DNA of 56,577 nucleotides from an uncultured Flavobacteriaceae bacterium. GTDB lineage: Bacteria > Bacteroidota > Bacteroidia > Flavobacteriales > Flavobacteriaceae. The stretch's first letter is position 1. Each line of letters starts with the position of its first letter. The position numbers were made by a program, and so were the translations under genes. Positions 1 through 56,577 of the stretch are shown one piece after another. The stretch spans positions 1 to 56,577 of the forward strand of contig CAMZLD010000048.1 of NCBI GenBank assembly GCA_947311635.1, in the 5' to 3' direction. Under the pieces are notes generated by a model, which saw nothing but the letters and a program-made list of their open reading frames with translations, ran no database searches and was not told where the DNA came from.

Positions 1-182
1 GGCTTTGAAGGACTATTTTTAGTTTGAAAAGACATAACGAAGTATAAGGAAAAGGCTGAAAATCCTTTGGAAAGCCTTCTAAACAACAATCTTTGAACAA
101 TAAAAGCCTTAATTTAATACTAAATCTTCGTTTTTATTGTCCAAATCTCACTATTTATAAGGCTTCTTTGATGTAAGTTTAG

Positions 183-480
183 GTCGAACTCAGGTTAGTA
201 GCTGTTAGAAAATCTGTAAAAGCTTTCCAATATACTTGATAACAATAGCGCTTCTCCTCAACACTCTAGAGCCATGAACGCCTTTTACTGGCGATTTAAA
301 TGCTTTTACATGCTTTATATAACAATGACATAACCGCTCTGTTTCACTCTTAGAAGATGTAAAAAAAATAGGTTTTTTCATACCATTTAATGTTTTAGCA
401 ATCTGAATACCTTTAATATATTTTCCTGGACTAAAAGTTGCAACCGCTTTTACTTTAGGGTTGCCTTTACCAATCAAGGT
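183..480 (-). pseudogene. Decayed C-terminal fragment of an alpha/beta (dienelactone-like) hydrolase
   Basis: Minus-strand frame reads KVKAVATFSPGKYI...KKPIFFTSSKSE...GVHGSRVL, then shifts frame to VEEKRYCYQVYWKAFTDFLTATN, the expected C-terminal helix. No N-terminal half upstream. Confidence 0.5.
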
Positions 481-593
481 TAAATGAAATTATAGATATC
501 AATAAATTTGCGGTAAATTGAAAATGAAGTACTTCAAAATACCTAACGCTTCATAAACACACCAATGAAATACCTAATTAATTCCCTTGATTA

Positions 594-2450
594 TTACTCT
601 AAAACAACAGGATATAAATCTTTGTTATATTGAATAATCTGTACGCCATTGTTTTCAAAACTACTAAACATTTTCTTTTGATAATCGTACTTGCTACCCA
701 TGCGTTTAGAAACACCTGCTTGCAACCCATCTTTTAAATTATTAAAAGCTGCAATACGCATAATAATATCATAAGTAAGGTCAAAACCTTTAATAGCATT
801 TGCAGTAGGTATATCAAAATTCTTGCTTTTATAATCTTTAAAAAATTGCATAACAGCAGGTTGTTTAACATCTGCCATGGTCTCTTGCGCAAAAGTAAAT
901 TTCATTTTTGCCAAATGATTATTATTAGACGTTTTAAAATATTTATTATTTTCTATGGCAAATAAATGCACTTTTCTAGTTTGCGCTAAAACACCTAGGT
1001 TGGTGATAGCATCCATGGTAATCACTTTGTTTTTTCCAACAAAAATTACCCAATTTTCTGTTGTTTCAGATACTACTTTATCTAAACGTTCTTTACCAAT
1101 ATAGCCATTTTCTTCTTTTACAATAGTGATGTTATTGATAGAATCATGCTTTTTTAAGCTGGCAGCAATAAATGTCATTTGAGATGTTGTGGCAGGAGAA
1201 GCATCTCCTATCAAAATAATTTTTTGACCATCATATTGCTTTTTAATATAATTTAAGAGTGTCTTTTTAAATAGCTTTTTATCTACACCGGCTTTAATTA
1301 AATTTGGACTATTAGATGCCGCCTGTTTTTTAGAAAACATAGGTGCTACAACCATGGTTTTACGTAACTTTTTAGATAAGTTATACGCCTTATCAAAATA
1401 CAATGGACCAATGACAACATCTGCATCTTCTAAATTGTTTTGACTTACAATTGAACTTATGGTTGCCATATCATTTTTGGTATCAAAAGATCTAAAATTG
1501 ATTTCTAAACCTTGTTTTCTAAGAGACTCTATGGCCATTAATACGCCCATATAAAAATCTGTAGTTACATTTAAAAGCGATGTCTTTTTTAAAAACTCAC
1601 TTTCTAAAGATGTGGTTTTATTTAGATTAAATGGTAATAAAATAGCGATGTCTACCGGCCTGTCAATTCTAATTTCATCAGTAAAAACAGCTGTCTTCTC
1701 TGGTGTTTCAATTACTGCATCAACATCTAATTTTGGTACTTTTAAAAGCATTCCTTCTTTTAATCCAAATTTTGCAGCTGGATTAAGGCTAAGTAATTCT
1801 TTTTCAGAAATTCCATACGCTTTTGTTAAACTATAAAAAGTTTCGCCTAATTTAACGGTATGCATACTATAAGCGTCCTTGTCATCTGTTTCTTTAGAAG
1901 GTATTTTTAATACTTGCCCTAAAGACAAATCGTTACTTGTTAAATGATTTACGCGTTTTAAATCATCTACAGAAACACCAAATTTCTTGCTGATGCTAAA
2001 TAAGGTTTCTTTTGATTTTACAATATAGGTTGTAGGAGTGTCGTTATTTGTTGGAATTTTTAATACTTGACCTAAAGATAAATCATTCGAAATTAAATGA
2101 TTTTCTTTTTTAAGATCTTCGACAGAAACATGGTATTTTTTCGAAATGCTAAACAACGTTTCTTTGCGTTGTACTGTATGAGTTTTACCGTTAGTATTTA
2201 AATTTGGTTGTGATATAACTTTATTTTTCTTCGGAATAATAATAACTGTATTTGCTCTTGGTTTATTTCGAACATCTGGATTTAAGCGTTTTAAATCTCT
2301 TTTAGACATGTTATTAGCTGCTGCTATACTCTTTAAAGTTTCACCAGATTTTACGGTATAAGAAACATATTCTTTAATCTGTGCAGTTGTTTGTGTACTT
2401 GCACACGCTGTGAATATTAAAAGTATTGCTAAAAATTTTAAATGCTTCAT
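594..2450 (-). CDS. Lipoprotein with multiple LysM domains and a periplasmic-binding-protein-like C-terminal domain
   Basis: Lipobox-like LLIFTACAS; repeated YTVKSGETLKSIA, HTVQRKETLFSISKKYHVSVEDLKKENHL and YIVKSKETLFSISKKFGV LysM units. Start trimmed to MKHLKFLAILL. Confidence 0.85.
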   Translation of the reverse strand: MKHLKFLAILLIFTACASTQTTAQIKEYVSYTVKSGETLKSIAAANNMSKRDLKRLNPDVRNKPRANTVIIIPKKNKVISQPNLNTNGKTHTVQRKETLFSISKKYHVSVEDLKKENHLISNDLSLGQVLKIPTNNDTPTTYIVKSKETLFSISKKFGVSVDDLKRVNHLTSNDLSLGQVLKIPSKETDDKDAYSMHTVKLGETFYSLTKAYGISEKELLSLNPAAKFGLKEGMLLKVPKLDVDAVIETPEKTAVFTDEIRIDRPVDIAILLPFNLNKTTSLESEFLKKTSLLNVTTDFYMGVLMAIESLRKQGLEINFRSFDTKNDMATISSIVSQNNLEDADVVIGPLYFDKAYNLSKKLRKTMVVAPMFSKKQAASNSPNLIKAGVDKKLFKKTLLNYIKKQYDGQKIILIGDASPATTSQMTFIAASLKKHDSINNITIVKEENGYIGKERLDKVVSETTENWVIFVGKNKVITMDAITNLGVLAQTRKVHLFAIENNKYFKTSNNNHLAKMKFTFAQETMADVKQPAVMQFFKDYKSKNFDIPTANAIKGFDLTYDIIMRIAAFNNLKDGLQAGVSKRMGSKYDYQKKMFSSFENNGVQIIQYNKDLYPVVLE

Positions 2451-2461
2451 TGTTTGTTTGT

Positions 2462-3994
2462 TTATTCCCATTCTATAGTTGCTGGCGGTTTAGAACTTAT
2501 GTCATACACTACTCTATTAACGCCCTTTACGTTATTTATTATTTTGTTGGAAGTTTCTTGCAAAAATTTATATGGTAAATCTACCCAATCTGCGGTCATT
2601 CCATCTGTAGATTCTACAGCTCTTAAAGCAACCACTTTTTCATAGGTACGCTCGTCTCCCATAACACCTACCGAATTTACTGGCAAAAGCATTGCTCCTG
2701 CTTGCCATACTTTATCATATAGCTTCCAATCTCTTAATCCTTGTATAAAAATAGCATCTACTTCTTGCAATATACGTACTTTTTCTGCGGTGATATCTCC
2801 TAATATCCGAATTCCTAATCCTGGACCCGGAAACGGGTGTCTTCCTAATAAATTAGCATCAATCCCTAAAGATTTTCCTACTCTTCGTACCTCATCTTTA
2901 AAAATCATTCGCAAAGGCTCTACAATTTTAAGTTTCATAAAATCTGGTAATCCGCCTACATTATGATGACTTTTAATGGTTGCACTTGGGCCGCCAGTTA
3001 CAGATACAGACTCAATAACATCTGGGTAAATAGTACCTTGTGCTAACCACTTAACGTCTTTAATTAAATGAGATTCATCATCAAAAACTTCTATAAAAAC
3101 GCGCCCAATAATTTTTCTTTTTTTCTCAGGATCGCTTTCACCTTGCAAGGCTTCCAAAAAGCGTGCCGAAGCATCTACGCCTTTTACATTTAAGCCCATT
3201 CCTTTGTATTGTTCTAAGACACTTTGATATTCATTTTTCCGAAGTAAACCATTGTTTACAAAAATACAATAGAGATTTTTTCCTATTGCTTTATCTAACA
3301 AAACAGCTGCAACGGTAGAATCTACACCGCCAGAAAGTCCTAAAACTACTTTGTCTTTACCTACTTTTTCTTGTATTTGTGCAACGGTAGTTTCTACAAA
3401 ACAATTGGGTGTCCAATCTTGTGCTACCTTTGCAATATTTACTAAAAAGTTTTCTAGCAGTTGCATGCCATCATTAGAATGATATACTTCTGGATGAAAT
3501 TGTATTGCATAGGTTTGTTCGCCTTCAATTTTATATGCTGCATTTTCTACATCATGGGTGCTTGCAATTTTTTTATAGTGCTTAGGAAGCTCTATAATGG
3601 TATCACTATGACTCATCCAAACTTGGCTTCCTTCAGAAATATTTAAGAACAAAGCATCACTAGTGTCTATGTAGCTTAAATTTGCTCTTCCGTATTCTCT
3701 TGTGTTTGAAGCACCCACTTTTCCGCCATAAAAATGTGCCAAATATTGTGCGCCATAACAAACACCTAACAATGGTTTTTTGCCTTTTATTTGTGATAAG
3801 TCTGGTTGTGGTGCCAACTCACTTCTTACAGAATGTGGACTTCCAGATAAAATAACTGCTTTAAAATCTGAAACATCAAATTTTGTGCTGTTGTATGGGT
3901 GAATTTCACAATAAATATTTAATTCTCTAACTCTACGTGCTATAAGTTGTGTAAATTGTGAGCCAAAATCTAAAATAAGTACCTTTTCTTGCAT
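2462..3994 (-). CDS. guaA: GMP synthase (glutamine-hydrolysing)
   Basis: GATase motif GVCYGAQ, PP-loop [12 protein letters not shown]-terminal [14 protein letters not shown]. Start placed at ATG 3994 ([11 protein letters not shown]) because a promoter abuts it. Confidence 0.97.
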
Positions 3995-4035
3995 GTGCAA
4001 AAGTACACTTTCTAAAATGTTTTCAAAAATAAACA
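3995..4035 (-). promoter_or_regulatory. Bacteroidota-type promoter of guaA (TTTG-N18-TACTTTTG), essentially no leader
   Basis: Minus strand: ATTTTTGAAAACATTTTAGAAAGTGTACTTTTGCACATG, i.e. -7 TAnnTTTG ending 3 nt before ATG. Confidence 0.6.
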
Positions 4036-4065
4036 GTACTTTTATAGTGATAAAAAATAGATTCT

Positions 4066-5343
4066 ATGTCAAAATTTTTAAACGATCTTGATGAGCTTGT
4101 TAAAAACAATGTTATTTCTAAAAACATTGCCAATGATATTCAAACATATTATAGCTCACAAAAAGAAGAAAGCCCCAATAAATTATTTGCAATATTTGGT
4201 GTTTTGGGCTCTTTATTGGTTGGACTTGGTATTATTTTAATCATTGCACATAATTGGGATACTTTTTCTAAAGGCATTAAAACTACTTTTGCATTTATTC
4301 CGTTATTGTTGGCACAACTTATTGTAGGTTATACCATTCTTAAAGAAAAAAGCAATACTTGGAAAGAAGCTGCTGGTGTCTTTTTGTTTTTTACGGTTGG
4401 CGCAAGCATTGCTTTGATTAGTCAGATTTACAATATTCCGGGTAATGTAAGTACTTTTTTACTTACTTGGCTTTTACTGTGCTTGCCTTTGGTATATCTT
4501 TTAAAATCGAATGCATTGGCTATTTTACACCTTGTTTTTTCTACTTATTACGTATTAAAAGCTGGCTATTTTACGGGCAGCTATTCGCCTTGGAAATACT
4601 TTTTACTCATTGCATTCATAATTCCTTTTTACCTTAACCTTCTAAAAAACAGTCCCAAACAAAATATTGCTTCTGTTTTAAATTGGCTTTTTCCGATAAG
4701 TTTAACAATGGCAATGGGTGCCTTTATAGACACAAGTGCAACATATGGTTTTTTAATGTATATTATTTTATTTGGCTTGTTTTATAATATTGGTAAAATT
4801 CCGTTTTTTAATAATGACAGATTACGTAAAAATGGTTATTTAATTATTGGCTCTTTAGGCACTATTAGTGTGTTAATTATGATGAGTTTTAAATCTTTTT
4901 GGAAAGAAATTATTCGTAACGACCATCAGTTGTCTCAAGAGGTTTACATTGCTGCCATACTCTTTGTTGCAGCGCTTTCTATTTTAATATATTCCTTTAA
5001 AAAGAAATGGGTACATGAGCTAAATTTATTTAGATATGTGTTTATTATCATGGCTGTTTTATTATTTATTGGTTTTGGTAATCTAACCATTCCTACTGTG
5101 CTTTCTAATATTTTAATTTTATTTCTAGGTCTTATAGCTATTAAAATAGGAAGTAATAAAATGCACTTCGGAATTTTAAATTACGGATTGCTTATTATCA
5201 CAGCACTTGTCATTGCTCGTTTTTTTGACACCAACCTTAGTTTTGTAGTACGCGGTTTACTTTTTATTGGTGTTGGTGTTGGTTTTTTTGTTACCAACTA
5301 CCTCATGTTAAAAAAACAGCGAACACTTCAGAAAAAAATATAA
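4066..5343 (+). CDS. DUF2157-type multi-pass membrane protein
   Basis: N-terminal soluble helix region followed by many TM segments; paired with the GDYXXLXY protein downstream. Confidence 0.75.
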   Translation: MSKFLNDLDELVKNNVISKNIANDIQTYYSSQKEESPNKLFAIFGVLGSLLVGLGIILIIAHNWDTFSKGIKTTFAFIPLLLAQLIVGYTILKEKSNTWKEAAGVFLFFTVGASIALISQIYNIPGNVSTFLLTWLLLCLPLVYLLKSNALAILHLVFSTYYVLKAGYFTGSYSPWKYFLLIAFIIPFYLNLLKNSPKQNIASVLNWLFPISLTMAMGAFIDTSATYGFLMYIILFGLFYNIGKIPFFNNDRLRKNGYLIIGSLGTISVLIMMSFKSFWKEIIRNDHQLSQEVYIAAILFVAALSILIYSFKKKWVHELNLFRYVFIIMAVLLFIGFGNLTIPTVLSNILILFLGLIAIKIGSNKMHFGILNYGLLIITALVIARFFDTNLSFVVRGLLFIGVGVGFFVTNYLMLKKQRTLQKKI

Positions 5344-5347
5344 TTTT

Positions 5348-5902
5348 ATGAAAAAGAAAACACTTTTTTTAGTCTTTTTAGCAATTGCCGTTATCCAACT
5401 TATTGTACCAGCTTTTATGGTGTACAACAATGAGGATACTTTAACCACAGGAACTTTATATAAATTTAAAACGGAACCTGTTGATCCAAATGATCCTTTT
5501 AGAGGTAAATATGTAACCTTACGGTACGATTTAAATTCTTTTGCTTCTAATGAATCATGGAAACGAAAAACACCCATTTTTATTTATATTGAAAAGGATG
5601 AAAATGATTTTGCAAAAATTACAACAGTTAGTAAAAACAAAATGGATTCAAGTAACGATTACATTATTGGAAAAGTTAGATGGTACGATACTTATACTAA
5701 AAAGGTGAATTTTAGGCTTCCTTTTGATCGTTTTTACATGGAAGAAACAAAAGCCAAACCGGCCGAAACTGTTTTTAGAGAAGCACAAAGAGATAGCTTA
5801 CCTAATAATACTTACGCTTTGGTAGCTGTTAAAAATGGGCATGCCGTTTTAAAAGATGTGCTAGTCAATGAAAAATCATTGGCAGCTTATGTGGTGGAGT
5901 GA
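5348..5902 (+). CDS. GDYXXLXY-domain membrane-anchored protein
   Basis: Single N-terminal TM; DPNDPFRGKYVTLRYDL matches the GDYXXLXY family signature; directly follows the DUF2157 gene. Confidence 0.75.
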   Translation: MKKKTLFLVFLAIAVIQLIVPAFMVYNNEDTLTTGTLYKFKTEPVDPNDPFRGKYVTLRYDLNSFASNESWKRKTPIFIYIEKDENDFAKITTVSKNKMDSSNDYIIGKVRWYDTYTKKVNFRLPFDRFYMEETKAKPAETVFREAQRDSLPNNTYALVAVKNGHAVLKDVLVNEKSLAAYVVE

Positions 5903-5904
5903 CA

Positions 5905-5940
5905 TTAAAAAACCTCACAGATTTTAAAATCTGTGAGGTT
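5905..5940 (-). terminator. Perfect 30-nt palindromic terminator (lysS side)
   Basis: AACCTCACAGATTTTAAAATCTGTGAGGTT at 5911-5940; on the minus strand followed by a T run. Confidence 0.75.
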
Positions 5941-5962
5941 TGAATTCATCTTTTATTTTTAT

Positions 5963-7651
5963 TTAAACAATTTCTACAAACAAGCCTTCTGCTGTTTTTT
6001 CTACTTTTGCTAATTTATTTTTAGATAATTCCTTCATGGCTTTATCCCACTTTTTATTTGATAATGCTGCTTGGGCTTTTAACTCATCTAAGCCTATTTT
6101 TGTTGCTTTTTTCAAAATAGCCAACACAGATTTTGCCTCGTCTGTTAATGCAACTGCTTTACGTTCTGGTTTCATTTGCGGAAAGAACAACACTTCTTGA
6201 ATAGATTGGTTGTTGGTTAAAAACATGATTAATCTATCCATACCAATACCTAACCCAGAGGTTGGTGGCATACCGTATTCTAAAGCGCGTAAAAAATCAT
6301 GATCTATAAACTCGGTTGCTTCATCATCACCTTTTGCAGCAAGTTCTAACTGATGTTCAAAACGCTGGCGTTGATCAATTGGGTCGTTCAATTCTGAATA
6401 GGCATTTGCTATTTCTTTACCACAAATCATTAACTCAAAACGCTCTGTTAATTCAGGGTTATCTCTGTGTTCTTTGGTTAACGGGCTCATTTCTTTTGGG
6501 TAATCAATAATATACGTTGGATTGATATAATTTCCTTCGCACTTTTCTCCAAAAATCTCATCTATTATCTTTCCTTTCCCCATGGTATCATCTACCTCAA
6601 TTCCCATATCTTTTGCTGCTGCTCTTAACTCATCTTCTGTTTTACCTGTAATATCAAAACCTGTAAAATGTTTAATAGAATCTGTCATGGTAACACGCGC
6701 ATACGGTGCCTTAAAATCTATTTGATGCTCGCCAAAATTGGCTTTAGTAGTTCCGTTTACGGCAATAGCACAATATTCTAATAGTTTTTCTACAAATTCC
6801 ATCATCCAATTGTAGTCTTTATAGGCTACATAAATTTCCATCATGGTAAACTCTGGATTATGGGTTCTGTCCATGCCTTCATTTCTAAAGGTTTTTGCAA
6901 ATTCATAAACACCATCAAAACCACCAATCAACACTTTTTTAAGATACAATTCACACGCAATACGCATGTACATAGGCACGTCTAAAGAATTGTGATGTGT
7001 AATAAAAGGTCTTGCTGCTGCGCCACCAGGTATGGGTTGTAAAATAGGTGTTTCTACTTCCATATATCCAGCATCATTAAAAAACTGACGCATGGCTGCA
7101 AATAATTTAGATCTTTTAACAAATACCTCTTTTACATGTGGATTTACCACCAAATCTGCATATCGTTGTCTGTAGCGCTGCTCTGGATCTGTAAAAGCAT
7201 CATACACCACACCATCTTTCTCTTTTGGTAATGGTAAAGGTTTTAAAGCTTTACTAAGCAGGGTAAAGTCTTTTACACGTACAGAAATTTCGCCAACTTT
7301 TGTTGTAAACAACTCTCCTTCTATACCTACAAAATCTCCTAAATCTAATAATTTTTTAAAAACTTCGTTGTATTTTGTTTTGTCTTCTCCTGTGCAAATT
7401 TCATCACGATTAAAATAAACTTGTACTTTACCTTTTGCGTCTTGTAATTGTGCAAAAGAAGCTTTTCCTTGAATCTTTATTGCCATTAATCTACCAGCAA
7501 TCACCACCTGTTTACCTTCTTTATAATCCTTTTTTATTTCTTCTGAAGAAATACTTACTGGATATAAATCTGCTGGATAAGGATTGATTCCTAGTGCTCG
7601 AAGTCTATCTAATTTTTGACGTCTTACAATTTCTAGTTCTGATAATTGCAT
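5963..7651 (-). CDS. lysS: Lysine--tRNA ligase, class II
   Basis: Class II motifs FRNEGMDRTHNPEFTMMEIY and GLGIGMDRLIM; OB-fold N-terminus. Confidence 0.97.
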   Translation of the reverse strand: MQLSELEIVRRQKLDRLRALGINPYPADLYPVSISSEEIKKDYKEGKQVVIAGRLMAIKIQGKASFAQLQDAKGKVQVYFNRDEICTGEDKTKYNEVFKKLLDLGDFVGIEGELFTTKVGEISVRVKDFTLLSKALKPLPLPKEKDGVVYDAFTDPEQRYRQRYADLVVNPHVKEVFVKRSKLFAAMRQFFNDAGYMEVETPILQPIPGGAAARPFITHHNSLDVPMYMRIACELYLKKVLIGGFDGVYEFAKTFRNEGMDRTHNPEFTMMEIYVAYKDYNWMMEFVEKLLEYCAIAVNGTTKANFGEHQIDFKAPYARVTMTDSIKHFTGFDITGKTEDELRAAAKDMGIEVDDTMGKGKIIDEIFGEKCEGNYINPTYIIDYPKEMSPLTKEHRDNPELTERFELMICGKEIANAYSELNDPIDQRQRFEHQLELAAKGDDEATEFIDHDFLRALEYGMPPTSGLGIGMDRLIMFLTNNQSIQEVLFFPQMKPERKAVALTDEAKSVLAILKKATKIGLDELKAQAALSNKKWDKAMKELSKNKLAKVEKTAEGLFVEIV

Positions 7652-7676
7652 GTTGTATTTTTTTAATTGAATGACT

Positions 7677-7710
7677 GCAAAGATACAATTTAAGGCGTGG
7701 ATTCAAATGG
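7677..7710 (-). promoter_or_regulatory. lysS promoter (TTTG-N18-TATCTTTG)
   Basis: Minus strand: TTTGAATCCACGCCTTAAATTGTATCTTTGCAG, upstream of lysS ATG. Confidence 0.6.
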
Positions 7711-7726
7711 TTTCATAAAAAATAAG

Positions 7727-7825
7727 TATCTTTGTACTGTTGTGTTGTTTGATACAGCAATTGTTGTATCAACGTAGGTTTTTTAAACCGATGGAAAGCT
7801 TCCCTTAATTGGGTTGCTTTTTTTG
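7727..7825 (+). ncRNA. Candidate small RNA: promoter -7 box, hairpins, intrinsic terminator, no meaningful ORF
   Basis: TATCTTTG at 7727-7734; hairpin TTGATACAGCAATTGTTGTATCAA; GGTTTTTTAAACC; terminator AAAGCTTCCCTTAATTGGGTTGCTTTTTTT ending about 7824. No + strand gene downstream for about 1.5 kb. Confidence 0.45.
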
Positions 7826-8658
7826 TTTGAGCTATGTAGAAACACAAAATTAATAATGTGGTTCCTTTCTTGTTGAGATAGTGTTCCATCTTCTTTAACA
7901 AACCATTTTTTATACCCATAGGTACTCAATAAGTTTGTAATTAGGTCTTCATTATTAATTGTATATTCGTCTGGCAGTATTTCTACCAGCAGCGTTGGCT
8001 TAAATTTTTGAAGTAGTTTTTGCATGCCTTTTAAAGCTAAAAACTCTCCTCCTTCAATATCCATTTTAATAAAATCTACTTGCTTGATCTTATTTTCTTC
8101 AAAATAAGAATCTAAAGCAATTGCTGGTACATTTTGAGTAATAGCAAAGTCTTCAAGATAAGCAGAAACCATACCTAAATTAGCTTCTTTTGGATGATAT
8201 CTTAATTGTAATTGTGCATTCTTATCTACTATAGCTTTTTGAACAACTGTAATGTTATTATAATTGTTTAAGGCAATATTAGTTTTTAGTTTGGTTAGAT
8301 TTTCTTGAAAGGGCTCAAAAGAAATTATAGTTCCTGTAGCACCAACAATACGAGAAGCAACTAAAGAATATAGACCAAAATTAGCACCAATATCTACAAA
8401 GGTATCACCTTTTATTAACTGTTTGCTAATGAAATTGAGTTCTGCTTCTTCATAGGTGTTTAAAAAATAGATATGCTGCTGAATCCAATCATCTAAGTTT
8501 AAAGAAAGTTTTATTGAATTTTTAAAAAGCATTTGTGTTTTTACACCTTTAAAAAAATTGTATTTATGAAATAACCTTTTGTAAAAAAAGTAGTAGTACT
8601 TTTTAAAAAATGGAATTTTAAAAAATATTTTAAAAAGAAGTGCTATGAATTTTCTCAT
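7783..8658 (-). CDS. FkbM-family SAM-dependent methyltransferase
   Basis: FVDIGANFGLYSLVASRIVGATGTIISFEPFQENLTKLKTNIALN and VDFIKMDIEGGEFLALKGM are typical FkbM motifs. Confidence 0.88.
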   Translation of the reverse strand: MRKFIALLFKIFFKIPFFKKYYYFFYKRLFHKYNFFKGVKTQMLFKNSIKLSLNLDDWIQQHIYFLNTYEEAELNFISKQLIKGDTFVDIGANFGLYSLVASRIVGATGTIISFEPFQENLTKLKTNIALNNYNNITVVQKAIVDKNAQLQLRYHPKEANLGMVSAYLEDFAITQNVPAIALDSYFEENKIKQVDFIKMDIEGGEFLALKGMQKLLQKFKPTLLVEILPDEYTINNEDLITNLLSTYGYKKWFVKEDGTLSQQERNHIINFVFLHSSNKKSNPIKGSFPSV

Positions 8659-8668
8659 ATTAAAATGG

Positions 8669-9175
8669 CTAATTCATTCCGAAGAAAACCGCTTTGTACA
8701 TCCAAAACTTTTTTATAAACAAAATGGTGAAAATTAAACTTACAGCAAATTTAAGGGTTGTAGAAAATAAAAACCCAATAAAAGATCCAACAGCTGCATT
8801 AACAGCTCTTTTTTTATTTGTGCTATCTTTTAAATATTCACCTGCAAAAGCACCTAGCAAAGGACCTAATATAATACCCAAAGGACCGAATCCTAAACCG
8901 ATAATAAGACCTATCATAGAACCGCCAACACCAAATTTGGTACCTCCAAATTTTTTTGTTGCCATTGGTGGTACTACATAGTCTAATACAAAAACAATAA
9001 GGGCAATAAGTAAAGTGATGACTAAAAAGGAAGTGTTGTTAGGTACTGATTTGGTCATATAAAGAAGCAGTAAGCCAAACCAACTTGTTAAAGGCCCAGG
9101 AATTACAGGTAAAAAAGCGCCCGCAATACCTACCAATACCAATACAAAACCTACAATTAATAATAAGATATCCAT
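8669..9175 (-). CDS. DUF456 domain-containing membrane protein
   Basis: GIAGAFLPVIPGPLTSWFGLLLLY and Gly-rich TM repeats GFGPLGIILGPLLGAFAGEYL; start trimmed to MDILLLIVGF. Confidence 0.82.
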   Translation of the reverse strand: MDILLLIVGFVLVLVGIAGAFLPVIPGPLTSWFGLLLLYMTKSVPNNTSFLVITLLIALIVFVLDYVVPPMATKKFGGTKFGVGGSMIGLIIGLGFGPLGIILGPLLGAFAGEYLKDSTNKKRAVNAAVGSFIGFLFSTTLKFAVSLIFTILFIKKFWMYKAVFFGMN

Positions 9176-9284
9176 ATTGTAAAAATAGTATATTATACTA
9201 CAAAAACAATCATTAAATATATCAATATAAAGCAATTGAAAAATATATTTTAAAAGTGTATTTTTACATTTTAACAATGACAAC

Positions 9285-9755
9285 ATGTTGCGCTACGCAT
9301 ATTTTATTCTTTTTGTTTTGAGTTTTTTATTTTCTTGTGACTTTTACTCTCAGAAATCTAAAAAATCATTATCTCCTTTAGATACAATTATAGACTTAAA
9401 ATCTGTAGATGCGTTTCCGTTGTTTGTTGGTTGTGATAGCATTCCGTCTAGATCAAAACAAAAAGTTTGCTTTCAGATTAAAATATCAGAATTTATGTAT
9501 AGTGGTCTTCTAAATCATGAATTTATAAGTGATAAAAGTATCAAAGACACTGCTTTTGTGAAAATTAAAATTTCAAAAACTGGTGTAGCATCACTAGACA
9601 CTATTCTTTTAAATGCAACAATTAAAAAACAATTGCCTTTATTAGATAGTATTCTACGGCAGCGTGTTGCAGAAATACCACGTATGAAACCTGCTATAAA
9701 ACGTTCTTTTCCGGTGACAACAATTTTTACTTTACCTATTATAATTAAAAATTAA
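9285..9755 (+). CDS. Hypothetical exported protein (lipobox-like FLFSCDFYS)
   Basis: Signal sequence; C-terminal half resembles a TonB-C-like energy-transducing fold, weakly. Confidence 0.5.
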   Translation: MLRYAYFILFVLSFLFSCDFYSQKSKKSLSPLDTIIDLKSVDAFPLFVGCDSIPSRSKQKVCFQIKISEFMYSGLLNHEFISDKSIKDTAFVKIKISKTGVASLDTILLNATIKKQLPLLDSILRQRVAEIPRMKPAIKRSFPVTTIFTLPIIIKN

Positions 9756-9756
9756 A

Positions 9757-10098
9757 TGGGACTTTTATGTACTACGATATTTTAAAACAAACAACAAAGC
9801 GTTCATTTTTCCAGTACCTTGGGCAGAAGATAAGAGCATTACCTTTTTGACAAAACTATCAGAATTAGAAAACATTTTAAAAAATCTTGGGTTTCATAAA
9901 ATAGCCGTAGCAGACCAAACTAGCTATGGCATTCCTTTTTTTTGAAAGTCTATTAAAAAATTAATGCTTTTGGTTTTCCTTTATTAAGATTGAGCGTACT
10001 TATGGGTACTGAAACAAAAAAGAAAATTGAAAACCTACGCAACGCATTAGCAGATATTAAATTACTGCTTCAAAGTGGTGTTTTAGTAATTAATTATT
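9757..10098 (+). pseudogene. Frameshifted C-terminal remnant of a SAM-dependent methyltransferase
   Basis: Pieces in different frames: MYYDILK / TNNKAFIFPVPWAEDKSITFLTKLSELENILKNLGFHKIAVADQTSYGIPFF* / ESLLKN / [31 protein letters not shown]. Same domain order as an intact methyltransferase C-terminus. Confidence 0.55.
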
Positions 10099-11082
10099 TA
10101 ATAATCGCCACAAGGTGTCTTTTAGTTCTGTAAGGCCTTGTTGATTGATAGAAGAAATAAATAAACTCTTTATTCCTTTGGGGAGTTCTTTGCTTATTTC
10201 TGCCTCTAACTCATCATCTAACATATCAGATTTAGAAATGGCTAAAACACGATCTTTATCTAGTAATTCTGGGTTGTGTTTTTTTAGTTCATTTAGCAAA
10301 ATTTCATATTCTTTTTGAATATCATCACTATCTGCTGGCACCATAAATAGCAAGGTAGAATTACGTTCTATATGTCTTAAAAAACGATGTCCTAAGCCTT
10401 TTCCTTCAGCAGCTCCTTCTATAATACCGGGAATGTCTGCAATGACAAAACTTTTAAAATCTCTATATTGAACAATACCTAAATTTGGTTTTAATGTGGT
10501 AAAAGCATAATCTGCAATTTTTGGTTTTGCCGATGTTAAAACCGAAAGTAATGTTGATTTACCTGCATTGGGAAAACCTACCAAACCGACATCTGCTAAT
10601 AATTTTAATTCTAATTGAAACCAACCTTCTTTTCCGTCAACTCCGGGCTGAGCATAGCGTGGCGTTTGATTGGTTGAAGATTTAAAATGCCAGTTTCCTC
10701 TACCTCCCATGCCACCTTCTTGCAAAATAATTTCTTCGCCATCTTGTGTAAGCTCGTAGAGAATTTGTTCTGTTTCTGTGTCTCTTACAATAGTACCGAG
10801 CGGAACATCAATATAAGCATTTGCTCCATCTTTACCGGTGCTTCTACTCTTAGAACCATCGCCACCGCCTTCTGCTTTAAAATGTTTTTTAAAACGTAAA
10901 TGAAAAAGTGTCCAAAGATTTTTATTTGCACGCAAAATAACATGACCTCCATGACCTCCATCACCACCATCTGGGCCGCCTTTTGTGATGTATTTTTCAC
11001 GATGTAGATGTACAGATCCTTTTCCTCCTTTTCCAGAAGTTGCATGAATTTTAATATAATCTACAAAATTTCCTTCGGTCAT
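10090..11082 (-). CDS. obgE: GTPase ObgE/CgtA
   Basis: Obg Gly-rich fold [16 protein letters not shown]1 [36 protein letters not shown]. Confidence 0.97.
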
Positions 11083-11136
11083 GATTTTCTTGAATAATTT
11101 TTAAACATTCTAAATGAATGTAAAATTTGTTGGATA

Positions 11137-12249
11137 TTAAATACGATCTAATACTTGTTTTAAACGTACTGTAATTTCTGAAATAGTACCAACACCATCT
11201 ACTCCATAATATTTATCTTGTGACTCATAATAGTCTTTTAATACGGCAGTTTTGGTATTGTATTCATTAAAACGGTTACGTATTTTTGACTCATCTTGAT
11301 CATCTGGTCGTCCGCTGGTTTTACCACGTTCTAGTAAACGTTCTACTAATAAATCTTCTGGTACTTCTAGGGCTATCATGCCGTTTATACTTTCTCCTTT
11401 TGCTTCTAAAAAAGCATCGAGTGCTTTAGCTTGAGAGCTTGTTCTAGGAAAACCATCAAAAATAAAACCATTTGCATTTGAATGTCTGTTAACCTCATCT
11501 TGTAGCATTTTAATGGTGACTTCATCTGGCACTAAATTACCATCATCCATATAAGATTTAGCAAGTTTTCCTAATTCGGTTTGATTTTTAATATTGTAAC
11601 GAAACACATCTCCTGTAGAAATATGTATAAGGTTATAAGCTTGTTTTAATAAGGTAGCTTGTGTTCCTTTTCCTGCTCCTGGAGGACCAAATAATACGAT
11701 GTTTGTCATCTTTTTTGTTGTTAATTTATAGATACTTGGTAAATTTCTTCCGTAGTTATTATAGTCAAGCCCATAGCCTACTATAAATTGATCTGGTATT
11801 GAAATTCCTACATAATCAATATGCAATTCTTTTTTAAAAACATCTGGCTTAAAAAAGAGGGTTGCAATTTTTAAGGTTTTTACTTTTTTATCTTTAAAGA
11901 TATGGTAAATTTCTTGTAGAGTTGTACCAGTATCTATAATATCTTCTAAAATAACAACTGTTCTTCCTTCTAAATTTTCATTGATACCAACAAGTTGTTT
12001 AATTTTTCCTGTGGTTTGAATACCTTGATAAGACGCTAATTTTACAAAAGATACTTCGCAATCTGTTGGGTACTTTCTAATAAAATCGGCAACAAACATA
12101 AATGAACCGTTTAAAATACCAATAAATAAAGGCACTTCTCCTTTTAAATCGTTTGCTATCTCTAGAGCCATATTACTTACAGTACGCGTAATTTTTTCTT
12201 CAGAAAGAAAAGGCTCAAAATATAAGTCGTGTAATTTAATTTTACTCAT
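11137..12249 (-). CDS. adk: Fused hypoxanthine phosphoribosyltransferase - adenylate kinase
   Basis: N-terminal PRTase motif VVILEDIIDTGTTL; C-terminal MTNIVLFGPPGAGKGTQ and GFIFDGFPRTSSQA; one continuous ORF. Confidence 0.93.
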   Translation of the reverse strand: MSKIKLHDLYFEPFLSEEKITRTVSNMALEIANDLKGEVPLFIGILNGSFMFVADFIRKYPTDCEVSFVKLASYQGIQTTGKIKQLVGINENLEGRTVVILEDIIDTGTTLQEIYHIFKDKKVKTLKIATLFFKPDVFKKELHIDYVGISIPDQFIVGYGLDYNNYGRNLPSIYKLTTKKMTNIVLFGPPGAGKGTQATLLKQAYNLIHISTGDVFRYNIKNQTELGKLAKSYMDDGNLVPDEVTIKMLQDEVNRHSNANGFIFDGFPRTSSQAKALDAFLEAKGESINGMIALEVPEDLLVERLLERGKTSGRPDDQDESKIRNRFNEYNTKTAVLKDYYESQDKYYGVDGVGTISEITVRLKQVLDRI

Positions 12250-12264
12250 GATTGTTAAAAAAGC

Positions 12265-12319
12265 AAAACCGTTTTATCTAGCTACTGAAATAAAATTCAG
12301 TAATAAACAAAACGGTTTT
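12265..12319 (-). terminator. Nested hairpin terminator after secDF
   Basis: AAAACCGTTTT...AAAACGGTTTT enclosing ACTGAA...TTCAGT; minus-strand T run follows. Confidence 0.55.
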
Positions 12320-12340
12320 TCTATACGTATTTTTTTAATT

Positions 12341-15295
12341 TTATTTTTTATCTACTGCCTTTTTGGTAGTATCATACATGATTGGTGCTGCAATAAATAA
12401 TGATGAATAAGTACCTACAACAACTCCAATAATCAATGCAAACATAAAGCCTCTAATAGAGTCACCTCCAAATAAAAAGATGGCAGACAATACAACTAAC
12501 GTAGTTAATGAGGTGTTTATGGTTCTTCCTAAAGTACTGCTTAGTCCTTTATCTACAACTTTTTCGAAAGACCACGATTTATGCAAACCTGCATATTCTC
12601 TAATTCTATCAAAAATTACCACGGTATCATTTAATGAATAACCAACAACAGTTAAAATGGCTGCAATAAATGACTCTCCAATTTCCATATCGAATGGTAG
12701 TACTTTGTATAGTAATGAAAAGATTCCTAAGACCAATAGCACATCATGAAATACTGCTAAAACCGCACCTAAACTAAATTGCCATTTTCTAAAACGCAAT
12801 AATATGTATAAGAAAACTACCAATAAAGAACCAAATACTGCCCATTTTGCAGCAGTTTTAATATCATCTGCAATGGTTGGTTCTACTTTAATAGAACTCA
12901 TTAAACCTATGGCTTGATTGTCTGAACTTACTTTAAAATCGTCAATTGTTGTTCCGCTAGGTAAAAATTCTTTTACCCCATTAAACAACGCTTCTCTTAC
13001 TACATCATCTGCACCTTCTTCTTCAATTTTATATTTGGTTGTAATTTTTAATTGGTCTATACTTCCGTAGGTTTTAACAACGGGTGCATCACCAAATTGT
13101 GCTTTTAAACTTGTAGCAACTTCTGTAGAATTTACAGGGTTTTCAAACTTTACAATGTATGAACGTCCACCAACAAAGTCAACACCGTAATTTAAGCCGT
13201 TGGTAAACAAAGAAACTAAACCTCCTAAGATTAGCATTGCAGAAATAACGTATGCTATTTTACGTTTACGTAAAAATTCGTAGTTAATATTCTGGAACCA
13301 ACCTTTAGTAATATTTGTATTGAAAGTTAATGTTTTTCCTTTTTCTAAATACCAAGAAATCAACAAGCGTGTAATAAATACACCTGTAAACAATGACGTT
13401 ACAATACCAACCATTAAGGTATAAGCAAATCCTTTTACAGGTCCTGTACCGAAAATAAACAAAATAGCTCCTGTTAAAAATGTTGTAATATTAGCATCTA
13501 TAATTGCTGATAACGCACCTTTAAAACTAAAACCGTGTGCTACGGCTTCTTTTAATGATTTGCCTGCATTTAATTCTTCTTTGATACGTTCAAAAATAAT
13601 AACGTTGGCATCTACTGCCATACCAATGGTTAAGATAATACCTGCAATACCTGGCAAGGTTAATACGGCGCCAAATGCAGAAAGGATTCCGAAGATAAAC
13701 AAAATATTTAATGCCAAAGCTGCATCTGCAAATCCACCTGCTTTTCCGTAGTAAAATAGCATCCATAAAAATACTAATAGCAATGCAAACACAAATGAGC
13801 GCATACTACTATCAATAGCTTTTTGACCTAAAGAAGGCCCTACAACAGCATCTTGAATAATATGTGCTGGTGCTGGTAATTTACCTGCTTTTAATACGTT
13901 TGCTAAATCTTGTGCTTCTGTTACGGTCATTGAACCTCCAGAAATCGACGTTCTACCACCTGTAATTGCGCCGTTTACAGTTGGCGCAGAATGCACGTAG
14001 TTATCTAATACTACTGCAACGTGTTTACCTACGTTGGCTGCTGTTAAACGTGCCCAATCTTTAGTACCACGACTATTCATAGACATGCTTACTTCTGGCT
14101 TACCAAATTGACTAAACTCTTGCGAAGCTGTTGCAATGACATCTCCTTCTATTTCTGGTTTGTTTTGACGATTGCCTTTAATAGCATATAAATCTACTAC
14201 CTCACCACCATTTCTTGGTTGTGCATCCCACAGAAATTTTACATATTTAATTTCGTTTGGTATCAATGCCTTAATTGCTGGCATTTTTAAATACTTATTT
14301 ACTTTTGCTGTATCTGCTACTCTTGCCGTTGCAACTAATGATGTAATCTGATTTTGATTTTGTGCTACATTAGGTAATAATACTGAAAACAAGTTTTTTG
14401 TTGTAGCAGTTTTGATAGAATCATTTTCTGAACCTAATAAATCACCTAATTCATCTTCTTTTGTTTTTGTAGTGTCTGTTTCTGTAGTTGGTGTTTCTGC
14501 TTTTAATATGGCAGCTAACTTATCATTTGCTGCAAAAAAGAAATTTTGAACATCTGCGTTAGAATATGCTTCCCAAAATTGTAATTCTGCAGTACTTTGT
14601 AATAATTTTTTAACACGATCTATATCTTTAGCTCCTGGTAATTCAATTAAAATTCTACCAGACTTACCAATTCTTTGAATGCTAGGCTGTGTTACACCAA
14701 ACTTATCAATACGGCTACGTAAAACAACTAAAGCAGTATTTACAGAGTTTTCTACCTCTTCTGCTAAAATTGGTTTTACTTCTGCGTTGCTTAATTTAAA
14801 ATTAATTTTATCTCTTAGCGCTTTGTTACCAAAAATAGTTGGGTCACTTAACTTCACATCTCCACCTATTTTTTCAAATTCTTTGAAAAAAGAATTTAAA
14901 TAGGTGTCATCTGTATTTTTTTGTGCTTTGGTAGCTGCATCTAGTGCTTGTCTAAATTTTGTATTTTTAGAATTATTTGCTAAACCAACTAAAATATCTT
15001 TTACAGATACTTGCAATACAGCATTTATTCCTCCTTTTAAATCCAATCCAAGATTAATGGCTTTGTCTTTAATATCATTGTAGGTAAACTTGTTAAAAAC
15101 TACAGGTTTGTTCGCAATTGAATCTAAATATGCTCTTTCTAAAGAAATAACTTCTTTTGCGTCTTTTCCGTGTAATTTAGCATATTTACTTGCTTTCCCT
15201 TCTACTTTTTTTGTAAAATATGTAAATGATAATTGGTATACACTTATCAATCCTAAAAGGATAGCGAATAATTTAATAAGTCCTTTGTTTTGCAT
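12341..15295 (-). CDS. secDF: Fused protein translocase subunits SecD-SecF
   Basis: INLGLDLKGGINAVLQV (SecD) and GVDFVGGRSYIVKFE (SecF) in one 984-aa ORF. Confidence 0.97.
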   Translation of the reverse strand: MQNKGLIKLFAILLGLISVYQLSFTYFTKKVEGKASKYAKLHGKDAKEVISLERAYLDSIANKPVVFNKFTYNDIKDKAINLGLDLKGGINAVLQVSVKDILVGLANNSKNTKFRQALDAATKAQKNTDDTYLNSFFKEFEKIGGDVKLSDPTIFGNKALRDKINFKLSNAEVKPILAEEVENSVNTALVVLRSRIDKFGVTQPSIQRIGKSGRILIELPGAKDIDRVKKLLQSTAELQFWEAYSNADVQNFFFAANDKLAAILKAETPTTETDTTKTKEDELGDLLGSENDSIKTATTKNLFSVLLPNVAQNQNQITSLVATARVADTAKVNKYLKMPAIKALIPNEIKYVKFLWDAQPRNGGEVVDLYAIKGNRQNKPEIEGDVIATASQEFSQFGKPEVSMSMNSRGTKDWARLTAANVGKHVAVVLDNYVHSAPTVNGAITGGRTSISGGSMTVTEAQDLANVLKAGKLPAPAHIIQDAVVGPSLGQKAIDSSMRSFVFALLLVFLWMLFYYGKAGGFADAALALNILFIFGILSAFGAVLTLPGIAGIILTIGMAVDANVIIFERIKEELNAGKSLKEAVAHGFSFKGALSAIIDANITTFLTGAILFIFGTGPVKGFAYTLMVGIVTSLFTGVFITRLLISWYLEKGKTLTFNTNITKGWFQNINYEFLRKRKIAYVISAMLILGGLVSLFTNGLNYGVDFVGGRSYIVKFENPVNSTEVATSLKAQFGDAPVVKTYGSIDQLKITTKYKIEEEGADDVVREALFNGVKEFLPSGTTIDDFKVSSDNQAIGLMSSIKVEPTIADDIKTAAKWAVFGSLLVVFLYILLRFRKWQFSLGAVLAVFHDVLLVLGIFSLLYKVLPFDMEIGESFIAAILTVVGYSLNDTVVIFDRIREYAGLHKSWSFEKVVDKGLSSTLGRTINTSLTTLVVLSAIFLFGGDSIRGFMFALIIGVVVGTYSSLFIAAPIMYDTTKKAVDKK

Positions 15296-15462
15296 TCTTA
15301 TAAATATTTAATTCTCCTATTTTTAATAAACGTGCAAATATATAACTTCAAACCCTAATAGCCAATACTTTTCTTGTTTTTATATTTCGCTGTTTTAAGT
15401 TGCTTTTTTGAAAAAAAATTACGGCGTTATTTTATATCTTTACATTAAATAATAATTAAACT

Positions 15463-17139
15463 ATGGCACACTTATCAGATATTGAAATTGCACAAAGCAA
15501 TCCCATAAAACACATTAAACATATTGCGAAAAATTTAGAAATTGATGAAGATGATTTAGAGCTCTACGGAAAGTACAAAGCAAAGCTTCCGTTAAAATTA
15601 ATTAATGAAAAAGCAATTCATCAAAACAACCTCATCTTGGTGACTGCATTAACTCCCACACCTGCTGGAGAAGGTAAAACAACGGTTTCAATAGGTTTAA
15701 CAGAAGGTCTTAATAAAGTTGGTAAAAAAGCAACAGTTGTTTTAAGAGAACCTTCTTTAGGGCCTGTTTTCGGAATTAAAGGTGGTGCTGCTGGTGGTGG
15801 TTATTCGCAAGTAATCCCTATGGAAGATATCAACTTGCATTTTACGGGCGATTTTAATGCTGTAGAAAAAGCCAACAATCTTTTGGCTGCTTTAATTGAT
15901 AACAATTTACAGAGTAAAGTCAACAATTTAAATATTGATCCAAGAACAATTCTTTGGAAACGCGTCATTGACATGAACGATCGTGCGTTACGTGATATCA
16001 CCATTGGTTTGGGTGGAACGGCAAATGGCATACCAAGACAAGACAGTTTTAACATCACACCAGCTTCTGAAATCATGGCAATACTCTGCATGAGTAAAGA
16101 CAGAAACGATTTAAAAGAACGTTTAGGAGCTATTTTTATTGGTTTTACTTTTGATAAGAAACCCATTTTTGCCCGTGATTTAAAAGCAGAAAATGCGATG
16201 GCTATTTTATTAAAAGATGCTATCAAACCAAATTTAGTGCAAACCCTAGAGGGCAACCCTGCTATTATTCATGGCGGCCCATTTGCAAACATTGCACAAG
16301 GTACCAATACCATTATTGCAACTAAAATGGGCTTATCACTTTCTGAATACGTAGTAACAGAAGCCGGTTTTGGTGCCGACTTAGGTGCTGAAAAATTCTT
16401 AAATATAAAATGTGCTTATGCTGGTTTAAATCCTAAGGCAGTAGTTTTAGTTGCCACCATAAGAGCCTTACGTCATCATGGTGGCGCTATGAAAGAAGAA
16501 TACAATACGCCAAATCTTACTTTTGTAGCCAAAGGCTTTGAAAACCTAGAAAAGCACATAGAAAACATCAGAAAATTTAATATAGAACCCGTTGTTGCTA
16601 TCAATGCGTTTATAAGTGATAGTATAGAAGAAACCGAATTAGTACAAGAAAAATGTGCTGCTTTGGGTGTACAAGCAGTGGTTTCTAAGGGTTGGGAATT
16701 AGGTGGCGATGGCACAAAAGAATTAGCCAAAGCAGTTATTGACGTTGTAGAAAACAAAGCCACACAGTTTAAGCCATTGTACAACTGGAAATCGCCCATG
16801 AAAGAAAAGATTGAAACCATTGCACGTGAAATTTACGGGGCAGATGGAGTTGTTTTTGATAAAAAAGCCTTGTTAAATTTAAGAAGAATTGACCGTCTAG
16901 GCTTTAATGATTTTGCTGTGTGTATGGCAAAAACACAAAAATCTTTTTCTGATGATGATAAAAAAATTGGACGACCAACTGGTTTTAAAGTCACTGTTCG
17001 CGAAATTGAAATTGCTGCTGGCGCTCAATTTGTAATACCAATTTTAGGAAAAATGATGCGCATGCCGGGCTTACCTGCTAGACCAGCTAGCGAAGGAATG
17101 ACGATTGATAATAATGGCGTTATCTCTGGGTTATCTTAA
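15463..17139 (+). CDS. fhs: Formate--tetrahydrofolate ligase
   Basis: LTPTPAGEGKTTVSIGL, REPSLGPVFGIKGGAAGGGYSQV and C-terminal MMRMPGLPARPASEGM. Confidence 0.97.
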   Translation: MAHLSDIEIAQSNPIKHIKHIAKNLEIDEDDLELYGKYKAKLPLKLINEKAIHQNNLILVTALTPTPAGEGKTTVSIGLTEGLNKVGKKATVVLREPSLGPVFGIKGGAAGGGYSQVIPMEDINLHFTGDFNAVEKANNLLAALIDNNLQSKVNNLNIDPRTILWKRVIDMNDRALRDITIGLGGTANGIPRQDSFNITPASEIMAILCMSKDRNDLKERLGAIFIGFTFDKKPIFARDLKAENAMAILLKDAIKPNLVQTLEGNPAIIHGGPFANIAQGTNTIIATKMGLSLSEYVVTEAGFGADLGAEKFLNIKCAYAGLNPKAVVLVATIRALRHHGGAMKEEYNTPNLTFVAKGFENLEKHIENIRKFNIEPVVAINAFISDSIEETELVQEKCAALGVQAVVSKGWELGGDGTKELAKAVIDVVENKATQFKPLYNWKSPMKEKIETIAREIYGADGVVFDKKALLNLRRIDRLGFNDFAVCMAKTQKSFSDDDKKIGRPTGFKVTVREIEIAAGAQFVIPILGKMMRMPGLPARPASEGMTIDNNGVISGLS

Positions 17140-17159
17140 AACTAAGACATACTAAAATC

Positions 17160-17191
17160 AAAAAGGCTTCCAATTCTGGAAGCCTTTTTTT
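17160..17191 (+). terminator. Intrinsic terminator, copy 1 of an inverted pair
   Basis: AAAAAGGCTTCCAATTCTGGAAGCCTTTTTTT after fhs. Confidence 0.85.
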
Positions 17192-17597
17192 ATTTCTTTA
17201 AAAACAAATGCAATTTTAATAAAATAACAATAGAAAAAAAACCTAAAATCAAGCATGAAATTTGCCAAAAAATGGCTCTTAAACTTTGATAAAAACCTAT
17301 TTCAAGAAACTTACTTACAGCTATTCCAATAAAAATAGTCGATATGATTAATAAAACAATAATTAAATTTTTATTAATAAAAAGATTATTTTCTCTATTT
17401 GTACTTGAAATTAGTATTTTATTTTTTATTGACAACAAATTATTACTCAATAAAGCTAAAACAAGAAAAATATTTTTTAATTCATTAAAGAAAATGTTGT
17501 CATTATTATAGTTATTATAAAAAGACCACACATAAATAATAAGTAATAATAACAAAACTGTATTTAAAAAAGTAAAAAGTTTTTGTCTAAATTCCAT
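17190..17597 (-). CDS. Hypothetical small multi-pass membrane protein
   Basis: 135 aa, about four hydrophobic segments; no recognised family. Confidence 0.5.
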   Translation of the reverse strand: MEFRQKLFTFLNTVLLLLLIIYVWSFYNNYNNDNIFFNELKNIFLVLALLSNNLLSIKNKILISSTNRENNLFINKNLIIVLLIISTIFIGIAVSKFLEIGFYQSLRAIFWQISCLILGFFSIVILLKLHLFLKK

Positions 17598-17677
17598 TAT
17601 CTAAATATAAATTATTCTTACTAACCCTAAAAGTCAAAAAAGAAAATATTTTAAATTTAATAGGTTTTATTTTATCA

Positions 17678-17711
17678 CTAAAAAGGCTTCCAGAATTGGA
17701 AGCCTTTTTTT
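17678..17711 (-). terminator. Intrinsic terminator, copy 2, exact reverse complement of copy 1
   Basis: AAAAAGGCTTCCAGAATTGGAAGCCTTTTT at 17680-17709, 3' of the DUF4412-type gene. Confidence 0.85.
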
Positions 17712-17728
17712 ATACTTTTAAGAAATAA

Positions 17729-18388
17729 TTATTTCTTATCTTCTATTTCTTCATACCCTTCTGGTACAGACATATCAAACTTTGCATCTGCTACAGAGGT
17801 TTCTTCAATTTTTGTGACATCCATTTTAATTACCATTGGCATGCCCATTTGCTCCATCGCAATCTCCATACTTAAAGGGTAACCTTTTAACTTATCACCA
17901 AACATTGCACTATTTTGAGTTGGGGCATTAATCTTATCTGTTACAAACATGGTCATTTTAACTTCTTTATCATCTTTTTTAACGACAACATCATACCCTT
18001 TACAATTGTAACCTAAAATTGTTTTGCTTTCACTTTTATCAGTAATTGTTACATTTTTCAAATCCTCTTCAGAAACTTCAATGGGTTTAATTTTATATTT
18101 TTTACCCATCGTAGGATTATTCATCATTACCATTATTTTCTTTACATCATTATCTACAATAGTTGTGTTTTCACCTGTCATTGGGTTAGACATCTCAGAT
18201 CTAGATTTATTGCCTTTAAAATATACAGTAAGTGCCATATCACCCATCATAGAAAGTGAAGCGTTTACTTGTGGATTATCACTAAACATTGACATTTTCA
18301 TGGTGATTACACCTTCTTTAACATCTTTTTGAGCATTTACAGAAATACTCATCATTGTAATTACAAATAGTAAAAATATTTTTTTCAT
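17729..18388 (-). CDS. DUF4412-type exported protein
   Basis: Signal peptide; SKTILGYNCKGYDVVVKKDDKEVKMTMFVTD typical of the family. Confidence 0.7.
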   Translation of the reverse strand: MKKIFLLFVITMMSISVNAQKDVKEGVITMKMSMFSDNPQVNASLSMMGDMALTVYFKGNKSRSEMSNPMTGENTTIVDNDVKKIMVMMNNPTMGKKYKIKPIEVSEEDLKNVTITDKSESKTILGYNCKGYDVVVKKDDKEVKMTMFVTDKINAPTQNSAMFGDKLKGYPLSMEIAMEQMGMPMVIKMDVTKIEETSVADAKFDMSVPEGYEEIEDKK

Positions 18389-18469
18389 CTTTTAAATTTT
18401 GTTTAATTTTTGGCTAATATAGCGTTTTATTACCACTCAAAAACATTGCCAAGATTGTTTTAGTTCCTA

Positions 18470-18515
18470 TTTAAACTTAAAAAAGACCACAAAAGCGGTC
18501 TTTTTTAAGTTTAAA
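18470..18515. terminator. Long perfect-stem terminator (19 bp stem, 8-nt loop)
   Basis: TTTAAACTTAAAAAAGACC-ACAAAAGC-GGTCTTTTTTAAGTTTAAA. Confidence 0.8.
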
Positions 18516-18522
18516 TCTTGAT

Positions 18523-19449
18523 TTATAAATCTAGCAAGCCATTTGTTTTTTTAACAGCAGCTGCACTTTCTTGCATTTTATCTTTTTCTGCTTGTGTTAG
18601 TTGGATCTTTACAATTTTTTCAATGCCGTTTTTTCCTAAGATTACAGGTACACCTATAGAGATGTCTTGTAAATCATATTCTCCTTCTAATAAAGTAGAA
18701 ACAGGAAACATTTTTTGTGCATCACTTGCTATAGCATGAACCATTCCAGAGACAGCTGCTCCTGGTGCGTACCAAGCAGATGTACCTAATAATCCTGTTA
18801 GTGTTGCACCACCAACTTTAGTGTCTGCAGCAACTTTTTCGAGTCTTTCTTCTGAAAGAAATTCGGTTACATTTACAGAATTTCTTGTTGCAAGTCTTGT
18901 TAAAGGAATCATTCCTTTATCACTATGCCCGCCAATAACCATACCGTCAATATCAGATATTGGCGCTCCTAAAGCTTCTGCCAATCGGTATTTAAAACGT
19001 GCAGAGTCTAAGGCTCCGCCCATACCAATGATTCTATTTTTAGCAATTCCTAAGGTTTTATGAACCAAATATGCCATGGTATCCATAGGGTTACTTACTA
19101 TAATAAAAATGGTGTTTGGAGAGTGTTCTAATAAACTAGAAGAAACCATTTTAACAATACCTGCATTGATGCCGATTAATTCTTCTCTTGTCATACCTGG
19201 TTTTCTTGGTATTCCAGAAGTTATTACACAGACATCACTATTTGCTGTTTTACTATAATCATTGGTGACACCTGTTATTTTTGTGTCGAATTTCAACAAA
19301 GAGGCTGTTTGCATTAAATCCATTGCTTTTCCTTCTGCAAAGCCTTCTTTAATGTCAAGAATGACAACTTCCGAAGCAAAATTACGTATGGCAATGTATT
19401 CTGCACAACTAGCACCTACTGCTCCTGCTCCAACTACTGTTACTTTCAT
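18523..19449 (-). CDS. mdh: Malate dehydrogenase
   Basis: MKVTVVGAGAVGASCAEYIA; TSGIPRKPGMTREELIGINAGIV; GMGGALDSARFKYRLAEAL; GGHSDKGMIPL. Confidence 0.95.
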   Translation of the reverse strand: MKVTVVGAGAVGASCAEYIAIRNFASEVVILDIKEGFAEGKAMDLMQTASLLKFDTKITGVTNDYSKTANSDVCVITSGIPRKPGMTREELIGINAGIVKMVSSSLLEHSPNTIFIIVSNPMDTMAYLVHKTLGIAKNRIIGMGGALDSARFKYRLAEALGAPISDIDGMVIGGHSDKGMIPLTRLATRNSVNVTEFLSEERLEKVAADTKVGGATLTGLLGTSAWYAPGAAVSGMVHAIASDAQKMFPVSTLLEGEYDLQDISIGVPVILGKNGIEKIVKIQLTQAEKDKMQESAAAVKKTNGLLDL

Positions 19450-19470
19450 ATTATTTATTATTATTTAAAT

Positions 19471-20517
19471 TTATCTAAAACTAAATGCAATACCTGCATT
19501 TAACGTATTATAATCTTGTATTGAATAATCTGCAAAAATTTTAAACCAAGCAATATTTAGACGTGCGCCAAGTGTTGCTTTTAGACCTTTATCTAGTTTA
19601 TAATCTATATCTATAGGGTCTACAATATTTACCGAAGAACCTGTTGGAACGCCTAGATTATCTTGAATGGTATAGGTATAGGTTCCTTTTACTTGTGTAC
19701 TTGCGTCACCACCTACATAACCCAAACCTGCATAAAAGTTAATGATTTTTAAATTTGCATTCGCCACTAACTGTATGGTATATGCGTTGATTTTAATGGT
19801 TGTTTCTTGATTGACACCTATAGTATTATCTTGTGGTGTGTATTTGGTAGTGGAAATTGTATAAGCGCCCAGAATTGATAAATCTATTACTGGTTCTTTT
19901 TCTGAATCTATAAAATGCTGTAATAAGTCGTGCTGTAATCCTACACCCATTAAATTAAATTGCACATCACTTCCTCCAACATTTGGTACAAAGCGCACTT
20001 TTATGTCTGTTTTTGTTGGCAACCCTACACCTACTTGAACCATTGGTGATGGTACTGCTGCAATGGGCAATTGATCGCCTATTCCGTCTAAGGTTTCAAA
20101 TGAAGGTAAAAATTCATTCGGAATAATGGCGCCTCCTGAAGTTCTGTTTTTTACAACAATTCTATCTGTAGACGTTGGTCCCATAACTGTTGGCAAATTG
20201 TTTGAAGCCGCTCCACTTTGCAATTCTAAAAATTGATAATCTGTATTTTTGAATACAAATGTTTTATCTGTATCTGGAACAAAAGAAGCGGTTGCATTGA
20301 TAGTGATATCGAACCCTAAAACTTTATGTGTTTTTCCTGAATGATACCATCCGCTATTTAAATTATAAATAAGTCCTTTAAAAACAGGTTGCAGGTAATT
20401 TCCTAAATAAATAGAAGCGTCTTCTTTACCTGCTGCAATAATATTTTCAATGTCTTGAGCCTGTATTTGGGTGTAACCAAAAACGAAACCTACTAGGAGA
20501 AAAACTATTTTTTTCAT
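19471..20517 (-). CDS. DUF6588-like exported/outer-membrane beta-barrel protein
   Basis: Signal peptide; alternating beta pattern; C-terminal aromatic ending AFSFR. Confidence 0.6.
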   Translation of the reverse strand: MKKIVFLLVGFVFGYTQIQAQDIENIIAAGKEDASIYLGNYLQPVFKGLIYNLNSGWYHSGKTHKVLGFDITINATASFVPDTDKTFVFKNTDYQFLELQSGAASNNLPTVMGPTSTDRIVVKNRTSGGAIIPNEFLPSFETLDGIGDQLPIAAVPSPMVQVGVGLPTKTDIKVRFVPNVGGSDVQFNLMGVGLQHDLLQHFIDSEKEPVIDLSILGAYTISTTKYTPQDNTIGVNQETTIKINAYTIQLVANANLKIINFYAGLGYVGGDASTQVKGTYTYTIQDNLGVPTGSSVNIVDPIDIDYKLDKGLKATLGARLNIAWFKIFADYSIQDYNTLNAGIAFSFR

Positions 20518-20569
20518 AAAATTAAATTGTGGTGCATTAAAGCTTAGGTTTTAAGAAGTCTAACGAAAA

Positions 20570-22516
<1,947 letters not shown>

Positions 22517-22657
22517 CTAGTCTTTAATTTTGGTCTTTTTCAAAGCAAACAAATATAAGGATTTAGTCATCTTTTAACGTGTTTTTTTGAAAGAAAAACA
22601 ATTCAAGTTATTAACAATTTGTGTACAAATTTTATCATTAAAAGAGACTCTACATAC

Positions 22658-22675
22658 GTTAAAGTTCGTTAAAAC
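22658..22675 (+). promoter_or_regulatory. Direct repeat CGTTAAA-N3-CGTTAAA (10-bp period), candidate operator
   Basis: tacataCGTTAAAgttCGTTAAAactac, about 80 bp upstream of the next start codon. Confidence 0.3.
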
Positions 22676-22751
22676 TACAATCTTTTTTAAACCTTTTTAT
22701 ATATTAGTAGTCTTAATGATTGAAATAAATTCTAAATAAAAATAAAACACC

Positions 22752-23180
22752 ATGAAAAAACTATGTAGCATCCTCTTAATTATGTTGTTTGTAAGTGTTG
22801 CATCTGCACAAAGCGGAGAAAAAGAGCAACTTTCTGCTAGTCAAATTGCAGAACTTCAAACTAAAAAAATGGAACTTTACCTTGACCTCACTAAAGAGCA
22901 GCGTCAAAAAATTTACGAAGTAAACAAAAAAAATGCTATTGCTAGAAAAAAGCAATCAGCAGCACGTAAAAAATTAATTGAAAATGACAAATCCTTATCT
23001 GCTGAAGAACGCTATGCTGCGCGAAGCAAAAGGTTAAATGCTCAAAAAAGAGCGAAAATGAATAAAAAAGGTGCTGCTTGCTATGGCAAAACTAGCACTT
23101 CTTGTGAAGGTAAATCTACTACTGCTTGTAAAGGTGAAAAAGGGCAGAAAAATTGTTGTGCTGGTAAGCTAAAAAAATAA
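22752..23180 (+). CDS. Exported Spy/LTXXQ-like helical protein with Cys-rich C-terminal tail
   Basis: Signal peptide ending SAQ; LDLTKEQRQKIYEVN; tail ACYGKTSTSCEGKSTTACKGEKGQKNCCAGKLKK. Confidence 0.55.
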   Translation: MKKLCSILLIMLFVSVASAQSGEKEQLSASQIAELQTKKMELYLDLTKEQRQKIYEVNKKNAIARKKQSAARKKLIENDKSLSAEERYAARSKRLNAQKRAKMNKKGAACYGKTSTSCEGKSTTACKGEKGQKNCCAGKLKK

Positions 23181-23195
23181 CAATCCAAATATAGT

Positions 23196-23241
23196 GCATT
23201 AAAAAAGAGGCTGTCTTTGACAATCTCTTTTTTTTTAATGC
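23196..23241. terminator. Bidirectional terminator between convergent genes
   Basis: GCATTAAAAAAGAGGCTGTCTTTGACAATCTCTTTTTTTTTAATGC. Confidence 0.75.
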
Positions 23242-24095
23242 AATCTCAATACTTGCCCAATACTAATTGTTGTATTTTCAAGTTTGTTAATCTGTTTTAA
23301 ATCAGCTATGTCAATTCCATATTTTTTACTAATAGAATACAAGGTGTCACCTTTAACAACAGTATGCACTGAAACCGTTTCTATTACTTTATTAGATAAC
23401 TTTTGGTAATTATTACTTGCTAAAACTTGATTATCGTATTGATATAATTTAAATTCTTCTATTAAATTGATGAGTTTTTGCGGATACCTTGGATCTGTAG
23501 CATAACCTGCTTTTCGCAAACCTTTTGCCCAAGCTTTGTAATCATTTTTTGGCAGCTTAAATAAACCTGCATAACGTTTCCTTTGTGATAAGAATAAAGA
23601 ATGGTCTCTAAATGAATATATTGGATTTTTATACTTTCGAAAGCATTCTCCTTTTGCATCATCATCATGATACACTTTTTCTCCTAACCATCCTTTATGA
23701 CATTTTACTCCAAAATGATTGTTAGATTTTTCCGAAAGTTCACTTCTACCTGCTCCTGACTCTAGTAATCCTTGTGCTAATGTAATACTTGCAGGAATGT
23801 GATAATCTCGCATTTCTTGCATGGCTATTGCTTTATATTTTGAAATATAATTTTCTTTTGCATTGGCATAAGTCATTTTCTTCGGAATAACTTTCTTTGG
23901 TTGCGCTTCTTTTTGAATATCATGCTCAACCACAACTTCCTTTTTAGTTAAAGTATCTTCTGGATGGTCTATAATAGATTTTTCTACTTTTGGTGCTTGC
24001 CTTTGCGATACCGTTCTCGATTTTTTTCTTGCGCCGCAACTAGTCAATAGTATGATAAGTGAAAATACTACTATAAATTTATATTCTTTAAACAT
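23235..24095 (-). CDS. Glucosaminidase-domain lipoprotein with C-terminal LysM
   Basis: SLIILLTSCGA lipobox; SITLAQGLLESGAGRSELSEKSNNHFGVKCH; C-terminal HTVVKGDTLYSISKKYGIDIADLKQIN. Confidence 0.9.
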   Translation of the reverse strand: MFKEYKFIVVFSLIILLTSCGARKKSRTVSQRQAPKVEKSIIDHPEDTLTKKEVVVEHDIQKEAQPKKVIPKKMTYANAKENYISKYKAIAMQEMRDYHIPASITLAQGLLESGAGRSELSEKSNNHFGVKCHKGWLGEKVYHDDDAKGECFRKYKNPIYSFRDHSLFLSQRKRYAGLFKLPKNDYKAWAKGLRKAGYATDPRYPQKLINLIEEFKLYQYDNQVLASNNYQKLSNKVIETVSVHTVVKGDTLYSISKKYGIDIADLKQINKLENTTISIGQVLRLH

Positions 24096-24106
24096 GAATA
24101 AGTGTT

Positions 24107-24958
24107 TTATTTTTTTTTTAGTAATTGTTGGTTAATGCCTTGAATGCCTTGAATACCTCCTGTATGAATTGCCAATACTTTTTTATCATTAAAATACCCT
24201 TTTGAAAATAAATCTTGTATTCCAAAGACCATCTTGGCATTATATATGGGATCTAACAAAACCTTATATTGCTGCTTAAAAGCATTGATAAAAGTAATCA
24301 AATCATCGGTTACTTTTGCAAAACCTCCAAAATGATAATCTAATTGTAAAAACCAAGCGCTTTGATTGTTTGTATAGGTTGCTATTTCGTTTTCTAAAAA
24401 GTCTCCTTTTAAGGCAGGAAAACCTATTATTTTTTGGTATCTTTCTGCTGTATTGATAATACCAGAAATTGTACCTCCTGTTCCTACAGGAACGCAAATA
24501 ATATCAAATTTTTTGGTTTGTTGATTCAAAATTTCTTGGCATCCTTTTACTGCAAGCGCATTGGTTCCTCCTTCTGGTATTTCATAATAGTTTCCGAAGG
24601 AATTACCAAAACGTTGTAAAAAATTTTTGTTATGCTTATTTCTATACATTTCTCTAGAAACAAATTCAAAATGCATACCATTTTGGGCTGCTAGACGTAA
24701 TGTTGGGTTGGTTGCTAGTGTTTTTTCTAAATCGTTTCCTAATTCATCGCCTCTTATAATTCCAACGGTCTTAAATCCTTGTTCTTTTCCGAAGGCAGCC
24801 GTTGCTGCTATATGGTTAGAAAAAGCACCTCCATAAGTAACTATGGTGTCACTACCCTTTCGTTTTGCTTCTAACAAATTATAGCGCATTTTGTAAAGCT
24901 TATTGCTTTGTATTTCTAAAATAGAAAATTGCGCATGTATTTGTGTTTGTTTAAACAT
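24107..24958 (-). CDS. ACC deaminase / D-cysteine desulfhydrase-family PLP protein with atypical, shortened N-terminus
   Basis: GGAFSNHIAATAAFGKEQGFKTVGIIRG; VPVGTGGTISGII; but the expected KREDLxHPxxSGNKxRKLKYN region is replaced by SNKLYKMRYN. Confidence 0.75.
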   Translation of the reverse strand: MFKQTQIHAQFSILEIQSNKLYKMRYNLLEAKRKGSDTIVTYGGAFSNHIAATAAFGKEQGFKTVGIIRGDELGNDLEKTLATNPTLRLAAQNGMHFEFVSREMYRNKHNKNFLQRFGNSFGNYYEIPEGGTNALAVKGCQEILNQQTKKFDIICVPVGTGGTISGIINTAERYQKIIGFPALKGDFLENEIATYTNNQSAWFLQLDYHFGGFAKVTDDLITFINAFKQQYKVLLDPIYNAKMVFGIQDLFSKGYFNDKKVLAIHTGGIQGIQGINQQLLKKK

Positions 24959-26873
24959 TTATGGCATCTATGGCTTCTTGTTGGGTTTCCCAATCTTGCA
25001 TAAGATCTTCTAAATCTTGTTTCTTTTTTTGGTATGTTTCAAAAAAGGTTGGGTTGCTTGTTGTTTGATCATAATTTTCTGAAAGCTGTGCGTCTAAATC
25101 AATTATTTCTTTTTCTATTTTTGAAATTTTCGATTCGATATTACTTAACTTATTTTGCAACTTTTTAATGCGCTTTTCTGCTTCTCTAGAAGTTGCGTAA
25201 TCATTATTATTTGAAGTGTCTTTTTGCTTTGCAACTACGGTTCTTTTTTCTGCTTCTCGTAAATTTTCTAATTGGTGTTGTTCTAAAAAATAATCAATGT
25301 CGCCTAGATATTCTTTAATTATTTTGTCTTTAAATCCGTAAACGGTTGTTGTTAAGCCTTGTAAAAAATCACGATCATGAGATACAACAATCAAGGTGCC
25401 TTGAAACTGCTTTAGTGCTTTTTTTAGCACATTTTTAGATGCAATATCCAAGTGGTTTGTTGGCTCATCCATAACCAAGACGTTGAAGGGTGCTAATAAT
25501 AGTTTGCACAATGCCAATCTGTTTCGTTCTCCTCCTGATAGTACTTTGGCTTTTTTATCAACATCATCACCTCTAAACAAAAAAGCACCTAACATGTCTC
25601 TTACACGCGCTCTGTTTCCGTCAGTTGCGGCATCTTCCATAATTTGAAGCACTGTTTTTTCTCCGTCTAAATGTTCTGACTGGTTTTGTGCAAAGTAGCC
25701 AATTTGGACATTGTGCCCTAGTTTTAGGTTTCCGTCAAAAGGGATTTCACCAACAATCATCTTTGCAAGGGTAGATTTACCTTGTCCGTTCTGACCAACA
25801 AAAGCAATTTTACTGTTTCGTTCAATTAACAGGTTCACATTTTCTAATACTTGATGGTCTCCGTAGCGTTTGCCAACATGCGTTGCTTCTACAATAATTT
25901 TTCCTGGATCTTTAGAGAGGTTAAACCGAATATTCATGACTGCATTGTCTTCTTGATCTACCTCTATGCGCTGTACTTTATCTAATTTTTTTATGAGCGA
26001 CTGTGCCATGGATGCTTTATTGGCTTTGGCTCTAAATTTTTCGATAAGCATTTCTGTATGCTTGATTTCTTTTTCTTGATTTTTTTGGGCTTGTTGTTGT
26101 TTTTCTCTTATTTCATTCCGTAGTAATAAATATTGCGAGTATGGTTTTTTATAATCATAAATCTGACCTAAAGAAATCTCAATGGTACGATTGGTAACAT
26201 TATCTAAAAACATTTTATCATGCGAGACAAGCACCACTGCGCCTGAATAATTTTTTAAAAAAGTTTCTAACCAAATAATAGACTCTATGTCTAAATGGTT
26301 GGTGGGCTCATCTAATAACAAAATATCATTTTTTTGTAATAATAATTTTGCCAATTCAATACGCATTCTCCAGCCTCCAGAAAAAGTATCTGTTATTTTT
26401 TCAAAATCTTCTCTTTGAAAACCGAGACCTTGTAAGATTTTCTCGGTATCTCCTTGGTAATTATAACCTCCTATGAGCTCAAATCTATGAGTAAATTCAT
26501 TTAAATCTACCATGAGTTGGTGGTAATACGCACTTTCGTAATCTGTTCTTTCTGCTAATTCTACATTAATCTGTTCTAGCTTAGCTTCTATTTCTTTTAT
26601 TTCTGTAAAGGCTTGATACGCTTCCTCTAAAATAGTTCTACCTTTTACAAAATCTATATCTTGTTTTAAAAAGCCAATGGTTACTTCTTTATCAAAAGCT
26701 ATGGTGCCTGCATCGTACTCTTGCTCTTTTGAAATGATTTTAAGCAAGGTGGATTTTCCTGCGCCATTTTTTCCTATTAATCCAATTCTATCACCGGCAT
26801 TTAACTTAAATGTAATACCAGAAAAAAGATCTTCTCCTTGAAAAGAAACGGTAATATTGTGTGCGTTTAGCAT
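24951..26873 (-). CDS. ABC-F family ATP-binding cassette protein
   Basis: Two Walker A (GKNGAGKST, GQNGQGKST), two signature/Walker B pairs (LLLDEPTNHLD, LVMDEPTNHLD), no TM segments. Confidence 0.95.
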   Translation of the reverse strand: MLNAHNITVSFQGEDLFSGITFKLNAGDRIGLIGKNGAGKSTLLKIISKEQEYDAGTIAFDKEVTIGFLKQDIDFVKGRTILEEAYQAFTEIKEIEAKLEQINVELAERTDYESAYYHQLMVDLNEFTHRFELIGGYNYQGDTEKILQGLGFQREDFEKITDTFSGGWRMRIELAKLLLQKNDILLLDEPTNHLDIESIIWLETFLKNYSGAVVLVSHDKMFLDNVTNRTIEISLGQIYDYKKPYSQYLLLRNEIREKQQQAQKNQEKEIKHTEMLIEKFRAKANKASMAQSLIKKLDKVQRIEVDQEDNAVMNIRFNLSKDPGKIIVEATHVGKRYGDHQVLENVNLLIERNSKIAFVGQNGQGKSTLAKMIVGEIPFDGNLKLGHNVQIGYFAQNQSEHLDGEKTVLQIMEDAATDGNRARVRDMLGAFLFRGDDVDKKAKVLSGGERNRLALCKLLLAPFNVLVMDEPTNHLDIASKNVLKKALKQFQGTLIVVSHDRDFLQGLTTTVYGFKDKIIKEYLGDIDYFLEQHQLENLREAEKRTVVAKQKDTSNNNDYATSREAEKRIKKLQNKLSNIESKISKIEKEIIDLDAQLSENYDQTTSNPTFFETYQKKKQDLEDLMQDWETQQEAIDAINV

Positions 26874-26954
26874 AGATTGTTACACTTGTTACAAAGCCAT
26901 TCAAAAAAATGACTTATTTTTGAAAATTATTAGTTGCAAAAATACGTAAATTAT

Positions 26955-27335
26955 ATGTTTAAAAAAGGTTCTCTTTTATATAGTCTGTTTAACAATAAAT
27001 GTCCGCGTTGTCAAGAAGGTGATTTTTATACAGATCCTAACCCTTTTCACTTAAAAAATTCTTTAAAGATGCATGAAGAATGCTCGCATTGTAAATTAAA
27101 ATACATGAAAGAGCCTGCTTTTTTTTATGGCGCCATGTATGTTAATTACGGTATTACTGTTGCTGAGGGTGTTGCCACTTTTATTATTACGTATCTTTTG
27201 GGCTTAACAATTGCACAATCTTTTATTGCAATTATTGCAGTGGTTGTTTTATTAACACCCATTAACTTAAAAATAGCGCGCTTGTTATGGATTAATTTCT
27301 TTGAAAATTACGATAAAAAATATAGTAAAGATTAA
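26955..27335 (+). CDS. DUF983 domain-containing membrane protein
   Basis: KCPRCQEGDFYTDPNPF...ECSHCKLKYMKEPAFFYGAMYVNYG with two CxxC pairs and TM helices. Confidence 0.85.
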   Translation: MFKKGSLLYSLFNNKCPRCQEGDFYTDPNPFHLKNSLKMHEECSHCKLKYMKEPAFFYGAMYVNYGITVAEGVATFIITYLLGLTIAQSFIAIIAVVVLLTPINLKIARLLWINFFENYDKKYSKD

Positions 27336-27339
27336 TTTT

Positions 27340-28383
27340 TTAATTTTCAAATCTATTTATTGACACTTCTTTGTCTAGTGGTTTTTGATGTTCTAAATAG
27401 TGATACAATGCTTTTGCCATACTAGGTGCAATAAGTACACCTCTTGTACCCAAACCATTTAACACCGCTAATTGTTTATGTGCTTTATGCACACCAATTA
27501 ACGGTCTTCTGTCTTTAACTGTTGGCCGAATACCTGCATGTTGATCTACTACGGTGTAAGGTGCTGTTAAAAATGTATCTAATTTCTTTATGAGTTCTTG
27601 TTTACCTGCTTCGGAAGGTGTAGAGGTTTTGTCTGTCCAATTGAAAGTAGCTCCGACTTTAAAATATCCGTTGCCTAGAGGCAACATAAAAACAGCCGAC
27701 TTTAATAAAAAATTAATAGCAACATCTGGTGCATAAATGGTTAGTAATTCTCCTTTTGATTCTTGCAATGGTAAGTGATTAAAAAAAGGATTTTGCTTGA
27801 TTCCAAAACCTTCACAAAAAACAATCTGTTTGGCAAAAATCCCTTTATACAACAACCCTTCTTCAAGAAATTCGATAGCTGAATAATCAAAGGTTTTAAA
27901 ATAAATTTGTTTTTTTTTGACTAAAAAAGTAGTGTAATCACTTAATAGATGCGCCACATCAATTTTACCTGTATGCTGTAATTTTCCATAACCAAAAGGT
28001 GCTTTTATTCCGTTGTGATTTTCTGAAATAATTTCAGGAATCATATAATAATCATTCACTGGTTTGTCTGCGGCAACTGCCCAATTGTTTTGTTCTTCGA
28101 TGGAATTAAAAAGGCGGTAAATATTAATATCTGATTGATACTTATTAGATAATATTTTTGCTAATTCTGCATAAAAAGGCTTTGCAATTTCTATTTGTTG
28201 GTGCGCTTTCCAAACGGGTGTAAATCGTTTTAATACAATAGGGTTATAAATACCTCCCGCTACTTTAGAAGCTTGTTGAGAATTGTTTTCAAACAACACA
28301 AAGCTTTTGTGATGTTTAGAAAGTTCATGAGAAAAAGCCAAACCTGCGAGTCCTAGCCCTACAATTATATAATCTACTTGCAT
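27340..28383 (-). CDS. FAD-dependent oxidoreductase (DadA/glycine oxidase-like)
   Basis: N-terminal YIIVGLGLAGLAFSHEL Rossmann motif; C-terminal GTRGVLIAPSMAKALYHYL. Confidence 0.88.
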   Translation of the reverse strand: MQVDYIIVGLGLAGLAFSHELSKHHKSFVLFENNSQQASKVAGGIYNPIVLKRFTPVWKAHQQIEIAKPFYAELAKILSNKYQSDINIYRLFNSIEEQNNWAVAADKPVNDYYMIPEIISENHNGIKAPFGYGKLQHTGKIDVAHLLSDYTTFLVKKKQIYFKTFDYSAIEFLEEGLLYKGIFAKQIVFCEGFGIKQNPFFNHLPLQESKGELLTIYAPDVAINFLLKSAVFMLPLGNGYFKVGATFNWTDKTSTPSEAGKQELIKKLDTFLTAPYTVVDQHAGIRPTVKDRRPLIGVHKAHKQLAVLNGLGTRGVLIAPSMAKALYHYLEHQKPLDKEVSINRFEN

Positions 28384-28396
28384 ACTGCAAAGATAC
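28384..28396 (-). promoter_or_regulatory. Promoter -7 element TATCTTTG four nt before the ATG
   Basis: Minus strand AAGTATCTTTGCAGTATGCAAGTAGAT. Confidence 0.5.
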
Positions 28397-28671
28397 TTGG
28401 TTTTATTGAATTGTTATCATTCTTAAATATTCTTGTCCGATTAAAATTTATAAAAACTTTAAAAAGTTATCTTTAATAAAGGTTTTAAGAGCTTTTTAAA
28501 ATAGGGACCTTGCTTTTTCTGTTTTTTTATATTATCTGTCAATAACAATAATTTCAAATAACTGTTTATCGTATAGTTACAATCAAGTCTTTTATCTTTC
28601 GTCTAATAGTGAAACGATCTAACGTCTTTAGACGGACACTAGTAATTCTTAAACAGCTTTGGTTCTAATAA

Positions 28672-28710
28672 AAAAAAACTCTTGCAATTGCAAGAGTTTC
28701 TTTTTTTATA
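28672..28710. terminator. Terminator 3' of gldN (perfect 24-nt palindrome)
   Basis: AAACTCTTGCAATTGCAAGAGTTT at 28676-28699 with A/T runs on both sides. Confidence 0.8.
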
Positions 28711-28724
28711 CTATTTACTAAAGA

Positions 28725-29636
28725 TTAGTAATTCCACATATCGTGTTCTTTATTACGAATGTTGTCTCTAATTCTATCAGATTCCATGACTTGAAATAAA
28801 GCATTTCCACGAACATAGTCTTTTACTTCTCTATCGCCGTAGATATTTTCTTCTTTATAAATGATAGCATTAAACCTACGCGCATTCAACATATGGTCAA
28901 ATGATATTGGAAACGCAGAATTTTTTGGATTAAAAACTTTCATTTTATGCATTTCTTGACGTGCATTTGGGTACCAAACCCAAAACATGGCAAGTTTCTC
29001 ATTAATATCAACTTCAATGTCATCTCTTCCTAACGTATTTACGTCTGGCGCAACAGGAGCAACACCTAATAAACGGTATTTTAATTCTCCTTGACGTTTG
29101 TCAAAATACCAAAGTCCTTTAATTTTAAAGCCTTTAATATCTTGAGAAGTTAAATTATATTCATCAATACCTTCGCTAATATCTGCTTGCCCTTGATTAA
29201 TTAAATCAAATGCATAATCTGTGGTATCAATTCTAACAGCCTTATTTTTGATTTCGTCAAAAGATAATTTTTCTGTAAAATAGGAATCAGAATATACTTC
29301 TGTAATTTTACCTTGTTTAATACCTCTTAACAGGGTGTCAAATAAAGATCTTCTGTTAGCAGGGGCTGACGTTGAATCAATTGGATAATAGTAAGGTAAA
29401 TTTAAACGCTCATTTAAATCTATATATTCCCATGTTACTTTTGACCATAGTAGATCTCTATCGTCAATATAACCATATGGCAATGGTTGATCATTGTCTG
29501 CTGCCTTCTGCTGATCGGTCTTTACACCAACTTGATCAGGAGTTTGGGCATTTAACAAGTTTGATTGCGCTTCTATATTTTGCAAAGAAAATATAAAGAA
29601 ACTACTTACTAGGATACAATTTTTCCAATTCATCAT
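28725..29636 (-). CDS. gldN: Gliding motility / T9SS protein GldN
   Basis: Position after gldM; PLPYGYIDDRDLLWSKVTWEYIDLNERLNLPYYYP typical of GldN. Confidence 0.93.
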   Translation of the reverse strand: MMNWKNCILVSSFFIFSLQNIEAQSNLLNAQTPDQVGVKTDQQKAADNDQPLPYGYIDDRDLLWSKVTWEYIDLNERLNLPYYYPIDSTSAPANRRSLFDTLLRGIKQGKITEVYSDSYFTEKLSFDEIKNKAVRIDTTDYAFDLINQGQADISEGIDEYNLTSQDIKGFKIKGLWYFDKRQGELKYRLLGVAPVAPDVNTLGRDDIEVDINEKLAMFWVWYPNARQEMHKMKVFNPKNSAFPISFDHMLNARRFNAIIYKEENIYGDREVKDYVRGNALFQVMESDRIRDNIRNKEHDMWNY

Positions 29637-29644
29637 TTTAATTT

Positions 29645-31177
29645 TTATCTTATTTCAACATTTACTGGAGCTGCCGTTTTGATTCTATAACCTCCACCAC
29701 CTTGTAACGTAGATTTGATATCAAATATTGCAATTACATCTCCTCGTTTGGCTTTGTTGATAACACTTTTTGCTTGGGCGTTCATTCTTGAACCGCTTAC
29801 TTTAACAGTGGCTTGCCCCGGTACTTTTAATGAAAAACCTGTAGTTGTTAATTTTAAATCAAACACAAATCCTTCTAAAACTACGCCAACAGAAGTTTTG
29901 GCTAAACTAGCTTTTGGCATTTTAACCAAGCCTGTTTCTCCTCTAATAGATCCAAAAGGTTTTGGAATATCTTTTATTCTAAACTTTTTTGTAGAACTAA
30001 CAGGTGTGCCATCTGGTAATTTACCAGAAACTCTAATAGATACTTCTGTACCAGAACCAGGGTTCATAACATAACTACTACCACTTTTTCTTCTTAATCC
30101 AGAAGCAGAAGCTGTTACTTTATTAGATGGAATACCCGGAATTGAAATTGTCATTGGGTTTGAAACACCACGATAAACAACATTCATTTTATCTGCAGAT
30201 ATTACAGCTTCGTTTGGTTTTGGTATTACTGCATAGCCTCCTTTTATTGGAATTTCCACTAAAGAGTCTCCTTCTTTAAAGAAAAAACTTCCTTTTAAAG
30301 TATGGTCACCTACAGAACCTGCAGGACCATCTAAAATAACTTGACCTGCTTTGATTTTTTCTTTAGGCATGGTTCTACCATTTAAAACCACTTTCTCTGC
30401 AGTTAAATTTGGATCATTTTTCCCTAAGATAATTTTTCCTGACAAACGTTCTCCTGAATAATAAGCATTCTTTTCAAAAACAACCATAGCGTCGTAATTG
30501 GTCATAGAAACACTTTTAATTAACTCACCTTGCAACAGGGTAGATAAAGCATCTGCTTCTGTTGCTTTAATATCTGCTTGCATTTGTGTTAAATTAGTAA
30601 TAGATGCTACCATTGGAAAACCTTCATAATGATATTCTAACCAATCAACTTTTCTACCTTCTTTATTAGTTTCTTTACCTGTGTAGAATCTATCAGCTAC
30701 AGTCTTAGCTAAATCACTTCCAGCTAGTGTAGAACCAACGCTATCTCTATAAGTATTTATTTTAGAGACAAACTCTTTTCCTCTTTCAGAATGTTTACCA
30801 TCTTTAAAAAAGATTTCATCTAAAGGGTCTGTTTTATCCATAGATTCATAATCTAATGGATTCTCTACATGTCCTTTCAAATCATTTTTTAGAGTTTCAA
30901 TATACCCATAAAGATCATCAGACAATGTTTTAATTTTATCTGTTTTTACTTTAGCTTCACCGTATTGCTTTGCTTGTTCGGCTGCTTTCTCAGCTAATGT
31001 TGCATATGCAGCACTATTTGTTGCAGTAGCCTTTACATTTGCTGTTTCTAATTTTTTATTCATAAAACCAAAAGCTGATAACACTTCTTTACTCATATTC
31101 ATTGCTAGCATTGCAATAAATACCAAGTACATTAAGTTAATCATCTTCTGCCTTGCTGAAAGTTTTCCTCCTGCCAT
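29645..31177 (-). CDS. gldM: Gliding motility / T9SS protein GldM
   Basis: MAGGKLSARQKMINLMYLVFIAMLAMNMSKEVLSAFG N-terminus. Confidence 0.95.
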   Translation of the reverse strand: MAGGKLSARQKMINLMYLVFIAMLAMNMSKEVLSAFGFMNKKLETANVKATATNSAAYATLAEKAAEQAKQYGEAKVKTDKIKTLSDDLYGYIETLKNDLKGHVENPLDYESMDKTDPLDEIFFKDGKHSERGKEFVSKINTYRDSVGSTLAGSDLAKTVADRFYTGKETNKEGRKVDWLEYHYEGFPMVASITNLTQMQADIKATEADALSTLLQGELIKSVSMTNYDAMVVFEKNAYYSGERLSGKIILGKNDPNLTAEKVVLNGRTMPKEKIKAGQVILDGPAGSVGDHTLKGSFFFKEGDSLVEIPIKGGYAVIPKPNEAVISADKMNVVYRGVSNPMTISIPGIPSNKVTASASGLRRKSGSSYVMNPGSGTEVSIRVSGKLPDGTPVSSTKKFRIKDIPKPFGSIRGETGLVKMPKASLAKTSVGVVLEGFVFDLKLTTTGFSLKVPGQATVKVSGSRMNAQAKSVINKAKRGDVIAIFDIKSTLQGGGGYRIKTAAPVNVEIR

Positions 31178-31217
31178 ATCTAATTAGTTTTTAAGTTAGT
31201 TTAAGTATTACTACTAA

Positions 31218-31865
31218 TTAGTTTTTTGTAGACATTGCAGATAACATACCTCCATATACTCCGTTTAAAGAAGATAGGTTTGCAGCCATAGAAGCCATTT
31301 GCTCTTTTAATTTCCCTGCGTTATCAACAACAGCTTCATTAATTTCTGCTTGGCGACTTGCACTTTCTAATTGCACTTTATACAAGCTGTTTAAAGATTC
31401 CATTTGTGCAGCTGCCATAGTTAATTGCTCACTATATTTTGATGTTGCTGCAATTGAATCTACAGCTGGTTGAATATTTTTTGCAGCACCACTAAAATTT
31501 TGAATACTTGATGCTAAACTAGACATCATACCGGCATCTAATTTTGCTTCTTTTAACATGTTATCCAATTTTTGCGACAACATACTTTGTGCTTCACCTA
31601 TTTGCTTCGTTTCTTTAGCTTTGCTTTTACCACTTCCTAATTCTGGATATACTAAAGACCAATCTAAATCTTCTTCTGGTGGATCAAATGCAGAAACTGC
31701 AAATACAGCTGCTTCTACAAGAAGACCTATAGTTAACATCATTCCTCCTGTAATAGGACCAAGGCTCATATGCTGTATTTTAAACAATGCACCTACAATT
31801 ACTACTGCAGCTCCCATACCGTATATGAAATTCATTACTTTTTTCTTTGTTCTTGATTGTGCCAT
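31218..31865 (-). CDS. gldL: Gliding motility / T9SS motor protein GldL
   Basis: KKVMNFIYGMGAAVVIVGALFKIQH...GPITGGMMLTIGLLVEAAVFAVSAFDPP. Confidence 0.95.
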   Translation of the reverse strand: MAQSRTKKKVMNFIYGMGAAVVIVGALFKIQHMSLGPITGGMMLTIGLLVEAAVFAVSAFDPPEEDLDWSLVYPELGSGKSKAKETKQIGEAQSMLSQKLDNMLKEAKLDAGMMSSLASSIQNFSGAAKNIQPAVDSIAATSKYSEQLTMAAAQMESLNSLYKVQLESASRQAEINEAVVDNAGKLKEQMASMAANLSSLNGVYGGMLSAMSTKN

Positions 31866-31915
31866 AATTTTCTTTTTAGTTAGTTTTGGTTATTAATAAT
31901 TTTTTGTTAAATGTT

Positions 31916-33301
31916 TTATTTTCCTTCTAGATTTGTACCTAGATAATCTTGTACGGTTCTAAATCCGATGTAGCTTCTTGCAGAATCTGCATACTCCCAA
32001 TCTCTTGTACTTACTTCTAAGAAATAAGCAACATCTTTCCAAGAGCCACCGCGTATTACTTTACGTGTATTTTTTAAATCATCAACATTTGGACTTAAAG
32101 TTGACCCTAAGTAATACGATTCTGGATTGTATGCACTACCTGTCCACTCTGACACGTTACCTGCCATATTATACAGCCCATAATCATTAGGGTTATAAGA
32201 TTTTGCTTCTACAGTATACAAAGCGCCATCTGCTGCATAATCACCTCTTACGGGTTTAAAATTTGCTAAGAAACAACCTCTATCACTTGTTGTATATGCA
32301 CTACCCCAAGGGTAAGTACCAAAATCTAAGCCACCTCTTGCTGCATACTCCCATTCTGCTTCGCCAGCCAATCTAAAGTGAGGTACTCTTCCTCCATGTT
32401 TTTTTGAAGATAAGTAGTCGTTTTTCTTTTTTGTTCTCCATGCACAAAAAGCTTTTGCTTGATCCCAAGTTACTCCTACAACAGGGTATTCTTCATAAGC
32501 TTGGTGGTAAAAATAATCTTGATGCATTGGGTCATTATAAGAGTATTTAAAGTCTTTTACCCAAACTGTTGTGTCAGGATATATGGCTACCGTTTTATGC
32601 TTGATATAGTCTTTTCTATTCCCTTTATTTCTTGCTGCTGCTTCTTGATCTAACCAAGAGTATTTGAATTTTAATTTTCTGTAATCCATTATTCTTCTAC
32701 CGTCAAAACTTTCATCTAAAGGAATATACATAGAATCCATTACTTCTACATAATATTCATCTGGGTATTCATTTTTATCCCAAATCAATTCATTTTCCCA
32801 ATTTAAAGCACGCCCTTGTGTTGGCGAATCAATATCACCTAAACTTCCATAATTATCCATCATGTATTTTTCGTAGGCGGTCATATTAGATGTGTCTGTA
32901 GATTTAAATTTATAATCTACCAAAGGTCCTCCAGCATCTGAATCTGTAGAGGCTACATCACCTCCACCAGACATTTCATCTGCTAAGATTGCAAGCTTGG
33001 TACGAACGATTGAATCACGCACCCAAAAAACAAATTCTTTATACTCGCTATTGGTTATTTCTGTTTCATCCATATAAAAAGGACGTACTGTTACTGTTCT
33101 AGCTGGCGAGTTTAACGCACCTGCTACATCTTCATCTTGCTTACCCATTGTAAAAGAACCACCTGGTATCAACACCATACCATAAGGCTTTTCAGAGTTC
33201 CATTTGCTTTTTGAATGTGCTCCAACTAATTCTCCTTTGTCTTTGGATCCACAGCTTACCATAACTAAGGTAACTAAAAGAAATATTGCTATTTTATTCA
33301 T
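31916..33301 (-). CDS. gldK: Gliding motility / T9SS lipoprotein GldK (SUMF1/FGE fold)
   Basis: Lipobox VMVSCGS; PGGSFTMGKQDED; YPVVGVTWDQAKAFCAWRTKKKN; NVSEWTGSAYNPESYY; VIRGGSWKD. Confidence 0.95.
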   Translation of the reverse strand: MNKIAIFLLVTLVMVSCGSKDKGELVGAHSKSKWNSEKPYGMVLIPGGSFTMGKQDEDVAGALNSPARTVTVRPFYMDETEITNSEYKEFVFWVRDSIVRTKLAILADEMSGGGDVASTDSDAGGPLVDYKFKSTDTSNMTAYEKYMMDNYGSLGDIDSPTQGRALNWENELIWDKNEYPDEYYVEVMDSMYIPLDESFDGRRIMDYRKLKFKYSWLDQEAAARNKGNRKDYIKHKTVAIYPDTTVWVKDFKYSYNDPMHQDYFYHQAYEEYPVVGVTWDQAKAFCAWRTKKKNDYLSSKKHGGRVPHFRLAGEAEWEYAARGGLDFGTYPWGSAYTTSDRGCFLANFKPVRGDYAADGALYTVEAKSYNPNDYGLYNMAGNVSEWTGSAYNPESYYLGSTLSPNVDDLKNTRKVIRGGSWKDVAYFLEVSTRDWEYADSARSYIGFRTVQDYLGTNLEGK

Positions 33302-33389
33302 ATTTGTTTTTTTTCTTTTTTTTAAAAGTGCGTAAACGTATAATTTTTTTTACAAATACACAATGTTTACTATAATAATAAACACAAAA

Positions 33390-34550
33390 CTACTGAATTT
33401 TTTTTAATGTTTTATACCATAAATCTGGTAATTCTTGATTTGTGGCTTTTATGTAGTCTTGATATGTACAAGGTATTAACGCATGTCTTTTGTTTTTATT
33501 ATTTATTTTATAATTTATTTCCATCCACCACCTGCCACTTTTATGGCTTTTATAGAAAACATAAGTCTCTTTATCTATTGGAACAAGGTATTTTTTATAT
33601 TCTTTTTTACTTCCGAAGGGATAATCATTCGCTCTAAAATTAACGCCTTCTATAAAATACCAAATTATTTGTGCTATTAATTGCGCTGTTTGATTTTTGG
33701 TATCTTCTTTTGCATTGTACTCATAAATACCGAAAGAAGTTACTTTATCACTAATGCCTGCGTAACGTGCTAAAGCACAAACGGCTTCTCCATAAAAACC
33801 ATTTGGCGTAGCATTGTTATTTGCCGGCGCTTCACTAAAACGTAGTGCATTCAAGTTAACACTAACAATGTCTGCATTTCTTAAAATAGGCTCTGCTATT
33901 TCTGGCTGCTGTACTACTTCGCCTAAACGATAGGCATCAAAATACAGTTTGTCTATCAAATCTTTTTCTTCTTGCGAATTAAAAAATGTTTGATATCCGA
34001 TATTGGTAAAATTGAATAAGTTATTGGGCTTATTCATTACTATATGACTTAAATAAGATTGCGATGTAATGACCTCTTCAAAGCTTCCGAAGTTAAACTT
34101 ATTATCTATTGCCACAACATTAACGGTTTGTTCTAAGACATCATAGGCTCTATAATTGGTGTATAGTAAATCTTGACCTCCTCCTATTAGTATAGGTATA
34201 ATTTTTTGCTTCAATAAATAGGTAAGCACTTTTTGCAATGCAAAATAGGTGTCTTCTACTGTGGCTCCTTGTGTTAAATTTCCAAGATCTACAATTTTTA
34301 ATTGCCAATTGCCTTGATATAATTGATAAAGGTGTTTTCTAATTTCTGAAAAATCATTTCCTGTTCTTTCATTATCTATGGCTCTTCTTCCTTCTTCTAC
34401 AGCAATAATAGCCATTTTTACATTGTGCAATGCTGGCATCCCAAATTGCTGAGAATGAATGGCTATGTTTTTACCCAAGGTTTGCTTAGACAGCAACATA
34501 GTATGTGCAACAACACTATCTTGAACGGGGTTTAGAAAATCAAGATTCAT
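33390..34550 (-). CDS. Arginase/formimidoylglutamase-fold protein lacking canonical metal ligands
   Basis: IGGGQDLLYTNY, VVAIDNKFNFGS and DIVSVNLNALRFSEAPA occupy the positions of ureohydrolase GGDHS, DAHxD and SxDxDxxDP. Confidence 0.85.
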   Translation of the reverse strand: MNLDFLNPVQDSVVAHTMLLSKQTLGKNIAIHSQQFGMPALHNVKMAIIAVEEGRRAIDNERTGNDFSEIRKHLYQLYQGNWQLKIVDLGNLTQGATVEDTYFALQKVLTYLLKQKIIPILIGGGQDLLYTNYRAYDVLEQTVNVVAIDNKFNFGSFEEVITSQSYLSHIVMNKPNNLFNFTNIGYQTFFNSQEEKDLIDKLYFDAYRLGEVVQQPEIAEPILRNADIVSVNLNALRFSEAPANNNATPNGFYGEAVCALARYAGISDKVTSFGIYEYNAKEDTKNQTAQLIAQIIWYFIEGVNFRANDYPFGSKKEYKKYLVPIDKETYVFYKSHKSGRWWMEINYKINNKNKRHALIPCTYQDYIKATNQELPDLWYKTLKKIQ

Positions 34551-34552
34551 GC

Positions 34553-37054
34553 TTATTTCTTTTTAGCAGTGGTTTTTCTTTTGGTAGTTTTCTTTTTTGT
34601 AGCTTTTTTCTTAGGTGCTTTTTTTGCAATAATTTCTTTTACTTCTTCTAAGGTTAGTTTTGTAGCGTCTACCGTTTTTGGCAATTCAATTTTGATTTTT
34701 CCTTGTAGGATATTTGATCTTCCCCAACGCGCTTTTTCTACACGTATTCCTTCTTCTTCCCAATTATGAAGTACTTTGTCTATCTCTTTTTGTTTTTTAT
34801 CTTCTATAAGTTGTACAATATCATCGAATGTTAAATTGTCAAAATCATATTTTTTATTAACATTGATAAACATACCGTTCCATTTAATAAAAGGTCCAAA
34901 ACGACCAACTCCTTTTTGTACTGGCAATTCTTCGTAATGTGCTACTGGCGCATCTGCTTTTCGTTTTGCTTCAATTAATTCTATGGCTCTATCCATATCT
35001 ACTGCCATTGGATCTTCTCCTTTTGCAAGCGAAATAAATTTGCTATCATGTTTTATATAAGGTCCAAAACGACCGTTGGCCACAATAACTTCATTGGCTT
35101 GATAATCTCCTAAAGATTTTGGAAGCAAAAACAAATCTAATGCTTCTTCTAAAGTAATGGCTCCAAGAGTTTGATTTTTTTGAAGGCTGGCAAACTTTTT
35201 ATCCTCATCTTCTCTATCTCCAATTTGAACCATTGGTCCAAATTTTCCGAGGCGTACTAAAACTACTTTTCCTGTTTTAGGATCATTCCCTAAAATACGC
35301 TCTCCGCTTTCGCGTTCTGCATTTTCTTTTACATTTTCTACGGTAGGATGAAAATCGTTATAAAAATTTTTGATCATTTTAATCCAATCTTCTTTTCCTT
35401 CTGCAATATTATCGAAATCTGATTCTACTTTTGCAGTAAATCCAAAATCTAAAATATTAGAAAAATGGGCTACTAAAAAATCGTTTACAATAATGCCAAT
35501 ATCTGTGGGCGCTAGTTTTCCTTTGTCTGCACCAACAGTTTCTGTTAGTGTTTTACTAACTACTTTATTATTTTCTAATCGAAGCTGTGTGTAGGTTCTT
35601 TCTACACCTTCTACAACAGGTTTATCAACATAAGCTCTACGCTGAATGGTAGAGATTGTAGGTGCATATGTTGATGGTCTTCCAATACCTAGCTCTTCTA
35701 AATTTTTTACTAATGCCGCTTCTGTAAATCTAGCTTTCGATCTAGAATAACGTTCTGTAGCAGCAATATAATTGTAATCTAAACTTTCGTTAAGGCTTAA
35801 CTTCGGAAGCATTCCTGCTTGTTCTTCATCTTCATTATCTGTACCTTCGAGATACACTTTCAAAAAGCCATCAAATTTTATAACCTCCCCGTTAGCTGTT
35901 AAAATTTCTGAATTTTTAGAATTTTGAATACGCACATTGGTACGCTCTAATTGTGCCTCACTCATTTGTGATGCTATGGCTCTTTTCCAAATTAAGCTAT
36001 ACAACCTATCTTGATCATATTCTACAGAAACCGATTGAACACTCATATTGGTTGGTCTAATTGCCTCATGTGCTTCTTGGGCTCCTTTTGATTTTGATTT
36101 AAAATCTCTTGTTTTAGAATACGCCTCACCGTAAGAAGTTATAATGGCTTCCTTTGCTGCTTTTTTAGCATCGTTAGACAAATTTACGCTATCAGTTCTC
36201 ATATAAGTTATCAAACCTGCTTCGTACAAACGTTGTGCAACCATCATGGTTTTTGCTACCGGAAAATATAATTTTCTTGAAGCTTCTTGCTGTAATGTAG
36301 AAGTTGTAAAAGGTGGTGCTGGTGATTTTTTTGCTGGCTTTACTTGCAAATCTGACACACTAAAATTAGCACCATTACACGAGGTTAAAAATTCTTCTGC
36401 TGCTTTTCTTGTCGTAAAATTCTTTGGCAACTTTGCCTTAAATTTTTTACCATCTTTATTTAAAAATTCGGCATCTACTCTAAAACTTACTACACTTTTA
36501 AAGTTCTGAATTTCACGTTCTCTTTCTACAATTAATCGTACAGCAACAGATTGTACTCTACCTGCAGACAAACCGCCTTTTATTTTACGCCACAATACGG
36601 GCGATAATTCATAACCAACCAATCTATCTAATACTCTACGTGCCTGTTGTGCGTTTACCAAATTGTAATCGATACTTCTTGGGTTTTCTACCGCTTTTAA
36701 AATAGCACTTTTTGTAATTTCATGAAAAACAATACGCTTTGTGTTTTCGTCTTTTAATTTTAACTGTTCATACAAATGCCAAGCAATTGCTTCTCCTTCT
36801 CTATCTTCATCACTTGCTAACCAAACAGTATCTGCTTTTTTAGCCAAGTCCTTTAATTTCTTAACAGTTGCTTTCTTATCAGAAGACACTACATATTTCG
36901 GCATAAAATCTCCATCTACATTAATACCTAATTCACTAGAAGGTAAATCTGCAATATGACCAAAACTAGATTCCACTTGAAAATCTTTTCCTAAAAATTT
37001 TTCAATCGTTTTTGCCTTTGCTGGTGACTCTACAATAACTAAATTCTTTGCCAT
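34553..37054 (-). CDS. topA: DNA topoisomerase I
   Basis: KNLVIVESPAKAKTIEKFLG; GLITYMRTDSVNLS; Lys-rich C-terminus. Confidence 0.97.
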   Translation of the reverse strand: MAKNLVIVESPAKAKTIEKFLGKDFQVESSFGHIADLPSSELGINVDGDFMPKYVVSSDKKATVKKLKDLAKKADTVWLASDEDREGEAIAWHLYEQLKLKDENTKRIVFHEITKSAILKAVENPRSIDYNLVNAQQARRVLDRLVGYELSPVLWRKIKGGLSAGRVQSVAVRLIVEREREIQNFKSVVSFRVDAEFLNKDGKKFKAKLPKNFTTRKAAEEFLTSCNGANFSVSDLQVKPAKKSPAPPFTTSTLQQEASRKLYFPVAKTMMVAQRLYEAGLITYMRTDSVNLSNDAKKAAKEAIITSYGEAYSKTRDFKSKSKGAQEAHEAIRPTNMSVQSVSVEYDQDRLYSLIWKRAIASQMSEAQLERTNVRIQNSKNSEILTANGEVIKFDGFLKVYLEGTDNEDEEQAGMLPKLSLNESLDYNYIAATERYSRSKARFTEAALVKNLEELGIGRPSTYAPTISTIQRRAYVDKPVVEGVERTYTQLRLENNKVVSKTLTETVGADKGKLAPTDIGIIVNDFLVAHFSNILDFGFTAKVESDFDNIAEGKEDWIKMIKNFYNDFHPTVENVKENAERESGERILGNDPKTGKVVLVRLGKFGPMVQIGDREDEDKKFASLQKNQTLGAITLEEALDLFLLPKSLGDYQANEVIVANGRFGPYIKHDSKFISLAKGEDPMAVDMDRAIELIEAKRKADAPVAHYEELPVQKGVGRFGPFIKWNGMFINVNKKYDFDNLTFDDIVQLIEDKKQKEIDKVLHNWEEEGIRVEKARWGRSNILQGKIKIELPKTVDATKLTLEEVKEIIAKKAPKKKATKKKTTKRKTTAKKK

Positions 37055-37172
37055 TTGTTTTTGATTTTGGATTGCAAAAGTATGTAGATTATTTTAATTT
37101 GCACATGTTTTGACAAAAATTAGCAAAACCACACCTATATATAAAGCAAAAAAAGGGATGTTAAAATTCTGC

Positions 37173-37209
37173 CAATTTGTCACATATCCTAAATTTTGGT
37201 TGTATCTTT
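37173..37209 (+). promoter_or_regulatory. miaB upstream region: CAATTTGTCA box plus TATCTTTG
   Basis: CCAATTTGTCACATATCCTAAATTTTGGTTGTATCTTTGTG before ATG 37229. Confidence 0.4.
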
Positions 37210-37228
37210 GTGCTTCTAATTTTGAAGC

Positions 37229-38674
37229 ATGCAAACTAACAAAACAATAGACCCAAAGCTACAAGGCAATACGATTGAGGTAAAAACCAGCAACAAAAAT
37301 TCTAAAAAATTATACCTAGAAAGTTATGGTTGTGCTATGAACATGAGCGATAGCGAAATTGTGGCTTCTATACTTTTAAAAGAAGGCTTTAATACCACAA
37401 ACAATTTAGAAGAAGCAGATTTAGTGCTAGTAAATACTTGTTCTATTCGTGAAAAAGCAGAGCAAACCGTAAGAAAACGTTTAGAAAAATTTAATGCCGT
37501 TAAAAAGAAAAACCCAAGTATGAAAGTAGGCGTTTTAGGCTGTATGGCAGAACGCTTGAAAGAAAAATTTTTAGAAGAAGAAAAAATAGTAGACCTTGTT
37601 GTTGGTCCAGATGCTTACCGTGATTTACCTAACTTAATTAAAGAGGTAGATGCAGGTCGAGATGCTGTAAATGTACTTTTATCTAAAGAAGAAACTTACG
37701 GTGACTTATCGCCTGTACGCCTAGTAGGTAATGGCGTTAGTGCTTTTGTTTCTATAACAAGAGGTTGTGATAATATGTGTACTTTTTGTGTAGTTCCTTT
37801 TACAAGAGGTAGAGAACGTAGCAGAGAACCAAAAAGTATTTTAGCCGAAATACAAAACCTTGCAGACACCAATTATAAAGAAATAACCTTACTTGGTCAA
37901 AATGTTGATAGTTACCTTTGGTATGGTGGCGGATTAAAAAAAGACTTTAAAAATGCTTCTGAAATTGCTAAAGCAACAGCTATCGATTTTGCTAAATTGT
38001 TAGATATGTGCGCAACTAAATTTCCGAAGATACGGTTTCGCTTTTCTACATCCAATCCACAAGATATGCTAGAAGATGTATTTCATGTTATGGCAAAACA
38101 CCCCAATATTTGCAAATACATTCACTTACCTGTACAAAGCGGAAGTACTACTGTTTTAAAACGAATGAACAGACAACATACTAGAGAAGAATATATAGCT
38201 TTGATAGATAAGATTCGAAATATTTTACCAGATTGCTCTATAAGTCAAGATATGATTGCTGGTTTTTGTGGCGAAACTGAAGAAGAACACCAAGAAACAC
38301 TTTCATTAATGGATTACGTAAAATACGATTTTGGTTATATGTATGCCTATTCTGAAAGACCCGGAACACTAGCTGCTAAAAAAATGAAAGACGATGTACC
38401 TTTAGAAACAAAAAAACGCCGTTTACAAGAAATTATCGACAAACAACGCCAACATGGTTTTTACAGAACCAAGCAGTTTGTAGGAAAAACAGTAGAAGTT
38501 TTAATTGAAAGAGCTTCTAAAAAATCGCCATCACAATGGTCTGGCAGAACATCTCAAAACACAGTTGCTGTTTTTGAAAAAGAACACTATAAAATTGGTG
38601 ATTTGGTACTTGTTAAAATAAATGATTGCACCAGCGCTACATTAATTGGTAAAGCCATTGGTTTTGCGCACTAA
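37229..38674 (+). CDS. miaB: tRNA-2-methylthio-N6-dimethylallyladenosine synthase
   Basis: LYLESYGCAMNMSDSEIV; radical SAM TRGCDNMCTFCVVPFTRGRERSR; C-terminal TRAM domain. Confidence 0.97.
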   Translation: MQTNKTIDPKLQGNTIEVKTSNKNSKKLYLESYGCAMNMSDSEIVASILLKEGFNTTNNLEEADLVLVNTCSIREKAEQTVRKRLEKFNAVKKKNPSMKVGVLGCMAERLKEKFLEEEKIVDLVVGPDAYRDLPNLIKEVDAGRDAVNVLLSKEETYGDLSPVRLVGNGVSAFVSITRGCDNMCTFCVVPFTRGRERSREPKSILAEIQNLADTNYKEITLLGQNVDSYLWYGGGLKKDFKNASEIAKATAIDFAKLLDMCATKFPKIRFRFSTSNPQDMLEDVFHVMAKHPNICKYIHLPVQSGSTTVLKRMNRQHTREEYIALIDKIRNILPDCSISQDMIAGFCGETEEEHQETLSLMDYVKYDFGYMYAYSERPGTLAAKKMKDDVPLETKKRRLQEIIDKQRQHGFYRTKQFVGKTVEVLIERASKKSPSQWSGRTSQNTVAVFEKEHYKIGDLVLVKINDCTSATLIGKAIGFAH

Positions 38675-38687
38675 TTTGAATTAAAAA

Positions 38688-39932
38688 ATGGAAAACTTAC
38701 AAACCATCAAACAACGCTTCGGTATTATAGGAAACGATGCTGCTTTAAATAGATCTATTTCTAAAGCCATACGTGTTGCACCTACAGATATTTCTGTTTT
38801 GGTAACCGGTAAAAGTGGTGTTGGTAAAGAAACTATTCCGAAGATTATACATGCTTTATCACACAGAAAACACGCAAAATATATTGCCGTAAATTGTGGT
38901 GCTATACCAGAAGGTACTATTGATAGTGAACTTTTTGGACATGAAAAAGGTGCTTTTACTGGCGCCACACAAACAAGAAAGGGCTATTTTGAAGTAGCAG
39001 ATGGCGGTACTATTTTTTTAGATGAAGTTGGTGAATTACCTTTAACAACACAAGTGCGTTTATTACGTGTTTTAGAAAACGGCGAATTTATGAAAGTAGG
39101 TTCTTCTCAAGTACAAAAAACAAATGTGCGTATTGTAGCCGCCACCAACCTTCCTATGCACCAAGCAATTAAAGATGGTAAATTTAGAGAAGATTTGTAT
39201 TACAGGCTCTCAACCATAGAGATTCACTTACCAGCTTTAAAAGAAAGAAAAGAAGACATCCATTTATTATTTCGAAAATTTGCTTCAGATTTTGCTCAAA
39301 AATACGGCATGCCAACCGTAAGATTAACAGAACAAGCTGTGCAATTACTTAATAACTACCATTTTCCAGGAAATATTAGGCAACTAAAAAATATTGCAGA
39401 ACAAATTTCTGTCATTGAAGAAGAACGTACAATTAGTGCAGAAAAATTAGCAAGTTACTTGCCAAAATACAACAGCAATCTTCCATCTATAATAGAAGAC
39501 CCTAAAAATAAAAGTGATTTTTCTAATGAACGAGAAATTATGTACAAAGTTTTGTTTGATATGCGCAATGACATTAATGATTTAAAGCAGCTTACTTTAG
39601 AATTAATGAAAAACGGCAACAGTACTTCGGTACAAGAAAACAACCATCAACTTATCGAAAAAATTTACCGAGAAGAACCTGTTTCCGAAGAAAAAACTAC
39701 AACACCCAAAGTAGAAGTTCTTCGATTTAAAGAAGAAAATTATCAAAAAAATCAAGATTATAATTATATTGAAACCATAGAAGCAGACGAAAGCTTGTCA
39801 TTGCAAGAAAAAGAAGTAGAAATGATTAAAAAATCTTTAGAAAGAAACCAAGGAAAACGTAAATTAGCAGCAAAAGAATTGGGTATTTCTGAAAGAACCT
39901 TATATAGAAAAATTAAACAATACGATTTATAA
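38688..39932 (+). CDS. Sigma-54-interacting AAA+ activator with Fis-type HTH, no N-terminal receiver/sensor domain
   Basis: VTGKSGVGKETI, ELFGHEKGAFTGATQ (GAFTGA loop), GGTIFLDEVGELPLTTQVRLLRVLE; C-terminal KRKLAAKELGISERTLYRKIKQYDL. Confidence 0.95.
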   Translation: MENLQTIKQRFGIIGNDAALNRSISKAIRVAPTDISVLVTGKSGVGKETIPKIIHALSHRKHAKYIAVNCGAIPEGTIDSELFGHEKGAFTGATQTRKGYFEVADGGTIFLDEVGELPLTTQVRLLRVLENGEFMKVGSSQVQKTNVRIVAATNLPMHQAIKDGKFREDLYYRLSTIEIHLPALKERKEDIHLLFRKFASDFAQKYGMPTVRLTEQAVQLLNNYHFPGNIRQLKNIAEQISVIEEERTISAEKLASYLPKYNSNLPSIIEDPKNKSDFSNEREIMYKVLFDMRNDINDLKQLTLELMKNGNSTSVQENNHQLIEKIYREEPVSEEKTTTPKVEVLRFKEENYQKNQDYNYIETIEADESLSLQEKEVEMIKKSLERNQGKRKLAAKELGISERTLYRKIKQYDL

Positions 39933-39937
39933 CGCAT

Positions 39938-40129
39938 ATGAAAGCAATAGAAATATTTAAAATTCGAAAAAGGTTTACCATGAATAGCTCAGAAAAAATT
40001 AGAGCAGAAGCAGAAACCTTAATTAACGAAAAACACTATCAAGGCTATCGCTTAATAACTGCATCTTTCACCATAGAAGGTGGTTATTTTTATGCTTTCA
40101 TTACAATGAAAAAACCGAATACCTACTAA
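39938..40129 (+). CDS. Small hypothetical protein (63 aa, or 49 aa from the internal Met)
   Basis: Tightly packed in the operon: starts 5 nt after the activator stop, ends just before the lptE start. Confidence 0.45.
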   Translation: MKAIEIFKIRKRFTMNSSEKIRAEAETLINEKHYQGYRLITASFTIEGGYFYAFITMKKPNTY

Positions 40130-40131
40130 CT

Positions 40132-40632
40132 ATGAAATTAAGAAATATACTTTTTCTACTTCTCATTAGTTTAAGCTTTCAACGTTGCGGTATTTACTCA
40201 TTTACTGGCGGAAATGTAGGTGATGCCAAAACCATTAAAGTAGCTTACTTTGAAAATAATGCCGTCTTGGTAGAGCCATCTCTAAGTCAAAAATTCACCA
40301 TTGCTTTGCAAGATTTATTTACAAGTCAGACAAATTTAACATTGGTAAATGCTGATGCCGATTTGACTTTTGAAGGTGAAATTGTAGAATATCGTATCAA
40401 CCCAATGACTGCTACAGCTAGCCAACAAGCCGCTCAAAACAGGTTAACTATTGGCATTAATGTGCGTTTTTTTAATCGCTTAAAAGAAGAAGATAATTTT
40501 GAGCGCAAATTTTCTTTTTACTATGATTTTGATGCAGATGCAAATACCAATGCTATATTAGATGACGCATTTGAAACCATTTTTGAACGCATAAATCAAG
40601 ATATTTTTAACGCGTCTGTTGCTAAATGGTAA
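40132..40632 (+). CDS. lptE: LptE-like LPS-assembly lipoprotein
   Basis: Lipoprotein signal LSFQRCGIYSFTGG; DADLTFEGEIVEYRINPMTATASQQAAQNRLTIGINVRFFN. Confidence 0.88.
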   Translation: MKLRNILFLLLISLSFQRCGIYSFTGGNVGDAKTIKVAYFENNAVLVEPSLSQKFTIALQDLFTSQTNLTLVNADADLTFEGEIVEYRINPMTATASQQAAQNRLTIGINVRFFNRLKEEDNFERKFSFYYDFDADANTNAILDDAFETIFERINQDIFNASVAKW

Positions 40633-40639
40633 ATACAAA

Positions 40640-41395
40640 ATGAAAAAAGCCGATTACACATACTTATTACAACATCCGCAGCAAGTTTCTAATGCAAAAA
40701 CTGCTGAATTAAAAACCATCATCCTTAATTTCCCTTATTTTCAATCTGCAAGAGCTTTATATTTAAAAGGATTAAAACAACAAGAAAGTTTTCAATACAA
40801 TAACGAATTAAAAAAAACAGCAGCCTACACTACAAACCGAACATTGTTATTTGAGTTTATCACTTCAAAAGCATTTGATAAAGAACCAATACCAACAGAA
40901 AAAATACTTTCAGAAATTGAAGTTGTAGATGCGCAAGTTATTAAAGCATTACATCAAGAAATTAACAAGCAACACCCTTCTGAAATTGCTTTAAATCAAC
41001 TGCAAAATACCCTTGAAATAAACAAGCCCCTACCGTTTAAACCAAACGAAACACATTCTTTTAATGAATGGTTACAAATCATAAAAATTTCACCCATTGA
41101 ACGGGTAACTGACAATAGCACCAAAAAATTAAATTTAATTGATAAATTTATTGAAAACAAGCCACGCATTACAGCTGTTAAAAAAACTGCTGACTCAACC
41201 GTTCTAAAAAATCAAAAAAACACACTTGATAACGCCCTTATGACAGAAACTTTAGCAAAAGTTTATGTTGCGCAACAAAAGTTTGAAAATGCCATAACTG
41301 CATATCGAATTTTAAGTTTGAAATATCCAGAAAAAAGTGGTTTCTTTGCAGACCAAATTAAAGCAATACAATTATTACAAAAAAATAAAGCATGA
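40640..41395 (+). CDS. Hypothetical protein with C-terminal TPR-like segment
   Basis: MTETLAKVYVAQQKFENAITAYRILSLKYPEKSGFFADQI. Confidence 0.65.
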   Translation: MKKADYTYLLQHPQQVSNAKTAELKTIILNFPYFQSARALYLKGLKQQESFQYNNELKKTAAYTTNRTLLFEFITSKAFDKEPIPTEKILSEIEVVDAQVIKALHQEINKQHPSEIALNQLQNTLEINKPLPFKPNETHSFNEWLQIIKISPIERVTDNSTKKLNLIDKFIENKPRITAVKKTADSTVLKNQKNTLDNALMTETLAKVYVAQQKFENAITAYRILSLKYPEKSGFFADQIKAIQLLQKNKA

Positions 41396-41763
41396 GTTAT
41401 ACACTGTTTCTAATCGTTATCATGATTATCGCATTATTGTTAATCTTAATTATTATGGTTCAAAATCCAAAAGGAGGAGGACTTGCATCTTCATTTGGTG
41501 GTGGTGGAACACAAAGTTTAGGTGGTGTTCAAAACACCAATAACTTTTTAGACAAAAGTACTTGGTATTTAGCCGGAGCATTAATGTTAATGATTTTATT
41601 ATCTAACTTTGTTGCGCCAAATAAAAATGCTATTAATACAAATTCTCAAATTGAGAATACTATTAACGATAGAGAAATACAAGAACCTGTACCAACAGAA
41701 AGTACACAACCAACATCTTCTGACACAAAAGAAGAAAAGGGTGCCGAAAATAACGGTAACTAA
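41392..41763 (+). CDS. secG: Preprotein translocase subunit SecG
   Basis: Two TM helices; MVQNPKGGGLASSFGGGGTQSLGGVQNTNNFLDKSTW. Confidence 0.93.
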   Translation: MSYTLFLIVIMIIALLLILIIMVQNPKGGGLASSFGGGGTQSLGGVQNTNNFLDKSTWYLAGALMLMILLSNFVAPNKNAINTNSQIENTINDREIQEPVPTESTQPTSSDTKEEKGAENNGN

Positions 41764-41780
41764 GTACATATCCACAAAAT

Positions 41781-41817
41781 AAAAAATGCCAACGTAAATG
41801 ACACGTTGGCATTTTTT
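41781..41817 (+). terminator. Intrinsic terminator after secG
   Basis: AAAAAATGCCAACGTAAATGACACGTTGGCATTTTTT. Confidence 0.85.
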
Positions 41818-41821
41818 ATTT

Positions 41822-41859
41822 CAATTTGTCAGTAAAATGATAATGGCACAATTTCTGAC
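41822..41859 (+). promoter_or_regulatory. groES upstream control region: CAATTTGTCA box plus sigma-54-like TGGCAC element
   Basis: CAATTTGTCAGTAAAATGATAATGGCACAATTTCTGAC; GTCAG...CTGAC inverted arms. Confidence 0.4.
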
Positions 41860-41897
41860 TATAAAAAGCAAACAAATCAAATTAAAATTTTTCAATT

Positions 41898-42173
41898 ATG
41901 GCATTAAAAATAAAACCTCTAGCAGACAGAGTGCTTGTAGCTCCAGCTGCAGCAGAAACTAAAACCGCTTCTGGCATTATCATACCAGACAATGCAAAAG
42001 AAAAGCCACAAAAAGGTATAGTAAAAGCAGTAGGAAAAGGCACAAAAGACGAACCTATGACCGTTAAAGTAGGCGACACAGTTTTGTATAGCAAATATGG
42101 TGGCACCGAATTAAAATTAGACGGAAAAGACTATTTAATGATGCGAGAAAGCGATATTTTGGCCATTGTTTAA
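41898..42173 (+). CDS. groES: Co-chaperonin GroES
   Basis: [36 protein letters not shown]. Confidence 0.97.
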
Positions 42174-42240
42174 GGCAATAACCATCGTTTCAGAATAAAA
42201 AGAACAATCATTCACTATGTTCCTGTCTTTTCAGGAGTAA

Positions 42241-43893
<1,653 letters not shown>

Positions 43894-43907
43894 ATTTTTA
43901 CTATAAC

Positions 43908-43938
43908 AAAAAAGCCAGCTTTATGCTGGCTTTTTTTT
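43908..43938. terminator. Terminator between groEL and convergent gene
   Basis: AAAAAAGCCAGCTTTATGCTGGCTTTTTTTT. Confidence 0.85.
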
Positions 43939-43942
43939 ATTA

Positions 43943-44173
43943 TTAAGGTTGCTTTTTTTTAGCAACTTTTTTTAAATCCATTTTACAAACAGGACAAGTA
44001 CCTTTATCCTTATAGGTTTTTTCACCCTCACATTTCATTGGACATTGATACTCCTGATGTGCTACAACTTTTGTAGTTGTTGCTTTTGTTGTTGTTTTTT
44101 CATCTTTCTTACAAGCAGTAAATAAAACACTTACAACAAAAACTAAAGCAATTGTTTTTAGTATATTCTTCAT
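43943..44173 (-). CDS. Small lipoprotein with heavy-metal-binding domain
   Basis: Lipobox LFTACKK; EYQCPMKCEGEKTYKDKGTCPVCKMDLKKV. Confidence 0.8.
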   Translation of the reverse strand: MKNILKTIALVFVVSVLFTACKKDEKTTTKATTTKVVAHQEYQCPMKCEGEKTYKDKGTCPVCKMDLKKVAKKKQP

Positions 44174-44220
44174 TATTTTTATATTAAATTGTTTAAAAGC
44201 AAAGCTACTAAAAAAAATAA

Positions 44221-44643
44221 TTACTTTCTATTATAATAAAAAGCGGGTATTAACAACAACACAAATAAAGGGTGAATGATAAACCTACGTAAATAAAAAA
44301 TCAATAAATATCCATGATGCACTCTATAATACAAAGCCACCAAAAATGAAATACTTAAAATAAAAAACATGAAGCCATAAAAAAACAAACTAAACTTGAG
44401 TATTGATTTCTTCTGAAATAAAACATAAATTATTGCCAAAGAAATTACAGCATTTAATAGATAACGAAAAAAATAATGCAACATTAATTTTGGTATTCTA
44501 AAAGGCGGAAAATCTTTTAACAAATAATCATTTTGAAAATATTCAATAAACGGATCATAAAATAAATCCTTTGCAAAAGCTCTAACCAAAATCAAAGCAA
44601 AAAACAAACTGCTTGCAATAATAATTTTAGTATTTCTACGCAT
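44221..44643 (-). CDS. Exosortase F system-associated membrane protein
   Basis: Overlaps the 3' end of xrtF; multi-pass; FYDPFIEYFQNDYLLKDFPPFRIPKLMLHYFFRYLLNA. Confidence 0.8.
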   Translation of the reverse strand: MRRNTKIIIASSLFFALILVRAFAKDLFYDPFIEYFQNDYLLKDFPPFRIPKLMLHYFFRYLLNAVISLAIIYVLFQKKSILKFSLFFYGFMFFILSISFLVALYYRVHHGYLLIFYLRRFIIHPLFVLLLIPAFYYNRK

Positions 44644-45181
44644 TATTTTTACTGTGTTTAGAAAATTTTCGAACCCAAATAACCCATAATAAAAATGTAA
44701 TTCCGTAAATAATTGCAGGAAAAACTAATTTATGCAATACAGATTGATACTCTGGGTATTTATATAGAAAAAGAGAAAGCAAAACAATTCTAACAATATT
44801 TACTAAATATATAATAAAGCTTCCGAAGATTGCAAACAAAAACGTTGTTAGTGCTTTTCCAGAAAATGCTATAATAAAAGATATAAACAAAATAATAATA
44901 CTAAAACCATTACAGCCTTCTATTACTTTTGCCGTTAATTGATTACCAACATAAATATCAACCGCCAATTCTTTATCATATTGTTTTACATTTAAATGAT
45001 ATCCTAAAAATTGCGCTAGTGATTGAGAATGCTGCGCAACCGTCTTAGTAATTGGAGCGCAAGAAAAAGGAACAACTTTTACTTGCGTTTTTTTAAGATA
45101 AACCGCATATAAAGCAAACAATAAGAAGTAGGTAACAAAAAATTTTATTAAAAATAAAATGATTGGCTTTTGTTGTTTCAT
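44636..45181 (-). CDS. xrtF: Exosortase family protein XrtF
   Basis: Putative catalytic Cys (VIEGCNGFSI), Arg (LVNIVRIVLLSL) and His (YQSVLHKLVFP) in TM context; start trimmed to MKQQKPIILF. Confidence 0.85.
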   Translation of the reverse strand: MKQQKPIILFLIKFFVTYFLLFALYAVYLKKTQVKVVPFSCAPITKTVAQHSQSLAQFLGYHLNVKQYDKELAVDIYVGNQLTAKVIEGCNGFSIIILFISFIIAFSGKALTTFLFAIFGSFIIYLVNIVRIVLLSLFLYKYPEYQSVLHKLVFPAIIYGITFLLWVIWVRKFSKHSKNNA

Positions 45182-45230
45182 AAGTAAGTGGTTACTTTTG
45201 TTGTTTGTCAAAAATACAAATAAAAAGCTC

Positions 45231-45692
45231 ATGCATCAGCATCAAAATAAAATTGACTCCATTTTCAAGAAAGATCTTTCGGTAGAAGACACTTTACAAG
45301 CGGTTTGTAATTATTTACAAAGATCAGTTCCTAACTATGATTGGGTAGGGTTTTACTTTAAAAATGGCAACAAAGCAGAATTAAAATTAGCACAATTTAC
45401 AGGCAAACCCACAGAACATATTATTATTCCCTTCGGAAAAGGAATTTGCGGGCAAGTAGCTGTTAGCAATCAAAAATTTGTAGTAGCAGATGTTACTGCA
45501 GAAGATAATTATATTTCGTGTGGCTTAGATGTAAAAAGTGAAATAGTAATCCCTATTTTTAAAAACGGAGAAAACATTGGGCAAATAGATATTGACTCAC
45601 ATACACGCAATGCATTTACAAAAAAAGATGTGCTTTTTTTAGAAAAATTATGCTCTAAAATTGAATTCTTTCTTTTGAATACAGCTAAGTAA
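45231..45692 (+). CDS. GAF-domain protein, free-methionine-R-sulfoxide reductase-like
   Basis: IIIPFGKGICGQVAVSNQKFVVADV...YISCGLDVKSEIVIPIFKNGENIGQIDIDSH. Confidence 0.85.
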   Translation: MHQHQNKIDSIFKKDLSVEDTLQAVCNYLQRSVPNYDWVGFYFKNGNKAELKLAQFTGKPTEHIIIPFGKGICGQVAVSNQKFVVADVTAEDNYISCGLDVKSEIVIPIFKNGENIGQIDIDSHTRNAFTKKDVLFLEKLCSKIEFFLLNTAK

Positions 45693-45979
45693 TTGATTTT
45701 TAATAAATTAATCACTTATGTTTGATGATTTATTAATCCCTCTAAAGACGAAAAATAAACAAACCCATTCTCAAGTTGCTTATTAAAGCAACAAATTACA
45801 GGCCATTCAAAAAGATGGGCTCATTAGTAAATTTTTTAACTGGTTACACGTTTTCTTAGAAAATGCTGAATAAGCTTTGTCTAAAAAATTGTTAATTACT
45901 ACCTCATTTTGTTATTATCTTTTTGAAGCAGATGAAATGAGTTTTAGTAGCTTTGTGTCAAATCTTTCAAACAACATAA

Positions 45980-47503
45980 ATGAGTATCTCAAAGTCTGCA
46001 TTAATTTCAGTTTTTCACAAAGATGGCTTAGCGCCAATTGTACAAAAACTACACGCGTTAAACATAACTATTTATTCTACCGGTGGTACAGAAAAATTTA
46101 TTAAAGAGTTAAATATTCCTGTAATTGCAGTAGAAAACATCACCTCATACCCATCCATTTTAGGTGGCAGAGTTAAAACCTTACACCCTAAAATTTTTGG
46201 TGGCATTTTAAATAGAAAAGAGTTAGAAAGTGATCAAAAAGAAATTAATCAATATGACATTCCTCAAATAGATATCGTTATTGTTGACCTCTACCCTTTT
46301 GAAAAAACAGTAGCTTCTAGAGCAACTGAAGAAGAAATCATAGAAAAAATTGACATTGGTGGTATTTCACTTATAAGAGCAGCAGCAAAAAACTTTAAAG
46401 ACGTTTTTTGTATTTCATCTATGAAACAATATTCAGAAGTTTTGACGCTATTAGAAAATAACAACGGAAACTTTTCTTTAGAAGATAAAAAGAAATTTGC
46501 ACGTAAAGCATTTAATATATCATCTCATTACGATACCGCTATTTTTAATTACTTTAATCAAGCGCATGAAGAGCCTGCTTTAAAAATTAGCGAAACCAAC
46601 GGTAAAGTTTTACGTTATGGAGAAAATCCACATCAAAAAGGTTTTTTCTTCGGAAACTTTGATGATATGTTTGATAAGCTTCATGGTAAAGAACTTAGTT
46701 ATAACAATTTATTAGATGTAGATGCCGCAGTCAACCTAATGAACGAATTTACAGACGAAGCACCAACTTTTGCCGTCTTAAAACATAACAATGCATGTGG
46801 TTTTTCTCAAAGACCAACTATTTTACAAGCATATATAGATGCATTGGCAGGCGACCCAACATCTGCCTTTGGCGGTGTTTTAATAAGCAATACTAAGATT
46901 GACAAAGCCACTGCTAATGAAATTCATAAACTATTTTGTGAAGTTGTCATCGCCCCAACTTTTGAGCCAGAAGCATTGTCAATCCTAAAAGGAAAAAAGA
47001 ATCGCATTCTTTTAGTGCAAAAACAAATTACACTACCCAAGAGAACAATTAGAACTTGTTTAAATGGAACACTTGTTCAAGATAGAGATTTTAAAACAGA
47101 TGCATTAGAAAATTTAACCTATGTAACTAACAATAAGCCAACGCAAAATGAGTTAGATGATTTATTGTTTGCTTCTAAAATTTGTAAACACACTAAATCA
47201 AACACCATAGTGCTCGTAAAAGACAAACAACTTTGCGCTAGCGGAACTGGACAAACATCAAGAGTAGACGCTTTAAATCAATCCATTGCAAAAGCAAAAC
47301 ACTTTCAATTTAATTTACAAGGCGCTGTTATGGCAAGTGATGCGTTTTTTCCATTTCCAGATTGCGTAGCCATTGCACATGCCGAAGGAATAAATGCAGT
47401 AATACAACCCGGAGGCTCAATAAAAGACCAATTAAGCATCAATTTTTGTAATGAAAAAAATATGGCAATGGTATTTACCAGAATACGTCATTTTAAACAT
47501 TAA
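45980..47503 (+). CDS. purH: Bifunctional AICAR formyltransferase / IMP cyclohydrolase
   Basis: LGGRVKTLHPKIFGGIL; LKHNNACGFSQRPTILQAYIDALAGDPTSAFGGV; TGQTSRVDAL; FPFPDCVAIAHAEGI. Confidence 0.97.
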   Translation: MSISKSALISVFHKDGLAPIVQKLHALNITIYSTGGTEKFIKELNIPVIAVENITSYPSILGGRVKTLHPKIFGGILNRKELESDQKEINQYDIPQIDIVIVDLYPFEKTVASRATEEEIIEKIDIGGISLIRAAAKNFKDVFCISSMKQYSEVLTLLENNNGNFSLEDKKKFARKAFNISSHYDTAIFNYFNQAHEEPALKISETNGKVLRYGENPHQKGFFFGNFDDMFDKLHGKELSYNNLLDVDAAVNLMNEFTDEAPTFAVLKHNNACGFSQRPTILQAYIDALAGDPTSAFGGVLISNTKIDKATANEIHKLFCEVVIAPTFEPEALSILKGKKNRILLVQKQITLPKRTIRTCLNGTLVQDRDFKTDALENLTYVTNNKPTQNELDDLLFASKICKHTKSNTIVLVKDKQLCASGTGQTSRVDALNQSIAKAKHFQFNLQGAVMASDAFFPFPDCVAIAHAEGINAVIQPGGSIKDQLSINFCNEKNMAMVFTRIRHFKH

Positions 47504-47557
47504 ATTTAGTAACTTTGGAAACCCTCAAACATTTAACACAAAACTAATTAATACACT

Positions 47558-48586
47558 ATGGGATTTTTTGACTTTATGACAGAGGATATTGCCATTGATT
47601 TAGGAACGGCAAATACATTGATAATTCACGACGGAAAAGTTGTTGTTGATTCACCTTCTATTGTTGCCAGAGATAGAATTACCGGAAAAATCATTGCCAC
47701 CGGAAAAGAAGCCAACCTAATGCAAGGAAAAACCCATGAAAATATTAAAACAATTAGACCTTTAAAAGATGGGGTTATAGCAGATTTTGAAGCTTCAGAA
47801 GAAATGATAAAAGAATTTATCAAAAATATCCCTTCCATAAAAAATCGGTTTTTCAAACCTTCACTTCGTATGGTAATTTGTATTCCATCTGGCATTACAG
47901 AAGTTGAAAAAAGGGCCGTTAGAGATTCTGCCGAACATATGAACGCTAAAGAAGTATATTTAATACATGAGCCAATGGCTGCTGCTATAGGAATTGGCAT
48001 TAATATTATGGAACCAAAAGGAAACATGATTATTGATATAGGAGGCGGAACAACAGAAATTGCTGTAATTGCACTTGGCGGAATTGTTTGTGACAAATCT
48101 GTCAAAGTTGCAGGAGATGTCTTTACAAATGACATTGCCTATTATATGCGTACACAACACAATCTATATATTGGAGAACGAACTGCAGAAAATGTAAAAA
48201 TAAGTATTGGTGCAGCCACTGAAGATTTAGATACGCCACCAGAAGATATGTTGATACAAGGACGAGATTTATTAAGTGGAAAACCAAAACAAGTACAAAT
48301 TTCGTTTCGTGAAATTGCAAAAGCTTTAGATAAATCTATTTTACGTATTGAAGATGCCGTCATGGAAACTTTATCGCAAACGCCACCAGAATTAGCAGCA
48401 GACATCTATAATACAGGTATTTATTTAGCGGGAGGAGGCTCCATGCTACGTGGTTTAGATAAAAGACTTTCAAGAAAAACCGACTTGCCCGTATTTGTAG
48501 CTGAAGACCCCTTAAAAGCAGTAGTTCGTGGAACAGGAATTGCCTTAAAAAATCTTGAAAAATACAAAAATGTATTAATGAAATAA
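47558..48586 (+). CDS. mreB: Rod shape-determining protein MreB
   Basis: IAIDLGTANTLI; MIIDIGGGTTEIAVIALGGIV; GGGSMLRGLDKRLS. Confidence 0.98.
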   Translation: MGFFDFMTEDIAIDLGTANTLIIHDGKVVVDSPSIVARDRITGKIIATGKEANLMQGKTHENIKTIRPLKDGVIADFEASEEMIKEFIKNIPSIKNRFFKPSLRMVICIPSGITEVEKRAVRDSAEHMNAKEVYLIHEPMAAAIGIGINIMEPKGNMIIDIGGGTTEIAVIALGGIVCDKSVKVAGDVFTNDIAYYMRTQHNLYIGERTAENVKISIGAATEDLDTPPEDMLIQGRDLLSGKPKQVQISFREIAKALDKSILRIEDAVMETLSQTPPELAADIYNTGIYLAGGGSMLRGLDKRLSRKTDLPVFVAEDPLKAVVRGTGIALKNLEKYKNVLMK

Positions 48587-48608
48587 TCTCTTATATTTTT
48601 GTAACTAG

Positions 48609-49430
48609 ATGCAGCAAATTATTTTCTTTATTCAAAAATACAGATACTTTTTGCTATTTATTTTTTTAGAAATTATAGCAATAGTACTCACTATTCAAAC
48701 GCATTCTTTACATAGAAGTAAATTTATTAGTGCGACTAACAGATTTACAGGTAGTATTTATGAAAAAACAAATGGCTTTTCTGAATTGTTTATTCTGAAA
48801 AAAAACAACGCCCAACTCTCACAAGAAAACACCCGTCTTAAAAACTTGCTAGCTGCTACAACAATAAAAAATAGCAATTCATTTTTAGACAGTACACATA
48901 GCCTTCAAAAATTTACCTATACCAATGCAAAGGTTACCAAAAATAATTTTCGCAAAAAACGTAATTTTATTTGGATAAATAAAGGCACTAAAGATGGTGT
49001 TACCAAAGGTATGGGTGTCATTAATTCAAATGGTATTATTGGTGTTACCGTTGATGCAACAAAAAACTATGCCCTTATTCTTTCTATCTTAAATATTGAT
49101 TCTAGTATTAATGTTAAACTTAAAAGCAAGCGCCATATTGGGTCGTTAACTTGGAATGGTACGCATTATAAAAATGTTCAATTAAATGATATTCCAAGAG
49201 AAGCTAAAATAAAAATTGGAGACACCATTGTAAGTGGAGGAGAATCAAACCTTTTTCCAGAAGGCATCCCTATTGGAGTTATTAAAAATTTTGATTTTGA
49301 CAGAAACTTTTACGAAAACATTAATGTAGTATTATTTAATGATATGAGTGCTATTGAATATGTTCAAATAATTCAGAATTTACATAAAAAAGAACTTGAT
49401 TCTCTAAATCAATACATTTCTAATGAATAG
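48609..49430 (+). CDS. mreC: Rod shape-determining protein MreC
   Basis: N-terminal TM plus coiled coil, then NKGTKDGVTKGMGVINSNGIIGVTVDATKNYALILSILN. Confidence 0.95.
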   Translation: MQQIIFFIQKYRYFLLFIFLEIIAIVLTIQTHSLHRSKFISATNRFTGSIYEKTNGFSELFILKKNNAQLSQENTRLKNLLAATTIKNSNSFLDSTHSLQKFTYTNAKVTKNNFRKKRNFIWINKGTKDGVTKGMGVINSNGIIGVTVDATKNYALILSILNIDSSINVKLKSKRHIGSLTWNGTHYKNVQLNDIPREAKIKIGDTIVSGGESNLFPEGIPIGVIKNFDFDRNFYENINVVLFNDMSAIEYVQIIQNLHKKELDSLNQYISNE

Positions 49431-49929
49431 CAATCTAGTAAAAAACAGCATTCGGTTTTTAGGATTGGTATTCCTACAAATTCTAATTTTCAATAATATT
49501 TACTTCTTGGGTTATATAAACCCTGCAATCTATATAGCGTTTGTTTTACTATACCCTTTAAAAAAAGAAAGAGGGTCTTTTTTGTTTTTAAGCTTTTTAA
49601 TTGGACTCACTATTGATATTTTCAGTAATACTGGTGGTGTAAATGCAGCAGCAACACTTTTTATAGCCTATATAAGAATCTCTATTCTTAATTTTATACT
49701 TCGTAAAAATGATTATGACTATATTTTATTTAAATTAAAATCATTATCATTAATTAAAATTTTCTCATTTATTTTTATACTAACCTTTATACACCAATTT
49801 ATTATTTACAGCTTAGAATCTTTCTATCTTAAAGACATTTTATCTTCATCACTGAAAGCGCTATATGCTAGTATATTTAGTAGCATTATTTTATTTTTTT
49901 CTATTCAACTATTTTCTAAAAAGAAATAA
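49423..49929 (+). CDS. mreD: Rod shape-determining protein MreD
   Basis: Small multi-TM protein directly between mreC and mrdA, overlapping mreC. Confidence 0.88.
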   Translation: MNSNLVKNSIRFLGLVFLQILIFNNIYFLGYINPAIYIAFVLLYPLKKERGSFLFLSFLIGLTIDIFSNTGGVNAAATLFIAYIRISILNFILRKNDYDYILFKLKSLSLIKIFSFIFILTFIHQFIIYSLESFYLKDILSSSLKALYASIFSSIILFFSIQLFSKKK

Positions 49930-51798
49930 ATGAAAAAGGGCCTTTTACTTTATTTTACAGTTCTTTTTATTGGTGTAATTTTTATAGCACGTCTTTTTTA
50001 CATACAAATTATAAATGTAAATCACGACCCCTTACAAAGTTCTACAATTAGAAAAAAAATAGAATACCCACATCGCGGGTATGTATTTGATAGAAACGGA
50101 ACTTTATTAGTTGCAAATCAAATATCGTATGATATAATGATTGTACCTAAAGAAGTTAAACCGCTAGACACTATAGAATTCTGTAATTTATTAGGTATTG
50201 ATAAACAATATTTCAAAACTCGGTTTTTAAAATCAAAAAAATATTCACCAAGATTACCCTCGGTTTTTGTTGGACAACTTTCTAAAGAAGACTATGCCCG
50301 CTTTCAAGAAAAAAAACATAAATACAAAGGTTTTTATGTTCAAAAAAGATTTTTAAGAAAATACCCTATTAAATCAGCAGCTAATGTTTTAGGTTATATC
50401 AGCGAAGTTAACGAAAATCTAATTCAAAAAAACCCGTATTACCAATTAGGAGAATTAATTGGTACTGCTGGTGTAGAAAAAAGCTATGAAAAACAACTAA
50501 GAGGTAAAAAAGGAGTTAAATACTTTCAAAGAGATATCTACAACAAAAACATTGGCCCCTACAAAGACGGCGCATTTGATACCGTTTCATTACCAGGAAA
50601 AGACCTTACTTTAACAATTGATAGTCAACTACAACAATATGGCGAAGCACTGATGCAAAATAAACGTGGTGGCATTGTTGCTATAGAGCCATCTTCCGGA
50701 GAAATACTTGCCTTAGTTTCGTTGCCAACCTACGACCCAAACATGATGGTCGGAAGAAAGCGTTCTATCAACTCCGTTAAGCTGTTTGGTGATACCATTC
50801 AAAAACCAATGTTAGACAGAGGTTTACAATCTATGTATCCGCCTGGATCACCCTTTAAAATATTAACAGGACTCATTGGGCTTCAAGAAGGTATTATTGA
50901 TACAAATACAATTTTTTATTGCTACCATGGATACAAATATGGTAGAAAAGGTTTTATGGGCTGCCATGACCATAAAAGTAATGTCAATTTACATTACGCT
51001 ATCTACACATCTTGCAATACTTATTTTGCTCAAACTTACCGAAAAATCATTGAAAAATATGAAAACCCATTTACTGGAATGAACGCTTGGAATAAACATG
51101 TTAAAAGTTTTGGTTTGGGTGCTTATTTTGGAAATGATTTGGCTTCTGGGCAAAAAGGACTAATACCTGATGGTTCTTATTACAACAAATGGTATCCTTC
51201 AAAAAGATGGACAGCTACCTATACACTATCAAATGCCATTGGTCAAGGCGAAATACTTACAACACCCATTCAGCTAGCAAATATGACTGCAGCTATAGCA
51301 AACAGAGGCTTTTATTATACACCTCATATTGTAAAAAAAATCAAAAATTTGCCCTTAAACAAAACATTTACAACACCTAAGTACACAAGTATTGACACCA
51401 AATATTTTAGTCCAATAATTGCAGGCATGTACGACGTTTTTGAAAACCCTCATGGCACCGCTCATAGCTCTAAAGTAAAAGATATTGCTATTTGTGGCAA
51501 AACTGGTACGGCAGAAAATTATATAAAAGTAAATGGAAAACGCATTAAACTTACAGATCATTCTATTTTTATTGCTTTTGCACCCAAAGACAATCCTAAA
51601 ATAGCGATTGCAGTGTTTGTAGAAAATGGCTATTGGGGATCTCAATGGGCAGGACCAATTGCGACCTTAATGATAGAAAAATACTTAAAAGGAAAAACCA
51701 GCAGACATTATCTAGAACAACGTATGTTTAACGGAAGTTTAGAAGACGAATACCAAAAACAATTAGATCTAGAAAATTACAATGCGGAAGAGCAATAA
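49930..51798 (+). CDS. mrdA: Penicillin-binding protein 2
   Basis: YPHRGYVFDRNGTLLVANQ; SMYPPGSPFKILTGL (SxxK); CGKTGTAEN (KTG). Confidence 0.96.
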   Translation: MKKGLLLYFTVLFIGVIFIARLFYIQIINVNHDPLQSSTIRKKIEYPHRGYVFDRNGTLLVANQISYDIMIVPKEVKPLDTIEFCNLLGIDKQYFKTRFLKSKKYSPRLPSVFVGQLSKEDYARFQEKKHKYKGFYVQKRFLRKYPIKSAANVLGYISEVNENLIQKNPYYQLGELIGTAGVEKSYEKQLRGKKGVKYFQRDIYNKNIGPYKDGAFDTVSLPGKDLTLTIDSQLQQYGEALMQNKRGGIVAIEPSSGEILALVSLPTYDPNMMVGRKRSINSVKLFGDTIQKPMLDRGLQSMYPPGSPFKILTGLIGLQEGIIDTNTIFYCYHGYKYGRKGFMGCHDHKSNVNLHYAIYTSCNTYFAQTYRKIIEKYENPFTGMNAWNKHVKSFGLGAYFGNDLASGQKGLIPDGSYYNKWYPSKRWTATYTLSNAIGQGEILTTPIQLANMTAAIANRGFYYTPHIVKKIKNLPLNKTFTTPKYTSIDTKYFSPIIAGMYDVFENPHGTAHSSKVKDIAICGKTGTAENYIKVNGKRIKLTDHSIFIAFAPKDNPKIAIAVFVENGYWGSQWAGPIATLMIEKYLKGKTSRHYLEQRMFNGSLEDEYQKQLDLENYNAEEQ

Positions 51799-53059
51799 TA
51801 ATATTATAAAAAATATTGATTGGCTACTTGTTTTGCTGTATTGCATGCTTGTGTTTTTTGGCTGGTTAAATATTTATGCAACCATTCACGATGAATCTCA
51901 TTTTAAAATATTAGATTTTTCTACGCTTTATGGAAAACAAATCATATGGATTGTTCTTGCCATACCGCTCATATTTTTTATCATGCTTTTAGACGCAAAA
52001 TTTTACGAACGCTTTGCAAGTTTCTTTTATATGTTTGCCATTCTGTTATTAGTATTCATATTTCCCTTCGGAAAAAGTATAAATGGCGCTACCTCTTGGT
52101 ATTCCTTCGGAAGCTTTACCATTCAACCGGCAGAGTTTGCCAAGGCTTTTGTAGCATTAGGAGTTGCACGTTTATTGAGCGATAAGCAATTCAGTCTTAA
52201 AATACGTAAATCACAAATAAAAGCTTTTTTTCTAATTCTATTGCCCGCATTCCTTATCATCTTACAACCAGACCCAGGGTCTGCACTAATTTATGGTGCC
52301 TTTTTATTTGTTTTTTATAGAGAAAATCTTCCAGATTATTATATAATAATAGGTTTTATTGTAATTCTTTTATTCATCTCCAGAATATTTTTTGGTTTCC
52401 AAAATGTAACATTATTTATAGTAAGCATTACCATTTTCGGACTCATGTATTTAGCACTTTTCAGAAAAAAAGCATTAAAGAAAGGATGGTTTAATATTGT
52501 TATTTTAACTATGGGGTTAATTGTATATACACTTAGTACTCAATTTATTTATAACAATATTTTAAAACAGCACCATAGAGATCGCTTTGAAGTTCTTTTA
52601 AAAATAAAAAAAGATGCAAGTGACATTGGTTATAATACAAACCAAGCAATAAAAACAATTTCATCTGGTGGTTTTTTTGGAAAAGGATACTTACAAGGTG
52701 ACCGAACCCAAGGAAAATTTGTTCCAGAACAAGAAACAGATTATATTTTTAGTGCTGTTGGAGAAGAATGGGGCTTTGTTGGAAGTAGTTTAGTGGTCAT
52801 TATTTTTGTTATTTTTCTTTTAAGAATCATCCATAAAGCAGAGAGTCAAAAAAACCCATTTAGTCGTATTTATGGTTATAGCATTGCTTCTATTTTCTTT
52901 TTACACTTTACAATTAATATTGGTATGGTAATGGGTATACTTCCTACTATTGGAATTCCGTTACCATTTTTTAGTTATGGCGGATCAGCCTTATGGGGTT
53001 TTACCCTCTTGCTATTTATCTTTATTAGGCTAGACGCCTATAAAACAAATGAATGGTAA
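51782..53059 (+). CDS. rodA: Rod shape-determining protein RodA (SEDS)
   Basis: Multi-TM; PEQETDYIFSAVGEEWGFVGS; GIPLPFFSYGGSALWGFTLLLF. Confidence 0.95.
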   Translation: MRKSNNNIIKNIDWLLVLLYCMLVFFGWLNIYATIHDESHFKILDFSTLYGKQIIWIVLAIPLIFFIMLLDAKFYERFASFFYMFAILLLVFIFPFGKSINGATSWYSFGSFTIQPAEFAKAFVALGVARLLSDKQFSLKIRKSQIKAFFLILLPAFLIILQPDPGSALIYGAFLFVFYRENLPDYYIIIGFIVILLFISRIFFGFQNVTLFIVSITIFGLMYLALFRKKALKKGWFNIVILTMGLIVYTLSTQFIYNNILKQHHRDRFEVLLKIKKDASDIGYNTNQAIKTISSGGFFGKGYLQGDRTQGKFVPEQETDYIFSAVGEEWGFVGSSLVVIIFVIFLLRIIHKAESQKNPFSRIYGYSIASIFFLHFTINIGMVMGILPTIGIPLPFFSYGGSALWGFTLLLFIFIRLDAYKTNEW

Positions 53060-53087
53060 GTGTATTTTACAATTCTTTTTATAGAAC

Positions 53088-53121
53088 AAAAAAAGCACCT
53101 TCCAATGGGAGGTGCTTTTTT
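53088..53121. terminator. Terminator between rodA and rpsT
   Basis: AAAAAAAGCACCTTCCAATGGGAGGTGCTTTTTT. Confidence 0.85.
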
Positions 53122-53142
53122 CTATATTTTTAGGTGTACTAT

Positions 53143-53394
53143 TTATAAAGCAGCAACGTGCTTTGCTAGTTTAGATTTTAAATTAGCAGCTTTATTCTTA
53201 TGAATAACATTGGTTTTTGCTAATTTATCTAACATACCAGCAACTTTAGGAAACAAAGCTTCTGCTTCTTTCTTTTCTGTTAAAGCGCGCAATTTACGTA
53301 CAGCATTACGTGTAGTTTTGTGCTGATACTTGTTTCTTAAACGCTTAACATCGTTACTTCTAATTCTTTTTAATGCTGACTTGTGATTTGCCAT
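53143..53394 (-). CDS. rpsT: 30S ribosomal protein S20
   Basis: [35 protein letters not shown]. Confidence 0.96.
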
Positions 53395-53416
53395 TGTTTT
53401 TTTATTTAAAAAATTG

Positions 53417-53488
53417 TAGTCCGTAGGGGAATCGAACCCCTGTTACCAGGATGAAAACCTGGCGTCCTAACCCCTAGACGAACGGACC
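53417..53488 (-). tRNA. tRNA-Glu (anticodon TTC)
   Basis: Minus strand GGTCCGTTCGTCTAGGGGTTAGGACGCCAGGTTTTCATCCTGGTAACAGGGGTTCGATTCCCCTACGGACTA; anticodon loop TTTTCAT, T-loop TTCGATT. Confidence 0.95.
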
Positions 53489-53563
53489 ATTAAAATGCAA
53501 CCTTATGATTGCGGATGCAAAAGTACAACTATTTTTTATTTTGCAAAATATTTTTGACTAAAA

Positions 53564-55048
53564 TTAATAGGCTTTCGCAAATAAAACTTTTTTACTAGAT
53601 TTCTTTCCACTATAAACACACAAGCCCTCTTCAATTTTAGCATCATTTGGAATACAACGGATGGTGGCCTTTGTAAGTTCTTTTATTTTTTCTTCCGTTT
53701 GTTCTGTACCATCCCAATGTGCTAAAATAAAACCACCCTTTGTATCTAATACCTCTTTAAATTCATCAAAAGTAGACACCTCTGTAATATGCTTATTTCT
53801 AAAAGATACTGCTTTGTTAAAAATACTTTCTTGCATTTGTGCAAGTAAATTATGCAAATATTGGCCAATACCATCTATATTTTGCAGTGACTTTTCTTTG
53901 GTGTCTCTACGCGCAATCTCTACTTGGTTATTTTCTAAATCTCTAGGGCCAACAACTAGCCTAACTGGGTAGCCTTTCAATTCATACGCTGCAAATTTAA
54001 AACCTGGGCGCTTGTTAACATCTGTATCAATTTGAACACGAATGCCAAATTTCTCTAAGTCCTTTTTTATTTCGTGAGATTTTGCCAACAAAAGCTCATT
54101 TTGTTCGGTGTTTTTTTTATGCAAAAAAGGAATAATAACAACTTGATAAGGTGCTAATTTAGGAGGTAATACCAAGCCGTCATCATCAGAATGTGTCATG
54201 ATTAAAGCACCCATTAAGCGGGTAGAAACACCCCAGCTTGTTCCCCAAACATATTCTTCTCCTCCTTCTGCTGCTTGAAACTTCACATCAAAGGCTTTTG
54301 CAAAATTCTGCCCTAAATAATGTGATGTGCCTGCTTGTAATGCTTTACCATCTTGCATTAAAGCCTCTATTGTAAAGGTTTCTTCTGCACCTGCAAATCG
54401 CTCACTATCACTCTTATAACCTTTTATTACTGGCATAGCCATCCAATCTTGTGCGAAAGTTGCATACACTTGATGCATTGTTTTTGCCTCATCTATGGCT
54501 TCTTGCTTGGTAGCATGTGCTGTATCCCCTTCTTGCCATAAAAATTCTGCTGTACGCAAAAATAAACGCGTACGCATTTCCCATCGTACAACATTTGCCC
54601 ATTGGTTAATCAATAATGGCAAATCTCTATATGATTGTACCCAACCTTTATAAGTATTCCAGATAATTGCTTCAGAAGTTGGTCTAACAATTAACTCTTC
54701 TTCTAATTTAGCTTCTGGGTCAACAATGAGTTTACTTTTATTTTCTGGGTCTGTTTTTAATCTGTAATGCGTTACAACAGCACATTCTTTTGCAAATCCT
54801 TCTGCATTTTTTTCTTCTGCTTCAAATAAACTTTTCGGAACAAAAATTGGAAAGTAAGCATTTTGATGTCCCGTCTCTTTAAACATCTTATCCAATTGAT
54901 CTTTAATCAACTCCCAAATTGCAAAGCCATAAGGCTTAATAACCATACAACCCCTTACCGCAGAATTTTCTGCTAAATCAGCACTTTTTACTAGCTCATT
55001 ATACCATGCAGAAAAATTTTCTGCCCTTGATGTTAATTTTTTACTCAT
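53564..55048 (-). CDS. proS: Proline--tRNA ligase
   Basis: [102 protein letters not shown]. Confidence 0.97.
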
Positions 55049-55149
55049 ATACTGTAGTTTGGCATAAAATTTGTAACTTTTTACAAAAATATTAGCACTA
55101 CAAAACTAGTTATTTTTTGTATATTTAAACAACAAATACAGCATAGATT

Positions 55150-56241
55150 ATGAAAGCATTTTACTTTATTAACAAAGAAATCGCTAAAATTACACTTTTA
55201 AGCTTGGTGTTTTTAAGCTTAACATCCTGTGGAAGCTACCAAAGCGTACATAATGATACCGATGGTATTTACACATCTAAAACAACTACTAAAAAAACAA
55301 CTCCGAAAGAAAAAGAAGTTGTTGTTCAAAATAGTGATGATGTAGATTACGAAGCGTACTTTAAAAAGGAAAAAGAAGATTATGAAAACATTCAACAAGA
55401 TGATATTTTTACAGATGTAGATAGTTACGAATACGATTCAGAAAATAATTCAGAAGAAAATACAAGCAGTAATGCTGCATGGGGACAATACAGTAATACT
55501 GTTGTTACCATTCATGTAGATCCTTTTTCTAACTATAGCCCTTGGGGTTACGGATATTATGGATATGGGTACCGCCCTTGGAGATATGGTTATCGCTATA
55601 ACAGTTGGTACAACCCGTTTAATAGCGGATTTTATGGTAGTTATTACGGCGGATTTAACCCTTACTGTTCTCCTTACGGATACGGTTATGGCTATAATTA
55701 TGGTTATAATCCTTATTTTTATAGAGGTTACAACAGAAACCCTTATTATAATGGTTATGGGTATTATGGTTATAGAAATACAAGAAATTATGATTACTAC
55801 GGAAGAAGAACGGCATACAATACTCGTAGAGGTTTATCAAGAGGTAGATTAGCAACAAGAACAGCTACAACATCGAGAAGGCCTTCAATCCTTAATCGAA
55901 ATACTACAAGAAGAACAAGAAACACTACAACAAGACCTCGTACTTCTACAAGACCAAGAACTATAAGTCCTAGAAACACCACAAGACCAAGAACAATCTC
56001 TCCAAGAAATACAACACCAAGACCAAGAACCACAACACGTCCTAGAACAACTACGAGACCTCGTGTTAGTTCTCCAAGAACAGTTAGACCAAGAACAAAA
56101 TCTTCTACAAGAGTTCGTTCTAACACAACAAGAACCGCTCCTAGCACAAGATCAAGATCTTCTCGCTCAACAGCATCTCGTTCTAGCGGAAGAAGCAGCG
56201 CTTCATCTCATAGTAAATCTTCTGGCAGAAGTAGAAAATAA
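55150..56241 (+). CDS. Low-complexity lipoprotein: acidic N-terminus, Tyr/Gly-rich middle, Arg/Thr/Pro/Ser-rich C-terminus
   Basis: Lipobox SLTSCGSY; GYGYYGYGYRPWRYGYRYNSWYNPF...; (T)RPRTISPRNTT repeats; terminal SGRSSASSHSKSSGRSRK. Confidence 0.8.
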   Translation: MKAFYFINKEIAKITLLSLVFLSLTSCGSYQSVHNDTDGIYTSKTTTKKTTPKEKEVVVQNSDDVDYEAYFKKEKEDYENIQQDDIFTDVDSYEYDSENNSEENTSSNAAWGQYSNTVVTIHVDPFSNYSPWGYGYYGYGYRPWRYGYRYNSWYNPFNSGFYGSYYGGFNPYCSPYGYGYGYNYGYNPYFYRGYNRNPYYNGYGYYGYRNTRNYDYYGRRTAYNTRRGLSRGRLATRTATTSRRPSILNRNTTRRTRNTTTRPRTSTRPRTISPRNTTRPRTISPRNTTPRPRTTTRPRTTTRPRVSSPRTVRPRTKSSTRVRSNTTRTAPSTRSRSSRSTASRSSGRSSASSHSKSSGRSRK

Positions 56242-56265
56242 AAGTAATTCATAAGTAATATATAC

Positions 56266-56577
56266 ATGAAAAAAATATTTTTAGTGGCTTTCGTTCTAAC
56301 AACGATTTTTGCAAATTCGCAATCTTTAAGTTATAACGATGTAGGTGTCTTATTGGCCAAAGACAACCTTTACGGAACTGCACGATTAAATGCAATGGGA
56401 GGTGCCTTTGGTGCTTTAGGAGGCGATTTGTCTGCAACAGCAATCAACCCTGCATCTGGTGCCGTATTTCTAAATAGTGAAGCTTCTGCTACACTTTATT
56501 ACAGAAATGCAGACATTACCAGTACTTTTTATGGTACAACAGTAAATAACAATGATGATTTTTTTAATCTTTCACAA
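56266..56577 (+). CDS. Outer-membrane transport protein of OmpP1/FadL type (5' part only, runs off window)
   Basis: MKKIFLVAFVLTTIFANSQSLSYNDVGVLLAKDNLYGTARLNAMGGAFGALGGDLSATAINPASGAVFLNSEAS; no stop before the window end. Confidence 0.75.
   Translation, partial: MKKIFLVAFVLTTIFANSQSLSYNDVGVLLAKDNLYGTARLNAMGGAFGALGGDLSATAINPASGAVFLNSEASATLYYRNADITSTFYGTTVNNNDDFFNLSQ

Follow-up and report, generated by a model that had tools for sequence, protein, structure and literature searches.

What is a protein with an arginase fold doing beside the motor operon gldKLMN? The question is raised by a 56,577-nt contig of an uncultured Flavobacteriaceae bacterium (CAMZLD010000048.1, assembly GCA_947311635.1), which was analysed over its whole length and is called the window below. 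We use P as a working name for the arginase-fold pseudoenzyme gene at positions 33390-34550 and for its product. The locus is laid out as follows.

34553-37054, minus strand: topA, DNA topoisomerase I (TIGR01051), 2 bp upstream of P
33390-34550, minus strand: P, arginase-fold pseudoenzyme of 386 aa (open reading frame, PF00491, AlphaFold2 model with fold search, membership of a clade with dead metal sites)
33630-34550, minus strand: arginase-like core of P, residues 1-307 (PF00491 over residues 70-299; Foldseek matches to formiminoglutamases)
33393-33629, minus strand: C-terminal domain of P, residues 308-386, predicted to be beta-rich with two final helices (alignments, AlphaFold2)
33302-33389, minus strand: gap of 88 bp between P and gldK, with room for a separate gldK promoter (from spacing)
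31916-33301, minus strand: gldK (TIGR03525 equivalog)
31218-31865, minus strand: gldL (TIGR03513 equivalog)
29645-31177, minus strand: gldM (TIGR03517 equivalog)
28725-29636, minus strand: gldN (TIGR03523 equivalog)

The reading frame of P begins with ATG, occupies exactly the interval listed and contains no internal stops. Pfam Arginase (PF00491) matched the protein at 53.5 bits against a cut-off of 22, which places P within the fold family, whereas the NCBIfam model for formimidoylglutamase HutG (TIGR01227) scored 75.6 bits, below its equivalog cut-off of 229.15. The predicted structure (AlphaFold2; pLDDT 93.5 and pTM 0.93 for the whole chain) shows an arginase fold: its top PDB matches by Foldseek were formiminoglutamases and a metformin hydrolase, with the Trypanosoma cruzi formiminoglutamase aligning at a TM score of 0.82 on the target (E about 1e-15). 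HutG (3m1r, 2a0m/4mxr) is thus the closest known relative by fold and profile, sharing the core layout and the alignment of all three motif positions. P differs from it in its subthreshold equivalog score, in the loss of the second metal site and in an added C-terminal domain. The arginase-like protein of Trypanosoma brucei, also counted among the nearest known systems, belongs to another, eukaryotic lineage. A strongly hydrophobic stretch was looked for in the P sequence and none was seen; the protein is presumably soluble and cytoplasmic.

An earlier note on this DNA had placed P directly upstream of gldK on the same strand, which the equivalog matches to GldK, GldL, GldM and GldN bear out, and had suggested a tie to type IX secretion (T9SS) and gliding. 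To see how far this arrangement extends, we compared neighbourhoods among relatives. The order topA-P-gldKLMN was found in 67 of 68 named Flavobacteriaceae 13-kb loci, which commonly also carry miaB and genes of the sigma54-type regulator and DAO types. Other families carry topA-P-porP/sprF-gldKLMN, so the linkage is old. It is not specific to gldK, because the whole block, topA and miaB included, is conserved, and because elsewhere in the class P adjoins unrelated genes (Peptidase_S13, FAD/2Fe-2S oxidoreductase, SIS-domain and RmuC genes). The adjacency noted earlier holds almost without exception in Flavobacteriaceae and recurs in other families but is absent in many others; scattering of homologues away from gldK, named by the note as evidence against its proposal, is seen in part, since P lies far from gldK in large parts of the class. 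Spacing is tighter on the topA side (median gap to P of 8 bp, n = 156) than on the gldK side (median 127 bp, n = 122), and P is most likely cotranscribed with topA. A separate gldK promoter was considered: 9 of 113 P-gldK gaps contained the complete Bacteroidota motif, against 1.9 expected, an excess too weak to support the claim.

P adjoins gldK, directly or with the T9SS porP gene between, in many families, and this speaks for a model in which P serves T9SS and gliding exclusively, as a scaffold or regulator working at the cytoplasmic face of the GldLM motor. The same reading draws on co-occurrence. With GldL, SprA and GldN as T9SS markers, 252 good-quality genomes of the class comprised 237 with both P and GldL, 6 with neither, 7 with GldL only and 2 with P only, a strong association in raw counts that ignore descent (Fisher p = 1.4e-7). 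Descent explains much of the co-occurrence. Of the six genomes with neither gene, G247 and G468 are small, three belong to family f79, in which a T9SS-bearing genus is likewise without P, and the sixth, G340, has matches to SprA and GldN.

P and T9SS also separate in both directions. GldL and SprA occur without P in G190, G482, G425, G320, G375 and G401 (clean) and in G241 (fragmented assembly), and four further genomes (G221, G222, G224, G225) have GldL and no P-clade match. Conversely, the 99% complete genome G451 encodes a full-length P of 394 aa, with HDKDDS at the ligand positions defined below, and searches of it for GldL, SprA and GldN returned no matches. G278 was not counted as a further genome without T9SS, since its copy of P sits about 470 bp from the end of a contig. 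In G002, a one-contig congener of G451, the matches to GldL and GldN are about 2 kb from each other on opposite strands, and SprA was not found; the genus may be in the course of losing T9SS. Hence the phyletic pattern of P does not match that of T9SS. What survives of the proposed tie is the conserved linkage to gldK; a role as a T9SS component is not supported, in view of the block-wide conservation, the tighter topA gap, the many lineages with P far from gldK and the two-way separation. A T9SS link of some kind may exist, given the widespread linkage and the gldL co-occurrence, and dedication to the motor appears unlikely.

Is the arginase-like core still an enzyme? In rat arginase numbering the six ligand positions are H101, D124, H126, D128, D232 and D234. 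H101, D124, D128 and D232 hold the first metal, and D124, H126, D232 and D234 the second (PMC6988801). Three segments of the window protein cover these positions.

34173-34175, minus strand: codon of Gln126, which replaces His101, a first-metal ligand (alignment; Gln in 157 of 181 clade members)
34092-34106, minus strand: DNKFN, residues 149-153, in place of DAHxD, with D149 kept, His126 replaced by Lys151 and Asp128 by Asn153 (alignment)
33849-33857, minus strand: NLN, residues 232-234, in place of DxD, with Asp232 and Asp234 both replaced by Asn (alignment)

By alignment, the positions are thus occupied by Q126, D149, K151, N153, N232 and N234; one of six canonical ligands (D149) is kept, and the binuclear site of a ureohydrolase is missing. 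The earlier note had read a ureohydrolase layout in an intact frame, with GGGQD, DNKFN and SVNLNALRF replacing the canonical motifs and about five of six ligands gone, and each of these points held. Gln126 is the least diagnostic of the changes because active enzymes vary at this position: the formiminoglutamases of T. cruzi and Bacillus subtilis have Asn there by alignment, and the active Zymomonas mobilis arginase has Cys (PMC6988801).

To determine whether the loss extends beyond the window, relatives of P were collected by searches at phylum, class and order level, and 181 distinct members were aligned. Three ligands are kept in 144 of them, four in 18, two in 11 and one in 8; no member has five or six. 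The window copy, with one, is an extreme case, and the loss across relatives, although clade-wide, is milder than in it. H126 is gone in 178/181 and D234 in 179/181, and since these two residues serve the second metal only, the second-metal site has been lost throughout the clade. The first-metal aspartates persist (D124 in 172/181, D128 in 163/181, D232 in 177/181), with all three surviving in about 90% of members, and position 101 is mostly Gln, with His or Asn also present. Lys or Arg occupies position 126 in 124/181, where its positive charge probably substitutes for the second metal. The two fast-evolving homologues of family f2 (L070, L071) have N, S, I, S, N and D at the ligand positions; gldK is absent within 6 kb of either, and topA is the next gene upstream in L070 but is separated from P by a few genes in L071.

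The retained aspartates, the presence of Gln, His or Asn at position 101, the tolerance of the first metal site for other ligands such as the Cys of the Z. mobilis arginase, and the many conserved polar core residues specific to the clade would fit an enzyme that is still active and catalyses a new reaction, at a site remodelled to use one metal or none. The core of P has conserved residues that the enzymes do not share, among them R55, F204, R208, P221, R224 and W297. Against continued catalysis, the second metal site is gone clade-wide, Asn replaces the ligands at both 128 and 232 in the window protein, Ser or Gly stands at ligand positions in other members, and position 126 varies freely, which is unusual for a catalytic center. 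In addition, an acidic residue typical of the paralogues (Asp in 84%) aligns with Gly at 274 in P. We consider a surviving enzyme improbable. The window sequence suggests that P binds no metal and would have no enzymatic activity, in agreement with the non-catalytic role proposed earlier, and relatives that keep the three first-metal aspartates may bind a single metal.

A dead protein of this fold can still serve an active one. MetCb is a bacterial pseudoenzyme of the arginase family in which five of six ligands have changed and no metal was seen; it acts as the partner of MetCa, which is encoded in the same gene cluster (PMC11271267). P of the window likewise lacks five of six ligands, its fold matches metformin hydrolase and the source genome has an active-looking arginase, yet strong evidence against a general role as a dead subunit activating or stabilizing an active ureohydrolase comes from nine near-complete genomes in which P is the sole PF00491 match (G099, G138, G404, G429, G451, G472, G215, G220 and G223, in a search that was not fully sensitive, since it missed some P copies), and a MetCb-like function is very hard to credit. 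The canonical arginase of the source genome is encoded at L243:2101-3060 (G000:C76, minus strand), with motifs SGDHS, DAHAD and SFDVD intact and with flanking genes that resemble citrate synthase and amidinotransferase genes when read by eye.

The tail of P sets it further apart. The extension beyond the catalytic fold, put at about 80 aa by the earlier note, is real and comprises ~79 aa (residues about 308-386). Its conservation equals that of the best core segments, and F332, S335, W341, W342, C361 and Y366 are near-invariant in the clade alignment. A structure prediction, which the note had recommended, gave for the isolated domain a putative beta-rich fold ending in two helices (AlphaFold2 pLDDT 79) that had no fold match. 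Neither a sequence profile search of the PDB nor a fold search (best E 0.76) returned a relative of the domain, and the window domain had no Pfam match; on these searches, membership of a known family was rejected. A free-standing version was sought in T9SS-bearing genomes lacking P and was not found. We take the C-terminal domain to represent an unreported family. Family f5 contains short or highly diverged homologues of P (L073-L076, 277-351 aa) in which the arginase core is badly eroded and the C-terminal domain is still recognizable; a GldK-like gene lies close to the homologue in L073, L075 and L076.

In 278 of 295 genomes drawn from the host's class a P profile found a match, a few of these probably to HutG only. 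A maximum-likelihood tree separated 72 pseudoenzyme sequences from 22 ureohydrolases of the phylum, the HutG-type paralogues included, by one branch (support 100/99), which makes a single origin of the P clade likely, short of proof because the tree was not rooted with an outgroup. Among the 22 ureohydrolases, 21 have the complete set of six ligands or carry the Asn substitution that active HutGs also show, the exception being L079, with Asn at 128. Pairwise dN/dS values for P (0.025 to 0.10, Nei-Gojobori) were in the range of those for GldK and TopA, and are only indicative because dS is near or above 1 in most pairs; they show P to be under strong purifying selection. Together with the clade-wide ligand loss, they rule out a pseudogene or recent decay. 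No plasmid-borne copies were found.

We infer, with a probability of roughly 60%, that P is a non-hydrolytic, soluble, cytoplasmic binding or regulatory protein, probably cotranscribed with topA, vertically inherited and ancestral or nearly so to its class. Under this explanation, an ancient formiminoglutamase-like protein would have lost His126 and Asp234, and with them the second metal site, Lys or Arg at 126 in most members probably replacing the charge of the metal and pairing with the remaining aspartates, and would have gained the C-terminal domain. The product could be a receptor that takes up a small molecule in the former active-site cleft, or it could act as a scaffold; its likely contact or output surface would be the C-terminal domain. 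The linkage to topA and gldKLMN would then be old gene order, and T9SS at most an indirect client. Because P is class-wide, under strong selection and equipped with an added tail domain, it probably has an undiscovered non-enzymatic job beyond the secretion motor. A more specific version, in which P is a class-specific, near-universal housekeeping protein, built from a dead ureohydrolase and a new C-terminal fold, that serves as a cytoplasmic sensor or adaptor connecting DNA topology or nitrogen/arginine status to the neighbouring envelope machinery, is speculative and, in our view, quite unlikely to be correct.

Arginase-fold pseudoenzymes have been known from scattered cases, and among those compared here only MetCb has a stated function. 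In the Fusobacteria ODC/arginase, cited in PMC11271267, the arginase domain has diverged to loss of function, by the title of that work in oral-associated species; P, by contrast, is dead throughout the members of the class surveyed, an arginase-fold pseudoenzyme kept under strong selection through most of one bacterial class. Among the papers accessible to our literature search, none was found that describes P or ties it to gliding or T9SS. Because arginase and HutG models are what P matches best in the libraries, it could easily be misnamed as an arginine- or histidine-degrading enzyme. In the gene set of a major class P is a clear gap that can be put to the test. It stands beside a heavily studied motor operon, and mutant studies of gldKLMN should watch for effects on this neighbour. 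The window also encodes a second envelope-sorting system, exosortase XrtF with its associated membrane protein (44221-45232, minus strand; TIGR04128, TIGR04127).
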